Shown here piece after piece: positions 1 through 64,000 of a stretch of DNA of 64,000 nt; position 1 is the stretch's first letter; each line of letters opens with the position of its first letter. The position numbers and the translations under genes are program-made. The notes under the pieces are model-generated. The model was not told the DNA's origin. It did no database searches and worked only from the letters and a program-made list of their open reading frames with translations. Source of the DNA: Colwellia sp. (GTDB lineage: Bacteria > Pseudomonadota > Gammaproteobacteria > Enterobacterales > Alteromonadaceae); assembly GCA_026196955.1 (NCBI GenBank), contig JAPHTO010000033.1, forward strand, positions 1 to 64,000. Direction: 5' to 3'.

Positions 1-46
1 GCCTGCCGCCAGCGTTCAATCTGAGCCATGATCAAACTCTTCAATT
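1..46 (-). rRNA. rrs: 16S ribosomal RNA, 5' end only (partial)
   Basis: The reverse complement of the first 46 bases reads as the canonical bacterial 16S 5' end: GAAGAGTTTGATCATGGCTC followed by AGATTGAACGCTGGCGGC. The gene runs leftward out of the window, so only the extreme 5' end is visible. The mature end is placed at about position 46 by comparison with the E. coli start. A typical rRNA leader with antiterminator and promoters lies just upstream on the same strand, which supports a real rRNA operon and not a fragment. Confidence 0.95.
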
Positions 47-268
47 AAAAATCGTTTGTGCGAGATAAACTCGCTGCTCAATGAATTCTGTCGTTTCTTT
101 TCCCTTTCAACATAAGTCAAAAGTAAAAAGAAGCATTACATATATAAGTATATATTTATTTGCGTGAACATCGTTCATTAAAGCGTTTTTTTGTTCCTCT
201 CTCGAAAGAGTCGAACTATGTAAAAACAAGTTAATGTGAGTATCCACACAAATTGCATGATAACTAAT

Positions 269-297
269 TGTTAAAGAACACCTTCTTCAAAAGAAGG
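269..297 (-). promoter_or_regulatory. rRNA leader boxB-boxA antitermination site
   Basis: On the minus strand a perfect hairpin (CCTTCTT, TTG loop, AAGAAGG; 281-297) is followed directly by TGTTCTTTAACA (269-280), one base off the enteric boxA consensus TGCTCTTTAACA. The boxB-boxA order and the position about 220 bases before the 16S start match the Nus-factor antitermination signal of rRNA operons. Confidence 0.85.
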
Positions 298-359
298 TAG
301 AAGTAAAATCTCATTCGCTTCACTTCATACTTCAAGGCCTTGCCCGAAGCGAGATGCGC

Positions 360-387
360 ATTCTACGCGTCTGTGTTTTAATGTCAA
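360..387 (-). promoter_or_regulatory. rRNA operon promoter P2
   Basis: On the minus strand: -35 TTGACA (382-387), 16-base spacer, -10 TAGAAT (360-365), then a GC-rich GCGCATC discriminator. A GC-rich discriminator and 16-base spacing are hallmarks of stringently controlled rRNA promoters. It lies immediately upstream of the boxB/boxA leader. Confidence 0.85.
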
Positions 388-545
388 CGTTTTTTTTAAA
401 AATATTTAAAGTTAATTTTTAAAATACTTTTTCTAATAAAAAGTAAACGTTAAGTTAGCTAATTCGAGACTAAACAAATGAGATAACTTATCAAAACGTC
501 CACTTGGTTAAGCATTTTGCCTCAACCCCTTGGAACTGGATGCGC

Positions 546-573
546 ATTGTAGAGATCTTTTAAAAACGATCAA
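546..573 (-). promoter_or_regulatory. rRNA operon promoter P1
   Basis: On the minus strand: -35 TTGATC (568-573), 16-base spacer, -10 TACAAT (546-551), then the discriminator GCGCATCC, almost identical to that of P2. A/T-rich sequence upstream (about 574-620) could act as an UP element. The tandem P1-P2 arrangement, about 185 bases apart, is typical of gammaproteobacterial rrn operons. Confidence 0.8.
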
Positions 574-1091
574 GCATTATTTTGATAAAAGAAACTGTTT
601 GTTTAAAAAAAACACTAACCGAGTAATAACAGCTCTAACCGTTTAAAAATCACACTAAATCTAAATAAAATAAACCTTAATTCCTAGATGTTTTGCGCTT
701 TTTGATTTTTTGTCAATTTTTTTTACAACTCCAAATTTAACAAAAACTGTTAATAATGCCAAAAACATCATCATTAAGAGTATTATTGGAATTTAAAACG
801 ATACTATCCACAATATAGAAATATAATTCACTACCGCTTACTTAAAAGAATTAATAACTGAAAGATTATGTAAATATTTTTTACATTTTCTTTACAAGTT
901 GTAACTAGCAAAATTTATCCAATAATCCTTTAACCCAGTAATGACATACTTTTTAACAGCTCTATTACAAAAATATAACAAAAGGCATTATTTTTGCTTA
1001 TGTTATTTGTCTCGCTATTTTTGTGAAAATTTTTTTCTAAAATATTTTATAAATGCTAGTAGCGAAGAAATAACAATAAACGGAGAGAAAA
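574..1091. other. AT-rich intergenic region between rrn P1 and the S8 protease
   Basis: About 500 bases of very A/T-rich DNA. It must hold upstream elements of the leftward rrn P1 and the promoter of the rightward protease, but I could not single out a convincing promoter for the latter. Short frames in it have no ribosome site or recognisable protein. I see no RNA gene or repeat. Confidence 0.6.
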
Positions 1092-4000
1092 ATGCAACTA
1101 AAAAGATCCATACTAGGGAGTCTTATTACATTAGCAGTAACAGCATCAGCTTCAACAAGTGTTATCGCAAATGAAATATCGATAGACCGAAGTAAACTAA
1201 ATAGTACAGGCAATGCTGTACAATCCAAGCATATATCATCTAATTATATCGTGCAGTTAAAAGGTCAAACGGCAATTGCACATGCACAAGAATTAGGCGA
1301 ATTGTTACCAACTAATCAATTAGTTGCTAACACTGGTAATAGATATAATGCTTCTACTCCTGCCATGGCGGCATATGCTAAAGCACTTGAAAACAAGCAA
1401 AAACAAGTTGCAGGTAGCATTGGTTCAGTAAATATTCTGCACTCTTTCAAGCATACTTATAACGGTTTTACCGCTAAATTAAATGCAAAACAAAAAGCTC
1501 AATTAGAATCTCATCCTGATGTCGTTGGCGTTTGGGAAGATAGGCTAGAGGTAATTAACACTTCAAATACACCAGAGTTTCTTGGTTTGACTGGCCCAGG
1601 TGGTCAACATACTTTGAATATTAAGGGTGAAGGCGTGATTATTGGTGTCGTTGATACTGGTATTTGGCCTGAAAATCCAAGCTTTGCAGATGATGGCTCT
1701 TACTCAGATCCTGCCGAACTAGGTTGGCAAGGTGCTTGTGAAAATGAAAATGACGAAGCCTTTGAGTGTAACAATAAACTAATTGGTGCTCGTTATTTCA
1801 ATGCTAGCTTTTCCAGTGTTTATGACGTTCAGTATGCTTTAGGCGAATTTGAATCGCCTCGTGATGCCGATGGTCACGGAAGCCACACTGCAAGTACAGC
1901 TGGTGGTAACGAAGGTGTAGATGCCGTTCTATCTGGCGCACCAGCAGGTGTTGTATCAGGTATGGCTCCTCGTGCTCGTGTTGCTATGTATAAAGCTTGT
2001 TGGAACAGTGACTATGTAAGCCCTGAAGGTGCAGAAGAGCGTGGTTGTTTCTACGGTGATACTATGGCTGCGATAGATGCTGCTGTTGTTGATGGTGTTG
2101 ACGTTATCAACTATTCAATTGGTGGTAGTAGAACAGACCTAACAATTCCTTCAACTGCCGCTATGTTAACAGCTGCACAAGCAGGTGTATTTGTTGCTGT
2201 ATCTGCTGGTAACAGTGGTCCTGATAAAGAAACTGTCGGAACCCCAGCCCCTTGGGTAACTAGTGTAGCCGCTTCTACTTATAACGGAACATCTGTACTA
2301 GTAGGTAAGGCTCTAAGTGTTGATACGGGTTCTGAAGCTATTGCAGGAACATCACTAATGTCAATTCCAGCCGGTTTTGCGCCTGCAGCTAATGGCTTGT
2401 CAGGTGAATTAGCACTTGCAGAGCCTGTTGAGGCTTGTGACGCAGATCCACTTACTAATGGTGAAGAATTGGCTGGAAAAATAGCCTTAATTGCTCGTGG
2501 TTCATGTGCATTTACTGAAAAATTCATTAATGCCCAAAATGCTGGTGCCACTGGCGTTTTAGTTTATACCTACGATGGTGCTACGCCATTTGCAATGGGT
2601 GGCTCAGATCCTGCAGTTGCCATTCCAGGCTCTATGGTTTCATTTGAAGATGGCCAAGCATTATCAGCAAGTATTGCTGAAACAATGACATCTGTAACCT
2701 TTACAGATGACGCGTTAACAGGTGAAGCCGAAGAAGTAGGTAATACTATTGCTTCTTTCTCTTCTCGTGGTCCAAATTTAAATACTTACGATATTATCAA
2801 GCCTGATATTACCGCTCCTGGTGTTAAAATTTTAGCTGCTACAACCTCTGCACCTATGTTTGGTACTCCTGGTGAAACCTTCGCATATTTACAAGGTACA
2901 TCAATGTCTAGTCCACATATTGCAGGTATGGCAGCATTGTTTAAAGAGTCAAATAGTAACTGGACTCCAGCCCAAATTAAATCTGCGATGATGACAACAG
3001 CTCGTCAAGATCTAACCAAAGAAGATGGTAGCACACCAGCTGATCCATATGACTTTGGTGCTGGTCACGTAGCTCCTGTGTCTGCAATGGATCCTGGTTT
3101 ATTGTTTGATGCTGGAATTGGTGATTACCTAGCTTTCTTATGTGGTCAAGACGAAGATGCTTTCGTTGAAGCGCGTGGAACTTCTTGTGATGAACTAGCC
3201 GGTTTAGGACATAGTGAAGATGGCAGCCAATTGAACTTAGCTTCAATTGCAATTGCTGAATTACTTGAGCCAGAAACTGTCTTTAGAACTGTCACTAATG
3301 CAACGAGTGAAGCGTCAGAATATACTGCTGCTGTCGAAGCACCAGAAGGCTTTGAAGTAACAGTTGCAACTTTTGATAGTGAAGGTAACGAAACGGAAGC
3401 AAGCACATTAGATGTTGCTGCTGATGGTACAGCAAGCTTTGCACTAACATTCACTAAAACAGACGCTACTGAAGTAGATGTTTGGAAATTTGGTGCTATT
3501 ACTTGGACAGATGCTGCTGGACACACAGTACGCCTTCCAATAGCAATAAAAGCTGTTCCAACGGTTAAAATTATTGTTCCTGACTCTATCTCTGGTGAAA
3601 TGAGACGTGGTCGTTATCGTTTCCCTGTTAAGATGTTATACACAGGTGATACGTCAATTGATTACACAGGCCTTGTCGCTCCATTTGGCTCAGAAGGCGA
3701 AGTTGCACAAGACCCAGATGCTAACTATTCATTTAATGAACCAGGCTTAGGCTTCCACGGTTTCTTAGTGCCAGAAGGCTCTAAAGTTGCACGTTTCAGT
3801 CTACGCGATAGCTTAGTTGATGCTGAAGGTTCAGATCTTGATATCTATGTTTATCGTTGTATTGGCTGGAGCTGTTCTTTAGTCGGCCAATCATTCAACG
3901 GTGGCTCTAATGAAGATGTTATCCTAGCAGATCCAGAGCCAGCTAATGACGCAGGTGCTGGTGACTTATACGTCGTATTTGTACATGGTTATTCATTAGC

Positions 4001-4223
4001 AGGTGAAGAAACGACTAACTATACAATGCCGGTATGGATTGCAGACCAAGCAGATAGCTCTACTCGAGTTATCTCAAGTCGACGTGCAATTAAAGGTCGC
4101 TATAACTGGACTACCATTATGACCCGTGGCTTAGACTCTGGTGTATACATGGGTGGCGTGACTTACTACAACGATGAAGGTGAGAAAGAAGGTACTACTG
4201 TACTGGAACTTGTTAACCCTTAA
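1092..4223 (+). CDS. Secreted subtilisin-like serine protease (S8) with inserted PA domain
   Basis: A 1043-residue extracellular S8 endopeptidase. A signal peptide (1-27, ending VIAN) is followed by an I9-type propeptide (about 50-155) with a YNGFTAKL motif near its end. The catalytic Asp188 (GVVDTGIW), His262 (DGHGSHTAST) and Ser604 (GTSMSSPHIAG) are all present, with oxyanion Asn374 (SAGNSGPD). A PA domain of about 120-150 residues sits between the Asn and Ser motifs (about 410-560), as in plant subtilases and marine S8 proteases. The roughly 350-residue C-terminal part looks like Fn3-like/beta domains. The ATG at 1092 has a GGAGAG ribosome site six bases upstream. The gene stands alone and ends in a strong terminator. 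It probably serves nutrient acquisition (inference). Confidence 0.93.
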   Translation: MQLKRSILGSLITLAVTASASTSVIANEISIDRSKLNSTGNAVQSKHISSNYIVQLKGQTAIAHAQELGELLPTNQLVANTGNRYNASTPAMAAYAKALENKQKQVAGSIGSVNILHSFKHTYNGFTAKLNAKQKAQLESHPDVVGVWEDRLEVINTSNTPEFLGLTGPGGQHTLNIKGEGVIIGVVDTGIWPENPSFADDGSYSDPAELGWQGACENENDEAFECNNKLIGARYFNASFSSVYDVQYALGEFESPRDADGHGSHTASTAGGNEGVDAVLSGAPAGVVSGMAPRARVAMYKACWNSDYVSPEGAEERGCFYGDTMAAIDAAVVDGVDVINYSIGGSRTDLTIPSTAAMLTAAQAGVFVAVSAGNSGPDKETVGTPAPWVTSVAASTYNGTSVLVGKALSVDTGSEAIAGTSLMSIPAGFAPAANGLSGELALAEPVEACDADPLTNGEELAGKIALIARGSCAFTEKFINAQNAGATGVLVYTYDGATPFAMGGSDPAVAIPGSMVSFEDGQALSASIAETMTSVTFTDDALTGEAEEVGNTIASFSSRGPNLNTYDIIKPDITAPGVKILAATTSAPMFGTPGETFAYLQGTSMSSPHIAGMAALFKESNSNWTPAQIKSAMMTTARQDLTKEDGSTPADPYDFGAGHVAPVSAMDPGLLFDAGIGDYLAFLCGQDEDAFVEARGTSCDELAGLGHSEDGSQLNLASIAIAELLEPETVFRTVTNATSEASEYTAAVEAPEGFEVTVATFDSEGNETEASTLDVAADGTASFALTFTKTDATEVDVWKFGAITWTDAAGHTVRLPIAIKAVPTVKIIVPDSISGEMRRGRYRFPVKMLYTGDTSIDYTGLVAPFGSEGEVAQDPDANYSFNEPGLGFHGFLVPEGSKVARFSLRDSLVDAEGSDLDIYVYRCIGWSCSLVGQSFNGGSNEDVILADPEPANDAGAGDLYVVFVHGYSLAGEETTNYTMPVWIADQADSSTRVISSRRAIKGRYNWTTIMTRGLDSGVYMGGVTYYNDEGEKEGTTVLELVNP

Positions 4224-4264
4224 GATAAATAGTAAATCACTTAAACTAATTTAGTTAAGTACTT

Positions 4265-4290
4265 AAAGCCACCTTCGGGTGGCTTTTTTA
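4265..4290 (+). terminator. Rho-independent terminator of the S8 protease gene
   Basis: Perfect 9-bp stem AAAGCCACC / GGTGGCTTT with a TTCG tetraloop, extended by a T-run, 41 bases after the protease stop codon. Confidence 0.92.
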
Positions 4291-4707
4291 TTACCCTTAT
4301 TTTACTGGTATGTTTATAGCCTTTTCACTAAGCTATTGCCCACTTGTGCTGGTTAAAATATTCCAAGACAGCCTTACTCTGATTTATTTCTTCTTCATAT
4401 AAGAAGATCACAAACTTAATAAAATATTGCTAAAACTTTTAAGTCAGCATGTTTGGCTTTGCAGTTATAGTAAATTTACTATTTACAAACCCACTCAAGG
4501 TACTGGAGTGACTATCTAAGCCCTAACATTGCCTAGCTACTTACATTCACCTTTTCTTAGCTATTATCCTGACGAAATAGAATGTTACTGTCTCTGTTTG
4601 TACTATTGATAAACTGCTCGTGTTATAAGAAGGATAAAAAATAGCTCTACAACAGTTAACCTCAAATGATGCATTAACAACCTAAGGAGATTATATTCGT
4701 CTGGCTT
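4291..4707. other. Gene-free intergenic region downstream of the S8 protease
   Basis: About 420 bases with no open frame carrying a plausible ribosome site on either strand and no hairpin I can support. It lies between two converging terminators, so it may be untranscribed. Confidence 0.5.
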
Positions 4708-4777
4708 GTGGCTTGTTAGTGAGGCTTGTTAGTGAGGCTTGTTAGTGAGGCTTGTTAGTGAGGCTTGTTAGTGAGGC
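4708..4777. repeat. 13-bp tandem repeat, five units plus a partial
   Basis: The unit GAGGCTTGTTAGT occurs four times without change (4721-4772). One degenerate copy with a single mismatch (GTGGCTTGTTAGT, 4708-4720) precedes them and a GAGGC stub (4773-4777) follows. The array abuts the terminator of the PEP-CTERM gene, with which it shares the bases GAGGC/GGC. Near-perfect identity suggests recent expansion by replication slippage. Confidence 0.95.
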
Positions 4778-4807
4778 AAAAAAAAGGCCTTACCTAAGTA
4801 AAGCCTT
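4778..4807 (-). terminator. Rho-independent terminator of the PEP-CTERM gene
   Basis: On the minus strand AAGGCTTTAC, loop TTAG, GTAAGGCCTT (one G.T pair) is followed by an uninterrupted T8 (complement of 4778-4785). It begins about 24 bases after the PEP-CTERM stop codon. Confidence 0.88.
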
Positions 4808-4830
4808 TTCAATAGAATTAATTAAATAAA

Positions 4831-5367
4831 TTATTTGCTTACTTTACGACGAGCAGCAAAAGCAACTAAGCCAGTTAGTAATAATATTAAAGCGCTAGGC
4901 TCTGGAACAACAGCCGCTTCGCCAAAAGATAAGTCATCCATAAACAATACGAAAGCAGGATCAGGTTGTACCCAGTTGTCAAAAATATCGATATAACCAC
5001 CGAAACCAGCTTCAACAAAGCCATTCCATAAATACCAACCGTATACATCATCTAAATCAAATGCAATTGTTTGAATACCAGCATATAAGTCCATCATGTC
5101 GTATTCAGCAAAAAATTGCTCACCCATTTCATTATCCATAGGCGCTGGAGCTAACATATCAATACCAAAAAATTCAAATTCTTCCCATACTCGTACTTGA
5201 CCTAGACCAAAACCGACATCTTCAGTTGTATCTAAGTTGATAGATATATGGCCAATAACACCTTCTGAATCAGAGATGATATCTTGAGTAATTAATGTAG
5301 CATTTGCCATACCTGTAAAGGCAAGCGAAAGAGTTAAAACAACGCGTAAAACTAATTTATTTAACAT
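4831..5367 (-). CDS. PEP-CTERM sorting domain protein
   Basis: A 178-residue exported protein of unknown function. Residues 1-23 form a signal peptide (ending MANA). The C-terminus is a textbook PEP-CTERM tail: VPEP at 154-157, a hydrophobic helix LILLLTGLVAF, then AARRK. Known family biology: exosortase (EpsH/XrtA type) recognises the tail and processes the protein for surface or exopolysaccharide association. The exosortase itself is not in this window. The middle is acidic and rich in aromatic residues with no motif I recognise. A good AGGAAG ribosome site precedes the ATG. A sigma54-like promoter lies about 65-80 bases upstream, and the gene ends in its own terminator, so it is monocistronic. 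Confidence 0.88.
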   Translation of the reverse strand: MLNKLVLRVVLTLSLAFTGMANATLITQDIISDSEGVIGHISINLDTTEDVGFGLGQVRVWEEFEFFGIDMLAPAPMDNEMGEQFFAEYDMMDLYAGIQTIAFDLDDVYGWYLWNGFVEAGFGGYIDIFDNWVQPDPAFVLFMDDLSFGEAAVVPEPSALILLLTGLVAFAARRKVSK

Positions 5368-5430
5368 GTTACTTCCTATTCTATTTGTTATTAAATTTTA
5401 AACTGCAAAAAAATTGCGACAATTCTTTAA

Positions 5431-5446
5431 AGCAAAATTTGTTCCT
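5431..5446 (-). promoter_or_regulatory. Sigma54-type (-24/-12) promoter of the PEP-CTERM gene
   Basis: The minus strand carries GGAAC-A-AATT-TTGCT (5431-5445), close to the RpoN consensus GGCACGNNNNTTGCT, with exact GG-N10-GC spacing. Transcription would start near 5420, giving a leader of about 50 bases. Sigma54 control with the PrsK/PrsR regulators is established for PEP-CTERM/exosortase genes in other bacteria; its use here is inferred. Confidence 0.6.
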
Positions 5447-5593
5447 ATATTTTTTTTGTATTAAAAACCAAGGAGTTAACAATTAAAAAATAAAAACGCA
5501 ACATGGATTTAACATATAAATTAATTTGTGTAAAAAAATACGACACTGCTCAACCAGACACAAACAGCTACAAAAACAATTAGTTATTAATGC

Positions 5594-6385
5594 CTATTCA
5601 TCTTGTTGTTTGGAAAAGTCAGCATCATGCTTATTATCACCAACAACATGTTCTAATTTTATTTGCTTCACAGATCTAAATGTTGTCACAGGACCTGAAC
5701 AAGCATAAAGCACAAAAATTCCCATTAATAACTCAGCCGGACTTGAAGCAACAATAACAAAAACAAGCACAATTAATAGCACAGCAATAAAATTAACTTT
5801 GCCTTTCCAATCAACTTCTTTAAAGCTGTTGTATCTGAAATTACTCACCATTAGCAAGCCACTAACAATGGTAATTATGCCCATAATAAAACCGTAATCA
5901 TGGCCAATAAGTTGATACTCAGTACCAACCCACACAGTGCTAGCAATGACACCTGCTGCGGCTGGACTGGCAAGTCCTTGAAAATACCGCTTGTCCGCCA
6001 CTCCCACCTGAGTGTTAAATCGTGCTAAACGCAAAGCAGCGGCTGCAACAAAAACAAAAGCAGCCAACCAACCAAACTTCCCTAAATCAGAAAGTGCCCA
6101 ATTGTAGGCAACAATCCCGGGCGCAATGCCAAACGACACCATATCCGCCATTGAGTCATATTCAGCACCAAATTCACTTTGCGTATTGGTCATTCTTGCA
6201 ACACGACCGTCTAAACCATCAAAAATCATAGCGATAAAAATAGCGATAGCTGCACTTTCAAAGTGTCCATTCATCGAAGAAACTACCGCATAAAAGCCTG
6301 AAAAAAGCCCTGCCGTTGTTAAAAGATTTGGCAGTAAATAGATCCCTTTGCTGTTCGAATTATCTAAATTTTGTTTACTTGTCAT
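5594..6385 (-). CDS. pssA: CDP-diacylglycerol--serine O-phosphatidyltransferase
   Basis: An integral membrane enzyme that makes phosphatidylserine from CDP-diacylglycerol and serine, the precursor of phosphatidylethanolamine. The CDP-alcohol phosphatidyltransferase signature DGxxAR-x8-Gx3Dx3D is complete: D59, G60, A63, R64, G73, D77 and D81. At 263 residues with several membrane helices it is of the multi-spanning PssA type, not the soluble phospholipase-D-like enzyme of E. coli. The C-terminal 25 residues are hydrophilic and charged. It is transcribed alone, divergent from the DUF4124 gene. Confidence 0.92.
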   Translation of the reverse strand: MTSKQNLDNSNSKGIYLLPNLLTTAGLFSGFYAVVSSMNGHFESAAIAIFIAMIFDGLDGRVARMTNTQSEFGAEYDSMADMVSFGIAPGIVAYNWALSDLGKFGWLAAFVFVAAAALRLARFNTQVGVADKRYFQGLASPAAAGVIASTVWVGTEYQLIGHDYGFIMGIITIVSGLLMVSNFRYNSFKEVDWKGKVNFIAVLLIVLVFVIVASSPAELLMGIFVLYACSGPVTTFRSVKQIKLEHVVGDNKHDADFSKQQDE

Positions 6386-6503
6386 AACTTATTTGTCATA
6401 AAGGTTAAAAAACTAATTGAATATATTGCTAATTTACCATAAGTTGAATTTACAGATAAAGTACTCTTATACTTAAGTCAATAATTAGTCATAAGGAATT
6501 ATT

Positions 6504-6965
6504 ATGAATATTCGCCATTCAGCGCCGATATTTTTTTTGGTTGCTGGGATTTTAAGTACGAATGTCATAGCCAAGAACATTGCTATTTATCGATGGGTTG
6601 ATGAAAATAATGTCGTTCACTTTAGTCAACATCAACCAAGAGACGACAATTATTCACAATTAACAACTATTGCTTCTTATAATGCCAAAGAAAGAGAACA
6701 ACCCGAGCAGAAAAAAGCAATGCCTTCTGTTAGAGAGCAAATTGCAAGACATGAAAAAGAACAAGCTGAGATAAACGCAAAAAATAAAGAGATCACAGAA
6801 AACAACTGTAAAGCAGCACAACTGAATATGAAAATGTTGAATTCATTTAATCAAATAATGACAACTGATGCTGATGGTAAAAATAGACTCTTAAGCGATA
6901 AAGAAAAAAAAGAACAACTTGAACTCAGTAAAAAGCATACTGATCTTTACTGTAAAAAAAGCTGA
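6504..6965 (+). CDS. DUF4124 domain-containing exported protein
   Basis: A 153-residue protein with an N-terminal signal peptide (about 1-23) followed directly by a DUF4124 motif (IYRWVDENNVVHFSQHQP, about 27-45), which is typical of small periplasmic proteins of unknown function in gammaproteobacteria. The remainder is highly charged and predicted helical (repeated E/K/Q). AAGGAATT provides a ribosome site before the ATG. It is followed by a 12-bp hairpin and converges on clpB. Confidence 0.8.
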   Translation: MNIRHSAPIFFLVAGILSTNVIAKNIAIYRWVDENNVVHFSQHQPRDDNYSQLTTIASYNAKEREQPEQKKAMPSVREQIARHEKEQAEINAKNKEITENNCKAAQLNMKMLNSFNQIMTTDADGKNRLLSDKEKKEQLELSKKHTDLYCKKS

Positions 6966-6980
6966 CCATTCAATAAATAA

Positions 6981-7014
6981 AGTAATCGCCAACTATTTTA
7001 CATTGGCGATTACT
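6981..7014. terminator. Hairpin between the DUF4124 gene and clpB
   Basis: Perfect 12-bp stem AGTAATCGCCAA / TTGGCGATTACT with a 10-base loop, between the stop codons of two convergent genes. There is no T-run on either side, so it is a weak bidirectional terminator or an mRNA 3'-end stabiliser. Confidence 0.55.
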
Positions 7015-7021
7015 CACATGC

Positions 7022-9592
7022 TTATTTAAACACTAACTCTTCATTGTCTACATCCAGTCTAATAGTTTTGCCTGCACTGTACTTTCCTGCAAGTAACTGA
7101 TGTGCTAATGGGTTTTCCATTCCTTGTTGAATAGCACGCTTTAATGGCCTTGCACCAAATACTGGATCGAAGCCCGCTTTCGCAATCAATGCCAACGCTT
7201 CTTTAGCAACAACTAAGCTAAGATCTTGCTCAGCTAAACGTTCTGATAGACTTTGTATTTGTATCTCAGCAATTTTTTCTATTTGCTGTGCAGCTAACGA
7301 ATGAAAAACTACCGACTCGTCAATGCGGTTAATAAATTCAGGTTTAAAGTGGCGAGACACTTCTGACATTACCTGAGCTTTCATTTGTGCGTATTGGCTA
7401 TCATCACTAAATTCTTGAATGATGTCAGAGCCAATATTTGACGTCATAATAATAACAGTGTTTTTAAAATCTATCGTACGACCTTGACCGTCAGTTAATC
7501 GACCATCATCAAGAACTTGCAGTAAAATATTAAAAACATCACTGTGAGCCTTTTCGACTTCATCTAATAGTATGACTGAATAAGGTTTTCTACGCACAGC
7601 TTCAGTTAAGTATCCACCTTCTTCATACCCCACATAGCCAGGAGGCGCTCCTACTAACCGCGCAACTGAGTGCTTTTCCATAAACTCAGACATATCAATT
7701 CGAATGAGTGAATCCTCACTATCAAAAAGAAAGTAAGCTAAAGCTTTGGTTAGCTCAGTTTTACCAACGCCAGTAGGGCCTAAAAATAAGAAGGAGCCGA
7801 TAGGCTGGTTTGGATCTGCCAGACCTGCTCGTGAACGTCGAATAGCGTTTGATACTGATGTTACTGCCTCACCTTGACCAATAACACGTTGATGTAATTC
7901 ATCTTCCATGTGTAGCAACTTATCACGCTCTTGCTCTAACATTTTTGCAACAGGAATACCGGTAGCCCGACTTAACACATCGGCAATTTCAATATCGGTT
8001 ACTTTATTTGCAAGTAAACTCATCTCTTGCATTTCGGCTTGGCTGGCTAAATCCAACTGTTTTTCAAGCTCAGGCAACTTACCATATTGCAGCTCAGACA
8101 TTCGGTTTAAGTCACCGCTTCTGCGTGCCGCTTCTAAATCAATACGCGCTTGCTCTAATTCTTCTTTAATCGTTTGCGTACCATACAAAGCAGCTTTTTC
8201 TGTCGTCCAAACCTCATCCAACTCATCATATTGCAGCTGCTTCTCCTGAATTTTATCTAAAATTTCTGCTAAACGTTTTTTTGAAGCCTCATCTGAATCT
8301 TTTTCTAACGCTCTTTGCTCTAACTTTAATTGGATTAAGCGGCGTTCAAGTCTGTCTAGATCTTCTGGTTTTGAATCCATTTGCAAACGAATACTTGATG
8401 CCGCCTCATCAATCAAGTCAATAGCTTTATCAGGTAATTGTCTGTCACTTATATAGCGGTGCGATAAGGTAGCCGCAGCAACAATAGCGGGATCAGTTAT
8501 ATTAACTGAATGATGTAATTCATAGCGCTCTTTTAGGCCACGTAAAATAGCAACCGTATCTTCAACACTTGGCTCATCCACTAAAACTTTTTGAAAGCGA
8601 CGCTCTAATGCCGCATCTTTTTCAATATATTGTCGATACTCATCTAAGGTTGTTGCGCCGACACAATGTAAATCTCCTCGAGCAAGCGCAGGCTTTAACA
8701 TATTGCCAGCGTCCATGGCACCGTCTGTTTTCCCAGCGCCGACCATAGTATGAAGCTCATCAATAAATAAAATCACTTGCCCTTCTTCTTGTGCAAGCTC
8801 ATTTAATACGGCTTTTAAACGCTCTTCAAACTCACCTCGATATTTTGCCCCTGCAACTAACGCTCCCATATCTAATGACAAAACGCGCTTGTTTTTTAGC
8901 CCTTCAGGCACTTCATGATCAACAATACGTTGTGCTAACCCCTCAACAATGGCGGTTTTACCTACACCGGGCTGACCAATTAATACAGGGTTATTTTTAG
9001 TGCGGCGTTGTAAAACTTGCAAGGTTCGACGAATTTCATCATCACGGCCAATCACAGGATCTAACTTGCCCTGCTCAGCTCGCTCAGTTAAATCAACAGT
9101 AAATTTTTGCAGCGCTTGACGAACGTCTTCTGCGTTTTGTTCATCCACTTTTTGTCCACCTCGAATATGTTCAATGGCGGCCTTAATACGCTCTTCATTA
9201 GCACCAAGTGAGGCAAGGATTTTACCCAATAGCCCTTTATCTTCTATAGCGGCTAATAAGAACATTTCCGACGAGATATATTTATCTGACATTTTCTGTG
9301 CATGCTTATCACACAAATTAAGCAGCCTGCCTAACGCACCAGACAATTGCACATCACCGTCATGATCTTGTATTTGTGCTAATGATGTTAATGCTTGCTC
9401 AATTTTTACGCGAAGCGTATGAACATCGATTCCTGCACTTTTAAGCAAGGGAATAATCGAATTTCCATTTTGATTAAGCAAAGCCAACATTAAATGAACC
9501 GGCTCTATAAATTGATGGTCTCGCCCCACAGCCAAAGACTGTGCATCGGCAATTGATTCTTGAAAGGATTGAGTAAATCGGTCTAAACGCAT
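7022..9592 (-). CDS. clpB: ATP-dependent protein disaggregase ClpB
   Basis: The hexameric AAA+ chaperone that rescues aggregated proteins together with DnaK. At 856 residues it is essentially the length of E. coli ClpB (857). Order of parts: N-terminal Clp_N repeats (1-145); AAA-1 with Walker [10 protein letters not shown] (Lys212) and Walker [10 protein letters not shown]; the ClpB-specific middle coiled coil (about 405-525); AAA-2 with Walker [10 protein letters not shown] and Walker [10 protein letters not shown]; and a C-terminal D2-small domain. The gene follows pgeF on the same strand after a 131-base gap that contains a heat-shock-like promoter. The rluD-pgeF-clpB order is as in E. coli. 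Confidence 0.98.
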
Positions 9593-9639
9593 AAATAATC
9601 TCCTGCCATATTACTGGTCTTATGAATTAGTTACTTATA

Positions 9640-9668
9640 ACATTAGGTCTATTAAGGTATTTTTCAAC
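9640..9668 (-). promoter_or_regulatory. Sigma32-like heat-shock promoter of clpB
   Basis: On the minus strand GTTGAAA (9662-9668), a 14-base spacer and CCTAATGT (9640-9647) resemble the RpoH consensus CTTGAAA-N13-15-CCCCATNT. The site lies about 48 bases upstream of the clpB start. clpB is an established sigma32 regulon member; assignment here rests on the match and position only. Confidence 0.5.
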
Positions 9669-9723
9669 AGAGATATAGCTATTGATTTGATTTATCACAA
9701 ATAAAGTCTATTAAGTGATAACC

Positions 9724-10554
9724 TTACCTTATGCAAATCAAGCTTGCCATTCGTCCTGTTTTGTTATTTTTTCGATAAGAATAATATTTATCGGGGCTTG
9801 AAAAAGTACATGCTGATAACGCGCTAATACTCTCAACCCCCAATGATGCTAATTGTATTTGGGCAATACAGTGTAAATTAGCTAAATATTTGTCTGATGT
9901 TTGCTTAGAGAAAGCCTTTGAAAACAAAACATTTTGATTAGTAAAAGCTTCCCGTACTTCCTGGCCTACTTCAAAAGCCGTTTCACCAATACAAGGGCCT
10001 AACCATGCGCATAGCTCACTTGGCGTTGTATCCATTGTATTGATAGTTTCATCAATAATATTTGCCGCTAGAGAACGCCAACCACCATGAATTACGGCAA
10101 CTTCATCTCCTTGTTTTGAAGATAATAGAATAGGTAAACAATCTGCTGTCATCACCGCAAGGCAAATATTTCTTTCTTGAGTAATTGCAGCATCTGCTGT
10201 TAATGGCTGTGAGTTAACTTCAGTAATTGTAACGACGTCATTTCCATGAACCTGATCAAGCCATTGAATCTTACAGTCACTTGGTAACAGTTCTTGTAAA
10301 GACTGGCGATTTTTAACGACTTGCTCAGGAACATCACCGACATGAAGCCCCAAGTTAAAACCTTGATACGGGGAGCTAGCATCGTAAGATGAATTAAAGG
10401 GTGAAAGCCGACTTGTTTGTATAGCTAATATTTTATTATCTATACTTTGAGCCGTTTCCTTTGACTCTTGAAGAGCTGAAAAAGCAACAAATTCAATGGC
10501 TGAATTTGTTGCTAATGGGTGACGGTTAGCTACTTTAGTATTCTTCTTGGGCAT
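9724..10554 (-). CDS. pgeF: Peptidoglycan editing factor / multicopper-like YfiH (LACC1) family protein
   Basis: A 276-residue YfiH/PgeF protein. Members act on purine nucleosides (LACC1-type phosphorylase/deaminase activity) and, in E. coli, guard peptidoglycan composition. Metal-site and family motifs are present: NLGLHVGD, QVHGNDVV, TADCLPILL, VIHGGWRSLA, GPCIG and the C-terminal SYRKNNKTGRMAS. The N-terminal 35 residues before the core are longer than usual, so a later start is possible. The chosen ATG overlaps the end of rluD by 20 bases, pointing to translational coupling in an rluD-pgeF operon as in E. coli. Confidence 0.88.
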   Translation of the reverse strand: MPKKNTKVANRHPLATNSAIEFVAFSALQESKETAQSIDNKILAIQTSRLSPFNSSYDASSPYQGFNLGLHVGDVPEQVVKNRQSLQELLPSDCKIQWLDQVHGNDVVTITEVNSQPLTADAAITQERNICLAVMTADCLPILLSSKQGDEVAVIHGGWRSLAANIIDETINTMDTTPSELCAWLGPCIGETAFEVGQEVREAFTNQNVLFSKAFSKQTSDKYLANLHCIAQIQLASLGVESISALSACTFSSPDKYYSYRKNNKTGRMASLICIR

Positions 10555-11509
10555 TTAGCTTAGTATCTTGTTGTAACACTTCAACTAATTCGACAAAATC
10601 TTCAGGTAAATCCGCATGCCAAGTCATTAACTCACCAGTAATAGGATGATATAAAGAGAGCATAGCTGCGTGCAATGCTTGGCGTTTAAAAGCACGCAGT
10701 GTAGTCAATAATGCTGGCGTTGCGTTTTTAGGAGGCCTAGGTCTACCACCATATACAGGATCGCCAACTAGAGGGTGAGTAATATGTGCCATATGCACGC
10801 GAATTTGATGCGTACGTCCCGTCTCAAGACGTAAACGTAAACGTGTATGCAAGCGGTACTTTTCTAAGACTCGATAATGTGTCACCGATGGCCTACCAGA
10901 GAATGTAACCGCCATATGAGTGCGCTTAGTTGCATGTCGCCCAATAGGCTCATCAACCACTCCCCCTGCGGTCATTAAACCATTAGCAACCGCTTCATAT
11001 TCACGAGTGATTTCTCGTAACTGTAATGCTTCAACTAAATTGGTTTGTGCTGCAATTGTTTTTGCGACTACCATCAAGCCCGTCGTATCTTTATCAAGAC
11101 GATGAACAATACCTGCTCTTGGCACAACATCCAGCTCAGGGCAATGGTGTAAAAGTGCATTTAAAACGGTGCCATCTGGATTACCTGCACCGGGGTGTAC
11201 TACAAGTCCAGCAGGTTTGTTAATTACTAAAATATCATCATCTTCATAAACAATATCTAATGCGATATCTTGCGCTTCAAAACGTTGCTCAGCTTCAACT
11301 TCGGCGTTGATTGTAATTATTTCTCCGCCATACATTTTTTCACGGGCGCGGGTTAAAACCTCGCCATTAACAGTCACGCTACCTGCTAAAATCCAATCTT
11401 TTAACCGAGAACGGGAATAATCTGGAAACATTTGCGCAATTGCTTGGTCTAAGCGTTTACCTAAACATGATTCAGGAACAGTATCTTTATGTTGAATTAT
11501 TTCAGCCAT
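10535..11509 (-). CDS. rluD: 23S rRNA pseudouridine synthase D (positions 1911/1915/1917)
   Basis: A 324-residue enzyme isomerising uridines in helix 69 of 23S rRNA. An N-terminal S4 RNA-binding domain (about 15-75) precedes the RluA-family catalytic domain with the signature GIVHRLDKDTTG. The catalytic aspartate falls at residue 139, the same number as in E. coli RluD, which supports the ATG at 11509 (ribosome site GAGAG seven bases upstream) over a TTG five codons earlier. It is divergent from bamD, the usual gammaproteobacterial arrangement, and overlaps pgeF. Confidence 0.95.
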   Translation of the reverse strand: MAEIIQHKDTVPESCLGKRLDQAIAQMFPDYSRSRLKDWILAGSVTVNGEVLTRAREKMYGGEIITINAEVEAEQRFEAQDIALDIVYEDDDILVINKPAGLVVHPGAGNPDGTVLNALLHHCPELDVVPRAGIVHRLDKDTTGLMVVAKTIAAQTNLVEALQLREITREYEAVANGLMTAGGVVDEPIGRHATKRTHMAVTFSGRPSVTHYRVLEKYRLHTRLRLRLETGRTHQIRVHMAHITHPLVGDPVYGGRPRPPKNATPALLTTLRAFKRQALHAAMLSLYHPITGELMTWHADLPEDFVELVEVLQQDTKLNAQEEY

Positions 11510-11688
11510 TAAACTCTCTTTCAATTTTTAACATTGTGCAAGTCATTGTGCTAGCGAAAGTGCTAGGTTAGAATGCTTATCGTCATTGTTGCACCAAGTA
11601 TATGAGTTCATTTTACCCTTTTTATGAGGGGCTTTCATACTTATTTAATTTCAAATATCGTATATATATAGGCTTAACTGCAAATTCT

Positions 11689-12447
11689 ATGGAAAAATTA
11701 ACAATAAAAATATTATTCACAGCACTAGCATTAATGTTGGCCGGTTGCTCTTCTTCTGAGGCCGAGCTAGATAAAGTTCCTGATAAATCAGCACAAGCTT
11801 TATTTGTCGATGCTAGGGCATCACTTGATAATGGCTTGTACCAAAAAGCGATCCAAATTTTAAGTGCTATTGACTCCCGCTTCCCATTCGGACCAATATC
11901 ACACCAAGTGCAACTAGATTTAATCTATGCCTACTATAAAGTGGGAGATTCTGCTCAGGGTATCGCTTTAACTGATCGATTTTTACGTCTCAACCCTAAC
12001 AATCCTAACATTGATTATGTTTACTACATGCGAGCATTAATTAATTTATCGACGGAAGAAAATTTATTTCAGGATATGGCTGGAATAGATAGATCAGACA
12101 GAGATCCAACTGCTTCACGTGATGCTTTCAATGATTTTAAGCGTATTATCACTGACTACCCTGACAGCAAATATGCTGCAGATTCACGCCAGCGTATGAT
12201 TGCAATAAAGTCTCGGTTAGCAAAATATGAAGTTTCTGTCGCTCGATTTTATTTAAAGCGAGAGGCTTATGCTTCCGCCGCGAATAGAGGGCGTTATATC
12301 GTTGAATATTTTGCGCCAAGCCCTGAAGTTGAGCCCGCATTAGAAATAATGATTGAGTGTTATGACAAGCTTGGTCTAACTGACCTAAAGAAGAATGCTT
12401 TGCAAGTATTAGCCGCTAATTATCCTAATAATTCATTAGTAAGATAA
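11689..12447 (+). CDS. bamD: Outer membrane protein assembly factor BamD
   Basis: An essential lipoprotein of the BAM complex that inserts beta-barrel proteins into the outer membrane. The lipobox LAGC puts the acylated cysteine at residue 20 when the ATG at 11689 is used; an upstream in-frame ATG at 11602 would bury the signal peptide 29 residues in and is rejected. The 252-residue length, tetratricopeptide-like helices and the ALINL..ENLFQDMAGIDRSDRDP segment match BamD. It is divergent from rluD and ends in a hairpin shared with glnB. Confidence 0.95.
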   Translation: MEKLTIKILFTALALMLAGCSSSEAELDKVPDKSAQALFVDARASLDNGLYQKAIQILSAIDSRFPFGPISHQVQLDLIYAYYKVGDSAQGIALTDRFLRLNPNNPNIDYVYYMRALINLSTEENLFQDMAGIDRSDRDPTASRDAFNDFKRIITDYPDSKYAADSRQRMIAIKSRLAKYEVSVARFYLKREAYASAANRGRYIVEYFAPSPEVEPALEIMIECYDKLGLTDLKKNALQVLAANYPNNSLVR

Positions 12448-12470
12448 AAGTTATCGCTAGGAAGAGTTTT

Positions 12471-12505
12471 AAGTAGCGAGTGTCGAATCTATCGCCTCGC
12501 TACTT
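12471..12505. terminator. Bidirectional terminator between bamD and glnB
   Basis: Perfect 10-bp stem AAGTAGCGAG / CTCGCTACTT with a 15-base loop between convergent stop codons. A short T-rich stretch (GTAATTTTT) follows on the plus side; the minus side is less T-rich. Confidence 0.65.
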
Positions 12506-12512
12506 GTAATTT

Positions 12513-12875
<363 letters not shown>

Positions 12876-12977
12876 TTAACATCATTACAGCGTGTTTAGC
12901 GTCAATTATCAATATCCAGCACGGCTTTTATTTTGCTAAACTAGGGTTTTAATAATATTTTCACCTTAGGAAGCTTT

Positions 12978-13820
12978 ATGGATCAGCAAACAATCATTGA
13001 TGAAATGAAAGTTTTACCTGAAATTGACATTCAATTTGAAATACGCCGCCGAGTAGATTTTATCAAACAAACACTAAAACAGTCTGGCTTGCACAATTTA
13101 GTGCTTGGTATTAGTGGCGGTGTTGATTCATCAACTTGTGGTCGCCTAGCGCAACTTGCTATCGACGAATTAAATAGCGAACAAGAGGCTAATGCTGCCA
13201 AAAAATTTCAATTTATTGCCGTGCGTTTACCTTTTGGTGTACAAGCTGATGAGGCGGATGCCCAGCAGGCTGTTAATTTTATCCAACCAAGTCACTGTGT
13301 TACCACAAATGTACTTGATGGTGTAAATGGACTTCATAAAGAGGTTGTAGCAGCGCTTACTGATGCCAAACTAGATTCTGTATCAGAAGAGCAAGTCGAC
13401 TTCTCTAAAGGCAATGTTAAAGCTCGCGCACGTATGATTTCTCAATACCATATTGCTGGCATTTTAGGTGGCTTAGTTTTAGGCACGGATCATAGCGCAG
13501 AAAACATTACCGGTTTTTTCACAAAATGGGGTGATGGTGCCTGTGATTTAGCGCCGCTGTTTGGGCTATCAAAACGACAAGTTAGGATGTTAGCAAAGGC
13601 ATTAGGCGCTCCAGCAATTTTAGTAGAAAAAGCCCCAACAGCTGATTTAGAGTGTTTAGATCCAGGAAAAACCGACGAAGATGCGCTGGGGATTAGTTAT
13701 GAACAACTGGATGATTTTCTTGAGGGTAAAACTGTTAGCGAGGAAGTGAAAACTCACATCATTAATATCTATTCAAAAACTCAACATAAACGCCAACCAA
13801 TCCCCACCATTTACGATTAA
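12978..13820 (+). CDS. nadE: NH3-dependent NAD+ synthetase
   Basis: Catalyses the last step of NAD+ synthesis, amidation of nicotinic acid adenine dinucleotide with ammonia and ATP. The N-type ATP pyrophosphatase loop SGGVDSS lies at residues 46-52. The downstream motifs [38 protein letters not shown] and [18 protein letters not shown] match E. coli NadE. The 280-residue length (E. coli 275) shows there is no glutaminase domain, so it uses free ammonia. A clear TTAGGAAG ribosome site precedes the ATG. It is divergent from glnB. Confidence 0.96.
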
Positions 13821-13848
13821 ACTTCAACCTGCACAAAACTCTCTCTAG

Positions 13849-13870
13849 GAAGCTGACTTCTGTCAGTTTC
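13849..13870 (+). terminator. Possible terminator of nadE
   Basis: Nine-bp stem GAAGCTGAC / GTCAGTTTC (one G.T pair) with a TTCT loop, 29 bases after the nadE stop codon. Only a short interrupted T-run follows, so this is tentative. Confidence 0.4.
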
Positions 13871-14032
13871 TTATGAGAAATGTATAGCACCAATCCTAAG
13901 CAATCCAATCAAAGCATTAAAAATATTATTAATCATTTGTAATTAACTTAGCTTTTCTAACGGCAAGTTAGCAAAATCCATTTTTATTAACTATACCTAA
14001 ATGACAAGGACGTTTAATAAAATGGAATTTTT

Positions 14033-14614
14033 ATGCTTACAATCACACCCACTAGTGTGAGGGCATTTACCCTCATTGAATTAATGATTTCAATCTCTAT
14101 CACTGCAATCCTAGCTGCAATCGCCATTCCTAATTACAGTGACTTTATTGTTCAGATGCGTGTTGATAACGAAATATCCCAATTACACCGTATGCTGCTT
14201 ATCACTAGAAATGCTGCGATTAATAGTGGACTCCCTACAACTCTATGTCCATTGAATGAGCAACAGCAGTGCAATAGTCAATGGCAAGAAGAACTAAGCG
14301 TATTTATCGATCTAAATGATAATCAGAGGTATGATCCCCAAAGCGGAGAAAAACTGCTTAGAGTAAAAAGTCCAATCATGCAGAAAGATAAATTGCAATA
14401 CGGAATAGGTAGAACACGGATCAAGTTTGCACCAACAGGAAGAACAATAGGTTGGGGTAGTAATGGAACTTTTCGATATTGCCCCAACGATCATCAACAA
14501 GCCTCTAGAGCCATTAGAGTTGCCACCTCAGGCCGATTTTATTTGAGTACCGATAGTGATAATGATGGTAAAGATGAGTTGCGCAACAACAGCGAAATAC
14601 GCTGTAGGGTTTAG
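14033..14614 (+). CDS. GspH/FimT family pseudopilin (copy 1)
   Basis: A 193-residue minor pilin. A leader peptide is followed by the class III pilin cleavage and helix motif AFTLIELMISISITAILAAIAIP (processing before F12, Glu at mature position 5). The globular part shows the GspH/FimT pattern ending in a conserved cysteine/Gly-rich region. Two acidic loops (DLNDNQRYD and DSDNDGKDE) look like calcium sites. The conserved core RVDNEISQLHR is shared with the next gene, so the two arose by tandem duplication. FimT/FimU proteins are minor pilins that help initiate type IV pilus assembly. The gene lies near the pilV-pilE operon but on the opposite strand. Confidence 0.85.
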   Translation: MLTITPTSVRAFTLIELMISISITAILAAIAIPNYSDFIVQMRVDNEISQLHRMLLITRNAAINSGLPTTLCPLNEQQQCNSQWQEELSVFIDLNDNQRYDPQSGEKLLRVKSPIMQKDKLQYGIGRTRIKFAPTGRTIGWGSNGTFRYCPNDHQQASRAIRVATSGRFYLSTDSDNDGKDELRNNSEIRCRV

Positions 14615-14698
14615 TATATAAACTAGCCAAATAAGCTGTTTACTGGTATAAATAATGGTACATATAAGTAATGTGCGTAAGTTGCACAAGGTTGTCTT

Positions 14699-15283
14699 AT
14701 GTCTCGAATTTTTTTAGCTAAATTTAAGCATCCCCAGCAAGGCATCACCATTATTGAATTAATGGTATCTATTGCAGTTTTAGGTATTATCACCGCCATT
14801 GCCATGCCTAGCCTCAATCAATTCTTAGCGGGTATGCGTGTTGACAATGAAATTTCTCAGCTGCATCGTTTAATTTTATCCACCAGAAATACTGCGGTCA
14901 GCAAGGAACTAAATGTAACTTTGTGTCCATTAGATAATACGAACACTTGTAGCAATAATTGGGATCAAGAGCTTAGTGTATTTATAGATATAGATGGAGA
15001 TAATATATATGAACCAGCAACGAATGAAATATTAATAAAAGTTAAGCAAGGAATCAGAGCAAATGACACTTTAACTTATGCTGGTTTTAATCGTATTACC
15101 TTTGCGCCAACAGGACAACTAACAGCTGCCTTAAATAGCACCTTTATTTATTGTCCTCAAGATAATGATGATTTAGCCCGTGCCATATACATTAGTGCTT
15201 CAGGTCGCGCTTATCAAAGTTCAGACATAGACAGTGATGGAACTGAAGAAGATAGAAATGGCAATCCAATAGTCTGTCCCTAG
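14699..15283 (+). CDS. GspH/FimT family pseudopilin (copy 2)
   Basis: A 194-residue paralogue of the preceding gene, 84 bases downstream. The prepilin motif is GITIIELMVSIAVLGIITAIAMP (cleavage after Gly; Ile at mature position 1 in place of the usual Phe). RVDNEISQLHR, LSVFID and FAPTG are shared with copy 1. Two calcium-type loops are visible: DIDGDNIYE and DIDSDGTEE. It converges on the tapY2-like gene with only three bases between stop codons. It is probably a second tip or priming pilin; specialisation of the two copies is unknown. Confidence 0.85.
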   Translation: MSRIFLAKFKHPQQGITIIELMVSIAVLGIITAIAMPSLNQFLAGMRVDNEISQLHRLILSTRNTAVSKELNVTLCPLDNTNTCSNNWDQELSVFIDIDGDNIYEPATNEILIKVKQGIRANDTLTYAGFNRITFAPTGQLTAALNSTFIYCPQDNDDLARAIYISASGRAYQSSDIDSDGTEEDRNGNPIVCP

Positions 15284-15286
15284 CAT

Positions 15287-15670
15287 TTAATAGGGTATAT
15301 TTAAGAATAATTGTTTAGCTCTTGCCCCTTTAAACTTTTCATTTAGTGGCACACATTCTTTCACCTTATAAATTGCGCGAGGAGGCTCCCCCTCTTCCAA
15401 TTTTACTTTTTTCTTTAATAGAATATGAGTAAGTTTTTTAAGGCTTTTATATGGTGTATTGGTAAATTGAATAGTTTCACCCCCACCGATAAGCTCAACA
15501 TGACACTTCATCTCTATATCCACAATTTCAACTTTCTTTGCTTTACTCTTACTACTAACACTAGCATTAGCATGTGCTTCAACATGAGTAATTAATGTTA
15601 AGCAACATACTGTTAATATTAACGGGGAAAATAAGTTTACTTTTCTAAAGGATTTGAATTTAGTCTTCAT
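15287..15670 (-). CDS. TapY2-like type IV pilus-associated exported protein
   Basis: A 127-residue protein with a signal peptide (about 1-33). The conserved part has two cysteines (MKCHVEL and KVKECVPL) and ends in a KFKGARAKQL helix. This pattern resembles TapY2, a small protein found at the end of minor-pilin operons in Shewanella and relatives; the identification is from memory of the family, not a search. It starts two bases after the pilE-like stop codon, so it is the last gene of the pilVWXY1E operon. Its role in pilus assembly is not established. Confidence 0.6.
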   Translation of the reverse strand: MKTKFKSFRKVNLFSPLILTVCCLTLITHVEAHANASVSSKSKAKKVEIVDIEMKCHVELIGGGETIQFTNTPYKSLKKLTHILLKKKVKLEEGEPPRAIYKVKECVPLNEKFKGARAKQLFLNIPY

Positions 15671-15671
15671 A

Positions 15672-16100
15672 TCATTGTCTCCAACATGCTGCAGGCAATT
15701 TTTGCCCTGCTTCGTTAACGGTCAAAGCGGTACATCCTGCATCACTTGTTTGAGCGCCTTGCGCAGTAGCAGTTAAAATAAAAGTCGAACCACCATTCGC
15801 TATGGTGGCATCGATGCTGTAATTATTGTATTCAGTAATGTGAGGGTCATTAGCCATACCTAAATCTGTCATATTAGTAGTATACGAACGACGATCAATA
15901 AATGTTTCCTCTTGTAAATTAGCAAGACGCAACAACTCTCGTTGTCCTTCAGCCCGATTTGAGGTCAAGACGAAACTAGTGTATGAGGGGTAAGCAACGG
16001 CAGCCAAAATGCCAACAATGGCAACAGCTATCAGCAACTCAATTAAACTAAAACCTGTATTCATATTTAACTTCATTGGCATTATAGTTTTTTCACCCAT
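15672..16100 (-). CDS. pilE: Type IV minor pilin PilE
   Basis: A 142-residue pilin. The prepilin motif TGFSLIELLIAVAIVGILAAVAYP is followed by a short globular domain with the ComP/PilE-type C-terminal disulfide pair (AGCTALTV and PAACWRQ). The ATG at 16100 has AGGAA about ten bases upstream; a GTG nine bases earlier sits on top of that ribosome site and is unlikely. A shorter leader starting at MKLNMNTG is possible. In this operon context (after pilY1) it is the minor pilin PilE, not the major subunit. Confidence 0.87.
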   Translation of the reverse strand: MGEKTIMPMKLNMNTGFSLIELLIAVAIVGILAAVAYPSYTSFVLTSNRAEGQRELLRLANLQEETFIDRRSYTTNMTDLGMANDPHITEYNNYSIDATIANGGSTFILTATAQGAQTSDAGCTALTVNEAGQKLPAACWRQ

Positions 16101-16121
16101 AGCATTCACTTTCCTTAAAAA

Positions 16122-19100
16122 TTACTCTCTGATATATAAATATGTACGCATTGTTTCAACTTTTACCCCTGAGCAATTTTGTGTTGCATCACATAAAACT
16201 ATGACGTCAGGAGCAATAATTGCGAAATCTTTCGGTGGCGGATCATTAGGATCAACTGGTGGCTCTCCCGGTCTTGGAATATATGGCACGGTGATAAATG
16301 TAGGATCACCTGGTGGGTTGTAGCCTATAAATACTTTCCGCCAATCATAAATAGTGGTACCAAAAGATAAGTCAACCGCATACAAGCTAGCAGCACCCTC
16401 AAGTAAGGTACAATCATCAACATCTTCAGTTGATGCGGGGGTAAAAGAATTAAAATATACAACACCTGCAACTACAGCGCCCTTAGCCATACTTTTCTCA
16501 CCTGTACCAGCAAAAGTAATATACCATCCTGACTTTTCAGTGGCATCAAGTAAATGATTCAACTGTTCAGTGGTTAAATCCGCTGTATTTTCAGGTAAGT
16601 CTTGTAATGGGTTATCGGTATAGTCCTTTAAATCACCAATAACAATAGCTGCAGGAACATCAACGCCAACCATTGATTTCGTCATGATATTCTTATCTTT
16701 TATCATGAAGAACTTATCATCAGTATCAATTCCAATAGGATTGGTTCGATCACCACTACCCAGTAAAACAGCGTCAAAGGGTATATCAAATTGATCTATA
16801 GTGAATTCCCCCGTTTCATCACCATTTTCATCTAAAACTTCAGTTCTTACTGTTTGAGTAATTGATGCCCTAGCAATAACTGGTTGACTAAAAAAACGCC
16901 TATCCGTTAAGTTAGTATTACCACCTAAACTAGCCAGCTTCACTGCTGTCCAAGGATAAGTAGCACTATTAGGGTTATTTCCTGGCATATCAACTCGCCA
17001 TACATTTCCGCCAGTATCACCAGCATATAATCTGTCAACTAAGCCATCAGAGTCACTGTCAAGCGTAGCTATTCGAGACGGTATACTATCCACACCTGAA
17101 AAATAAGTGTTAGTTCCACTTTGCGCGCCTGGCGTTAAACTCCACTTTAAGGTGCCTGTTTCTGCGTCTATCATGAAGATACCACGACCAGTAAGGTCAT
17201 CAGCTCCAACACCCGCGTTATCCTTTATGGTTGAATACCCAGCACCAATAAAAAGTACAGGTTTTGGCGTACCATTGCTAACATTAATAGCAGAGTAGCC
17301 AACTTTAGCTTGTGACCAAGATTGTGCCATTTCACTGTAACCTTCACTATTACTGTCAATATGCCACATCAGTCTAGGACTATCTGGTGTTGTTACATCA
17401 ATAGCATAATAAGATGATCCACCTCGACGCAAACCAATAAAAATCCAGGCTTTATCACCGTCAGCACTATTAACAGAACCATCGCCATTAGTATCTAAAA
17501 TATAGGCCGTGGCTGAACCATCGAAACCATAAACCTTATCTGAAGAAGAAAAGTTATCTCGCAACTCTGTAATTTTAGAAAAAAACTCTACAGGCATAAA
17601 AGACCAAGTTTCATCAACCGTAGCGCCATTATCATCAAACATATGCAGAAATCCCGCATTAGTTCCAACGATGATACGCACATCTTGATCTGCTTTATTA
17701 CCACCATAATTGATGACTAAAGGTTTAGAATGTAATGGGTCACCAAAAACATCGTAACGAATATCAGTAATACTGCCATCCCCATCTTCATCATCAACAT
17801 CTATACCTAAATTCCAGTCAAAATAGGTTTGTGCATCATCAACATCAATACCAAGTTTATCTGCAAAATCTTGCTCATTACCGTTCAAAGCTGCATTATT
17901 CAACAAGGCTAAACTACCATTAACACCAATATTGCTATAGATAACACGGTTAGCCTTATTACGTAGCATTTCAGCAATACCACCTTCTTGGACTTCATCA
18001 CCATCAGCTGCGCCAGTAGACCAAAAGGTTTTGGCTTCAGCCTTGATATTACCATCCTCGGAAATAGCAAGTGCATCATCTCGGTCAACTAAACCATCAG
18101 TAGTTACTTGCAGTTTTTTTAAATTACCTTGCCAACGAGGACCTCTATCAGGCAAAAACATTGCATAATAAACAGCATCAAGTGTTTCTGTGCGGTCAAA
18201 ATTATTAGAAGCTACTGAAGGTGAAGTAAAACTTCCATTCACTTCTAAAATTTCAATGAGAGCCGACTGCAACGATGAAAGTAATTTACTTGGATCTTCA
18301 GCATCATAATACTGCCCCCCTCCCAAGTCGGCCGCTTCGATTAGTAATGGCGCAGCAGCTTGAGCACCTGAGCTAAACCCTATGGTATATAAAATAGCAT
18401 GCTGTTCACCATCTACATTGGCATTGATGTCATTGCTATTCATCCAACCAGCTAAAGCGGGTAAATAATTACCATTAAATTTCGGGGTGATACCTGGTAG
18501 ATTAGAGATATAATCATCTGCGGCTTGGTCTCTTGTTGGCACACCATCAGTTATCATAATCACATAAACATCATTAGCACATCCTGTAAAAGGAGTAATA
18601 TAAGTACCTTGATTTTCTATCGAGGTGTCTCTTGGCGGTGTATTACCTCGGTATGCATTTCCACGGTTAGAATCATTATCTCCAAAATCTACCGACAAAC
18701 CGCCAAAATAACGTCTTGCTTCATATAAGGTTTCACATAAAGGTGTATTAGTTTCACCATCAACATCATCTTGAATAATATCAACTAGTTCCTGCCTAGC
18801 TGCTAAGTCCATATTTTGAATACCAAAAACTACACGTCCACCATCACGAACATACTCACCTTGGTAATTATGGTTAAATATTTGCAACCCAAAATCTACG
18901 CCAGGGGCTGACTCAATTAAATTTGTTATGGTATTTTTAGCTATCGTTAAGCGACTTTCATTAATAGCCCCTATATCGCCTATATTCGCTTGTGCCCAAC
19001 GTAAATAATTATCAGTATATAGGGTAACAACTTCTCCTGAACCTAAGTTAGTATTAGAATTTGCAGCACTAGCAGTATAATAGTCTGGATTTTGTTTAGT

Positions 19101-19664
19101 CCCCTCACCATCAACAGGGTAACCATCAGGCAATGGAATAATATTCCCTCCTTGCCCCTCAACACCTGCATTATCTGGATTTTCAAGCAAAACATCATCT
19201 AAACAATCAATGACTTCGATATTTGCACCATTATTTTCAGGTATCTCTTGCCAACTGCCCGAGTTCCCTTGAAAACGGTATTCGCGAATATACCCCGTAT
19301 AAAAACCAACAGAATCAAGCTTTTCTCTTGCAGTAGCACAACTGTTAATTGTATCTAAAAATCGGCGCTGCTCGTTTGGGCTATCAGGCACGAGTAAGGA
19401 GTTATCAACACCAGCTCCTTTAGTAAAATAAATAAATTTATCTGATAATGAATTAAAACCACCAACAGCGGGGTAAATTTCATTAGGATCATAAGGAGCT
19501 TTAATCTCTTCAGTAGTATTCATACTACCAGAATTATCAAATATTATAAGTACTTGCGGCTTACCACCAGCATTTTGTGCAGAATTACCAACATATAACT
19601 CAATATCTTCAGCACGGCTAATACTTGACAGTATTAGCAGACTTGTTAATAGTAACTTTTTCAT
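16122..19664 (-). CDS. pilY1: PilY1/PilC-type type IV pilus tip adhesin
   Basis: A 1180-residue exported protein. It has a signal peptide (1-18), then an N-terminal von Willebrand A-like domain with the metal-ion-dependent adhesion motif DNSGS (Asp43, Ser45, Ser47) and a later DGVPT. The C-terminal half is a PilY1-type beta-propeller (IIVGTNAGFLHMFDDNGA, WIFIGLRRGGSSYYAID). Acidic DxDxDG loops suited to calcium occur at DEDGDGS, DTNGDGS and DSDSDGLVD. PilY1 regulates pilus extension and retraction, surface attachment and mechanosensing. The start is the ATG at 19664, behind GGGGG and one base after the pilX stop codon, indicating coupled translation. Confidence 0.93.
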   Translation of the reverse strand: MKKLLLTSLLILSSISRAEDIELYVGNSAQNAGGKPQVLIIFDNSGSMNTTEEIKAPYDPNEIYPAVGGFNSLSDKFIYFTKGAGVDNSLLVPDSPNEQRRFLDTINSCATAREKLDSVGFYTGYIREYRFQGNSGSWQEIPENNGANIEVIDCLDDVLLENPDNAGVEGQGGNIIPLPDGYPVDGEGTKQNPDYYTASAANSNTNLGSGEVVTLYTDNYLRWAQANIGDIGAINESRLTIAKNTITNLIESAPGVDFGLQIFNHNYQGEYVRDGGRVVFGIQNMDLAARQELVDIIQDDVDGETNTPLCETLYEARRYFGGLSVDFGDNDSNRGNAYRGNTPPRDTSIENQGTYITPFTGCANDVYVIMITDGVPTRDQAADDYISNLPGITPKFNGNYLPALAGWMNSNDINANVDGEQHAILYTIGFSSGAQAAAPLLIEAADLGGGQYYDAEDPSKLLSSLQSALIEILEVNGSFTSPSVASNNFDRTETLDAVYYAMFLPDRGPRWQGNLKKLQVTTDGLVDRDDALAISEDGNIKAEAKTFWSTGAADGDEVQEGGIAEMLRNKANRVIYSNIGVNGSLALLNNAALNGNEQDFADKLGIDVDDAQTYFDWNLGIDVDDEDGDGSITDIRYDVFGDPLHSKPLVINYGGNKADQDVRIIVGTNAGFLHMFDDNGATVDETWSFMPVEFFSKITELRDNFSSSDKVYGFDGSATAYILDTNGDGSVNSADGDKAWIFIGLRRGGSSYYAIDVTTPDSPRLMWHIDSNSEGYSEMAQSWSQAKVGYSAINVSNGTPKPVLFIGAGYSTIKDNAGVGADDLTGRGIFMIDAETGTLKWSLTPGAQSGTNTYFSGVDSIPSRIATLDSDSDGLVDRLYAGDTGGNVWRVDMPGNNPNSATYPWTAVKLASLGGNTNLTDRRFFSQPVIARASITQTVRTEVLDENGDETGEFTIDQFDIPFDAVLLGSGDRTNPIGIDTDDKFFMIKDKNIMTKSMVGVDVPAAIVIGDLKDYTDNPLQDLPENTADLTTEQLNHLLDATEKSGWYITFAGTGEKSMAKGAVVAGVVYFNSFTPASTEDVDDCTLLEGAASLYAVDLSFGTTIYDWRKVFIGYNPPGDPTFITVPYIPRPGEPPVDPNDPPPKDFAIIAPDVIVLCDATQNCSGVKVETMRTYLYIRE

Positions 19665-19665
19665 G

Positions 19666-20154
19666 TTAACCCCCAATATTCAAGAGTTGCTGTGCGACAC
19701 CAGCATTGACCTGAACATTACTTGTATTAGAGCGACCGTATAATTTATTTGCTTGAACTCTTAGAACATTACATTTAAATACTGCTGTAGAAGATGCTAA
19801 TTTTGAATGGGGGCAATCAACAACTAAACTATTAGTATTTACCGTGGTGATATTGGCTGTGGTGTTTGGTGATGTAACCACAGCATTCATTGAAATAGGA
19901 AATTGCGAAGCGGTAAAAGCGTTAGTATTTCCCTGTATTTGAGCGTAAACAACTTCATCTATCGAGCTTATCGCTTCCTGAACAGCATTAACCTTAACCT
20001 GACTACTACCTGACATTTTCATATCTGAACTTGTATTTAACATTAGTGCAGAAGCTACCGCCGTTAAAGCAACCAAAAAGACTAATGAAACTATCAGCAC
20101 CACACCTTGTTGCAATTTCTTTGTTTGAGGTAAATTGTTAATTTTTATGGCCAT
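19666..20154 (-). CDS. pilX: Type IV pilus minor protein PilX
   Basis: A 162-residue PilX-family minor pilin. A short leader ending QQG is followed by the hydrophobic helix VVLIVSLVFLVALTAVASALML, which lacks the Glu5 of classical pilins as PilX/GspK-type proteins often do. Then comes MKMSGSSQVKVNAVQEA, the usual PilX_N motif. It overlaps pilW by ten bases and is one base from pilY1. PilX belongs to the VWX-Y1 tip/priming complex. Confidence 0.85.
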   Translation of the reverse strand: MAIKINNLPQTKKLQQGVVLIVSLVFLVALTAVASALMLNTSSDMKMSGSSQVKVNAVQEAISSIDEVVYAQIQGNTNAFTASQFPISMNAVVTSPNTTANITTVNTNSLVVDCPHSKLASSTAVFKCNVLRVQANKLYGRSNTSNVQVNAGVAQQLLNIGG

Positions 20155-21107
20155 GTATCAACCCTCGCGTTATATAGCGTTACTGTAGTGGTAAAAAGTA
20201 ATCGACGATAATTATCATTCACAACAACAGGTAAATCACCTAATTGATAGGTATTTGTATTGGTATAGTTGTTATCAGGTAAAATATCACGTGCTAACAC
20301 ATAAATTTTTACCGCTAAAATATTACTATTATTCTTATTCCAGAAAGCTTGAGTCATATTGTTCGCTGAAATAAAAGCATCAACATCGCCATCATCATCG
20401 GCATCAACCCCATACATAAAACGTATTACCTCTATACCATCAACCAAAGGGCTAAAGGACATACCATTATTTACAGAGAGTACTCCTTGCATTAATACGG
20501 GTACTGTCGCTGCACCCTGTGCCTCATTGCGAATATAATAAACATGATGTTGATATTCCCAAACTCGACCATTACTCACAAAAGGAGGTGCAGCAGCACC
20601 AACACCAGAAAACAAAGTTCCTGTGGTGGTGTTGGTATTCAAAAAATACTGGGTAACATCAGTCGCCCCCACAATAGGAATTGATAGTACTCGCTTTAAC
20701 TGTAATATATCAGAACCCACGCTAGCATCAGCTATGCACCCCATTGCATTGGTATTAGCAGCCGTCATCCCCCATATGCTACGAAAATAACCTACGGCTT
20801 GAGGAAATGAAGCATTGTTTATACCTTGGCCAACACAATCCGGCCCAGCAATAACGGGAATAGCACTTAAGCTATTTGCTGTAAGCTGACTAGGCATATC
20901 TCCCCAAAAGCCTTCACGTAATAAGTCATCCGTTAGTACACTGAGAACAAAGCGACCATTTTCTTGTAAAGTCCCAGCACTACTGGTTTCTGAACTAGTA
21001 GTTTTCAAGCCAACAAAAATACTCAGTACACCAGCAAATAGCACTAAACCAACAGCCAATGAAATAAACAACTCTAATAAGGTAAAGCCTTTCTGATAAT
21101 TATTCAT
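20145..21107 (-). CDS. pilW: Type IV pilus assembly protein PilW
   Basis: A 320-residue minor pilin with the prepilin motif KGFTLLELFISLAVGLVLFAGVL near the N-terminus and the PilW-type continuation NGRFVLSVLTDDLLREGFWGD. The C-terminal part contains GVDADDDGDVDAF, a DxDxDG calcium-type loop. The ATG at 21107 follows GGGTGAG; an ATG five codons earlier has no clear ribosome site. It follows pilV after about 20 bases. Confidence 0.88.
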   Translation of the reverse strand: MNNYQKGFTLLELFISLAVGLVLFAGVLSIFVGLKTTSSETSSAGTLQENGRFVLSVLTDDLLREGFWGDMPSQLTANSLSAIPVIAGPDCVGQGINNASFPQAVGYFRSIWGMTAANTNAMGCIADASVGSDILQLKRVLSIPIVGATDVTQYFLNTNTTTGTLFSGVGAAAPPFVSNGRVWEYQHHVYYIRNEAQGAATVPVLMQGVLSVNNGMSFSPLVDGIEVIRFMYGVDADDDGDVDAFISANNMTQAFWNKNNSNILAVKIYVLARDILPDNNYTNTNTYQLGDLPVVVNDNYRRLLFTTTVTLYNARVDTWP

Positions 21108-21127
21108 ACTCACCCTAAACATAGTCT

Positions 21128-21712
21128 TTAAAAAATAAACGCCTGAATATGCACTTGTCTTCGCTGATCATTCGCTGTACCACAAGTAGTGTTTGTGGCA
21201 AAGTTTGCATCATTAGCCGCACCATCTTGCGTTCTAGTTCGTCCTTGCCAACTCACAGTAATAGTCACGGCATTATTACTCTCGGTGATACAACCAATAG
21301 CATTAATTAAACCACCAACATTTTGCCCATCAGCTGTAGTATCAGCCCCTCGAAGAGATTGTGTCCATTGATATAAATCATTAGCTACCATTTGCGCTGA
21401 TGTACACAATGCTCCTGGTGTATTACAAGCAGGTACAGGAGGGTCACCTGGGTCAGTACCACCATAAGTACCTACATAAGTAGGTAAAATAGCAGTGATA
21501 GGATTAGCATCATTACTTCGCATTTTTTCTATAATATCTTGCGCTAAACTTGAAGCTATTGAGCGCTGCATGGCATCAAAACTACCTTTTTTTGCAGTGG
21601 CTTGCATAGCAACCGCACCTAAAATACCGGTAACCATAATAACCAAAGCAATGAGCACTTCAATAAAAGTCATGCCTTGCGCTTTTTTTGAGTAATTGTT
21701 GATTCGCTTCAT
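21128..21712 (-). CDS. pilV: Type IV pilus modification protein PilV
   Basis: A 194-residue minor pilin and first gene of the operon. The prepilin motif QGMTFIEVLIALVIMVTGILGAVAMQ has Met at mature position 1 and the Glu5. Helix continuation and the DIIEKMRSN motif match PilV. Cysteines near the C-terminus (GCI, TTCG) may form a disulfide. It is transcribed with pilW, pilX, pilY1, pilE and the tapY2-like gene from a long upstream region containing a CRP-like site. Confidence 0.88.
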   Translation of the reverse strand: MKRINNYSKKAQGMTFIEVLIALVIMVTGILGAVAMQATAKKGSFDAMQRSIASSLAQDIIEKMRSNDANPITAILPTYVGTYGGTDPGDPPVPACNTPGALCTSAQMVANDLYQWTQSLRGADTTADGQNVGGLINAIGCITESNNAVTITVSWQGRTRTQDGAANDANFATNTTCGTANDQRRQVHIQAFIF

Positions 21713-22399
21713 AATGATTATTTACCTTGAGTTATAGACTTGCGCAAAGCTAGTAGGCATAAGTTCAAATTTAAATGATGAACTGCTTGTAGTAGACAAG
21801 GCTGAACAAAATTATCAATAAGCAAACCTGAAGCTAGCTTAAAAGATAAGTAAATTTTTAGGGGGGCATTTGTAGAAAAAACTTTTATTGTGCTCATTTT
21901 TCGGGCGACACAATAACACCACAATAAACTATTTTTAAACGTAAAGAAAGGCGGAGTCAATTTTGCTTTCGCTTTAGACCCTAAAAAAAAACCATATGTG
22001 TTAAATATCACAGACGTGAACTGCATTAACCCATACCTTCTTTCTGTCCATAAGAATGTCCGTAAACTGCTCCCTGTATCTGAACTATGCACGCTTAGCT
22101 AATTAGTACAAAGCGCTCATATTCTCTTAAATAACATCAATGGGTAACAAAATTCACTAACTTAATTAATGTTTCTAACGGTAAAAGAACATAGAAACTA
22201 AAGATAACTAAAATAGCAAAGATATAAAAGAACAGCTACCACAAAAGCTACTTATTAAGACTATGTGCAATACGAATAATAAATTAACTTATAAACTGCA
22301 TTTCCTGACTATAGTTTAAACTTATAGCTTCCAAGATAAAGTTTCCACTTCGACGACTAAAACAACAATCAAAGCGATTAAAATATAGACAACTTAAGA
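21713..22399. other. Long intergenic region upstream of the pilV operon
   Basis: About 690 bases between pilV and ispH (both leftward). A minus-strand frame of 124 codons (21718-22092) covers its left half but has no convincing ribosome site or recognisable domain. I treat the region as the long pilV leader/promoter. I looked for a c-di-GMP (GEMM) riboswitch, which precedes some pilus genes, and did not find its core. A CRP-like palindrome is at 21997-22012. The 22093-22399 part is plain AT-rich DNA. Confidence 0.5.
21997..22012. promoter_or_regulatory. CRP/Vfr-like binding site upstream of pilV
   Basis: On the minus strand TGTGA-TATTTA-ACACA, one mismatch from the CRP consensus TGTGA-N6-TCACA, about 285 bases upstream of the pilV start. 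Cyclic-AMP receptor proteins are known to control type IV pili in related bacteria. The distance is large, so a direct role is uncertain. Confidence 0.35.
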
Positions 22400-23329
22400 C
22401 TAGCGTAATTCTGCTGGTACTGCAAATACAATGTTTTCTTCTCGGCCTGGGTACTCGTTAACCTCATGACCTCCCAAGGTTTTTAACGCTTCAATAACTT
22501 GTTTTACTAGAATGGCTGGCGCTGAAGCTCCTGCTGTAACACCAATTTTATTAACATTTTCGAGCCAAGAAGTTTCAATATCTTCTGCGGTATCAATAAG
22601 GTATGAAGTGGTGCCTATTTTCTCTGATACTTCCCTCAACCTATTTGAATTAGAGCTATTTTTCGCGCCAACCACTAATAATAAATCGACTTGGCTTGCT
22701 ATTGCGCGGACAGCATCTTGACGATTTTGCGTTGCATAGCAAATATCATCTTTGCGAGGCCCTTCAATTAACGGAAACTTAGCTTGCAGTGCATCAATAA
22801 CATCTGAAGTATCATCGACGGATAAGGTTGTTTGACTGCAAAAGTAGAGTTTGTCAGGGTTTTTAACTTCAAGTTTTGCAACATCTTCAGCTGATTCAAC
22901 CAAGTAAATACCAGCAGATTCACTATCATACTGGCCCATAGTGCCTTCAACTTCGGGGTGTCCCGCATGACCAATTAATACACATTCAACGTTTTTTCTA
23001 CTAACGCGAGCAACTTCCATATGCACTTTAGTAACTAATGGACAAGTAGCATCAAATACTTTCAAGTCACGCTTTTTAGCGTCATTGCGTACTACTTTTG
23101 ACACACCATGAGCACTGAAAATAACGGTACTGTCATCAGGTACTTCATCAAGCTCTTCAACAAAAATGGCACCACGACTTTTCAAGCCATCAACAACAAA
23201 CTTATTATGTACCACTTCATGACGAACATAGATAGGCGCACCAAATAAGTCTAGAGCGCGATCAACAATGCTAATGGCTCTATCAACACCAGCACAAAAT
23301 CCACGTGGGTTAGCTAAAATAATTTCCAT
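22400..23329 (-). CDS. ispH: 4-hydroxy-3-methylbut-2-enyl diphosphate reductase
   Basis: The last enzyme of the MEP isoprenoid pathway, reducing HMBPP to IPP and DMAPP with a [4Fe-4S] cluster. The three cluster cysteines are visible: Cys12 ([10 protein letters not shown]), DATCPLVTK and [11 protein letters not shown]. Family motifs [14 protein letters not shown] and [12 protein letters not shown] are also intact. At 309 residues it is of normal length. It lies downstream of fkpB on the same strand, as in the classic ileS-lspA-fkpB-ispH cluster. Confidence 0.97.
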
Positions 23330-23395
23330 AAAGTTCTCTGTAGGCTGCTCTTTAAGCCAAAGTTACAAGTAAGGCGCTTTTTAAGCGGCCTGTAT

Positions 23396-23833
23396 TTATA
23401 GTATTTCAATCAAATCAATAACAAAAGTTACTGGTTGGCCTGCTAAAGGGTGATTAAAGTCAATAGTTACTGAGTTACCATTAACTTCTTTGATCATACC
23501 GGGAAGCTCTCCGCCAGGTTGAGAAAAAGTAATGATATTCCCCACTTTTGCAGGTACTTCAGCAGAAAACTTATCAATATCCATATAATGGATATTATCT
23601 GGATTCGACTCACCAAAAGCATCTACTGCATCAAGCGTAAATTCTTTACTTTCACCAGTAGCCATACCTAGCAGCTTTGATTCAAAGGCAGCTGAAATAC
23701 TTTGATCACCCATAATTATTTTAGCAGGCTTATTATTTACTTTAGTACTATCGGCAGCAGAGCCATCACTTAATTTCATGGTGATATGCACTAAAATACT
23801 TGAGTCAGCTTGAATGGTTTTATCAATTGTCAT
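23396..23833 (-). CDS. fkpB: FKBP-type peptidyl-prolyl cis-trans isomerase (SlpA type)
   Basis: A 145-residue SlyD-like FKBP that speeds proline isomerisation during folding. It has the FKBP strands around GSAADSTK and MGDQSISAAFESKLLGM, the inserted-flap region (FGESNPDNIHYMDIDKF), and the closing DFNHPLAGQPVTFVIDLIEI typical of FkpB. It lacks SlyD's His-rich metal tail. It sits between lspA and ispH as in E. coli. Confidence 0.93.
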   Translation of the reverse strand: MTIDKTIQADSSILVHITMKLSDGSAADSTKVNNKPAKIIMGDQSISAAFESKLLGMATGESKEFTLDAVDAFGESNPDNIHYMDIDKFSAEVPAKVGNIITFSQPGGELPGMIKEVNGNSVTIDFNHPLAGQPVTFVIDLIEIL

Positions 23834-23858
23834 TTTATCTCTCGCGGCTAAACCGCTC

Positions 23859-24353
23859 CTATTCTTTGTCGTCCGAATTTTGTTGGAATGATTCTAATAT
23901 CATTAAAGCGGCACCAATAAAAATCATTGAATCAGCAACATTAAAGGCTGGAAAGTGATTACCTGACCAATGAAAATCTAAGAAATCAATTACATAACCA
24001 AACAAGGCCCTATCAATTAAATTGCCCATTGCACCACTTAGCATTAAAGCAAATGCAATACTTAACAAAGTATCGGATTTAGGTGTTTTTGCTAGCCACA
24101 CAATAAAAACGACACTGGCGATAGCGGCAATCGCGGTAAAAAACCAGCGTTGCCATCCTCCTTGATCTGCTAAAAAGCTAAAGGCAGCACCAAGGTTATG
24201 TACATACGTTAGACTAAAAATAGGCAATACATTCACTGATTCATATAAATCAAATGAACCAGCAACCCAATGTTTAGTGACTTGATCTACTATCAAACAA
24301 ATTAGCGTTAACCAAAGCCAACGCAAACCTGTTTCGGTAAAAAGCTTAGGCAT
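23859..24353 (-). CDS. lspA: Lipoprotein signal peptidase (signal peptidase II)
   Basis: An inner-membrane aspartyl protease that removes signal peptides from diacylglyceryl-modified prolipoproteins. With the start at 24353 the protein has 164 residues, the E. coli length, and the catalytic aspartates fall at 114 (GNLIDR) and 141 (FNVADS), the E. coli numbering. This favours that ATG over codons 8 and 10 positions earlier. Four membrane helices are apparent. The start overlaps the ileS stop codon by eight bases, so translation is coupled. Several predicted lipoproteins in this window would be its substrates. Confidence 0.95.
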
Positions 24354-27204
24354 ATTTTCTTTGCTCACCTTCACCATCAACATTCGTCACACAACGACTA
24401 CATAATTCAGGATGAGCATCATTGCTACCGACATCTTCAGTAACATGCCAACAGCGATCACATTTAGTACCTGTCGCTGCTGAAACGGCTAACCATAAGC
24501 CTTCAACTTCTGTTGAATCAACACCTTCTGGCACTTTGCTAGCATCTGCTACAACTTCAATTGTCGCTTTCGAGGTGATTAGTACAAAACGCAACTCTTT
24601 ACCCAATCGTGCTAATTTATCAGCTAAATCAGCTGTAGCGTATAAAGTAACTTGTGCTTCAAGCGCTTTACCTACTACTTTCTCTTTACGCGCTAATTCT
24701 AATGCGCGATTCACTTCACCACGCACTAATAGCAACTCGCTCCAATAACTATTACCTAGCTCAGTATCTTCTGGCATAGTGGCTAAACCATCGAACCAAA
24801 CGCCGGTGAATACAAATTCATCACGCTCACCTGCTGCTGGTGTTGGCAAGGCTTGCCAGATTTCTTGAGCGGTAAACGATAGAATAGGCGCCATCCAAGC
24901 CGTCATGGCTTCAGCAATTAAATACATGGCGGTTTGACACGAGCGACGAGCATTTGAATCAGCTTTTGCCGTGTACTGTCTATCTTTAATAATATCTAAA
25001 TAGAAACCACCTAACTCAGTGGTACAGAAATTCATTAACTTATGCACTACAACATGAAACTCATATTCATTGTAGGCATTCACAATTTCTTCTTGTAAAC
25101 GCGCTGCTTTATCAACCACCCAGCGATCTAGCGCAACCATATCTTCAAAGGCAACAGAGTGTTGTGCTGGCTCAAAACCATTTAAGTTAGCCAGTAAAAA
25201 ACGTGATGTATTACGAATACGGCGATAAGCATCGGCTTGACGCTTAAATATTTCATCAGAAACGGTAATTTCTTGCGTATAGTTAACTGAAGCTGTCCAT
25301 AAACGTAAAATATCGGCGCCTAAGTTATTAGTAATTTGCGATGGTGTTACCACATTACCTAAGGATTTAGACATTTTGTGGCCATTAACATCAACAGTAA
25401 AGCCATGAGTAAGTACTTGCTTGTACGGTGCTTTACCTGTCATAGCAACTGATGACATCATAGATGACATAAACCAACCGCGATGTTGATCTGAGCCTTC
25501 AAGATATAAATCAGCAATACCATCAAATTCTTCACGGGCATTAATAACAGAGTGATGGGTGGTGCCTGAGTCAAACCACACATCTAAGGTATCAGGCACT
25601 TTAATAAATTCGTTTGCATCATCACCTATCAATTCACTGGCTTCTAAATCAAACCAGGCTTGAATACCTTCTTTTTCAACACGCTTAGCAACATCTTCAA
25701 TGAGCTCGATACTACGAGGATGTAATGCGCCTGTATCTTTATGGATAAATAACGCAATTGGCACACCCCAAGTACGTTGGCGTGAAATACACCAATCAGG
25801 GCGGCCTTCAACCATTTTTTCTATTCGGCTTTGACCCCAATCAGGGATCCATTGTGTTTTTTCAATTTCTTTCAATGAATCTTCACGCAGGTTTTTGTTA
25901 TCCATAGAGATAAACCATTGAGGCGTAGCGCGGAAGATAATAGGCGTTTTATGACGCCAGCAATGCGGGTAAGAATGCTCAAAAGCATGATGGTGCATTA
26001 AGGCACCTTTTTCTTTTAAAACCTCAACGACACTGTCGTTTGCTTTAAAAACATGTTGGCCAGCAAATAATGGGGTATCTTCAAGGTAAACGCCATTAGC
26101 ACCAACCGGGTTTGCCACTTCTAAATCATATTCTTTACCAACCACGAAATCATCAACACCGTGGCCTGGCGCGGTGTGAACACAACCTGTACCTGAATCA
26201 GTTGTTACATGATCGCCTAAAATTACTGGCACAGTATAATCATAAAATGGATGCTGACATTGAATAAGGTTTAAATCGGCACCTTTACAGAAACCTAGAG
26301 CATGGTATTTTTCAATGCCAAACCTGTCCATACACGAACTAACCAGATCCGAAGCAAGAATTAAACGTAGCTTACCTTCTTCACCATTAGGTAAAGTGTC
26401 ACATTGCACCAAGGTATATTCAACGTCACTATTAACTGAAATAGCGCGGTTAGCAGGTAATGTCCATGGTGTGGTTGTCCAAATAACCATACCAATTTGA
26501 CCTTCACCGGTATGACCTTCGGGGTGAGAGAATTTATCGGCAACACTGTCATCATTAATAGTAAATTTAACGTCAATTGCAGGCGAGTGCTTATCTTTAT
26601 ATTCAACTTCCGCTTCTGCTAACGCTGAGCCACAATCTGTACACCAATGCACAGGTTTAAAGCCCTGCTGTAAATGACCATTTTCAGCAATTTTTCCTAA
26701 AGCGCGGATAATATTCGCTTCAGTATTAAAGTCCATTGTTAAATAAGGATTTTCCCAGTCGGCAAAAATGCCTAAACGTTTAAAATCTTCTCGTTGGCCG
26801 TCAACTTGCTTGATTGCATAATCACGACATTTTTGACGAAACTGAGCGGCCGTCACTTTATGTCCCGGTTTACCCACTTTTTTCTCTACCATTAATTCAA
26901 TAGGTAAACCATGGCAATCCCAACCAGGTACATAAGGAGAGTTAAAATCAGATAAGGTTTTAGACTTAACAATAATATCTTTTAAGATTTTATTTACGGC
27001 ATGACCTAGGTGAATATTGCCATTAGCGTATGGAGGACCATCATGTAAAATGAATGATTTTTTACCTTTTTTAGCTGCACGTATTTTTCCGTACAAATCT
27101 TTAGCCGCCCACTCTTTGAGCATATTAGGTTCACGGTTTGCCATATTACCTTTCATCGCAAACGATGTTGCAGGCAAGTTTAAAGTTGGTTTGTAATCAC
27201 TCAT
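24346..27204 (-). CDS. ileS: Isoleucyl-tRNA synthetase
   Basis: A class I synthetase that charges tRNA-Ile and edits valine. At 952 residues it is of E. coli type. The HIGH-like motif [13 protein letters not shown] lies at about 57-69 and the KMSKS loop in [10 protein letters not shown]. The CP1 editing domain is in between. The C-terminal zinc finger CDRCWHV..CSRC is complete. It is co-transcribed with ribF upstream and lspA downstream. Confidence 0.98.
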
Positions 27205-27262
27205 TTAAATCATTATCCGGTTATTTAAATTTTCTAATTGGTCAGGCAGAAGCCTCACCTAC

Positions 27263-28192
27263 TTATCTAATATCATTTAATACTTGTTTGGCTTGCTCGC
27301 TATCGAGCTTTATTTGTGCTGTTAGTGCTGCTAAATCTTTGAACTTCATCACTTGACGAAGTTTCTTCTTAATTATCACTTCAATACACTGACCATAAAG
27401 ATCATCATTAAAGTCAAAAACATGTACTTCTAACTGTTGTCTAACGCCATTTATAGTAGGCCTAGCGCCAATATTAGCGACACCATTATAGCAACCTTTC
27501 ATTGTTTTTATTTTTACCGCAAAAACACCACTGAGCGGTGAGTTACGTCTTTTTAAGAGTACATTAGCCGTTGGAAAACCTAACTGACGTCCGCGTTTAT
27601 CGCCGTGAAAAACTTTGCCAATAATTGAATACGGTCTACCAAGCATGTTTTCAACATCAAGCAGGTTATCTTCTTGTAAGGCTTTTCTTATTGCTGTACT
27701 ACTCACGCGGCAATTTGCCATTTTACAACTGGCAGTATCCGTCACATCAAAACCGAATTTTTTTCCTGCCTTAGACAACATGGCAAAATCACCCACGCGA
27801 TTCTTACCAAAATGAAAATCATCACCAACAATCAAATGCTTGATGCCTAATTTTTCGACTAACAAATGTTCAATAAACTGCTCGGCACTTTGGCTAGCAA
27901 ATTTTCGGGTAAAATTAACACATATTAAGCGCTCTACCCCTAACTCAGCCAGTAACGCATATTTATCACGCAAACGACAAAGCCTTGCCGGAGCCTGATC
28001 TGGTGCAAACAACTCTTGAGGTTGCGGCTCAAAGACCAAAACCGCAGCAACACAATTAAGTGCTTTGGCCTTAGAAACTAATGCAGAGATAACCCGCTGA
28101 TGCCCTTTGTGAACACCATCAAAATTACCTATGGTTAATACGCAGCCATGATCTTCTGGTTGAATATTATGTATACCGCGAACTAACTGCAT
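27263..28192 (-). CDS. ribF: Bifunctional riboflavin kinase / FAD synthetase
   Basis: A 309-residue enzyme converting riboflavin to FMN and FAD. The N-terminal adenylyltransferase domain shows GNFDGVHKGHQ; the C-terminal flavokinase domain shows KRGRQLGFPTANV and YNGVANIGARPT. It stands between murJ and ileS in the conserved cluster. No FMN riboswitch is visible upstream. Confidence 0.96.
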   Translation of the reverse strand: MQLVRGIHNIQPEDHGCVLTIGNFDGVHKGHQRVISALVSKAKALNCVAAVLVFEPQPQELFAPDQAPARLCRLRDKYALLAELGVERLICVNFTRKFASQSAEQFIEHLLVEKLGIKHLIVGDDFHFGKNRVGDFAMLSKAGKKFGFDVTDTASCKMANCRVSSTAIRKALQEDNLLDVENMLGRPYSIIGKVFHGDKRGRQLGFPTANVLLKRRNSPLSGVFAVKIKTMKGCYNGVANIGARPTINGVRQQLEVHVFDFNDDLYGQCIEVIIKKKLRQVMKFKDLAALTAQIKLDSEQAKQVLNDIR

Positions 28193-28282
28193 TGAGCGAA
28201 AAAACCTTTATATAAGCTGTTTATAAAAATAAATCGCCGAATTATATATTAAAGAGCAATAATAATCAGTAGTTCAGCGACA

Positions 28283-29887
28283 TTATTTTTCACTGGCTAC
28301 CTTGAAATCATTTAACCGTATTCCCAGTAAAAAAATCATCACAAAGTAACTCAATACGCCTAAGGTAATACAAATAGACAGCTGACTTATTTGTTGAATA
28401 AAGCTTAACGCTAACCAGCTATTAAAATCGACAGATAATTGATTAACCACTAGCGCCATAACCATAGCCGACACAACCAACTTGCCAATAAATATTTTAG
28501 TGCTTGTTGATAAGTGATAAATATCTGCCGTTTTTAAACCTCGATAGAGTAACCAAGCATTAAGTGTTGCCGACAACGTTGTTGCCATAGCCAAACCAAC
28601 ATAACCAAAAAATGGGGCTAACATTAAATTAAAAGCCATATTAGCTACCATAGCTTTTATGCCAATTTTGACGGGTGTTTTAGTATCTTGTCTTGCATAA
28701 TAGCCTGGTGCTAACACCTTGATAAACATAAAGCTTAACAGCCCTGAAAGATAGGCAAACAGCGCCATAGAGACTTGTAAAACATCTGTTTGGGTGAACT
28801 CTCCACGCATAAAGAGCACCATAATTATAGGCTGTGCCAATACCATTAAGCCTGCCAGTGCAGGCCAACCAAATAAGCTAATAACTTTAATACCCCAATC
28901 TAGGGTAGCGGTAAACTCAGCTTTATTATCCTTACTGTGAAGTTTTGAAAGGCTTGGCAGTACTACAGTGGCAATACCAATACCAAATAAACCTAGCGGA
29001 AACTCTAATAATCTATCGGCATAATAAAGCCAACTAATGGAGCCTGTGATCAAAAAACTTGCAATCAAGGTATCAAGTAATAAGTTAATTTGCGTGACAG
29101 AAACGCCAAATAATGCAGGCACGATAAGTTTACGAATTTTCTCGACACCATGACTGCGCCATGCCCAACAAGGCTTAACTAACACGCCCGCTTTATACAT
29201 AAATGGCAGTTGAAAAAGAAACTGTACTAAACCGCCTAAAAAGACGCCCCATGCCAATGCATGTGCGGGGCTTTGCGTATAATCAGCTCCATAAATAGCC
29301 ATCAAAATAATAGCGATGTTAAGTAGCACTGGCGTAAATGCAGCAACAGCAAACCGTCCCATTGTATTGAGCACAGCACCAGCAAGCGCGGTAAAACTAA
29401 TAAACCATAAATAGGGAAAAGTGATTTTTAATAAGTTTGCCGCTAGCTCAAACTTTTCACCACCAACGCTTTCTGAGCCATGATTTAACCACTCCATAAA
29501 CCAACCACCACCAAACAAGATGACAAATAATGGTGAGGCAAGCATGCCAAATAATGTCACTAAGGTGATGATCACGCCCAAAGTACCAGACACTTGAGCA
29601 ATTAAACGGCGAGTTTCATCAAGTGCAACTGCTTGACGACTTTCTGCGTTCTCTTCATCTTTTGTGTGATATTCGCTGAGCACTGGCACAAAAGCTTGCG
29701 CAAACGCACCTTCTGCAAATAAGCGCCGAAAAAAATTAGGAATTTTGTTAGCAAAAAGAAAAACATCTGCCATTACCCCTGCCCCCATCACATTGGCGAT
29801 AACGACATCACGAACCAAACCTAACACCCGAGAAACCAAGGTCATGACACTGACAATAAGCCCTGATTTAATTAACTTCTTACTCAA
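28283..29887 (-). CDS. murJ: Lipid II flippase MurJ
   Basis: A MOP-superfamily membrane protein of 534 residues with about 14 helices that moves lipid II to the periplasm for peptidoglycan synthesis. The N-terminus SKKLIKSGLIVSVMTLVSRVLG and the motifs RDVVIANVMGAG, NFFRRLFAEGAFAQAFVPVL and PLGLFGIGIATVVLPSLS are typical. The start is a TTG at 29887 with GAGG about nine bases upstream. The next ATG (codon 15) would remove half of the conserved first helix, so TTG is preferred. It is divergent from rpsT and upstream of ribF. Confidence 0.95.
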   Translation of the reverse strand: MSKKLIKSGLIVSVMTLVSRVLGLVRDVVIANVMGAGVMADVFLFANKIPNFFRRLFAEGAFAQAFVPVLSEYHTKDEENAESRQAVALDETRRLIAQVSGTLGVIITLVTLFGMLASPLFVILFGGGWFMEWLNHGSESVGGEKFELAANLLKITFPYLWFISFTALAGAVLNTMGRFAVAAFTPVLLNIAIILMAIYGADYTQSPAHALAWGVFLGGLVQFLFQLPFMYKAGVLVKPCWAWRSHGVEKIRKLIVPALFGVSVTQINLLLDTLIASFLITGSISWLYYADRLLEFPLGLFGIGIATVVLPSLSKLHSKDNKAEFTATLDWGIKVISLFGWPALAGLMVLAQPIIMVLFMRGEFTQTDVLQVSMALFAYLSGLLSFMFIKVLAPGYYARQDTKTPVKIGIKAMVANMAFNLMLAPFFGYVGLAMATTLSATLNAWLLYRGLKTADIYHLSTSTKIFIGKLVVSAMVMALVVNQLSVDFNSWLALSFIQQISQLSICITLGVLSYFVMIFLLGIRLNDFKVASEK

Positions 29888-30082
29888 AAATAAAATCCTC
29901 GATAGTTAGCGAAGAAAAATAACAGAAAATAAACCGTATTATGTAATGATTTTGGGTATATAAACAATGTATACTTGCACTGTTCACAACATACTTGGTT
30001 AATTGCTTTTAACAGCAGTACCAACAAAATTTTTATTAGTTGTCCTTTATTAATTATTTTAATTAACCGGCAATTAAAACAT

Positions 30083-30111
30083 TTGACAATCAGCTAAAAA
30101 ACAGGCATATT
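30083..30111 (+). promoter_or_regulatory. Promoter of rpsT
   Basis: -35 TTGACA (30083-30088), 17-base spacer and -10 CATATT (30106-30111), followed by a GC-containing TCGTCGCC stretch of the type seen in ribosomal, growth-rate-controlled promoters. It lies about 50 bases upstream of the rpsT start. Confidence 0.6.
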
Positions 30112-30160
30112 TCGTCGCCTTAAATTTAAGCTTATATATTACACACTTTAGGAGTTCACC

Positions 30161-30421
30161 TTGGCTAACTCAAAGCAAGCTAAGAAGCGCGCAGTACAAT
30201 CTGAAAAGCGCCGTCAAAACAATGCAAGTCGTCGCTCAATGATGCGTACTTTAGTTAAAAAAGTAATCGCAGCAATTGAAGCTGGTGACAAAGAAGTAGC
30301 AACGAAAGAATTAGCTGCTGCAACACCAATTTTAGATCGTTACGCAACTAAAGGTCTTATTCATAAAAACAAAGCTGCTCGTAGTAAGAGCCGTTTAAAT
30401 GCTGCAATTAAAGCACTTTAA
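30161..30421 (+). CDS. rpsT: 30S ribosomal protein S20
   Basis: An 86-residue basic protein that binds 16S rRNA in the small-subunit body. The sequence ([17 protein letters not shown] ... [19 protein letters not shown]) is unmistakable. Translation starts with TTG at 30161 behind TTAGGAG; E. coli rpsT also uses UUG, which takes part in its feedback control. The gene is monocistronic, with its own promoter and terminator, and is divergent from murJ. Confidence 0.97.
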
Positions 30422-30460
30422 GTTTTTCTGAAAATCATATTGCCGATTAGGTGAATAGTA

Positions 30461-30485
30461 AAAACCAGCGTTTGCTGGTTTTTTT
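30461..30485 (+). terminator. Rho-independent terminator of rpsT
   Basis: Nine-bp stem AAAACCAGC / GCTGGTTTT with a GTTT loop, continuing into a T-run, 40 bases after the rpsT stop codon. Confidence 0.93.
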
Positions 30486-30622
30486 ATGCCTACTTTCCAG
30501 TAAGTTTACAGCTTGCTGATACTTTTCTTTCCTCATAACTTGCACTTGCTTGCAATTTTTCTTAGTCTCATATCCCATCAAAAACAAGTAAAAAGCACCA
30601 TCACACAGGATTGAGAATCATT

Positions 30623-32338
30623 ATGACACTTCTGAAAAAATACACGCTAAAAACTCAGCGCACAAAAATTGCAGCACTCGTACTTGCTGCCGTAACAACG
30701 TTAACCGCCTGCAATAATGAGACAGCTTCAACAAACACTGCTGCAAAAGCACCTGTTGCAAATGAGCAAAACACTCCTCAGCTACTTCCGGCATTTAAAG
30801 ATCGCTTAGATATATACAAAGAAGTCACCTTAAGCGCTGACTTAAGCCACTTATCAGCTAATCAAAAGCACATGTTAGCGCTATTAATTGATGCTTCTAA
30901 AATAATGGACGATCTGTTCTGGCAACAAGCTTTTTCACAAGACAAACAGGCCTTTCTTGCTGCAATTAAAGATGAAAAAGTGCGCAATTTTGCCGATATC
31001 AACTACGGCCCTTGGGATAGATTAGACGGTGATAAAGTATTTTTAGCGCAAAACGAAGCAAAAGCACATGGCGCTGAATTTTACCCTAAAGATATGACTA
31101 AAGCTGAATTTGAACAAGCCGAACTAGCAGATAAAGAAGGTTTATATTCAGTAGTGCGTCGCAATGATGAAGGACAGCTAATCACCATCGCTTACTCTGA
31201 AATGTATAGTGATGAAGTGAACCGTGCTGCTGCCATATTAGAAAAAGCAGCAACCTTTGCTGATGATAAAGAATTTGCCAACTACCTTAATATGCGCGCG
31301 AAAGCGCTGCGCACCGATGACTACCAAGCATCAGATTTTGCATGGATGGATATGAAGAATAACCCAATTGATGTAGTGATTGGTCCTATTGAAAACTATG
31401 AAGATCAACTCTATGGCTACCGAGCAGCTTTCGAAGCTTATGTGTTGATTAAAGATTTATCATGGAGTGAAAAATTAGCCAAGTACGCTCAATATCTTCC
31501 TGAGCTTCAAAAAGAGTTGCCAGTACCGAAAAAATACAAGGCTGAAGTACCTGGCTCTGATGCCGATTTAAATGCTTATGATGTTATATACTACGGCGGT
31601 CACTCAAATGCTGGCAGCAAAACTATTGCTATTAACTTACCTAATGATGAGCAAGTACAGCTAGAAAAAGGCACACGACGTCTACAGCTAAAAAATGCGA
31701 TGCGTGCCAAATTTGATACCATAATGTTACCCATTGCCGATACCCTCATTGTGCCAGAACAGCGTAAAAACGTGACCTTTACCGGCTTTTTTGCCAATAC
31801 TATGTTTCATGAAGTTGCTCATGGCTTAGGCATCAAAAACACCCTAAATGACAAAGGCACTGTTCGTCAGTCATTAAAAGAGCATGCCAGTGCATTAGAA
31901 GAAGGAAAAGCCGATATTTTAGGTTTGTACATGGTGCGTCAGTTATTAGAAAAAGGCGTGATCACTGAAGGAAAACTTGAAGAATATTACACCACCTTTA
32001 TGGCAGGGATCTTCCGCTCTGTTCGTTTTGGTGCTAGCTCAGCGCACGGAAAAGCGAATATGGTACGTTTTAATTATTTCCAAGAAGAAGGCGCATTTAG
32101 CCGTAATGAGCAAGGCTTATACAGTGTCAATATGGAAAAAATGACTGCTGCTATTGATTCATTATCTGAATTAATTTTGACATTGCAAGGTAACGGTGAT
32201 TACCAAGGTGTCGATCAATTAGTTGCAAGCAAAGGGATCATTAGCGAAACTTTAGCTGCTGATTTAGCTCGCCTAGAAACAGCGAATATTCCAGTCGATA
32301 TAGTCTTTAAACAAGGAAAGCAAGTTTTAGGACTTTAA
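30623..32338 (+). CDS. Dipeptidyl-peptidase III-like (M49-like) zinc peptidase lipoprotein
   Basis: A 571-residue predicted lipoprotein; the signal peptide ends in the lipobox LTAC. The zinc site is HEVAHG (His396, Glu397, His400), followed about 30 residues later by EEGKAD (Glu426/Glu427), matching the layout of peptidase family M49, whose classical motifs are HELLGH and EECRAE. Here the first motif is a plain HExxH, not the M49 HExxxH. Such proteins are often annotated as Zn-dependent hydrolases of the DPP III family. The ATG at 30623 follows GAGAATC; a TTG four codons earlier is the alternative. It probably acts on peptides in the periplasm (inference). It ends in a strong terminator. Confidence 0.75.
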   Translation: MTLLKKYTLKTQRTKIAALVLAAVTTLTACNNETASTNTAAKAPVANEQNTPQLLPAFKDRLDIYKEVTLSADLSHLSANQKHMLALLIDASKIMDDLFWQQAFSQDKQAFLAAIKDEKVRNFADINYGPWDRLDGDKVFLAQNEAKAHGAEFYPKDMTKAEFEQAELADKEGLYSVVRRNDEGQLITIAYSEMYSDEVNRAAAILEKAATFADDKEFANYLNMRAKALRTDDYQASDFAWMDMKNNPIDVVIGPIENYEDQLYGYRAAFEAYVLIKDLSWSEKLAKYAQYLPELQKELPVPKKYKAEVPGSDADLNAYDVIYYGGHSNAGSKTIAINLPNDEQVQLEKGTRRLQLKNAMRAKFDTIMLPIADTLIVPEQRKNVTFTGFFANTMFHEVAHGLGIKNTLNDKGTVRQSLKEHASALEEGKADILGLYMVRQLLEKGVITEGKLEEYYTTFMAGIFRSVRFGASSAHGKANMVRFNYFQEEGAFSRNEQGLYSVNMEKMTAAIDSLSELILTLQGNGDYQGVDQLVASKGIISETLAADLARLETANIPVDIVFKQGKQVLGL

Positions 32339-32361
32339 CTAGGTAAATCACTATCAATAAC

Positions 32362-32403
32362 AATAAAAACGCTTATTAATTAATTTTAATAAGCGTTTTT
32401 ATT
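32362..32403 (+). terminator. Long-stem terminator after the M49-like gene
   Basis: An 18-bp perfect stem (AATAAAAACGCTTATTAA and its complement) with a 6-base loop, including A5 and T5 on the outer stem. By symmetry it would work in both directions. It lies 24 bases after the stop codon. Confidence 0.9.
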
Positions 32404-32476
32404 ATGCGCTTGAAAAGTAACGCCTTATACTCCATAGTTAGTGGTCTGACTTGTCTAGAATGTATAGGAAAATACA

Positions 32477-34084
32477 ATGAACAATTTTGATTTTATTATT
32501 ATTGGTGCAGGCTCTGCTGGCTGTGTGTTAGCTGATAAATTATCAGCCTGTGGTAATTATCAAATTTGTTTATTAGAGGCGGGCCCTAAAGATAACCACT
32601 GGAGCATTCATATGCCGTTAGGGGTTATAGAGTTAATGAAAGATAAAGTGCTCAACTGGCAATTCAATTCAGCCCCTGAGGCAACACAAAATAATAGACA
32701 AATTTTTAACCCTCGCGGTAAAACACTCGGTGGCAGCAGCTCGGTTAATGCCATGCTTTATGTGCGCGGGCAAAAAGAAGATTATGATCACTGGGCGGCG
32801 CTTGGTAATGAGGGGTGGTCTTTTAATGATGTGCTGCCTTATTTTAAGAGTACCCAACACCAAGAACGCGGGAAAAGTGATTTACATGGTATCGACGGAC
32901 CGCTTAATGTGGCTGACTCTTGCTCAAAGCCACCTGTTCATGATGATTTTATTTTGAGTGCTAAACAGGCAGGCTTTCCCTTAAATGATGATTTTAATGG
33001 TAAAGAGCAAGAAGGTGTTGGCTACTACCAAGTTACCCAAATCAACGGTCAACGTTGTAGCGCCGCTAAAGCTTTTTTAACACCACATTTAGCAAGACCC
33101 AACCTCACAGTCATAACTGATGCACACGTGCAAAAACTATTAATTGATGAAAACAAAGTTGCCACTGGCGTTCGCTATAAAACAAAAGGCAAGTGCCATA
33201 ATATCTTTGCTAAAAAAGAAGTCTTATTAAGTGCTGGTGCTTTTAATTCGCCACAAGTATTAATGTTATCAGGCATAGGGGCAAAAGCAGAGCTAGAAAA
33301 ACATGATATTCCCCTTGTGCATGAACTAATAGGCGTTGGTCAAAACTTGCAAGATCATCCCGATACTGTCGTTGTTAATCACCATAAACGTAGTGATTTA
33401 TTGGCTTTAAGACCTAAAGCTGCTTGGTGGGCATTCAAGCAAGCATTGAAATATTATCAACAAAAACGCAGTGGAATTCTAACCTCTGTTGTTGCTGAGT
33501 CTGGCGGTTTTATAAAATCAAAACCTAACTTGTCCAGACCTGACTTACAACTACATTTTATTCCTGCCGCTTTTGACGATCATGGCAGAAATTTGAAAAT
33601 GTTATTTAATTATGGTGTCTCAATCCACACTTGTTTATTACGCCCTAAAAGCCGTGGTAGCGTGACTTTATACGGAAATAAAGCAAGCTTACACCCCAAA
33701 ATAACCTTAAACATGCTTGCTGATGAAGATGATCAAAAGAATATGATCCAAGCGGTAAAAATTGCCCGCTCAATATTAGCCCAACCACCACTTTGCGATA
33801 ATAACGGTCAAGAAATTTTCCCTGGCAGCAGTACACAAAGTGATGAAGAAATATTAGCGTTTCTAAAAAATAAAGCCAATACCATTTACCACCCTGTCGG
33901 CACCTGCAAAATGGGCAATGACGAACTCGCTGTTGTAGACAGTGAGTTAAAAGTACATGGTATAAAGAGCTTGCGGGTAATCGATGCCTCAATAATGCCA
34001 ACACTCATTAGTGGGAATACAAACGCACCGACGATTATGATTGCCGCCAAAATAGCCGATGCTATTCTAGCGGATTATGCATAA
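32477..34084 (+). CDS. GMC family FAD-dependent oxidoreductase (choline/alcohol dehydrogenase-like)
   Basis: A 535-residue flavoprotein of the glucose-methanol-choline family. The N-terminal FAD-binding motif is IIIGAGSAGCVLA, followed by GKTLGGSSSVNAMLYVRG. The GMC signature 2 region is GAFNSPQVLMLSGIG, and the catalytic pair is His472 (YHPVGTCKMG) and Asn516 (GNTNAP). It resembles BetA and aliphatic alcohol dehydrogenases; there is no betB or betI neighbour, so choline is not implied and the alcohol substrate is unknown. AGGAAAA precedes the ATG. It converges on the lipoprotein gene at 34097. Confidence 0.88.
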   Translation: MNNFDFIIIGAGSAGCVLADKLSACGNYQICLLEAGPKDNHWSIHMPLGVIELMKDKVLNWQFNSAPEATQNNRQIFNPRGKTLGGSSSVNAMLYVRGQKEDYDHWAALGNEGWSFNDVLPYFKSTQHQERGKSDLHGIDGPLNVADSCSKPPVHDDFILSAKQAGFPLNDDFNGKEQEGVGYYQVTQINGQRCSAAKAFLTPHLARPNLTVITDAHVQKLLIDENKVATGVRYKTKGKCHNIFAKKEVLLSAGAFNSPQVLMLSGIGAKAELEKHDIPLVHELIGVGQNLQDHPDTVVVNHHKRSDLLALRPKAAWWAFKQALKYYQQKRSGILTSVVAESGGFIKSKPNLSRPDLQLHFIPAAFDDHGRNLKMLFNYGVSIHTCLLRPKSRGSVTLYGNKASLHPKITLNMLADEDDQKNMIQAVKIARSILAQPPLCDNNGQEIFPGSSTQSDEEILAFLKNKANTIYHPVGTCKMGNDELAVVDSELKVHGIKSLRVIDASIMPTLISGNTNAPTIMIAAKIADAILADYA

Positions 34085-34096
34085 ATGAAAGGGACT

Positions 34097-35272
34097 CTAC
34101 AACTTAGCTAAGCTATAAAGTTTGTATTTATATTGCTTACGTTGTTCTATTTCGTAAGTCCACTCAAGCGCTTTTTTTAGCATATCTTTCGCTTTTCCAT
34201 AATAACCTTTATCTCGATAGATCTGATAAAGGCCGATATAAGCTTGATTTAAATAAGGAGCACGATTTATTGCTTTTTGATAATATAACATCGCCGCCCT
34301 GATATTATTTTTGTTTTGCGCTGTATAGGCTTGCTCAAGCCAATGATACGGATTGGGATCATCTAATTGATCTAATTTTTCTTGATAGCCTTGTGCTTCT
34401 TCAAAGCGTTGCTGCTTTCTAAGCAACATTATATAGTTGCTTATCAAAGCCAGACTAGTTTGTTCGATTTGTAAACCCGCTTGGTAAATTTTTTCAGCTC
34501 CCTTATCATCGCCTGCTCTTCTATGAATTACAGCCAGTAAATTTATCGCTTCAATATTTTGCTTATTATAATTATGTGCCTTTTCAGCGAAGAAAAAAGC
34601 TTTCCTTAAATCATTTTCAACGAGTGCATCCGCAGCGAGATTCCTATAATACATAGAAATAAAGTCAGACTCTTTAAATGACTTACCTACCCTATTGTTT
34701 TCACTTGGAAAATAATCAATAACAATAGCTGGCTTAGATAAATAAACCGTAGTTTCATCCTCAACAAAATCAGCATCATAAATTATAGTTTGAACATGTG
34801 ATGAAGATAGAATCAAATTATTCTTCTTTTCGAAGATAGGAATAGTATTTACTTCACGATAGGAAAACTTTAATCCAAGTAATTTTGCATAGGCAGTCGT
34901 CAATACTGCCAAGCTCATACAATTCCCTTTATTTAACCGCATAGTCGTTTCAGCATCATAAGTTTCACCATAATAGGTGAAATTGGCTAACTTAATACTT
35001 AGTACTGCTTCTAAAGCTTGATGCAACTTATAGCCTTGTGCCTGCTTTTCATTGACAGCAGATAAAAGTGCATTTTGTTGTGATGGCGTTAATGTGAAAA
35101 TATTTTCTTGAGACGTGTTTTGTAGTTCATCGTCAGTAAACAACCGATTATTTAAGGGAATTTCTAACTGATTTTTAGTATCTGCGCTACTTCTAGCTGC
35201 TTGCTTGCTAGTACATGCAGAAATTGTGAACAAAAAAACACTAACCAATACATAAATTACAGCTTTTTTCAA
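34097..35272 (-). CDS. TPR lipoprotein with transglutaminase-like fold
   Basis: A 391-residue predicted lipoprotein (lipobox ISAC, Cys20). The middle has a transglutaminase-like segment: NKGNCMSLAVLTTAYAKLLG (candidate catalytic Cys) followed by SSSHVQTIIYDAD (candidate His). The C-terminal third consists of three to four TPR-like helical pairs (AEKIYQAGLQIEQTSLALI, AAMLYYQKAINRAPYLNQAYI, AKDMLKKALEW). The combination suggests a peptidase- or scaffold-like envelope protein, but no function is established. It is divergent from the thioredoxin-like gene. Confidence 0.65.
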   Translation of the reverse strand: MKKAVIYVLVSVFLFTISACTSKQAARSSADTKNQLEIPLNNRLFTDDELQNTSQENIFTLTPSQQNALLSAVNEKQAQGYKLHQALEAVLSIKLANFTYYGETYDAETTMRLNKGNCMSLAVLTTAYAKLLGLKFSYREVNTIPIFEKKNNLILSSSHVQTIIYDADFVEDETTVYLSKPAIVIDYFPSENNRVGKSFKESDFISMYYRNLAADALVENDLRKAFFFAEKAHNYNKQNIEAINLLAVIHRRAGDDKGAEKIYQAGLQIEQTSLALISNYIMLLRKQQRFEEAQGYQEKLDQLDDPNPYHWLEQAYTAQNKNNIRAAMLYYQKAINRAPYLNQAYIGLYQIYRDKGYYGKAKDMLKKALEWTYEIEQRKQYKYKLYSLAKL

Positions 35273-35411
35273 AATAACATCCTAGTAGTACGAAATAATT
35301 CATAGTTAAAATGTATCACATAAAGTTATTAAAGCAACCATCGCACTTTCTATGTAATACATGGCTAAGTGATCAGGTCATATAAAAACCACTCCTTCCA
35401 TTAACAACTGA

Positions 35412-35912
35412 ATGAAAACTTTAACACTATTAAAAACAGTACAAATCATGCTTGTAGTGAGTATGATAACAGCGTTTTTCGCCAATTCGACTGATTATCC
35501 AAAAGCACCCGATTGGCAACTGAAAACTCAAGCAGGTGAGAATATTTCATTGAGTGACTATCAAGGTCAACCTGTTATTTTGCATTTTTGGGCTACTTGG
35601 TGTCCGTATTGTAAAAAACTCCAACCAAAGTTAGTCGCACTTGCAAAAAAGTACCAAGATTCAGGCATTAAAATTGTTGCCATCAGCTTTAACGAAGATG
35701 AAGGTGCACAACCTCAAAATGAGTTAAAAATTAGAGGCTATAAATTCATTACGGCTATTAACGGAGAGCCGGTAGTTGACCTTTATGGCGTTAGAGGAAC
35801 ACCAACAACTTTCTTTATAAACCGACGAGGTGAAGCTATCTATAAATCAACCAGCTCAAATGTTAACAATCCAAATCTAGAGCTAGCTGTGCAAGAAATC
35901 ATTAAGCCTTAG
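35412..35912 (+). CDS. TlpA-like thiol-disulfide oxidoreductase
   Basis: A 166-residue exported thioredoxin-fold protein. One N-terminal hydrophobic segment (about 8-24) is followed by an AhpC/TSA-Redoxin type domain with FWATWCPYCKKL (active-site Cys64 and Cys67) and the cis-proline motif RGTPTTFFI. This places it in the TlpA/ResA group acting on thiols in the periplasm. No cytochrome-maturation genes are adjacent, so the partner is unknown. Confidence 0.85.
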   Translation: MKTLTLLKTVQIMLVVSMITAFFANSTDYPKAPDWQLKTQAGENISLSDYQGQPVILHFWATWCPYCKKLQPKLVALAKKYQDSGIKIVAISFNEDEGAQPQNELKIRGYKFITAINGEPVVDLYGVRGTPTTFFINRRGEAIYKSTSSNVNNPNLELAVQEIIKP

Positions 35913-35924
35913 TGATTTTTTTCA

Positions 35925-35951
35925 CAAAAAAGGGAAGCGCAATGCTTCCCT
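35925..35951 (-). terminator. Terminator of the acyl-CoA dehydrogenase gene
   Basis: Eight-bp stem AGGGAAGC / GCTTCCCT with a 5-base loop; on the minus strand it runs into T6. It lies about 50 bases after the dehydrogenase stop codon and may also stop plus-strand readthrough. Confidence 0.82.
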
Positions 35952-35999
35952 AATCAATATCAATAACGTGCCAGCGTATTTTTTAACGCGCTTAATACC

Positions 36000-37796
36000 T
36001 TAAAAGGCAAAGTCCTCGGCATCTAATTCCATCATAGAATCGGCACCATTTTCAACACATGCCGCATGTCCGCTCGCTCTTGGCAAAATACGGTTAAAGT
36101 AAAAACGTGCCGTTTTGATTTTAGCCTGATAAAAAGCAGTATCACCTTCACCCACCGCTAATTTATCTTGAGCAACTTTTGCCATTTTGGCCCAGAAATA
36201 TGCAAGTGTTAAATAACCTGAGTACATTAGATAATCAACAGATGCGGCACCAATTTCGTCAGGGTTTTGCATCGCCTTCAACCCTAATGTTTGAGTCATT
36301 TTCTGCCAGTCACCACCAAAGGTCATGATAGGTTGAATGAATTCTTGCATGGCTTCATTATCAGCGTTGGCAACACAAAAAGCCGTTACTTCTGCGCCAA
36401 ATGGTTTCAATATTTCACCTTTAGAGCCGAGTATTTTACGTGCTAATAAATCTAATGCTTGAATGCCTGTGGTACCTTCATATAAACAACTGATCTTGGT
36501 ATCACGCATTAATTGCTCCATGCCCCACTCTTTGATAAAGCCGTGGCCACCAAAAACCTGTATCCCATGGCTGGTACACTCTAAACCTAATTCAGTTAAG
36601 AATGCTTTAGCAATGGGTGTTAATAAAGCTAACTTGGTTTCTGCTGCCGCTTTTTCAGCTTCATCTTTGCTCGCATGACCAATATCAACTAACTGAGCTA
36701 GATAGCCAATGAGTGCACGACCACCCTCAGCAATAGATTTTTGTGTTAGTAGCATACGACGCACATCAGGGTGAACTATGATAGCATCCGCTGGGCCATC
36801 TGGGTTTTTAACACCTGACAAAGAGCGCATTTGTAATCTATCTTTTGCATAAGCTAATGCACCTTGAAAAGAAGCTTCAGCTGCAGCAACACCTTCACTA
36901 GCAACGCCTAAACGGGCAGCATTCATAAAGGTAAACATACAATTCAGGCCACGATTGACTTCGCCAATTAAGTAGCCTTTTGCGCCATCAAAGTTAATCA
37001 CACAAGTTGCGTTAGCATTGATGCCCATTTTATGCTCGATTGAGCCACAGCTTACTGCATTTCTGTCGCTTACTTCACCATTATCATCAACATTGAATTT
37101 AGGGACAATAAATAAGGAAATACCTCGACTTCCTTCTGGTGAGCCAGGAATACGGGCAATAACAATATGAACAATATTATCCGATAAATCATGTTCACCA
37201 GCAGAAATAAAAATCTTTGTGCCTGTTAATGAATAACTACCATCATCATTTAATTCTGCTTTAGTGCGAAGCATACCTAGATCAGTACCACAATGAGGCT
37301 CAGTTAAGCACATGGTACCTGTCCATGTTCCTTCAACTAATTTGGGCATAAAAATATTTTTTTGACTATCGCTACCATGCTCTTCTATTGTCGCTAATGC
37401 GCCATGGCTTAAACCTGGGTACATTGCAAAACTGTGATTAGCTGCAGAGCTAAATTCACCTATAGCAGTATTTAATGAGTGAGGTAAACCTTGGCCACCA
37501 AACTTTTCTGATTGAGATAATGTTGGCCAACCGCCTTCTACATATTGTTGGTAAGCATCCTTAAAACCATCCGGCGTAGTTACTTCACCATCAGTCCAGG
37601 TACAACCTTGCTCATCACCACTTTGATTTAGAGGCGCGATAACTTGTTCGGTAAATTTAGCCGCTTCATTAATAATGGCATCAACCATATCAAGGCTTGC
37701 ATCTTCGTAGCCTAATTTTTGATAGTGGCTATCACAATCAAGTAACTCTTGCATGACAAACTTCATGTCTCTAATCGGTGCTTTATACTCTGGCAT
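36000..37796 (-). CDS. Acyl-CoA dehydrogenase, DmdC/large C-terminal domain type
   Basis: A 598-residue FAD enzyme that introduces an alpha-beta double bond into acyl-CoA. It has the three-domain acyl-CoA dehydrogenase core (CLTEPHCGTDLGMLRTKA, GTKIFISAGEHD, GGHGFIKEWGMEQLMRD) plus the extra C-terminal domain of the roughly 600-residue group that includes DmdC (methylmercaptopropionyl-CoA dehydrogenase). The catalytic base is the Glu of LYEGTTGIQ. The N-terminus (PEYKAPIRDMKFVMQEL) is typical of that group. A PsrA-like palindrome upstream suggests fatty-acid control. Medium/long acyl-CoA or sulfur-containing substrates are both possible. Confidence 0.88.
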   Translation of the reverse strand: MPEYKAPIRDMKFVMQELLDCDSHYQKLGYEDASLDMVDAIINEAAKFTEQVIAPLNQSGDEQGCTWTDGEVTTPDGFKDAYQQYVEGGWPTLSQSEKFGGQGLPHSLNTAIGEFSSAANHSFAMYPGLSHGALATIEEHGSDSQKNIFMPKLVEGTWTGTMCLTEPHCGTDLGMLRTKAELNDDGSYSLTGTKIFISAGEHDLSDNIVHIVIARIPGSPEGSRGISLFIVPKFNVDDNGEVSDRNAVSCGSIEHKMGINANATCVINFDGAKGYLIGEVNRGLNCMFTFMNAARLGVASEGVAAAEASFQGALAYAKDRLQMRSLSGVKNPDGPADAIIVHPDVRRMLLTQKSIAEGGRALIGYLAQLVDIGHASKDEAEKAAAETKLALLTPIAKAFLTELGLECTSHGIQVFGGHGFIKEWGMEQLMRDTKISCLYEGTTGIQALDLLARKILGSKGEILKPFGAEVTAFCVANADNEAMQEFIQPIMTFGGDWQKMTQTLGLKAMQNPDEIGAASVDYLMYSGYLTLAYFWAKMAKVAQDKLAVGEGDTAFYQAKIKTARFYFNRILPRASGHAACVENGADSMMELDAEDFAF

Positions 37797-37862
37797 AAGG
37801 TATCTCCAATAATTAATTCAGTGGCCCTAACATGACAAAACAACTGGTCAGTGGTCAGACTT

Positions 37863-37878
37863 TCAAACAGGTGTTTGA
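37863..37878. promoter_or_regulatory. PsrA-like operator upstream of the acyl-CoA dehydrogenase
   Basis: A perfect inverted repeat TCAAACA-GG-TGTTTGA, 67 bases before the dehydrogenase start. PsrA, the TetR-type fatty-acid-degradation repressor of gammaproteobacteria, binds CAAAC-N-GTTTG palindromes of this form. The match and target gene agree; psrA itself is not in the window. Confidence 0.6.
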
Positions 37879-37959
37879 TTTAATCATGTTCTTGGCTTTT
37901 TATCAAAGAAAAGTTTAGTTGAAAAATGATGTTTTGCGGTTTTTTGCGGCTTTAAATGC

Positions 37960-37986
37960 AAAAAACCACTCAAAATTGAGTGGTTT
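37960..37986 (-). terminator. Terminator of the DUF3010 gene
   Basis: Eleven-bp stem AAACCACTCAA / TTGAGTGGTTT with a 2-base loop, followed on the minus strand by T3-4. It starts 24 bases after the DUF3010 stop codon. Confidence 0.85.
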
Positions 37987-38009
37987 ATAACAGAATGCGT
38001 CGATAAAAA

Positions 38010-38435
38010 TTAAAGTGTTTCTAACTGTGCAAAAACAGTACTGAAAGCCTGTTCTTGATATTGTTTTAAACCTGTATCGCGAAAATCAATGTCTATTTGG
38101 CTTTTGGCTAATTCTTTTTTAATAAAACTGCCAGCAAGAATTTCAACATGCAATGTTTGAATTAATTGAATAGCTGCTTCTACTTTAAAGCCAACAGGGC
38201 CACCCGCAAACTTTCCTTTTAATGCACGCCCTTTAATATACACATGAGTAACACCATAATCTTCCATTAACTTAGCAAAAGTAAATTGAAATTTTTGTAC
38301 TTGCTCGGCATCACCCGCATTATCTAAACTTACCTTTTGTACCCGAGTATGAGGAATGTCATACAAGTTATTCTCTTTGCTCATAATACAAATAATTGCA
38401 TCATTACCTTTTATTTCAACACCACATGCTTTCAT
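38010..38435 (-). CDS. DUF3010 family protein
   Basis: A 141-residue cytoplasmic protein that I recognise as DUF3010 from its opening MKACGVEIKGNDAIICIM and the GRALKGKFAGGPVGFKVEA core. The fold looks like a RuvC/RNase H-type repeat (ribonuclease-like beta strands), but this is a guess and no biochemical role is established. There is no signal peptide. A GAG site precedes the ATG. It is monocistronic with its own terminator. Confidence 0.8.
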   Translation of the reverse strand: MKACGVEIKGNDAIICIMSKENNLYDIPHTRVQKVSLDNAGDAEQVQKFQFTFAKLMEDYGVTHVYIKGRALKGKFAGGPVGFKVEAAIQLIQTLHVEILAGSFIKKELAKSQIDIDFRDTGLKQYQEQAFSTVFAQLETL

Positions 38436-38561
38436 GGAAAAATCTCAACGTTTAGAATTGTGGATATTATAACGAATTAACCAAAATAAGAAAATGGCAC
38501 TGCACTTAACTTAGCGGTATCATTAACAAAACAGTATTAATGAAAGACATTCGGGTTATAA

Positions 38562-39287
38562 ATGAATAAAACATGCGTGATCACTGGCGGTAGCTCAGGA
38601 ATTGGCTTAAGCATAGTTAAGCTTTTCTTAGAAAATGGTTATCAAGTATTTAACCTAGATCTCTCCCCTTCTCCCTTAGGTACATTCTGCTCTTGTGATG
38701 TCACTAACATTAAGCAAGTTACCGACATCATTGAGCAGATAAGCGAAAAGCAAGCTATTGATGTTTTAGTCTCGAATGCCGGCATTCATTTTTCTGCCAA
38801 CATAGAAGGCACCACCGAAGCAGATTTTGATAAGGTATTTAATCTTAATGTTAAAGGCGCTTTTGCAGCAATCAAAGCCGTTTTACCAAGTATGAAAGCC
38901 AACAAAAATGGCGCTATTATTTTAATGTCATCCGATCAAGCGCTTGTTGCCAAACACAACTCATTTGCTTATAACTTATCTAAAGCAGCCTTAGCCTCTA
39001 TAGCGAAAACGACCGCCTTAGACTATGCCGCCTTTAATATTCGTGCAAATGCCGTTTGTCCCGGTACAATTGAAACGCCGCTATACCACCAAGCTATTGA
39101 TAACTATTGCCAAAAATCAGGTGCTAATAAAGCAGATATACATAGAGAAGAAGCAAGGTTGCAACCATTAAACCGTTTAGGGCAACCAGAAGAAGTTGCC
39201 GAGTTAGTATTTTTCTTAGCCTCAGAAAAAGCCAAGTTTATCACCGGAAGTTTGCAGGTGATTGATGGTGGTTATACTGCTCAGTAA
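38562..39287 (+). CDS. Short-chain dehydrogenase/reductase
   Basis: A 241-residue classical SDR. The cofactor loop is TGGSSGIG (8-15), NAG lies at 72-74, and the catalytic Ser is near 123, Tyr137 and Lys141 (YNLSK). The C-terminus FITGSLQVIDGGYTAQ is typical. A non-basic residue after the glycine loop and Asp33 (NLDLS) suggest NAD(H) over NADP(H). The next gene is a lactonase-like amidohydrolase, so oxidation of a sugar to a lactone is a plausible role (inference). Confidence 0.85.
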   Translation: MNKTCVITGGSSGIGLSIVKLFLENGYQVFNLDLSPSPLGTFCSCDVTNIKQVTDIIEQISEKQAIDVLVSNAGIHFSANIEGTTEADFDKVFNLNVKGAFAAIKAVLPSMKANKNGAIILMSSDQALVAKHNSFAYNLSKAALASIAKTTALDYAAFNIRANAVCPGTIETPLYHQAIDNYCQKSGANKADIHREEARLQPLNRLGQPEEVAELVFFLASEKAKFITGSLQVIDGGYTAQ

Positions 39288-39313
39288 AAATAAGTGATTG
39301 GCGATAAGTTAGC

Positions 39314-40219
39314 ATGAAAATTATTGATCCTCATATACACCTCTTTAACCTTGAACAAGGTGATTATCACTGGTTAAAGGCTGAGAACCCGCCTTTTTGG
39401 CCTGACAAATCGATAATCAATAAAACATTCAAGGCAAGTGATTTAACGCTTTCAGCACCACTGAAGTTAGCTGGCTTTGTTCATATTGAAGCTGGTTTTG
39501 ACAATATACAGCCTTGGCGAGAGCTGGCTTTTATTGAAGAAATGAGCGTGGAAAAAACATGCAATATAGCATGTAAAACCATAGCAGCTATTGAGTTAAC
39601 CTTATCTAGTCATAAGTTCAAACGGTGCTTAGAAAAAGTAAGCGCTTTTAATTCCTTTGCGGGTGTGCGTCATATATTAGATAAGCAAGCATTAAGCTTA
39701 TTAACCGATAAGCAAGTCTTGAGTAACTTTACCCTGTTAAATAAATTTGCCATGAATTTTGCGCAAAACCTGATCTTCGAAACCCAATTAGCGATGACAG
39801 ATCACGCTGCTGTTAATGCCCTTTGTCAGGTGATAAGGGCTAACCCAAAGCTAAACTTTATTATCAATCATGGCGGTTTTCCGCCTGAAGATAGTCAAAC
39901 TCAAGAATTTGAGCATTGGCAAAGCAATTTACAAAAAATAGCGAGCTTGCCAAATACCGCCATAAAATGCTCAGGTTGGGAGATGATTGATAGAAATTAC
40001 CCTATAGCTTGGGTGAATAAGAGCCTAACGTTGATTATCAACATATTTGGCGCTAAAAAAGTCATGTTATCGAGTAATTTTCCATTATGTTTATTGAGTA
40101 AAAAGAGCTATCAAGAGTATTGGCAGTCAATAATCACTAGTGACTTTTTTCAGGCACTCAGCGAGCAAGAAAAAAACGCATTGTGTTATGACAATGCGCT
40201 TCGTTGGTACTCTCTGTAA
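39314..40219 (+). CDS. Amidohydrolase-2 family protein (fuconolactonase-like)
   Basis: A 301-residue TIM-barrel hydrolase of the COG3618 type. The N-terminal metal motif is DPHIHLF (His7, His9); later motifs are GVRHIL, NHGGFP and SSNFPLC. The position that is Asp in many amidohydrolases (SDWP) is Asn here, as in part of this family. Members hydrolyse sugar lactones such as L-fuconolactone. It follows the SDR gene by 26 bases in the same operon, a natural dehydrogenase-lactonase pair. Confidence 0.75.
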   Translation: MKIIDPHIHLFNLEQGDYHWLKAENPPFWPDKSIINKTFKASDLTLSAPLKLAGFVHIEAGFDNIQPWRELAFIEEMSVEKTCNIACKTIAAIELTLSSHKFKRCLEKVSAFNSFAGVRHILDKQALSLLTDKQVLSNFTLLNKFAMNFAQNLIFETQLAMTDHAAVNALCQVIRANPKLNFIINHGGFPPEDSQTQEFEHWQSNLQKIASLPNTAIKCSGWEMIDRNYPIAWVNKSLTLIINIFGAKKVMLSSNFPLCLLSKKSYQEYWQSIITSDFFQALSEQEKNALCYDNALRWYSL

Positions 40220-40251
40220 AACTACAGCAATAAGTAGTTAGAGTTAAATCA

Positions 40252-41427
40252 TTATTTTATCGTGACATGCGGTGAGCGTTTTACCACCTCATCATTGAGC
40301 TCAATACCAATACCCGGCACTTCAGTAACTTGGAAGAAACCATCTTTAGGCTGTGGATCCTGCAAACATAACTCACGGTTCCAATCTTTTATTGCATAAG
40401 TGTGGTGCTCATGAATTAAAAAGTTAGGGATAGCGGTTTCTAAATGTAACGATGCAGCTGTTGCGACTGGGCCACCACATACGTGTGCTTGTACACGAAT
40501 ATCGTACACATCGGCATAATCACACACTTTTTTCGCTTCGGTAAAACCACCACACAAGCCAACATCAGGCTGAAGTACATCAATGCTCTGTGATTCAAAA
40601 TATGGACGTACATCCCAACGGTGATACAAACGTTCACCACCCGCAATAGGCACATTAACTCTATCAGACACTTTTTTATGTACCGCTGAATTTAAATAAT
40701 TAACTGGCTCTTCGTACATCATACAACCAACCTCTTCAACGACGGCTCCCATTTGAATAGCCGATGCAGCGCCCATTAATGAGTGTGATTCAAAAATAAT
40801 ATCAACATCTTCACCAACCGCATCACGAATAGCCCGTAATCTATCACCAAATAAACGCATTTGCGGTTTAGTAAATAACTTAGTTCTGTCAAATGATGAA
40901 CTACCGTCTTTGTTATAAACAATAGGATCAACTTTTACCGCATCATATCCTTCACTGACAGCTTTTAATGCCGCTTGTGCATATTCTTCTGGCTCAATCA
41001 ATTTACTTATTTCGCTATCCCAATCAAACTGTAATTGGCTAGCATAAGTGCGTAATTTGTCATTTACCTTACCGCCTAACAATTGATAAACAGGCACGCC
41101 TAAGGCTTTTGCTTTTATATCCCAAAGCGCGGTATCAATTGCGCTCATTGCAGCATACAACACAGGCCCGCCGCCTAAGCCCCAAAAGCTTTCTCTAAGC
41201 ATACGTGACCATAACAGCTCTGTGTTAAACGGGTTAAAGCCAACTAACACAGCTTCAGAAATTTCTTTTAGCATCGCCGCTGCTGCGCTATGACCCCAGT
41301 CGTAGGCAAGACCAGCCTCACCAACACCACTAATGCCTTCATCGGTATGAATGCGCACAAAAACAGGGTTCCAAGCAGGACGCTTCGGACAGTGAATATC
41401 AAATACTTCAATGTGGGTAATTTTCAT
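40252..41427 (-). CDS. Enolase-superfamily sugar-acid dehydratase (mandelate racemase/muconate lactonizing family)
   Basis: A 391-residue protein with the capping domain and (beta/alpha)7-beta barrel. Probable catalytic and metal residues: KVD (Lys165, Asp167), Glu213 and His215 (FESHS), Glu240 (YEEPVN), Glu265 (GGER) and His315 (QAHVCGG). The two histidines at barrel strands 3 and 7 resemble D-galactonate dehydratase and mannonate-dehydratase-like enzymes, which dehydrate aldonic acids to 2-keto-3-deoxy acids. The exact sugar acid cannot be read from sequence. It is co-oriented with the aldolase gene 33 bases upstream and converges on the lactonase. Confidence 0.82.
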   Translation of the reverse strand: MKITHIEVFDIHCPKRPAWNPVFVRIHTDEGISGVGEAGLAYDWGHSAAAAMLKEISEAVLVGFNPFNTELLWSRMLRESFWGLGGGPVLYAAMSAIDTALWDIKAKALGVPVYQLLGGKVNDKLRTYASQLQFDWDSEISKLIEPEEYAQAALKAVSEGYDAVKVDPIVYNKDGSSSFDRTKLFTKPQMRLFGDRLRAIRDAVGEDVDIIFESHSLMGAASAIQMGAVVEEVGCMMYEEPVNYLNSAVHKKVSDRVNVPIAGGERLYHRWDVRPYFESQSIDVLQPDVGLCGGFTEAKKVCDYADVYDIRVQAHVCGGPVATAASLHLETAIPNFLIHEHHTYAIKDWNRELCLQDPQPKDGFFQVTEVPGIGIELNDEVVKRSPHVTIK

Positions 41428-41460
41428 TTTTATCTCGTTTAATTAGGTTTAAGAGCGCTA

Positions 41461-42237
41461 TTAATCGGCAAAATCTGGGTAAGCTCTTGAGACTCGACGT
41501 ACCATTGCAGGCCATGCCGTTTCTCCGCCCGTTTTACCGGTATGAACAATATTGGCTTGTGCCTTAATGCCATCAACAATACTTTGCGGCGCGTAAATAG
41601 GCTTCATTCCTGTGGCCATCACTTGCAGTTGCACCTGACAGGCACGCGTTAAATCATACATATGCATAAAAGCATCACCAATCGTATTACCTAAAGTCAT
41701 TGCGCCATGATTACGCAACAACATAAAATTGGTATTGCCTAAATCATTTTGTAATCTTAGTTTTTCATCCGCATTGACTGCTAAGCCCTCGTAATCATGG
41801 TAACTCAATGATGCAAGGGCAAACATTGAATATTGGCTTAATGGCAACAGGCCCTCTTCAAGGCTCGCAACAGCAATAGTTTCGTTGGTGTGAACATGTA
41901 AAGCGCACATATCGGCATGACGCACTTCATGGACAGCGCTATGAATAGTAAAGCCAGCAGGATTAATTTCAAATGGGCAATCTTTATCGATAATATTACC
42001 GTCAATATCAATTTTCACTAAATTTGATGCCGTCACTTCTTCAAAGGCCAAGCCAAAAGCATTAATTAAGATATGCTCAGTACCTGGGATACGGGCAGAA
42101 ATGTGGGTATGAATAAGATCATCCCAACCATGCATCACCATCAAGCGATAGCAGGCTGCTAAATCAACACGAACTTGCCACTCTTGGCTTGAGACTTTAT
42201 CTTTTAAGTTTACCTTTGGAATTTCAAACATTTTCAT
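41461..42237 (-). CDS. Class II aldolase/adducin family protein
   Basis: A 258-residue FucA/AraD/adducin-type protein. Zinc-ligand motifs HVHTNET (His-x-His) and LLRNHGAM (His) are present, with NPAGFTIHSAVHE before them. The start is placed at ATGAAAATGTTTG (42237); Met two codons later has slightly better spacing from GAG, and an upstream in-frame ATG at 42333 would add 32 residues not typical of the family. Members cleave or epimerise sugar phosphates or related hydroxy acids. It is probably the first gene of a two-gene operon with the dehydratase. Confidence 0.82.
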   Translation of the reverse strand: MKMFEIPKVNLKDKVSSQEWQVRVDLAACYRLMVMHGWDDLIHTHISARIPGTEHILINAFGLAFEEVTASNLVKIDIDGNIIDKDCPFEINPAGFTIHSAVHEVRHADMCALHVHTNETIAVASLEEGLLPLSQYSMFALASLSYHDYEGLAVNADEKLRLQNDLGNTNFMLLRNHGAMTLGNTIGDAFMHMYDLTRACQVQLQVMATGMKPIYAPQSIVDGIKAQANIVHTGKTGGETAWPAMVRRVSRAYPDFAD

Positions 42238-42368
42238 ACTCAGACTTTTTACAACGAGAACCTTATTGATAGATAGATAAATTCTACCTGAGCTAGTACC
42301 TTGTATAAAGAAAGAGTTAGTATAAGTTATCATTTCAAATCAAACTTACGCTAAATAGTACCATTCAA

Positions 42369-43136
42369 ATGTGTATTTTATTCTTTGCTATCAAGCAACA
42401 CCCTAAATATCCAGTGATCATTTGTGCCAACCGTGATGAGTTTCATCAAAGACCAACCCAAGCGATGCATTGGTGGTCTGACAATGACATATTAGCTGGC
42501 AAAGATTTACAAGCCGGAGGCACTTGGTTGGGATTAACCACGCGGGGCAGATTTAGCGCATTAACTAACTTTAGGCAACCACACCTTCTTGATAAACATA
42601 AACAGTCTCGCGGTGATTTAGTGTTACAAGCACTCGACAAGCAAAATAGCGAAATGACTGAGCAACTAACAAATACTTCAAATCAATATAACGGCTTTAA
42701 CTTAGTTTATGGTCAATTAAATAACTTGGTATGTTTTGACAGTGTTTCCCAACAACAGCGAGCATTGAGCGTAGGCTTTCACAGTTTATGCAATGGCGCG
42801 CTTGACGATATTTGGCCAAAAATGGCGCTCGGGCAAACACAACTTGCCAATGCGATAAATACTTTCCCCGAACAGTCATTAGATATTGATGAGTTATTTA
42901 ACTTAATGCTCAACGCTCAACAAGCAAAGACACAACATTTACCCAAAACAGGTGTGCCATTAGATTGGGAGCAACTATTGAGTTCTATCTTTATAATTTC
43001 ACCTGAATACGGCACTCGAACGACCAATATCATCACACAAGACAATGATGGGAATATCGCTATTTATGATCGAAGCTTTGATGAGCAAGGTAAGTGTATA
43101 AATGAGCAGCAGTTTTCTATAAATCAATGCGACTAA
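42369..43136 (+). CDS. NRDE family protein (TANGO2 homologue)
   Basis: A 255-residue protein starting MCILFF, with the name-giving NRDEF motif (CANRDEFHQRP), GGTWLGLT and a C-terminal YGTRTTNII, all characteristic of the NRDE/TANGO2 (DUF833) family. The conserved Cys2 suggests an N-terminal nucleophile hydrolase-like fold. Proposed functions for the family concern haem or lipid handling, but none is settled for bacteria. It is divergent from the aldolase gene. Confidence 0.9.
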   Translation: MCILFFAIKQHPKYPVIICANRDEFHQRPTQAMHWWSDNDILAGKDLQAGGTWLGLTTRGRFSALTNFRQPHLLDKHKQSRGDLVLQALDKQNSEMTEQLTNTSNQYNGFNLVYGQLNNLVCFDSVSQQQRALSVGFHSLCNGALDDIWPKMALGQTQLANAINTFPEQSLDIDELFNLMLNAQQAKTQHLPKTGVPLDWEQLLSSIFIISPEYGTRTTNIITQDNDGNIAIYDRSFDEQGKCINEQQFSINQCD

Positions 43137-43328
43137 CACCCTTGCTTGTCATAATATGTCAAAAGCACCAGATCTTATCTAAATTGACCAAATTTTAGTT
43201 TCCCATCCAAAAGAATAAAACACAACGAAAAGGTAACCTCTTAAAAATTAACAATATTTTTAATGGCACCCTCTTTGCTATATCTAACTTATCATCACCA
43301 TTAATTTTTTGATAAGAAGGAAAGCAGT

Positions 43329-43790
43329 ATGAATAACGATGAAAATAAAGTAACTCACTCATCAGAAGCGCAACACGAAGCAGTATCACAAAATGAAACT
43401 GCATCTGAAACAGTAGATAAAGCTCCAAGTGATGCTCAGTTAGCACAGCGTCAAACAGCGCATGAGCAGAGTTCACATGAAGAGCCTCAAGAGCAAAACA
43501 CTAATGAAGTAGAAGAAGAAAAAACTTGGCACAATAAAAATGCCTTAAAACGTGGTATTGCTATGTTAGGCTATGGCTTTATTGCTGGTTTTGTTCGTTT
43601 AGGCATTACCTTGATTGCCGTTTTTCAGTTTCTATCGTTATTATTTGCTGAAAAGCCAAATATACCTTTAGTGAAATTTGGCCAAAACTTAAATACTTTT
43701 TTGTATCAGATCAACCAGTTCTTAACAGTGAACTCTGAAATGTATCCATTTCCATTCGCAGACTGGCCTGACTCTGCCCCTAAAGAGTAG
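43329..43790 (+). CDS. DUF4389 domain-containing membrane protein
   Basis: A 153-residue protein with a long acidic, Gln/Glu-rich N-terminal tail (about 1-65), then one or two membrane segments around GIAMLGYGFIAGFVRLGITLIAVFQFLSLLF and the DUF4389 ending FLYQINQFLTVNSEMYPFPFADWP. The function of the family is unknown. GAAGGAAAG forms the ribosome site. The low-complexity tail is probably disordered and cytoplasmic. Confidence 0.82.
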   Translation: MNNDENKVTHSSEAQHEAVSQNETASETVDKAPSDAQLAQRQTAHEQSSHEEPQEQNTNEVEEEKTWHNKNALKRGIAMLGYGFIAGFVRLGITLIAVFQFLSLLFAEKPNIPLVKFGQNLNTFLYQINQFLTVNSEMYPFPFADWPDSAPKE

Positions 43791-43812
43791 AGTAATAGTT
43801 ATATCTGATAGA

Positions 43813-43986
43813 TCAGAGCATCTGTTTAACAATGGCAGCAAGCAAAATTAAAAACACTAATATCCAAGTGATTTTACTAAACTTTGCTTGCTGCTCACCA
43901 CTCATTGGCTTACCAAAGCGCTCACCTAAAACAACCATCAAGGCCACTGCGCCAAATACACATGCGAGAATAATTAATAAAGTCAT
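43813..43986 (-). CDS. Small two-helix membrane protein (57 residues)
   Basis: A short frame on the minus strand, ATG at 43986 to TGA at 43813, behind the strong ribosome site AGGAAG seven bases upstream. The product opens MTLLIILACVFGAVALMVVL (helix 1), has a polar loop GERFGKPMSGEQQAKFSK, and a second helix ITWILVFLILLAAIVKQML. The codon composition and clean helix-loop-helix pattern make it look genuine. I do not recognise the family. It converges on the DUF4389 gene and is divergent from the exporter gene. Confidence 0.7.
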   Translation of the reverse strand: MTLLIILACVFGAVALMVVLGERFGKPMSGEQQAKFSKITWILVFLILLAAIVKQML

Positions 43987-44077
43987 ACGTTCTTCCTAAG
44001 AAAATTAATGGAATAGCTATACAATTGCAAAAAATCAATTAACATTAGCAAAGGTATTCTTATTATTCATTATTTCT

Positions 44078-45304
44078 ATGTCTCAAGCAGATGATTTCTA
44101 TCAAAAACGCCGATTTATTATTCGACTTGGCAAAGCATTACACAAGTTAGGCTCTACTGCTTATCGTTTAGAAGATAATTTGCTTTCTATCGCCCATTTT
44201 TTAGATATTCGTGCATCATTTATTATTACCCCGACGGCATTAACCTTTATATTGTCTGACGACGATGATGATCAGCAGTACAATCACTTGGTGAGAGTAA
44301 CCCCAGGGGAAATAGATTTAGGCTCTTTGGCGAGAATTGATGAGCTAGTTGACGAGCTTATTAATGGCGAACGAACCCTCGCAGAAGCCATTGAACGACT
44401 CAATGAAGTTAATGCAAAACCACCACCTTATGGCCTTGTATTTACCTTTTTAGCCTTTGGTGCCTCTAGCGGCGCTTTTGCGATGTTAATGCATACCAGT
44501 TGGCATGATGTTTTTTGGTCAACCATTTTAGGCTTTGTGGTCTTTCTTTTTGTCATGTGGGCTGAACGCTCACGTCGCGTCACCGAAATGCTAGAGCCAA
44601 TGGCAGCACTTACTACCTCTTTACTAGCCTCGCTTATCTCCTTGTTCGACCCCAGTATCAATATCCCTATGGTTATTTTATCGAGCATTATTGCCTTTAT
44701 CCCAGGCTTATCACTGACCGTGGGCTTATCTGAGCTCGCCGCACGCCACTTAATGTCAGGTACCGCGAGGATTATGGACAGTGTGATGGTGCTGTTTAAA
44801 CTTTATTTTGGCGCCGTATTAGGTATGGCATTGGGAAAACTAATGTGGGGTGAAACCAGTTTTGTTCCTCCTGATACTATGCCCGTTTGGACTTCATGGC
44901 TTGCCGTGACAACACTGTCCATTTCTTTAGTTATTCTCTTTAAAGTGCGCTTAAAAGATGCCCCTTGGGGGATGATTGCTGGTTATATCTCCTTTAGCGT
45001 CAGCGTCTGGGCTAGCACTTATTTAGGCGTAGCGTTAGGAGCATTTGTTGGCGCTTTTGCTTTAGGGGTTTACAGCAATTTATTCTCTCGTGTTATGAAC
45101 TTGCCATCTTCTATCGTGCGCTTATTAGGGTTAGTTGTTTTAGTGCCAGGCTCTAAAGTTTATATTGGTCTCAATAGTTTAGTTTCAGGAGAGCAAATGC
45201 TTGCAGTAACCGACTTAGGCTCGCAAACCTTTTTAATTTTTATGTCATTAGTTGCCGGTATAATTTTTTCAAATGTTGCCATGCCACATAGAAAAACCCT
45301 TTAG
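44078..45304 (+). CDS. ThrE-like threonine/serine exporter family protein
   Basis: A 408-residue inner-membrane protein. A soluble N-terminal part (about 1-115, RFIIRLGKALHKLGSTAYRLEDNL) belongs to the ThrE/DUF1212 N-terminal domain, followed by about ten membrane helices in two blocks, with the motif FIPGLSLTVGLSELAARHLMSGTARI between them. Members export threonine and serine in exchange with protons. Both halves of the system are fused in one polypeptide here. A TetR-type regulator follows 15 bases downstream. Confidence 0.85.
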   Translation: MSQADDFYQKRRFIIRLGKALHKLGSTAYRLEDNLLSIAHFLDIRASFIITPTALTFILSDDDDDQQYNHLVRVTPGEIDLGSLARIDELVDELINGERTLAEAIERLNEVNAKPPPYGLVFTFLAFGASSGAFAMLMHTSWHDVFWSTILGFVVFLFVMWAERSRRVTEMLEPMAALTTSLLASLISLFDPSINIPMVILSSIIAFIPGLSLTVGLSELAARHLMSGTARIMDSVMVLFKLYFGAVLGMALGKLMWGETSFVPPDTMPVWTSWLAVTTLSISLVILFKVRLKDAPWGMIAGYISFSVSVWASTYLGVALGAFVGAFALGVYSNLFSRVMNLPSSIVRLLGLVVLVPGSKVYIGLNSLVSGEQMLAVTDLGSQTFLIFMSLVAGIIFSNVAMPHRKTL

Positions 45305-45319
45305 GTGTAACCCTTTATA

Positions 45320-45952
45320 ATGACGTTGAAAAAAGACAAAAAAATAACATCTAGTTATCATCATGGTGATCTGCACAGTAGCTTACTTGAAACAGCAACC
45401 GCGATGATCACTGAGCAAGGTATTGATGCGCTATCTCTAAGAAAGCTAGCCGAACGAATAGGGGTTTCTCGCACAGCTGCCTATCACCATTTTAAAGATA
45501 AAAATGATTTACTCTCTGCCATTGCCGCACAAGCATTTGCTTCTTGGCACGCGCAAGCTAAGCAAATATTTACTGATAATGAACTTTCTGACAGAGAAAA
45601 ATATCATGCCTTTGTTCATTATTATGTACGCTTTGCCACTGAAAATGCGGCTATTTATAAATTAATGTTTGGTAGCACGCTTTGGAAAAAAGAAGGTGAA
45701 AAACAAAAAAGCTCGCAGAAACTTATTGACGCTGCATATCCAAGTTTTCAATTTCAAGTAGAGATGACTCAATATTGGCAGCAAAAGGGGTTATTAACTA
45801 AATCGCAAAATACGCTGCGTCTTGCCCAAGTTAGCTGGGCTACATTGCATGGTATAGCGCAACTTGTCATTGATGGTATTTATGCTGATGCAAGCCAAAT
45901 AGATGAAATGTGCCAGTGTGCGGTAGAGCTATTCTTATCTCAGCAAAATTAG
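45320..45952 (+). CDS. TetR/AcrR family transcriptional regulator
   Basis: A 210-residue regulator with an N-terminal helix-turn-helix at about 39-58 (LSLRKLAERIGVSRTAAYHHF) and a ligand-binding C-terminal domain of the type seen in TetR proteins with a WHAQA..ILSD region. It lies 15 bases after the exporter gene, so it may control that gene and be co-transcribed with it. The ligand is unknown. The proximity to a PsrA-like operator elsewhere in the window is not evidence that this is PsrA. Confidence 0.85.
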   Translation: MTLKKDKKITSSYHHGDLHSSLLETATAMITEQGIDALSLRKLAERIGVSRTAAYHHFKDKNDLLSAIAAQAFASWHAQAKQIFTDNELSDREKYHAFVHYYVRFATENAAIYKLMFGSTLWKKEGEKQKSSQKLIDAAYPSFQFQVEMTQYWQQKGLLTKSQNTLRLAQVSWATLHGIAQLVIDGIYADASQIDEMCQCAVELFLSQQN

Positions 45953-46189
45953 AGAATTTAACATTCTACCCCATTAAACACGCCATTTACCCCAACAGTA
46001 GTTGTAAATAAAAAGTAAATCATCTATAAACTTTAAGTTACTTTGAAAAATGTAATGAGATGTTTCGCTCACTAGAATTTTACTTAAATTCCCCGTAGTA
46101 TCGAGCAATCGTGCTTTCGCATGTCGATAAAACGCTAAGCGAAATCACCTAAACATTGAATATTGATAATATAAAATGAGAGTCAAATA

Positions 46190-48259
46190 ATGAAAGCGAT
46201 GATCACAAGCGCTGTCTGTTCTTCTTTACTGCTACTAAGCGGTTGTAGCAACAGCGACAATAACGATACAACACAAAGCAGTGTTGAAGCCCCACAAAAA
46301 ACAGCATTAACATCAGGCATTGAACAAGCAAACATGGACAAAAGTGTTCGTCCACAAGATAACTTTTACCGTTATATCAATGGCGGTTGGATGAATAGCC
46401 ATGAAATTCCGGGTGATAAAACAGCGATTGGCTCATTCTACGACTTACGTGATAAAGCCGATGATGATGTTAAAGCCATCATTGAAGAGCTTGCCGCCAC
46501 TGAAAACTTAAAAACAGGCACTGATGAGCAAAAAGTTGCCGATATCTTTCGCTCATACATGGACAGCGAAACACGTAATGCCGCAGGTGTTGCGCCAATT
46601 CAGTCTATTTTAACGGCAATTGAAAATATCAAAAGCAAAGACGATTTAGCTAACTTCTTTGGCACTTATTCAACTGCAGGTATCAACAACCCATTAGCGC
46701 TTTATATTAGCATTGATGCTAAAGACTCAGAAAATTATGCCATTCACATTTGGCAAAATGGCTTAAACCTTCCTGACAGAGATTACTATTTTAATGAAGC
46801 AGAGCGCTTTGTTAATTTACGCAACGGCTATGTTACCCACATTGAAAACATGTATAACTTAGCCGGTATGGAAAACGGCAAGGACGCAGCCAAAAACATC
46901 ATGGCCTTAGAAACGAGTCTTGCTAATTACCACTGGACACGTGTTCAAAGTCGTGACAGTGAAAAGCGTTATAACAAATTCGCCACGGCAGATTTGAATA
47001 CACTAACAGATAAATTTAACTGGCAAGCTTTTTTAGCTGCTGAAAATGTTGCTAGCCAAAAAGATATTATTATTAATCAACCTGACTTTATTGAAGGATT
47101 CGGCAAAGTATTCGATGAAACATCACTTGATATTTGGAAGCAATACTTAACTTTCAATACCTTAAGTGCATTTTCAGCTTATTTAACTGCTGATCTTGAT
47201 AACGAAAACTTTGACTTTTTCTCAAGACAACTTAGTGGTCGTCAAGAGCAAAAACCACAGTGGAAACGTGGCGTTAGCGTAGTGAACTCAAACTTAGGCG
47301 AAGTGATTGGTAAAGTCTATGTTACCCGCCACTTTACCCCGGCTGCGAAGTCTCGCATGAGTGAATTAGTTGAAAATTTACGTAATGCTTATGGTGCAAG
47401 TATTGATGATCTAGCATGGATGTCTGAAGATACTAAAAAAGCAGCACAGGTAAAACTTGCCGCTTTTACGCCTAAAATTGGTTACCCTGACAAATGGGAA
47501 GACTATTCAGATTTAGTGATAAAATCAGATGATTTGGTGGGGAATATCATTCGCTCTCGCCAAGTATCTAGCCAAAAAGAAATCAGCAAATTGGGTGGGC
47601 CAATTCGCAAGTGGGAATGGCATATGACACCGCAAACAGTCAATGCCTATTACAACCCACCAGCTAACGAAATTGTTTTCCCTGCAGCAATTTTACAACC
47701 ACCTTTCTTTAATATGAAAGCAGATGACGCGGTAAACTACGGTGGTATCGGTGCGGTAATCGGTCATGAAATGGGACATGGTTTTGATGACCAAGGTAGT
47801 AAGTATGATGCAACAGGTAACTTACGCAATTGGTGGACAGAGCAAGATCTTAAAGAATTCGCTAATCGCACTCAAGCCTTAGTTAAGCAGTATGCTGCTT
47901 ACCAAGTATTTGATGATTTAAATGTCAATGGTGAGCTGACCTTAGGTGAAAACATTGGCGATTTATCAGGTGTTACAATTGCTTATAAAGCTTATAAAGC
48001 TTCTTTAAACGGCAAAGAAGCGCCAGTGATTGACGGTTTAACTGGCGATCAACGCTTCTTTATGGGTTACGCTCAGATTTGGCGTTCAAAGATTGTTGAA
48101 AAATCTATGCGTAATCGCGTAGCAACTGATCCTCATTCACCGGGCGAGTTTCGTGCTTTAGGCTCACTTTCAAATATGAATGAGTTTTACGACGCATTCG
48201 ATGTAAACGAAGGTGATGCCATGTATATAGCACCTGAAGAGCGCGTAAAAATTTGGTAG
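46190..48259 (+). CDS. M13 family metallopeptidase lipoprotein (PepO/neprilysin type)
   Basis: A 689-residue zinc endopeptidase. The signal peptide ends in the lipobox LSGC (Cys19), so it is anchored in the envelope. The M13 active site is VIGHEMGHGFDD (His526, Glu527, His530) with the third ligand Glu587 and Asp591 in ENIGDLSG. The substrate-binding NAYYNPPANEIVFPAAILQPPFF motif is intact, and the C-terminus ends in the family-typical tryptophan (VKIW). It cleaves oligopeptides outside the cytoplasm. It stands alone with a strong terminator. Confidence 0.95.
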   Translation: MKAMITSAVCSSLLLLSGCSNSDNNDTTQSSVEAPQKTALTSGIEQANMDKSVRPQDNFYRYINGGWMNSHEIPGDKTAIGSFYDLRDKADDDVKAIIEELAATENLKTGTDEQKVADIFRSYMDSETRNAAGVAPIQSILTAIENIKSKDDLANFFGTYSTAGINNPLALYISIDAKDSENYAIHIWQNGLNLPDRDYYFNEAERFVNLRNGYVTHIENMYNLAGMENGKDAAKNIMALETSLANYHWTRVQSRDSEKRYNKFATADLNTLTDKFNWQAFLAAENVASQKDIIINQPDFIEGFGKVFDETSLDIWKQYLTFNTLSAFSAYLTADLDNENFDFFSRQLSGRQEQKPQWKRGVSVVNSNLGEVIGKVYVTRHFTPAAKSRMSELVENLRNAYGASIDDLAWMSEDTKKAAQVKLAAFTPKIGYPDKWEDYSDLVIKSDDLVGNIIRSRQVSSQKEISKLGGPIRKWEWHMTPQTVNAYYNPPANEIVFPAAILQPPFFNMKADDAVNYGGIGAVIGHEMGHGFDDQGSKYDATGNLRNWWTEQDLKEFANRTQALVKQYAAYQVFDDLNVNGELTLGENIGDLSGVTIAYKAYKASLNGKEAPVIDGLTGDQRFFMGYAQIWRSKIVEKSMRNRVATDPHSPGEFRALGSLSNMNEFYDAFDVNEGDAMYIAPEERVKIW

Positions 48260-48294
48260 ATCTTTTATTCTAGCAATAACATTTACTCGTTATT

Positions 48295-48319
48295 AAAAAG
48301 CAGCTTCGGCTGCTTTTTT
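48295..48319 (+). terminator. Rho-independent terminator of the M13 peptidase gene
   Basis: Ten-bp stem AAAAAGCAGC / GCTGCTTTTT with a TTCG loop and continuing T-run, 35 bases after the stop codon. Confidence 0.93.
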
Positions 48320-48450
48320 AATTCTACTCTCAGGCTTCAGTTAAAATACATAACAAATACCTACAACCCACATTCACGAGCTCTTATCTTTTCTTCTAGT
48401 ATAAAAAACCTTGTTCGCACTAACATAAACCACCAACCAATAAAACAATT

Positions 48451-48469
48451 GATAATTATTATCATTTAG
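48451..48469 (+). promoter_or_regulatory. Fur box upstream of bfd
   Basis: GATAATTATTATCATTTAG matches the 19-base Fur consensus GATAATGATAATCATTATC at 14 positions and preserves the central GATAAT...ATCATT inverted core. It lies 43 bases before the bfd start. Fur repression of bfd under iron sufficiency is the known enteric arrangement. Confidence 0.75.
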
Positions 48470-48511
48470 ATTATCATGTCGGCAATTGTTAATTCTAAAG
48501 AAAATCTTGTT

Positions 48512-48706
48512 ATGTACGTTTGTATTTGTCACGGTGTAACTGACACACAAATTGAAGTCGCGGTAGATAATGGTGCTCACACAATGAGACAGCTAAACCG
48601 TGAGTTGAAAATAGGCTCTCAATGCGGCAAATGTTGTCAATGCAGTAAACGAGTGTTAAACAGTAAATTGATGCAAATTGCTGAAGCTGAGCCAAGCGCT
48701 GCTTAG
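48512..48706 (+). CDS. bfd: Bacterioferritin-associated ferredoxin
   Basis: A 64-residue [2Fe-2S] protein that donates electrons to haem bacterioferritin to mobilise stored iron. The BFD ligands are Cys4 and Cys6 (YVCICHG) and Cys38 and Cys41 (SQCGKCC). The start at MYVCICHGVTD is the family start; an in-frame ATG 12 codons earlier would add a non-conserved extension. A Fur box upstream agrees with induction in low iron. It converges on the bacterioferritin genes. Confidence 0.93.
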   Translation: MYVCICHGVTDTQIEVAVDNGAHTMRQLNRELKIGSQCGKCCQCSKRVLNSKLMQIAEAEPSAA

Positions 48707-48788
48707 TGGTTAAATAAACCAACCTAAATGACTCTAGTAATAGTCTAGCGCTTGTAAAGGGCTACTTCAGCGTCACTGTAACTATTCC

Positions 48789-49256
48789 TTATTCCATCAT
48801 GGATTGTAAATAGTTTTCCAAACCTGCATTAGCAATTAAATATTGCTGAGACTCGATCCAATCAATTTGCTCTTCAACATTTTCTAACAACTCTTCCACG
48901 CAATCTCTACTAATGTAATCTTGCTCTTGTTCGCATGCCTGGATAACCGCTTGTAATACAGCCCTAGAATCATGTTCTAGATCCATATTTGCCTGTAACA
49001 TCTCAGGGGCATTTTCGCCAATATGCAAGCGCCCTAAGTCTTGCAAATTAGGTAAACCTTCCAGAAATAATATCCGCTCAATCAATTCATCTGCCTGCTT
49101 CATTTTCTCAATAGAGATTTTATAATCCGCTTTATTTAGTTTATTAAGTCCCCAATTTTTATACATTCGTGCATGCAAAAAATACTGGTTGATTGCAATC
49201 AGCTCCACTGCCAATGCCTTATTAAGTAGGGAAATTATAGTTTTACTACCTTTCAT
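48789..49256 (-). CDS. bfr: Bacterioferritin, haem-binding subunit without ferroxidase ligands
   Basis: A 155-residue four-helix ferritin-like protein very close to E. coli Bfr. Haem ligand Met52 is present (KMKQADEL). However, the di-iron ligands are mostly replaced: Glu18 and Glu94 remain, but the positions of Glu51, His54, Glu127 and His130 are Lys, Gln, Val and Gln. It thus resembles the haem-carrying, ferroxidase-dead beta/BfrB subunits known from Pseudomonas putida and Neisseria. It is 33 bases downstream of the partner gene, so the two should be co-expressed and form mixed 24-mers. Confidence 0.93.
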   Translation of the reverse strand: MKGSKTIISLLNKALAVELIAINQYFLHARMYKNWGLNKLNKADYKISIEKMKQADELIERILFLEGLPNLQDLGRLHIGENAPEMLQANMDLEHDSRAVLQAVIQACEQEQDYISRDCVEELLENVEEQIDWIESQQYLIANAGLENYLQSMME

Positions 49257-49289
49257 AACTCATTACCTTTTATGCTTAAAACCTTTCTC

Positions 49290-49775
49290 TTAAGCACCTA
49301 AGTGACTACCCATATGCGACTGAATGTAATTATTTAGTCCAACTTTATCAATCAAGCCCAACTGTTTTTCAAGCCAGTAAACATGATCTTCTTCAGTATC
49401 TTCTAGCAGCTTTTCTAACATTTCACGGCTTTGATAATCTTGCTCTGCTTCACATAAACTAATACTTTCTTTTAAAGCAGCGACGACTTCCATCTCTAGC
49501 ACGAGATCATTTTTCAACATGGAAGGAACATCGTCACCAATAATCAAATCACGGCGATCGGTTAAATTTGGCGTTCCTTCTAGAAATAAAATGCGTTTTA
49601 TTAATGCATCAGCATGGGTTATCTCTTCTTGCATTTCATGGTCTAGCTGCTCAAATAGCTTATCTAATCCCCAATCTTGATACATACGTGAATGGGTAAA
49701 ATATTGATCTATTGCTGCCAATTCATTATGTAATAAGCCATTAAGACTAGCGATAACTTTACTATTGCCTCTCAT
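49290..49775 (-). CDS. bfr: Bacterioferritin, ferroxidase subunit without haem ligand
   Basis: A 161-residue bacterioferritin in which the di-iron centre is complete (Glu18, Glu51, His54, Glu94, and Glu128/His131 after a one-residue insertion) but residue 52, the haem methionine, is Ile. It is the catalytic counterpart of the following gene, as with alpha/BfrA subunits in other proteobacteria. It is first in the two-gene operon. The promoter region (49776-49930) shows no clear Fur box, which fits iron-induced rather than iron-repressed use. Confidence 0.93.
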   Translation of the reverse strand: MRGNSKVIASLNGLLHNELAAIDQYFTHSRMYQDWGLDKLFEQLDHEMQEEITHADALIKRILFLEGTPNLTDRRDLIIGDDVPSMLKNDLVLEMEVVAALKESISLCEAEQDYQSREMLEKLLEDTEEDHVYWLEKQLGLIDKVGLNNYIQSHMGSHLGA

Positions 49776-49929
49776 TTTTTTACTCCGTATCTAAAACAAT
49801 AATATTAAGCCTAGTCTAAATTTTTGTTTTTGCACTAAAGTCACTAACAATTAACCTAATATAAATCAATAACCTATAAATTAACCTCAGTCATCGTCTT
49901 CTATATCTATTTAGCCATCTAAACATCTA

Positions 49930-50095
49930 AAGGTTGCTTATTAATACAACTCAACGTAGAATCGCACTTATACGCTAGGGAATGAGGTGCCTTATTCAAT
50001 TAAAAACTCCTCAACTGTACCCGCAACTGTGATTCGTAAAGTGATTGAAAATTATCAAATATTCGATAAGTCAGATACCTAGCTTTAGCAAATAT
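49930..50095 (+). ncRNA. Cobalamin (adenosylcobalamin) riboswitch
   Basis: The leader contains the ordered conserved blocks of the cobalamin aptamer: AGGGAATGAGGTGCC (about 49977-49991), the B12 box CCGCAACTGTGA (50021-50032) and AAGTCAGATACCT (50068-50080), in the correct order and spacing with a compact P6 region. It precedes the btuDC-cobO-btuF operon by about 50 bases, so B12 binding would reduce its translation or transcription. Exact ends are approximate. This is among the most secure regulatory calls here. Confidence 0.9.
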
Positions 50096-50142
50096 ACATT
50101 TTAAACAGCGTTACTTTGTGTGCGGGAAAACACCAATACATT

Positions 50143-50970
50143 ATGTCAATACAACTACAAGTTGATCAGCTTCATTGGCAGATCAACGACAAAGTGATTC
50201 TAAATAATATCTCCTTCAAAGTGAGTAAAGGAGAAGTGATCGGTATTATCGGCCCAAATGGCGCAGGTAAAACCAGCTTGCTAAACAGCATCACTAAGCA
50301 AGTGAAAAATTCAGCCAATTCAAAACTGACCGGCACTATCCATTTAAAAAACAAAGAGCTAAAACAGTACACTTCAAAACAACTCGCTCAACACTTTGCC
50401 TTAGTTGCGCAAAAATCTGAGCCAATATTCTCATTAACCGTCACTGATATTGTTAAACTGGGTTTATTGCCTCATCAAGGATTATTCACCCTTGATAGTG
50501 ACCATGATAAAGAGCAAGTAAAACTAGCCTTAAGCAAGGTCGGGTTAGCAAATTCATCAGAAAAAAGCTTCAATCAACTATCGGGCGGAGAGCAGCAAAG
50601 AGTGCTCATTGCGAGGGCATTAGTACAAAGGGCACAAATTTTAATTCTCGACGAGCCTACCAATCACCTTGATGTATTTTATCAACATCAAATATTACAG
50701 TTAGTAAAGCAACTAAAAATAACGGTTATTATGACAGTGCACGATCTCAATTTAGCCAGTCAGTACTGCCAAAGGTTATTGCTACTTAACCAAGGAGAGC
50801 TTATTTGTGATGGCAACCCAGATGAAGTACTCAGTAAAGAGAATTTACAACAAATATTTAAGTTACCCTGTTTGCTAGAGCGCGATCCGTTCACTCATAC
50901 ACCTAGAGTCTACTTCTCACCACCGCATCAAGAAGATGAATATAAAAGTAGTGGTGCAAACAATGGTTAA
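50143..50970 (+). CDS. btuD: Vitamin B12 ABC transporter ATPase BtuD
   Basis: A 275-residue ATPase of the FecCD/BtuCD importer class. Walker A is GPNGAGKTS, the Q-loop region is VAQKSEP, the signature is LSGGEQQRVLIARAL, Walker B is ILILDEPTNHLD and the H-loop is TVHDLN. The ATG at 50143 begins MSIQLQV; a GTG nine codons earlier is the alternative. The cobalamin riboswitch upstream and btuF/cobO downstream assign it to B12, not siderophores. It overlaps btuC by 35 bases. Confidence 0.9.
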   Translation: MSIQLQVDQLHWQINDKVILNNISFKVSKGEVIGIIGPNGAGKTSLLNSITKQVKNSANSKLTGTIHLKNKELKQYTSKQLAQHFALVAQKSEPIFSLTVTDIVKLGLLPHQGLFTLDSDHDKEQVKLALSKVGLANSSEKSFNQLSGGEQQRVLIARALVQRAQILILDEPTNHLDVFYQHQILQLVKQLKITVIMTVHDLNLASQYCQRLLLLNQGELICDGNPDEVLSKENLQQIFKLPCLLERDPFTHTPRVYFSPPHQEDEYKSSGANNG

Positions 50971-51967
50971 TGTGCTCTCGCTCAATAAACTCACAACTAA
51001 AGTCTGTTTACTCACCGCCTTCCTATTGATTTCATTGGTAGCTGGGTTAAATTTTGGTCCTGCCAACTTTACTCCTGGACAAGTATTGAACTGTTTAATA
51101 GCCAGTTGTGATAATCCAATTAGTGAAATGGTCATTTGGCAGGTTCGTGTACCTAGAGTATTAGTCGCTCTCGTTGCCGGCATGGGCTTGGCAATTACCG
51201 GCGCTATTTTACAAAACACCACCCGTAATCCACTTGCCGATCCCTATTTGTTTGGTATTATTTCAGGGGCTGGTTTAGGTGCTACATTAGCAAACTTAAT
51301 TTTAGGTGATGAGCTAAGCATTACCCTTCCCCTTGCCGCATTTCTTGGCGCTTTATTTGCCATCACTATCGTTGTCTTTATTGCTAAAGCATTACAACGC
51401 ATGGAGCAATTACTGCTCGCAGGTGTGGCAGTATCTTTCATGCTGTCTTCAATCACCCAATTTATACTTTATTTTGGCGAGCCTTTTGCGACTAACCGAG
51501 TAATTTTTTGGTTAATGGGTAGTTTAGCCCGAGTAGAAATGAGCAATTTTTACGTCATAGCCACTATACTATTAATTGCTATTGCAATTATTATCGCCTT
51601 ACATAGACAAATTGATGCCCTATTACTGGGTGATGAAAGTGCGGCGAGTTTAGGGGTCAATGTAGACCAATTAAGGTTATTGATGCTTGGTCTATGCGCA
51701 GCCTTAAGTGCAACTATTGTCGCGTATTGCGGTGGTATTGGTTTTGTCGGTTTAATGATCCCTCACATAGTTAGACAACTTATTGGCGTAACCACATTAA
51801 AATTAGTGCTAGGTAGTGCGCTTATTGGCGGCTCTTTTCTCATTTGGGTTGACATTATTGCACGCTCAGCATTGACTCATGCTGAAATTCCTATCGGCAT
51901 AATTACTTCGGCATTGGGCAGTATTTTCTTCCTATTTATTATGCTTAGAACACGTAAGACCAATTAA
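50936..51967 (+). CDS. btuC: Vitamin B12 ABC transporter permease BtuC
   Basis: A 343-residue inner-membrane permease of the FecCD family with about ten helices. Motifs WQVRVPRVLVALVAGMGLAITGAILQ, RNPLADPYLFGI and GFVGLMIPHIVRQL are characteristic. The ATG at 50936 overlaps btuD; a second ATG nine codons later (50963) is an alternative with less overlap. It is co-transcribed with btuD, cobO and btuF. Confidence 0.9.
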   Translation: MNIKVVVQTMVNVLSLNKLTTKVCLLTAFLLISLVAGLNFGPANFTPGQVLNCLIASCDNPISEMVIWQVRVPRVLVALVAGMGLAITGAILQNTTRNPLADPYLFGIISGAGLGATLANLILGDELSITLPLAAFLGALFAITIVVFIAKALQRMEQLLLAGVAVSFMLSSITQFILYFGEPFATNRVIFWLMGSLARVEMSNFYVIATILLIAIAIIIALHRQIDALLLGDESAASLGVNVDQLRLLMLGLCAALSATIVAYCGGIGFVGLMIPHIVRQLIGVTTLKLVLGSALIGGSFLIWVDIIARSALTHAEIPIGIITSALGSIFFLFIMLRTRKTN

Positions 51968-51990
51968 CAGTAAAAAGGACGAATTCAAAA

Positions 51991-52587
51991 ATGAATGATA
52001 AAAATAGCCAGCACAAAAAACGCATGCAAGCCGTTAAAGAAAAAGTTGACCAACGCATCGAAAACGCTCAAGAAGAGCGAGGTATAGTCATTGTCATCAC
52101 CGGTAATGGTAAAGGAAAGTCTACCTCAGGTTTTGGCACCATTGCTCGTGCTGCTGGTCATGGCCTTAATGCAGCTGTCGTGCAGTATATAAAAGGAACG
52201 TGGGCATGTGGCGAACGTCAATTACTAGAGAATGCTGGCGTATCCTTTGACGTTATGGGCACAGGGTTCACATGGAACACACAGGATAAAGCACAAGATA
52301 TAGCCGCAGCACAAAAAGTATGGCAACGAAGTAAAGAGCTACTGTCTGATAGTAGGGTTGATGTTCTATTGCTCGATGAAATCACTTACATGGTTGCTTA
52401 TAAATATATTGATTTGGAAGAAGTGCTAAGCGCAATTAAAAATCGCCCTCAATCTCAACACGTGATCATTACTGGCAGAGGGTGCCACCGAGCGATTATA
52501 GAGTTAGCTGATACCGTGAGTGAAGTACAATCTATCAAGCACGCTTTTGATAATGGAATCAAAGCGCAAAAAGGAATTGATTGGTAA
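51991..52587 (+). CDS. cobO: Cob(I)alamin adenosyltransferase
   Basis: A 198-residue CobA/CobO/BtuR-type enzyme that transfers the adenosyl group of ATP to cobalamin, making the coenzyme. The P-loop is GNGKGKST near residue 37, with the following FGTIARAAGHG, and VQYIKGTWACGE and LLLDEITYM are conserved. AAGGACG precedes the ATG. Placement between the transporter and btuF means imported B12 is converted at once to the form sensed by the riboswitch. Confidence 0.94.
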   Translation: MNDKNSQHKKRMQAVKEKVDQRIENAQEERGIVIVITGNGKGKSTSGFGTIARAAGHGLNAAVVQYIKGTWACGERQLLENAGVSFDVMGTGFTWNTQDKAQDIAAAQKVWQRSKELLSDSRVDVLLLDEITYMVAYKYIDLEEVLSAIKNRPQSQHVIITGRGCHRAIIELADTVSEVQSIKHAFDNGIKAQKGIDW

Positions 52588-52640
52588 TAACCTAACCAAT
52601 TCATTCAACCTACATCATTTAACAAGAGAAAGTGACTACA

Positions 52641-53507
52641 ATGCTCAAATTCATATTGCCCCTAGTGATTGCTTGTTTAAGCGTCACAGTGTCAGCACAA
52701 GCTGAAACTAGTACAAAGGCTAAGCCTAGCATTATTGCACTGTCTCCACATATCGTGGAAATGCTTTATGACATTGGTGCTGGCGAGCAAATTATTGGCA
52801 CAACGTCACACGCTGACTACCCTGAGCAGGCAAAAAAAATTCCTGTCATTGGCAATTACTTACGTATTCAAATTGAAAAAGTTATCGCCCTACAGCCTGA
52901 TTTAATTATTGCGTGGAAAAGTGGTAACCCCAGTGATGATATAGCGCGTTTACAGCAGCTTGGTTTTAATATTATCTATTCTCAACCAAGTACCTTTGAA
53001 GATGTCGCTAAAGAAATGCGTGATTTTGGTCAGTTAACTGGGCATATAGAGCAAGCAGAAAAAAAAGCTCAACAGTTCTTACAACAGCTGAGTATTATTA
53101 AAAAACAATATCAACACAAGAGCCAAGTTGTTGGGTTTTATGAGTTATGGTCAAGACCCTTAACGACAGTCGCTAAAGGTAGTTGGCCACAACAGTTCTT
53201 GAATATATGCGGTATTGATAATCCATTTAAACAGGTGGCGGTATCTTACCCACAAGTTAATATTGAAAAAGTATTGCAAACGCCAATACAACTTATTATT
53301 CAGCCATTATCGGTAAATCAAACGGAAAGACAGGGCTTTAACTGGCAAGATTGGTCTGTCATTCCAGCAGTAAAAAACAAGCAAATTATTCAGCCAAATG
53401 CTGATGCCATGCACCGTATGACAGCGCGTAGTATTGAAGAGTTAAAGCTTTTGTGTGCCGCCATTGACGATACACGCCAGTGGTTATTAAACAATAAAAC
53501 ACACTAG
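52641..53507 (+). CDS. btuF: Vitamin B12-binding periplasmic protein BtuF
   Basis: A 288-residue periplasmic binding protein for the BtuCD importer. The signal peptide covers about residues 1-22 (ending VSAQA). The helical-backbone PBP fold is shown by ALSPHIVEMLYDIGAGEQIIGTT, DYPEQAKKIPVIGNYL and LQPDLIIAWKSGNP, which match BtuF. The ATG at 52641 follows AGAGAAAG; a GTG three codons earlier is possible. It is the last gene before a terminator. No TonB-dependent outer membrane receptor (btuB) is in this window. Confidence 0.9.
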   Translation: MLKFILPLVIACLSVTVSAQAETSTKAKPSIIALSPHIVEMLYDIGAGEQIIGTTSHADYPEQAKKIPVIGNYLRIQIEKVIALQPDLIIAWKSGNPSDDIARLQQLGFNIIYSQPSTFEDVAKEMRDFGQLTGHIEQAEKKAQQFLQQLSIIKKQYQHKSQVVGFYELWSRPLTTVAKGSWPQQFLNICGIDNPFKQVAVSYPQVNIEKVLQTPIQLIIQPLSVNQTERQGFNWQDWSVIPAVKNKQIIQPNADAMHRMTARSIEELKLLCAAIDDTRQWLLNNKTH

Positions 53508-53554
53508 TTGCATTGTTTTAAGCTTCTTTTGCTTGTTGCTTGCTTTATTGCCTA

Positions 53555-53592
53555 ATGATTGTTGCCGCTACAATGAGCAACAATCATTTTTA
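53555..53592 (+). terminator. Terminator of the btuDC-cobO-btuF operon
   Basis: Eleven-bp stem ATGATTGTTGC / GCAACAATCAT with an 11-base loop and following T-run, 48 bases after btuF. Confidence 0.85.
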
Positions 53593-53612
53593 TAAAAAAC
53601 AGCATTGTTGAA

Positions 53613-54992
53613 CTAATTTAAGCTAATTTCAATTTCATACTGCCTAAAATCACTCAGCAAACTAGTCTCATTTTTGTCTAAATTGCCACCTTGATAAAAT
53701 TCAATATAATCAAAATAATCGCTTGTTTTGCTACTTTTTTGCAATAAGACCTTGGTTGATTTTTTAGCCGTATCACTGTTAATAATATTTTCATAACCCG
53801 TTAAAGGGCCACTCATGGCTATTGTTCCCTGCTCGCGCCCATAGTGTGTCCATGTAGCAGGCATGAGTAACTGAGTCTGTGGCTCATAGGCAGTGTAACT
53901 AAAGCTAATCACCGCCATTGGATATCCAGAAACAGCGCTATAATCATAGCTTCCATCCGCTTTTATTTCAGAAAAATTGATATCGTCAACTTCAGGCCTT
54001 TGTTTACTGGCTTCAACTTCAAATGACTGCTGATGGTTCGCTGAAATGAGTTGATGATGACTTTTTATTGTCGTGTCACCAAAAATGGAACTGGTTTCTT
54101 GAAAAGTGACACTCGCATTTGACTGATAAAATGTTTCACTGACATAAGGGTGACTTTTAAACAGCAATAAATGGCTTTGATTTTCGACTATTTCCTGTAA
54201 AAAATGTTCATTAGTTTGAATCAACTGCAAGGTTGAAAAATCTTCATGAGGCGTTGATAACTCGACAAGATCAGCCACCTGGAAAGCAGGAACTGACCAA
54301 ACACCTTCAACATTTTCACTAAAATCGGCTAAAAACTCACTGGTGCCAATCTCTTGCTGGTTAACATCCTCACCAAGTACAGAAAAAGATTGTAACGGCC
54401 ACTCACCCTCAATTTCTCTACAAGCCATTACATTTTCAAAAATTGTTGTTTGGTCGTCTACAGCAGACCAGGTTTCAAAATTTAGTGAGCTGGTAACTTG
54501 TGAGCGTAATGCAAAAGGTCGATGTTTTAGCTCAACATCTTGTGTCACACATTCACAGCTACTGTTATCCACTAAATTATCAAACTGAGCATGGTACATT
54601 GCAGGTGTAGTCGTTTTGGCTTGAAAAAAGCTCACTATATTTAAACCTTCTGCTTCATCAGCATGCTGATTTTTCGCCACTAAAGTATAGTTAAGACGTG
54701 CTTGCAAGCTAGTAAAGGTTATTACTCCATTTTCATCGGCTTGATGACTTGCCACTGTTTGCCAATCATTATCTTGCAATAGCAGCTCTATATGAGTAAA
54801 AGGCACAGAAACACCACAACTATTAGTTAATTGTGAAGTGAGTGAAAAGGTATATTCTACTGGCTCTACAGGCTCAGACTCAGAGCTACTACCAGAGCCA
54901 CCACAGGCTTGAAGGAAAATAGTTAAAGGCACGAACAAGAATAAATTTTTTTTACAACGACTAAATAGCGAATGGGGAGAAGAATTTAGCAA
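53613..54992 (-). CDS. Hypothetical lipoprotein with N-terminal Ig-like domain
   Basis: A protein of about 459 residues that I do not recognise. A hydrophobic signal segment ends in the lipobox LQAC, followed by the Gly/Ser linker GGSGSSSESEPVEPVE that is common in outer membrane lipoproteins. Residues 60-150 (FSLTSQLTNSCGVSVPFTHIELLL..GVITFTSLQA) look like a carboxypeptidase-regulatory or Ig-like beta domain. The rest is rich in Ser, Thr and aromatic residues. No ATG start is available near the signal peptide; TTG at 54992 has GGAAAG six bases upstream and is chosen over a TTG at 55043. It seems monocistronic. Confidence 0.65.
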   Translation of the reverse strand: MLNSSPHSLFSRCKKNLFLFVPLTIFLQACGGSGSSSESEPVEPVEYTFSLTSQLTNSCGVSVPFTHIELLLQDNDWQTVASHQADENGVITFTSLQARLNYTLVAKNQHADEAEGLNIVSFFQAKTTTPAMYHAQFDNLVDNSSCECVTQDVELKHRPFALRSQVTSSLNFETWSAVDDQTTIFENVMACREIEGEWPLQSFSVLGEDVNQQEIGTSEFLADFSENVEGVWSVPAFQVADLVELSTPHEDFSTLQLIQTNEHFLQEIVENQSHLLLFKSHPYVSETFYQSNASVTFQETSSIFGDTTIKSHHQLISANHQQSFEVEASKQRPEVDDINFSEIKADGSYDYSAVSGYPMAVISFSYTAYEPQTQLLMPATWTHYGREQGTIAMSGPLTGYENIINSDTAKKSTKVLLQKSSKTSDYFDYIEFYQGGNLDKNETSLLSDFRQYEIEISLN

Positions 54993-55145
54993 GATAAGCT
55001 TTCCATTGACTTGAGAATAATAATTGACCGCAATTATACCCAAGCCACATGATAATGCGAGTTTGCAAGTCGCTAAAAGCCGTAGGATCCTTATTTATTT
55101 TGTAAATACTGCGTAAGTTTTTGTAAGCGAAGCGTAAGTCGCCTC

Positions 55146-55520
55146 CTAGTTAACCACCTTTTGCTTGTGGCAAATTGACCACATTTTCTCGTTATATTGT
55201 TGCATATAATTAATCACTTTATCTCGCTCAACCCTATCTTGAGCAGTCTTAATAACATCTCCGGTATTAGGCATATACCTTTTTCCACACAAAGCGATAG
55301 CTGATTTAAACTCACTTACGCTAAGACCCGGCACATTAATACCGCGTGTTGTCGTCACTAATAAGCGATAATCTTCATTTTGCTTTGCCTGAGCCAGTGC
55401 TTGCTCTAGCTCAAAAAGAGAGGGCTGTTGAGCAGTATCTTCACCTTCGTTTTGACTGAGAGTGCTACTACAGCTTGCCGCTACCGGTATCAAAAAAATT
55501 AATAGTATATATTTCAGCAT
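55146..55520 (-). CDS. Small hypothetical lipoprotein
   Basis: A 124-residue predicted lipoprotein. The signal peptide ends in the lipobox AASC (Cys17), followed by an acidic/Gln-rich linker and a short helical domain with two cysteines (ALCGKRY and SICHKQK). No known family is recognised. It lies two bases downstream of the reprolysin-like protease stop codon, so it is co-transcribed with it and may be an accessory of that secreted enzyme. Confidence 0.7.
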   Translation of the reverse strand: MLKYILLIFLIPVAASCSSTLSQNEGEDTAQQPSLFELEQALAQAKQNEDYRLLVTTTRGINVPGLSVSEFKSAIALCGKRYMPNTGDVIKTAQDRVERDKVINYMQQYNEKMWSICHKQKVVN

Positions 55521-55522
55521 AA

Positions 55523-57991
55523 CTACCCTTGTTTATTCCAAAAATTATTCACACGCGCATTAGGTAAAATTAGCACCAGAATAGCGAATAGCAGCCAGAA
55601 AATACTGCCAGAAGATTTTTTTTCTGGTACTGGGGCTTCCGGCTCTACTGGCGGTGGTATAGGATCAACCATAGCAACAACAGAGATCGTTGCCATGTAG
55701 ACATCACTACTGATGCCATCCTTATGAGTAATTATGCCAACGCTAAGCTCCCCTGAAAAGCTGCTCTCGGGGGTAATCGTATTTCCCGCAACAGAATAGT
55801 TAGCGCCACTTTCAATAGTCAGTGATGTTGGGGTATCACAGCCATAAGTAAAGAGCCCCATGGTAAGCGTTAGACTCTCGCCTTGATTCATAGATAGTGT
55901 TTGCTGATTTGAAATAGCAATATCAGTGGTCGCTGCGCTTTTGGCAATTGAAAAATTGCCTTTATTAATGGCAAAAAAGATATTATCACTGCAAACCACT
56001 TTCACTCTCGCCATGCTAGAATTGATATCATTAGCACAATGTGTTGCTAAAGAGACCTCAGTGCTGCCGTTATTTACCACATTATGCGCAAGTGTTTTAG
56101 TAAAATTATTCCCGCCATCAGTTGAGAGTAAAATGTCCACAGAGGCACAATTAATAGGGTTATTATTGGTTTGAGCCACTTGCCAACTAATGTTTTGACT
56201 ATTACTAGTCCAGGTATCATTTATTACTGGCGCCGTAACTGCAAAAGCCTCTCCGGTATCAACCACGGTTATTTTTGTGGTATCAAAACTCACCCCACCT
56301 TCACCATCTCTCACTAACAAGCGAAAATTCATTGTTCGGTTGGTCGTCGGCAATACTTCACCAATACTGCTAGAGTCAGTTAATATATTATCCAGTTTAG
56401 GTAATATTCTATTGCTGCTACTCACAGGCGACCAAGCACGAAATAAGGGGCGAGAGCCATCATCAACTTGCTCTGCATTTGAAGCAGTTGCAGCACCTAA
56501 GTCAAACTGTTGCCAACTAAAGGTCAAATTATCACTATCAACATCAGTAGCGCTGCCAATTAACATAAATGGAGTTTGCGCAGGAATAGTTTGATCAATA
56601 CCCGCATCAACAATAGCAGTGTTATTCATGGCACCAGTAACACTGCCGCAGTTTTTACCAAAGCCTGTGCTGATGTAATCATTTATTTCATCAATAGATT
56701 TAGTATGGAAAAAAGCATCCGAATGGTTTTGTAAGTTTTGACTACCACATAGCCCCGCATAACTCATAATGGTTGAGCCACTGCCCACTTCATATGCAGC
56801 ATCAATAACGCGGTTGTCAGCACACGCACCAGCTGTGCCATTAAACGTATGATTAGCAGCAAACTGATGACCAATTTCATGGGCAACATAATCAATATAA
56901 AAAGCATCATTTACAGGAGTCCCAGCCCCAGTAACACCGTCCCCTTTATATTGTGAATTACAAACAACCCCAAAAAAAGCCAAGCCGCCACCGCCTGTAC
57001 CGACCACATGACCAATATCATAACTGTTGCTGCCAATAATATTATCAATTGTTTGAGTGTTGATAGCGCCATCATCGCTAGTATTATCAAAAGGATCGGT
57101 AGCAGGATCCGTGAAAATAAGTAAGTTATTATTAGCCACCAACTCTAATTTAATCGCTAAGTCACGTTGATATACTTCATTTAAACGATTAACTAATGTG
57201 GCTATTTCTGCCATAGCGCTGTTCACTGTTCCGCCATGAAATTGGGTATATTCTGCCGCAGTAGAAATCGCAAGCCGATAGGTTTTAATCGCACTTTGAC
57301 TCGGAGCACTCTTCGCCGCTGTTGATTGACTATTTTTTCCTGTTTTATCCGTTGATTTCAACAAATCTGAGGACGTAGCGGGTAATAGTTTTGGCTGATG
57401 AAATTGATATTTTGCTCTTTCAGCCAGTTGAGTATTTTTCCCTAAATAGCTTTGATAATTATCTGTTTGAATTTGCTCACGCTTTAAAGCACGGTTTTTA
57501 GCGTGTTTTCCTTCAAAAACAGGCGCTGCAACTAATGATATTTCCGGCTCAACAAAGACAAGCTCGCCATCATAATAAAACATGCCATGAAAACCATTAG
57601 GAGTAATATCAAAACGACCTGAATTATTGGAATTGCCCACTTCAACGCCTGTAAATGTCTTAATTTCAGGGTAGGCTTGTGCCAATTCATCCGCCATAAT
57701 GCTGCTTGCAACCAAGGTAAAATCAGCCAATTGTCCACTCGGCAATGGCACTGAAATAACCACACTATCACTCTCTTTAAGCAATATAGTCCGTAACTGA
57801 TTGACATCCGTAGCGTATGTTTGTGACATTGATTTTGCAGGCATAACGTTCTTAGCAGCAGCTATAGCTGACAATGAACTTTTCTGCCAATAACTAAACT
57901 GACTAGTGGCTTGATTAGCCAAGACTAAATTTGCCAAGGTTAACGAATAGCCAATAAACAACCAGCCTAATAACATCCAAAACTTTATCAT
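55523..57991 (-). CDS. Secreted reprolysin-like (M12B) zinc metalloprotease with C-terminal sorting-type tail
   Basis: An 822-residue exported protein. After a signal peptide (about 1-26) and a propeptide-like region comes the metzincin catalytic domain with HEIGHQFAANH (His371, Glu372, His375, His381) and the Met-turn IMSYAG (Met409). The C-terminal third contains beta-sandwich, Ig/PKD-like repeats (about 470-760). The end, KKSSGSIFWLLFAILVLILPNARVNNF, has the SG-linker, hydrophobic helix and short polar tail of a GlyGly-CTERM-like sorting signal processed by rhombosortase, although the terminal Arg cluster is weak. It is followed closely by a small lipoprotein gene. Confidence 0.85.
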   Translation of the reverse strand: MIKFWMLLGWLFIGYSLTLANLVLANQATSQFSYWQKSSLSAIAAAKNVMPAKSMSQTYATDVNQLRTILLKESDSVVISVPLPSGQLADFTLVASSIMADELAQAYPEIKTFTGVEVGNSNNSGRFDITPNGFHGMFYYDGELVFVEPEISLVAAPVFEGKHAKNRALKREQIQTDNYQSYLGKNTQLAERAKYQFHQPKLLPATSSDLLKSTDKTGKNSQSTAAKSAPSQSAIKTYRLAISTAAEYTQFHGGTVNSAMAEIATLVNRLNEVYQRDLAIKLELVANNNLLIFTDPATDPFDNTSDDGAINTQTIDNIIGSNSYDIGHVVGTGGGGLAFFGVVCNSQYKGDGVTGAGTPVNDAFYIDYVAHEIGHQFAANHTFNGTAGACADNRVIDAAYEVGSGSTIMSYAGLCGSQNLQNHSDAFFHTKSIDEINDYISTGFGKNCGSVTGAMNNTAIVDAGIDQTIPAQTPFMLIGSATDVDSDNLTFSWQQFDLGAATASNAEQVDDGSRPLFRAWSPVSSSNRILPKLDNILTDSSSIGEVLPTTNRTMNFRLLVRDGEGGVSFDTTKITVVDTGEAFAVTAPVINDTWTSNSQNISWQVAQTNNNPINCASVDILLSTDGGNNFTKTLAHNVVNNGSTEVSLATHCANDINSSMARVKVVCSDNIFFAINKGNFSIAKSAATTDIAISNQQTLSMNQGESLTLTMGLFTYGCDTPTSLTIESGANYSVAGNTITPESSFSGELSVGIITHKDGISSDVYMATISVVAMVDPIPPPVEPEAPVPEKKSSGSIFWLLFAILVLILPNARVNNFWNKQG

Positions 57992-58043
57992 AATGACTTC
58001 TACTTCAAGTTATTTCTAGGTTAAAGGGTAGCGCTAAAGGCAT

Positions 58044-58075
58044 AAAAAAACCACCGATAATAAGGTGGTTTTTTT
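58044..58075. terminator. Bidirectional terminator between the protease and RND operon
   Basis: Twelve-bp stem AAAAAAACCACC / GGTGGTTTTTTT with an 8-base loop; both arms carry A/T runs, so it can stop transcription from either side. It lies 21 bases beyond the RND permease stop codon on the minus strand. Confidence 0.88.
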
Positions 58076-58095
58076 AGTAACAATCAATTCATAAA

Positions 58096-61000
58096 CTAAC
58101 TTGATGGTAACTCTTGTGGCTCAATAACAGGTTTATTTTCGTGCTGACTTTTCTTTTTACGGGTAAATAAACCACGTATATCTTCAATAATCATATATAA
58201 GCTTGGAATAAAGACTAAGGTGACTATTGTCGCGAATAAAACACCAAATGATAAAGACACTGCCATAGGAATAACTATTTGTGCTTGTGCGCTGGTTTCA
58301 AAAAAGATAATCGGTGCTAAGCCAATGAAGGTTGTCAGTGAGGTCAATAAAATTGCTCTAAAACGTTTTGTTCCTGCATGCATTACCGCATCTTTCAATC
58401 GCTCACCACGTTTTCTAGCTTTGTTAACATAATCAACCATCACCAGTGAGTCATTAACAACAACCCCTGATGCTGCAAGTATGCCCATCACAGAAAGAGC
58501 GCTTAAGTCCATACCTAGGATAAAGTGCCCCATAACTGCACCAATAACACCAAAAGGAATAACCACCATGATCATTACGGCTTGAGAGTATGATCTTAAC
58601 GGTATAGCGAGCAATGAAAAGATCACCATTAAAGAAATTACAAAATCTCTTAGCTGGCTATCTGCACTGTCCATTTCTTCTTGAATGCGACCTGATACTT
58701 CACTTTTTACCAGTGGGTATTGTCTTAATAACTTAGGAATATAGTTATCGCGTATATCCTTGGCCACTTCAAACGGCTCAACTTGCTCAGCATCAACACT
58801 GGCCCAAACATTAATGGTACGGTTACCATTTTCACGACGAATACGAGTAACACCGTCCGTTAAGGTGATCTCTGCAAGTTCAGAAAGCGGTAATTCTGCG
58901 CCATTTGGCGCTTGAATCATCACATCGTCAACATGGCCAACACTGCTACGTTGCTCTAGCGGGTAACGCACCATAACTTTGATTTCTTCACTGTCACGTA
59001 AAATACGTTGTGCTTCTAGGCCATAAAAACTGTAGCTTACTTGTGAAGCTATCTCTGCCAATGATAATCCCATACTGTGAGCTAAAGGCTTTAAGGTAAA
59101 TTGAACTTCTTTGGCACTGGTTTGGCGAGAATCATTAACATCACCAACCCCTTTAAGTGAGTTCAGTTTTGCTTTCAATTCTTTCGCTGCAGCTAATAGT
59201 TGCGCGTCATTTTGGCTTTCTAACCTAAAGGCAACATCACCATCATCACGGCCACCGCCAAATAAATTATCATCAATTGATAGCGACTTAACACCAGGGT
59301 AGTTTGGAATAGCATTTCGCCATAAATCAGCTAACTCAAAAGTATTAATAGGTCTTTCTTTTGGAATAACTAATTTAACCATCACTCGGCCACTAGTACG
59401 GCTTCGTAAATCAACCTGCATATCGGCAATCATAGAATTACCGTATTGGGTTTCAATATCTTTATCAACTTTATAAATAATACGTTCAATATTGAGCAAG
59501 GTTTCTAATGTTGACTTTTCAGAAGCATCAACATTCATTTCAACGCTAACACGCGGAAAGTCATGAGGTATTTTAGGTTGACCAATAAAACGGACAAAGC
59601 CACCACTAAATAGGCCAGCACTCAATAACATTAAACTGATGAAGAACATCAAAACGGCATAGCGATATTCAAGACAAATAGCTAACGTAGGACGATAAGT
59701 ATTTTCAATAAAAGCTTTTAGTTTGGTATCAATCCAACGGCGAAGTCTATCCAATGGATTTTTAGGATTGAACGCTTTCATTTTCATTGTAACTAAGTGA
59801 GCAGGTAAAATAAGTTTTGATTCAATTAAAGAGAAAATCAAACAAAGCACGACGACAGATCCAATGGCTTTACCAAAAGCCGATGAAGGCCCTTCGCCAA
59901 ATAAAAATGGTACAAATACCGCAATAGTGGTGAGTACACCAAAGGTTGCTGGCATAGCAACACGTTTCACACCTCTAATGACATTCTCAGTTGAGTGACC
60001 ATGCTCTTCTATTTCGTCGTGAGCACTTTCTCCCATCACAATGGCATCATCGACGACAATACCTAGTACTAATATAAAGGCAAAAAGACTGATAACGTTG
60101 ATAGTGACATCAACAAATTCCATTGGCATGATCAATAGTGTACCTAGGAAACATACAGGTAAACCCATCATTACCCAAAACGCTAAACGTACACGTAAAA
60201 ACAATGCCAACATTAAAAATACCAATATGGCACCACTTTGCATGTTGTCTAACATCATGTTTAAGCGACCTTCAAGGTAGTAGGTCATATCAACCCAAAT
60301 TTCGAGTTTTACCCCTTCAGGTAACACTTCAGCTTTATTGTCAACATAGGAGTTAATGACTTTAGCTACGTCAGTAATGCTTTGATTATCTGCTGCGCCA
60401 ACAAACAAGGTTACAGAGTTTTTACCATTGAACTTAGAGTATTGTAAGCCTTCTTCAAAACCATCGACGATAGTGGCTATATCACCCAACAACACCTTGG
60501 TTCCATCTTCTAAGGTTATTACAGGTATTTGCTCAAATTCATGACCACGATAAGCTTGGTTTTCAACGCGTAAATTGATATAGCCATTTTCTGCACGAAT
60601 CTGTCCAGCAGACATATTACGAGAATAACTACGTACGGCATCAGCAACACTTCTAAAGCTTAAACCATATTCTCTAAGCCTATCTTTACTCACTTCTACT
60701 GAGATTTCATAACCTAAGCCACTATATAAATTAGAAACATTAATGCTAGGGAGTTGTTGAACTTCATCATGAACTTTACGTCCTAATTCTTTAAGCTCTG
60801 CATTGGTAAGGTCTCCATACAAACTAATATACATGACTTCTTGAGTGAACTTTTCACGTTCAATCTTGATACGTTCCATGCCATCAGGAAAACTGGCTAT
60901 TGAATCAATGGCAGACTTTACTTCCTCCAAAACAACTTGCGGATCATAATCTAGCTCAACTTCAAACCAACCATTTGAATAGCCCCGATTAGAATAAGTA

Positions 61001-61326
61001 ATCACCCGTTTAAGGCCTTGCACTGTTTCTAATGCTTCCTCAATTTTTATGGTGATCCCTTCTTCAACCTCTTGTGGTGCAGCGCCAGGGTATGGGGCTG
61101 CATATGAAATCCAATTAATTTTTACTTGTGGAAACATTTGCTTGTTAATTGTTTGAATGGTGAGAAAGCCACCCAGTAAAATAAAAACCATTAATAAGTT
61201 AGCCGCAATAGAATTACGCGCAAACCAAGCAATTATCCCCTTGTTGGTATCAATAGAAGAGTCAACAACCTTTTCTGCTGCTGATTCTTCTTTATCGTGT
61301 GTATTATCACTAAGAGAGCTCATCAT
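58096..61326 (-). CDS. RND efflux transporter permease (AcrB/MexB-like superfamily)
   Basis: A 1076-residue inner-membrane pump. It has twelve predicted helices in two halves, each followed by a large periplasmic domain. Motifs include GIIAWFARNSIAANLLMVFILLGG near the start, a second-half GVVVNDSLVMVDYVNKARKRG, and the helix IVVDDAIVMGESAHDEIEEHG with proton-relay aspartates. The start overlaps the adaptor stop codon in TAATGATG, so translation is coupled; a second Met directly follows. No outer membrane channel gene is adjacent, so it would use a TolC elsewhere. The substrate is unknown; the subfamily resembles environmental, HAE-type pumps. Confidence 0.93.
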   Translation of the reverse strand: MMSSLSDNTHDKEESAAEKVVDSSIDTNKGIIAWFARNSIAANLLMVFILLGGFLTIQTINKQMFPQVKINWISYAAPYPGAAPQEVEEGITIKIEEALETVQGLKRVITYSNRGYSNGWFEVELDYDPQVVLEEVKSAIDSIASFPDGMERIKIEREKFTQEVMYISLYGDLTNAELKELGRKVHDEVQQLPSINVSNLYSGLGYEISVEVSKDRLREYGLSFRSVADAVRSYSRNMSAGQIRAENGYINLRVENQAYRGHEFEQIPVITLEDGTKVLLGDIATIVDGFEEGLQYSKFNGKNSVTLFVGAADNQSITDVAKVINSYVDNKAEVLPEGVKLEIWVDMTYYLEGRLNMMLDNMQSGAILVFLMLALFLRVRLAFWVMMGLPVCFLGTLLIMPMEFVDVTINVISLFAFILVLGIVVDDAIVMGESAHDEIEEHGHSTENVIRGVKRVAMPATFGVLTTIAVFVPFLFGEGPSSAFGKAIGSVVVLCLIFSLIESKLILPAHLVTMKMKAFNPKNPLDRLRRWIDTKLKAFIENTYRPTLAICLEYRYAVLMFFISLMLLSAGLFSGGFVRFIGQPKIPHDFPRVSVEMNVDASEKSTLETLLNIERIIYKVDKDIETQYGNSMIADMQVDLRSRTSGRVMVKLVIPKERPINTFELADLWRNAIPNYPGVKSLSIDDNLFGGGRDDGDVAFRLESQNDAQLLAAAKELKAKLNSLKGVGDVNDSRQTSAKEVQFTLKPLAHSMGLSLAEIASQVSYSFYGLEAQRILRDSEEIKVMVRYPLEQRSSVGHVDDVMIQAPNGAELPLSELAEITLTDGVTRIRRENGNRTINVWASVDAEQVEPFEVAKDIRDNYIPKLLRQYPLVKSEVSGRIQEEMDSADSQLRDFVISLMVIFSLLAIPLRSYSQAVMIMVVIPFGVIGAVMGHFILGMDLSALSVMGILAASGVVVNDSLVMVDYVNKARKRGERLKDAVMHAGTKRFRAILLTSLTTFIGLAPIIFFETSAQAQIVIPMAVSLSFGVLFATIVTLVFIPSLYMIIEDIRGLFTRKKKSQHENKPVIEPQELPSS

Positions 61327-62546
61327 TACTCTCCCTTATTGTCATTACTAGCGACTTGGGTGTCATCATTTTCATCGCTTTGCTCTTCACCCTCATTAGA
61401 ATCAACTTCTTCAATATCACTTGCTAGTGCTAGCTTCATACCATCAACAGGATAATCTAAGGCAGAAATAATCATTTGGTCACCATCAAGCAAACCACCA
61501 GAAACAATAACATTGCCGCCTTGTTGACGAACAATATCAATAGCAGCGTAATGAAGTTTTGACTCATTATCTAAAATAGCAACCGTGTCATTAACAATAA
61601 GGTAGCGTGGCACCAGACTAGCGTTAGCAATATGTTGACCGAAAATCTCAGCTTTGACATAGGTGCCAAACCTTAATGGCTGATCATTGTTTTTTGACGT
61701 GATTTGATAGGGGTCTTGAATTTCAGCAACTAAATAACTCATGCGGCTTTTAGCATCAATTACACCTTCGTTACGCGCTATATTCGCTTGCCACTTAACA
61801 TCCATACCAGCATATACGCCATTTAGCGTCACTTTTGCTTTTTCACCTTGGTTTTCCAAAAACTGTAGTTGATTATCTGCAACAGGTAAGCGCACTTCAG
61901 CGATAGCGGTACCAAGTAATTTACCTAGTTGTGAGCCTGTGCTAACAAAAGAGCCAAGACCTATCATTCTGCTTTCTATCATTGCATCATAAGGGGCTTT
62001 TATTTCAGTACGTTGTAAGTTACGTTCAGCTCTAAGTACAGAAGCCTGTGCCGCTTTTACTCGTGCTAGCTCTTGCGCTAATTGCGGTTTACGCAAACTT
62101 AGCTCTGTAGGTGAGGTATCGGTAATTTGCTTCCACTCACGTTCAGCAACTTTACCGTGTGCTAGCTCTTGCTCTAAGGCTGCTTTTGCTGACGCCATAT
62201 TTGCCTGTGCATCAATCAATGCTGCGTGATAATCATTTGGATCTATACGGGCAAGTAACTGGCCTTTTTTCACCAAGCCACCACGTACAAACACATCATT
62301 TAATTCAACAATTTCACCGCTCACCTGTGCCACTAACATTGTTTCATATTTTGGTTTGATAACGCCGTAAGAGTCTACATGCAAGGTCATAGGCGCTACA
62401 GAAATGGCTTCTACAGCAACGATAGGCGTAGTATCTACTTTTTCTTTTTCTTCTGGTGGCTTTTTCATACTAGAAAAACCAGCAAATGCAATGATTCCAG
62501 CTGCTAAAATGGCAATAGGTATTATAATTTGTTTTTTACGGGCCAC
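61326..62546 (-). CDS. RND efflux periplasmic adaptor (HlyD/MFP family)
   Basis: A 406-residue membrane fusion protein. One N-terminal membrane segment (IIIPIAILAAGIIAFAGF) anchors it. Lipoyl/barrel regions are present: VAQVSGEIVELNDVFVRGGLVKKGQLLARIDPNDY and IKAPYDAMIESRMIGLGSFV, with a coiled-coil hairpin between them (LAHGKVAEREWKQI ... VLRAERNLQR). The tail of about 25 residues is acidic (Glu/Asp-rich) and probably disordered. It is the first gene of the two-gene pump operon. Confidence 0.92.
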   Translation of the reverse strand: MARKKQIIIPIAILAAGIIAFAGFSSMKKPPEEKEKVDTTPIVAVEAISVAPMTLHVDSYGVIKPKYETMLVAQVSGEIVELNDVFVRGGLVKKGQLLARIDPNDYHAALIDAQANMASAKAALEQELAHGKVAEREWKQITDTSPTELSLRKPQLAQELARVKAAQASVLRAERNLQRTEIKAPYDAMIESRMIGLGSFVSTGSQLGKLLGTAIAEVRLPVADNQLQFLENQGEKAKVTLNGVYAGMDVKWQANIARNEGVIDAKSRMSYLVAEIQDPYQITSKNNDQPLRFGTYVKAEIFGQHIANASLVPRYLIVNDTVAILDNESKLHYAAIDIVRQQGGNVIVSGGLLDGDQMIISALDYPVDGMKLALASDIEEVDSNEGEEQSDENDDTQVASNDNKGE

Positions 62547-62924
62547 TGTTTTATCCCTCTTGAATTCAAGTGTTTGATCATATTAATTTCATAAATAGGT
62601 AACTACAGACAGTTACCGCATTCTAATGCGCTAAATAATAACGAATAACGCATCACGAATTACTACAAAGTTGTAACTGTGTATTTCAAAATGTGCGCCG
62701 ATTTGCCAAAAAGTGCTAAAAAAAGCAATATAAAAACAATTTTTCCATTAAAAACAAGAACATATGAATCACAATTTAATAACTGTTTTTTTGTTTTAAT
62801 TATCATAAACTGAACCATCAAATAGGCTTTTAGTTTATTTCACCAATTTTTAAACGTTTCCAAAATTTTAGTTGGCAAATTAACCACTCTCTTAGCTATT
62901 TTTAGGAACGACCAAGGAGATCGC
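62547..62924. other. Intergenic region between the RND operon and the TerB-like gene
   Basis: About 380 bases containing the promoters of the leftward efflux operon and the rightward TerB-like gene. It is A/T-rich with poly-A/T tracts. I found no small gene or hairpin, and no regulator-binding site strong enough to name. A perfect AAGGAGAT ribosome site sits at its right end. Confidence 0.5.
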
Positions 62925-63389
62925 ATGATTGATAAAATCAGTACCTTTTTTAATACCTTGTTAGCGCAAGAGGATAAAGAAAATGACAATGAACTTTCAT
63001 TAGAAATTGCCTGTGCAGTTTTGCTATGTGAAGTAATGCGTGCCGATAGCGTTTACACCGAAGCAGAGCAAGAGCAACTAAGTCTTATCTTAACTAAGCA
63101 GTTTGATCTTAATGAGCAAGAAGTTAGCACTATACTGGCACAAGCATTTGAATTAAGTGAAAACGCTAATGATTTTTACCAATTTACTTCGACACTCAAT
63201 CAGCAATATTCATTAGATGAGCGCATCAAAATAGTCACTTTACTTTGGCAAGTCGCCTATGCTGATGGTGAACTAGCCAGCATTGAAGAGCATATCATTA
63301 GAAAAATTGCCGATTTACTTCATTTACGACATAGCGAATATATAGCGACAAAAATTGCTGCCGAAGCATTTAAAAATCAGTTATCATAG
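62925..63389 (+). CDS. TerB-like (tellurite resistance TerB/DjlA-type) domain protein
   Basis: A 154-residue soluble helical protein. The pattern LEIACAVLLCEVMRADSVYTEAEQEQL and LLWQVAYADGELASIEEHIIRKIADLL repeats the acidic ADG/ADS metal-binding helical pairs of the TerB/DjlA domain. In bacteria such standalone proteins are linked to membrane-associated stress responses, but a specific role here is unknown, and no other ter genes are present. The start is supported by AAGGAGAT. The S1-domain gene follows after 35 bases. Confidence 0.85.
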   Translation: MIDKISTFFNTLLAQEDKENDNELSLEIACAVLLCEVMRADSVYTEAEQEQLSLILTKQFDLNEQEVSTILAQAFELSENANDFYQFTSTLNQQYSLDERIKIVTLLWQVAYADGELASIEEHIIRKIADLLHLRHSEYIATKIAAEAFKNQLS

Positions 63390-63424
63390 CATCTTGAGTT
63401 TATCCCCAAATTTCAGGCAACTTT

Positions 63425-64000
63425 ATGTCGCAAACCAATGCCAATATTGGCAAGTACAACACCTTAAACGTTATCGCAGTGACTGATAATGGCGCTTATC
63501 TTGATGGCGGTGATTTGGGTGAAATTTTACTCCCAAATCGTTTTTTACCCAATGATTGTCAAATAGGTGCCAGCCTTGATGTTTTTATCTATTTAGATTC
63601 TGCCGACCGACTTGTTGCTACAACGGAAAAAGCACTTGGGCAGGTAGGTGAGTTTGTGTCGTTAAAAGTTGCGCAAGTTAATAAAATGGGGGCTTTTTTA
63701 GATTGGGGCTTACCAAAAGATTTGCTCGTGCCTTATAACCAGCAACACACAAAAATGGAAGTGGGTAAATATTATTTAGTGCGTATTTTTCTTGATCAAC
63801 GTACTGAGCGAATTGCCGCATCAAGTAAACTAGACAAGTTTATCGATATTTGGCCTGCAGAATATAAGCAAGGTGATAAAGTTAAACTCATCATTGGTGG
63901 TAAAACCGATCTCGGTTTTAAAGCAATAGTAAACGACTTGCATTGGGGGTTATTGTACGACAATGAAATTTTCCAACCATTGCGCATCGGTAAAAAAATT
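63425..64000 (+). CDS. CvfB-family S1 RNA-binding protein (partial, runs off the window)
   Basis: An open frame from ATG 63425 to the last base (192 codons) with no stop, so it is cut by the window end. The product begins MSQTNANIGKYNTLNVIAV and contains S1-like strands (AYLDGGDLGEILLPNRFL; VNKMGAFLDWGLPKDLLVPY), matching the CvfB/YitL family, whose members have several S1 domains and a C-terminal winged helix (normally about 280 residues). A role in RNA binding or virulence-gene control is known in staphylococci; the role in gammaproteobacteria is unclear. Confidence 0.85.
   Translation, partial: MSQTNANIGKYNTLNVIAVTDNGAYLDGGDLGEILLPNRFLPNDCQIGASLDVFIYLDSADRLVATTEKALGQVGEFVSLKVAQVNKMGAFLDWGLPKDLLVPYNQQHTKMEVGKYYLVRIFLDQRTERIAASSKLDKFIDIWPAEYKQGDKVKLIIGGKTDLGFKAIVNDLHWGLLYDNEIFQPLRIGKKI

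Follow-up and report, generated by a model that had tools for sequence, protein, structure and literature searches.

In the window, the whole 64,000-nucleotide stretch of Colwellia sp. DNA that was analysed, a type IV pilus tip cluster comprises fimT1, fimT2, tapY2, pilE, pilY1, pilX, pilW and pilV, and at least four separate loops of its products, those at PilY1 sites 2 and 3, in PilW and in the D-region of FimT2, probably each hold calcium as a structural staple. Two further loops, the mid loop of FimT1 and that of PilY1 site 1, are perhaps calcium-type staples as well. Judged by its sequence, PilY1 site 3 is the orthologue of the solved calcium site of Pseudomonas aeruginosa PilY1 (3hx6), and we infer that the other loops would also bind calcium and that the binding would serve stability.

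All seven strings that the initial annotation had quoted as calcium-type loops were found in the translations of their assigned open reading frames (FimT1, FimT2, PilW and PilY1), and the MIDAS it had reported for PilY1 is present as a MIDAS-type DNSGS (Table 1). The mid loop of FimT1 had been overlooked. The DxDxDG pattern occurs six times in the DNA of the window compared with 0.04 expected from shuffles, and five of the matches are in frame within fimT1, fimT2, pilW and pilY1, the sixth (51360, minus strand) being antisense to a plus-strand ORF. A slightly looser pattern had 129 matches in the genome and 46 in the reversed control; by our arithmetic this density predicts about 0.2 matches per 7 kb, while at least five are present here. 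Among the matches listed, many of those to the looser pattern are located on contig C154. Also when the nine residues of each loop were shuffled, D or N at positions 1, 3 and 5 exceeded composition at every one of the eight loops among Colwelliaceae-group proteins, the weakest excess being that of the FimT2 mid loop (12/38; shuffle mean 3.0, maximum 9), and these excesses are not to be read as probabilities because related sequences are not independent. For the FimT2 C-terminal loop, the PilW loop and PilY1 sites 2 and 3, no shuffle reached the counts observed, and at positions 2 and 7 of these four D, N or E was found in at most 10 of the 46 rows of the same group.

The two fimT genes are tandem paralogues facing the pilV–pilW–pilX–pilY1–pilE cluster from the opposite strand, outside that operon. 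Both products have a GspH domain (PF12019) and a prepilin N-terminus above both Pfam cut-offs, and the search of the genome with PF12019 found only these two members. The genome also includes a ComEC-type protein. The TapY2 family (NF038109) was matched in 39 of the 43 Colwelliaceae-group loci holding pilE. For PilY1, 3hx6 was the sole PDB sequence match at E values up to 1. A TTG at 19676 offers an alternative start of the pilY1 ORF, and the ORF of PilW extends to 21122.

Table 1. Genes, loops and motifs of the pilus tip cluster. Loop counts give proteins with D or N at positions 1, 3 and 5, in the Colwelliaceae group unless Shewanella is named; PilY1 numbering starts with the codon at 19661, which follows an ATG at 19664.
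Feature	Coordinates	Strand	Evidence
fimT1, FimT/FimU-type minor pilin (GspH/FimT family)	14033..14614	+	Pfam GspH 51.6 bits, N_methyl 28 bits
FimT1 mid loop DLNDNQRYD, residues 93-101	14309..14335	+	29/29; Shewanella 2/19
FimT1 G-R-F-Y, at the place of the G[RK]x[RK] DNA-binding motif	14531..14542	+	Position 4 Tyr in 29/29; Arg in 19/19 Shewanella
FimT1 C-terminal D-region loop DSDNDGKDE, residues 174-182	14552..14578	+	17/29; Shewanella 0/19
fimT2, second FimT/FimU-type minor pilin	14699..15283	+	Pfam GspH 49.2 bits
FimT2 mid loop DIDGDNIYE, residues 97-105	14987..15013	+	12/38
FimT2 G-R-A-Y, at the place of the G[RK]x[RK] motif	15203..15214	+	Position 4 Tyr in 36/38
FimT2 C-terminal D-region loop DIDSDGTEE, residues 176-184, between C152 and C193	15224..15250	+	36/38; Shewanella 0/20
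tapY2-family small secreted protein	15287..15670	-	NCBIfam NF038109 43.8 bits (cut-off 35)
pilE-type minor pilin, ORF from GTG, ATG at 16082	15672..16109	-	Pfam ComP_DUS 71.2 bits on 15675-16082
pilY1 tip adhesin	16122..19664	-	Pfam T4P_PilY1 (PF05567) 65.5 bits (cut-off 28.1); PDB 3hx6 E 1e-14
PilY1 MIDAS-type DNSGS, residues 42-46	19524..19538	-	D42, S44 and S46 invariant in 15-protein alignment
PilY1 site 1 DEDGDGS, residues 624-630, acidic stretch ahead of propeller domain	17772..17792	-	34/46 (shuffle maximum 9); Shewanella 17/30
PilY1 site 2 DTNGDGSVN, residues 723-731 (quoted DTNGDGS 723-729), extra propeller-domain loop	17469..17495	-	44/46; Shewanella 0/30
PilY1 site 3 DSDSDGLVD, residues 868-876, at the known propeller calcium site	17034..17060	-	41/46; Shewanella 30/30; aligned with DNNSDGVAD of 3hx6
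pilW minor pilin	20145..21122	-	Pfam PilW (PF16074) 93.1 bits (cut-off 26)
PilW loop DADDDGDVD, residues 240-248, turn between strands 230-240 and 249-252	20379..20405	-	27/43 (contiguous); Shewanella 23/23

Sixty of the regions used were hand-picked from the listed rows; rows containing stops were skipped, as were some additional rows of a genome. The Colwelliaceae group was set by hand from record titles as all but Shewanella, Pseudoalteromonas, Catenovulum, Gayadomonas and Paraferrimonas; it takes in unplaced MAGs and a single record with Endozoicomonas in its title. Each set of identical proteins entered the counts once, and the proteins of the window itself are included in the counts of this group. 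FimT paralogues were assigned by their distance from pilE (within 3 kb) and a lone FimT was taken as FimT2, which may have put a few under the wrong name. The second pilW–pilY1 set of L073, the distal FimT of L043 and pilW fragments of L071 and L111 were removed ahead of counting or modelling. The PilY1 alignment included 15 of the 30 PilY1 orthologues and the tree kept only five Shewanella rows. The PilW counts for the Colwelliaceae group refer to the contiguous loop with insertions disallowed, while the PilW states on the tree allowed insertions.

Conservation differed site by site among the eight loops, both in the Colwelliaceae group and in comparison to Shewanella. The initial annotation had called for the acidic positions to be compared among orthologues, and they were mostly kept at the PilW loop, PilY1 site 2, the FimT1 mid loop and the FimT2 C-terminal loop. 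When an acid or Asn was counted also at position 9, the pattern was still present in most Colwelliaceae-group proteins at the FimT1 mid loop (28/29), the FimT2 C-terminal loop (32/38), PilY1 site 2 (39/46) and PilY1 site 3 (41/46, and 30/30 in Shewanella). At the PilW loop the corresponding counts were 18/43 and, in Shewanella, 23/23. The Gly at position 6 of the FimT2 C-terminal loop is kept only in part, the strict pattern being present in 19 of the 38 proteins. The acidic positions were often lost at the FimT1 C-terminal loop (16/29 still have them with position 9) and at the FimT2 mid loop (10/38 likewise), and because of their loss in many orthologues these two loops are, as far as sequences tell, dispensable. 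In one clade the FimT1 C-terminal loop has become basic with its length about unchanged (AANKTNTKDVRRTGAKIKC type). PilY1 site 1 mostly lacks position 9: with this position included, one count found the pattern in 12/46 proteins, not above shuffles (mean 9.2, maximum 19), and another in 9/46 and in 0/30 Shewanella proteins.

In the PilY1 tree (FastTree) all 46 Colwelliaceae-group rows were placed on one side. In one clade of eight PilY1 rows (support 89), where the PilW states were rechecked without insertions, none of three patterns is present: that of the FimT1 C-terminal loop, that of PilW and that of PilY1 site 1. Only three to five changes per trait occur on the tree, too few for testing coordinated loss. 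Shewanella has neither the FimT C-terminal loops nor PilY1 site 2. Since conservation differs by site, the seven strings do not form one trait. Shewanella is also largely marine, and because it has no FimT C-terminal loop, marine life does not explain this loop. The proposal that the whole tip depends on calcium thus holds in part: for several of the proteins, with the orthology of PilY1 site 3 in its favour, dependence is plausible since this site corresponds to a solved one and several loops keep their acidic positions, while the site-specific losses, the clade of eight and Shewanella speak against a single trait of the whole tip.

Of the four proteins that the initial annotation proposed to model, FimT2 and PilW were modelled. 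The AF2 model of FimT2 (mean pLDDT 95) shows residues 176-184 as an ordered turn (block pLDDT 96-97). Its best fold match among those listed was P. aeruginosa FimU (4ipu; Z 16.5, rmsd 2.3, 135 aligned), and FimT2 agrees with FimU also in its place beside pilV–pilW–pilX–pilY1–pilE, although the gene is on the opposite strand. In both paralogues the C-terminal D-region loop comes right after the place of the DNA-binding motif G[RK]x[RK], but the motif itself is not present, the residues being GRFY in FimT1 and GRAY in FimT2; according to the alignment columns, its second Arg is replaced by Tyr in 65 of the 67 Colwelliaceae-group FimT proteins. The tail of FimT2, taken from the motif to the last residue, has a median net charge of -3 among Colwelliaceae-group proteins and +1 in Shewanella. 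An acidic tail is not general, because the same part of FimT1 has a median of +2 (range -4 to 7) in the Colwelliaceae group. The C-terminal loop recurs patchily in Gammaproteobacteria, in 19 of 37 distinct proteins of the order sample (family included) and 15 of 89 of the class sample, both samples being biased as best matches to our queries and the strict regular expression passing over some loop-like tails (e.g. L171, L172 and L188). This occurrence rules out the loop as an invention of Colwelliaceae. Of the loop-bearing relatives, 21/34 keep G[RK]x[RK] ahead of the loop; a Catenovulum relative (L083), for example, has G-R-F-R together with the loop. A scan of viral contigs with FimT2 gave three pattern matches and no relative.

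Also the PilW loop was modelled by AF2 as an ordered turn (mean pLDDT of the model 92.4; block pLDDT 94-98 at residues 240-248). The model matched the fold of Thermus thermophilus TTHA1219 (5g23; Z 13.1, rmsd 2.9, 161 aligned), the match lists of this and the FimT2 model not showing absence of other folds, and a sequence search of the PDB with PilW gave no match. To our knowledge, no calcium is known at the equivalent loop place of 4ipu and 5g23, the closest solved relatives. The loop is common in the family, D or N being present at positions 1, 3 and 5 in 20 of 29 class-wide relatives; 16 of the 43 Colwelliaceae-group proteins lack the contiguous pattern, several of them having a longer loop. 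The excerpts of literature included no mention of a calcium role for it.

As structural staples the loops would be filled, after export of the proteins, by periplasmic calcium tracking the outside medium. A filled loop would fix the turn that it closes, and the fixed turns would stabilise PilY1 and the PilW–FimT head on which the pilus is primed. Permeability of the outer membrane to calcium has been reported (PMC8833165). In excerpts of the published work, calcium stabilises PilY1.1 of Myxococcus xanthus and indirectly, via this protein, its minor pilins (PMC8833165), gives P. aeruginosa PilY1 a higher mechanical stability (PMC11891296) and stabilises pseudopilins of the type II secretion system (PMC5131608, PMC7248040).

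Apart from PilY1 site 3, the acidic loops might instead be metal-free turns at the surface, with much Asp, Asn and Gly and retained for hairpin shape or solubility, which we regard as rather unlikely. Turns of this kind would fit the commonness of DxDxDG-type patterns in the genome, position 9 of PilY1 site 1 at the level of shuffles and the basic form of the FimT1 C-terminal loop, but D or N at positions 1, 3 and 5 far above shuffles, the rarity of acidic residues and Asn at positions 2 and 7 in the Colwelliaceae group and the class-wide persistence of the PilW loop argue against them. In the initial annotation the pilus was also suggested to sense seawater calcium; this has no support because calcium of the open sea is nearly constant. 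A tip that switches extension and retraction of the pilus in response to seawater calcium appears highly improbable, even if a published model treats PilY1 of P. aeruginosa as a switch regulated by calcium (PMC13190605 on Orans 2010): the loop set varies among relatives, and the excerpted text of PMC4471445 describes calcium-free PilC mutants of other species in which piliation was not majorly reduced. The stabilisation of PilY1.1 and the minor pilins in M. xanthus likewise points to dependence on calcium rather than to a seawater sensor (PMC8833165).

It is improbable that calcium would control DNA capture, the filled D-region loop of FimT neutralising and ordering the tail so that DNA is then bound, possibly via the ion. 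The position of the loop next to the G[RK]x[RK] place in both paralogues, the acidic tail of FimT2, the Tyr in place of the second Arg, the ComEC-type protein and the presence of FimT1 and FimT2 as the only PF12019 members found are consistent with such control, as is the binding of DNA by G[RK]x[RK] residues reported in several species (PMC8897410, PMC9956873, PMC12040237). The FimT1 tails and the many loop-bearing relatives retaining the motif are against it, and FimU-type proteins, alike in fold and gene position, bind DNA not at all or very weakly according to the excerpts of PMC8897410. With equally little expectation, a subset of gammaproteobacterial FimT/FimU proteins could be imagined to have a calcium loop directly after the DNA-capture residues which in Colwelliaceae would replace the second Arg, seawater calcium licensing DNA capture or, alternatively, FimT–PilW docking.

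Discussion of calcium at the tips of type IVa pili has so far concerned PilY1/PilC. Should FimT and PilW hold calcium as well, as the structural staples would imply, whole-cell calcium results may have been ascribed solely to PilY1, and the minor-pilin head would be a further target of chelators. With the FimT loop, it can be tested concretely whether the DNA receptor of the competence pilus is tuned by bound metal.

In GspG, a calcium-stabilised pseudopilin of the type II secretion system, calcium helps to fix a pilin loop, and the loops described here would work alike; GspG is a major pseudopilin of another family, and the likeness concerns the mode of action. PilW resembles the PilW family (PF16074), TTHA1219 and GspJ of the type II secretion system in its Pfam match and fold (GspJ-type chains Z about 10 to 11), and no feature setting it apart from these was found. 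PilY1 site 3 matches the propeller calcium site of PilY1/PilC (motif 1, Dx(D/N)xDGxxD; 3HX6) in sequence and place, and the FimT C-terminal and PilW loops share the 1, 3, 5, 9 spacing of this motif but belong to pilins, which have no propellers. PilY1 site 2 is located elsewhere in the propeller domain, and the aligned stretch of 3hx6 is without such a motif. The second calcium site of P. aeruginosa PilY1 is given as DxDxNxxxD at residues 600-608 (PMC13190605); PilY1 site 1 is likewise acidic and located just before the propeller domain, but reads DEDGDGS and mostly lacks the acid at position 9. FimT2 is like the GspH/FimT family members P. aeruginosa FimU and Legionella pneumophila FimT in fold (7qyi, Z 10.0, in addition to 4ipu), and both share the D-region cysteines and the G-R motif. 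Unlike them, the proteins described here have a DxDxDG loop in the D-region and Tyr as the second residue of the DNA-binding pair, and are present as two tandem paralogues facing the pilV–pilW–pilX–pilY1–pilE cluster.

The window corresponds to contig C159 in an assembly of 3.97 Mb with 95.5% completeness, and the pilus genes form one cluster in it. Among 80 named loci retrieved through PilY1, some of which stop short of the fimT place, pilE adjoins pilY1 in 69 and fimT lies within 3 kb of pilE, on its far side, in 60; 49 have two fimT genes. The genera with comparable loci include Colwellia, Thalassotalea, Thalassomonas, Cognaticolwellia, Pseudocolwellia and Shewanella. One related locus, Pseudoalteromonas denitrificans L073 (2350-13684), has two pilV-pilW-pilX-pilY1 sets, one following the other.

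Pilus tip cluster and the features located in it
Feature	Position	Strand	Family match
Type IVa pilus tip cluster	14033-21712	both	
fimT1, fimT2 (tandem)	start of cluster	+	
tapY2-family gene, pilE, pilY1, pilX, pilW, pilV (in this order)	beyond fimT2	-	
Small secreted protein of the TapY2 family, flanked by fimT2 and pilE	15287-15670	-	NCBIfam, 43.8 bits (cut-off 35)
pilE-type pilin	15672-16109	-	Pfam ComP_DUS, 71 bits (family named from the Neisseria DNA-uptake-sequence receptor)

With phmmer, the TapY2-family protein was found in 39 of the 43 Colwelliaceae-group loci with pilE versus none of the 21 Shewanella loci, and K55, C56, C106 and F113 are invariant across 41 aligned rows. The pilE-type pilin is possibly a second DNA-binding pilin.

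All peptides quoted in the initial annotation were found in frame at their places. The DxDxDG DNA pattern had six matches in the 64 kb window against 0.04 expected; five are in frame (one each in fimT1, fimT2 and pilW, two in pilY1), and the remaining match runs antisense to an ORF. Genome-wide, a looser pattern gave 129 matches against 46 in the reversed control, including a large cluster on contig C154, so the motif is ordinary in itself; its density at the tip cluster is not. Among the matches listed, C154 has a dense array at about 5200-7760 (- strand), in which many copies are spaced by 39 or 66 bases, a pattern suggestive of a large calcium-repeat protein.

Conservation was scored as contiguous D/N at positions 1, 3 and 5, a second count adding an acid or Asn at position 9, in Shewanella and in a hand-defined Colwelliaceae group of orthologues. 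PilY1 site 3 (DSDSDGLVD) was kept in 41/46 by both counts and in 30/30 Shewanella; phmmer aligned it to DNNSDGVAD of P. aeruginosa PilY1 (3hx6), described as the EF-hand-like calcium site in PMC13190605. Site 2 (DTNGDGSVN) was kept in 44/46 (39/46 with position 9) and in 0/30 Shewanella, where the loop is shorter; outside the group the pattern occurs in loci L025, L023 and L073. Site 1 (DEDGDGS) scored 34/46 and 9/46, and 17/30 and 0/30 in Shewanella.

The PilW loop was kept in 27/43 (18/43 with position 9), in 23/23 Shewanella, and at positions 1, 3 and 5 in 20/29 of a class sample (30 best loci by the Pfam PilW model, the window's own excluded); in several other Colwelliaceae-group proteins it is longer (DTDAPGTAGYGIVN type). 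Of the FimT loops, the FimT2 C-terminal loop scored 36/38 and 32/38 in the Colwelliaceae group (Shewanella 0/20), the FimT1 C-terminal loop 17/29 and 16/29 (0/19), the FimT1 mid loop 29/29 and 28/29 (2/19 and 1/19) and the FimT2 mid loop 12/38 and 10/38 (0/20). In the Colwelliaceae group the 1,3,5 count was higher at each of the eight loops than in any shuffle of its nine residues, a comparison that yields no probability because the sequences are related; with position 9, PilY1 site 1 fell within its shuffles. In a Cognaticolwellia-type clade (FimT1 of loci L039, L040, L042, L044, L053, L057 and L086) the D-region loop is basic, not acidic, and acidic patterns are also absent at the PilW loop and PilY1 site 1.

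In the FimT2 model (110 sequences, mean pLDDT 95.0) strand 171-173 is followed by a turn that holds residues 176-184, with block means of 97 and 96. Among solved structures P. aeruginosa FimU 4ipu matched it best (Z 16.5, rmsd 2.3 over 135 aligned residues); the next matches were T2SS GspH-type pseudopilins and L. pneumophila FimT 7qyi (Z 10.0, rmsd 3.0 over 114 aligned residues). In the PilW model (69 sequences, mean pLDDT 92.4) residues 241-248 join strands 230-240 and 249-252; TTHA1219 5g23 was the top match (Z 13.1, rmsd 2.9 over 161 aligned residues), ahead of GspJ-type pseudopilins. The candidate calcium loops of FimT2 and PilW are thus modelled with confidence as ordered turns.

The initial annotation had suggested that the whole tip complex may need calcium, so that pilus function could sense or depend on calcium in seawater; a sensor role was not supported. 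Best supported are predicted, independent calcium staples in PilY1, PilW and FimT2: after export, calcium would order the turns of each protein independently, and the ordered turns would stabilise the priming head. Predicted staples fit the M. xanthus data, where calcium stabilises PilY1.1, which in turn stabilises minor pilins, and periplasmic calcium is argued to be set by outside calcium (PMC8833165). They also fit the K. kingae AlphaFold model, which places FimT below PilW (PMC12607826).

The calcium site of PilY1 is already known. No mention of calcium-type loops in FimT, FimU or PilW was found in the papers named next, which does not in itself prove novelty. In the available portions of PMC8833165, PMC13190605, PMC4471445, PMC5131608, PMC7248040 and PMC11891296 calcium concerns PilY1/PilC or T2SS pseudopilins; in PMC12607826, PMC9956873, PMC5542475, PMC10374093 and PMC7541494 the word occurs only in reference lists, and it is absent from PMC8897410 on L. 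pneumophila FimT.

The genome encodes a ComEC-type protein. A PF12019 search of it (E up to 0.001) found no GspH/FimT members beyond the two window genes, and a FimT2 protein search gave four matches, with only fimT1 and fimT2 among those listed. The C-terminal loop of the window FimT proteins starts at the fourth residue after the place of the DNA-binding motif and stops before the terminal D-region cysteine. Its distribution in the order and the class is patchy (19/37 in an order sample, family members included, and 15/89 in a class sample, both biased), and G[RK]x[RK] is kept just ahead of it in 21/34 of the loop-bearing order and class relatives, e.g. GRVRFTKDEDQDGIDEGANGRPLRC. Median net charge from motif to C-terminus was -3 in Colwelliaceae-group FimT2 versus +1 in Shewanella, and +2 versus +3 in FimT1. 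Two C-terminal arginines of the GRxR motif help L. pneumophila FimT to bind DNA (PMC8897410), and G[RK]x[RK] is needed in V. cholerae FimT (PMC12040237) and likewise in X. fastidiosa FimT3 (PMC9956873). Shewanella FimT1 has Arg at the fourth motif position (19/19). The Colwelliaceae group has Tyr at that position in 36/38 FimT2 and 29/29 FimT1.
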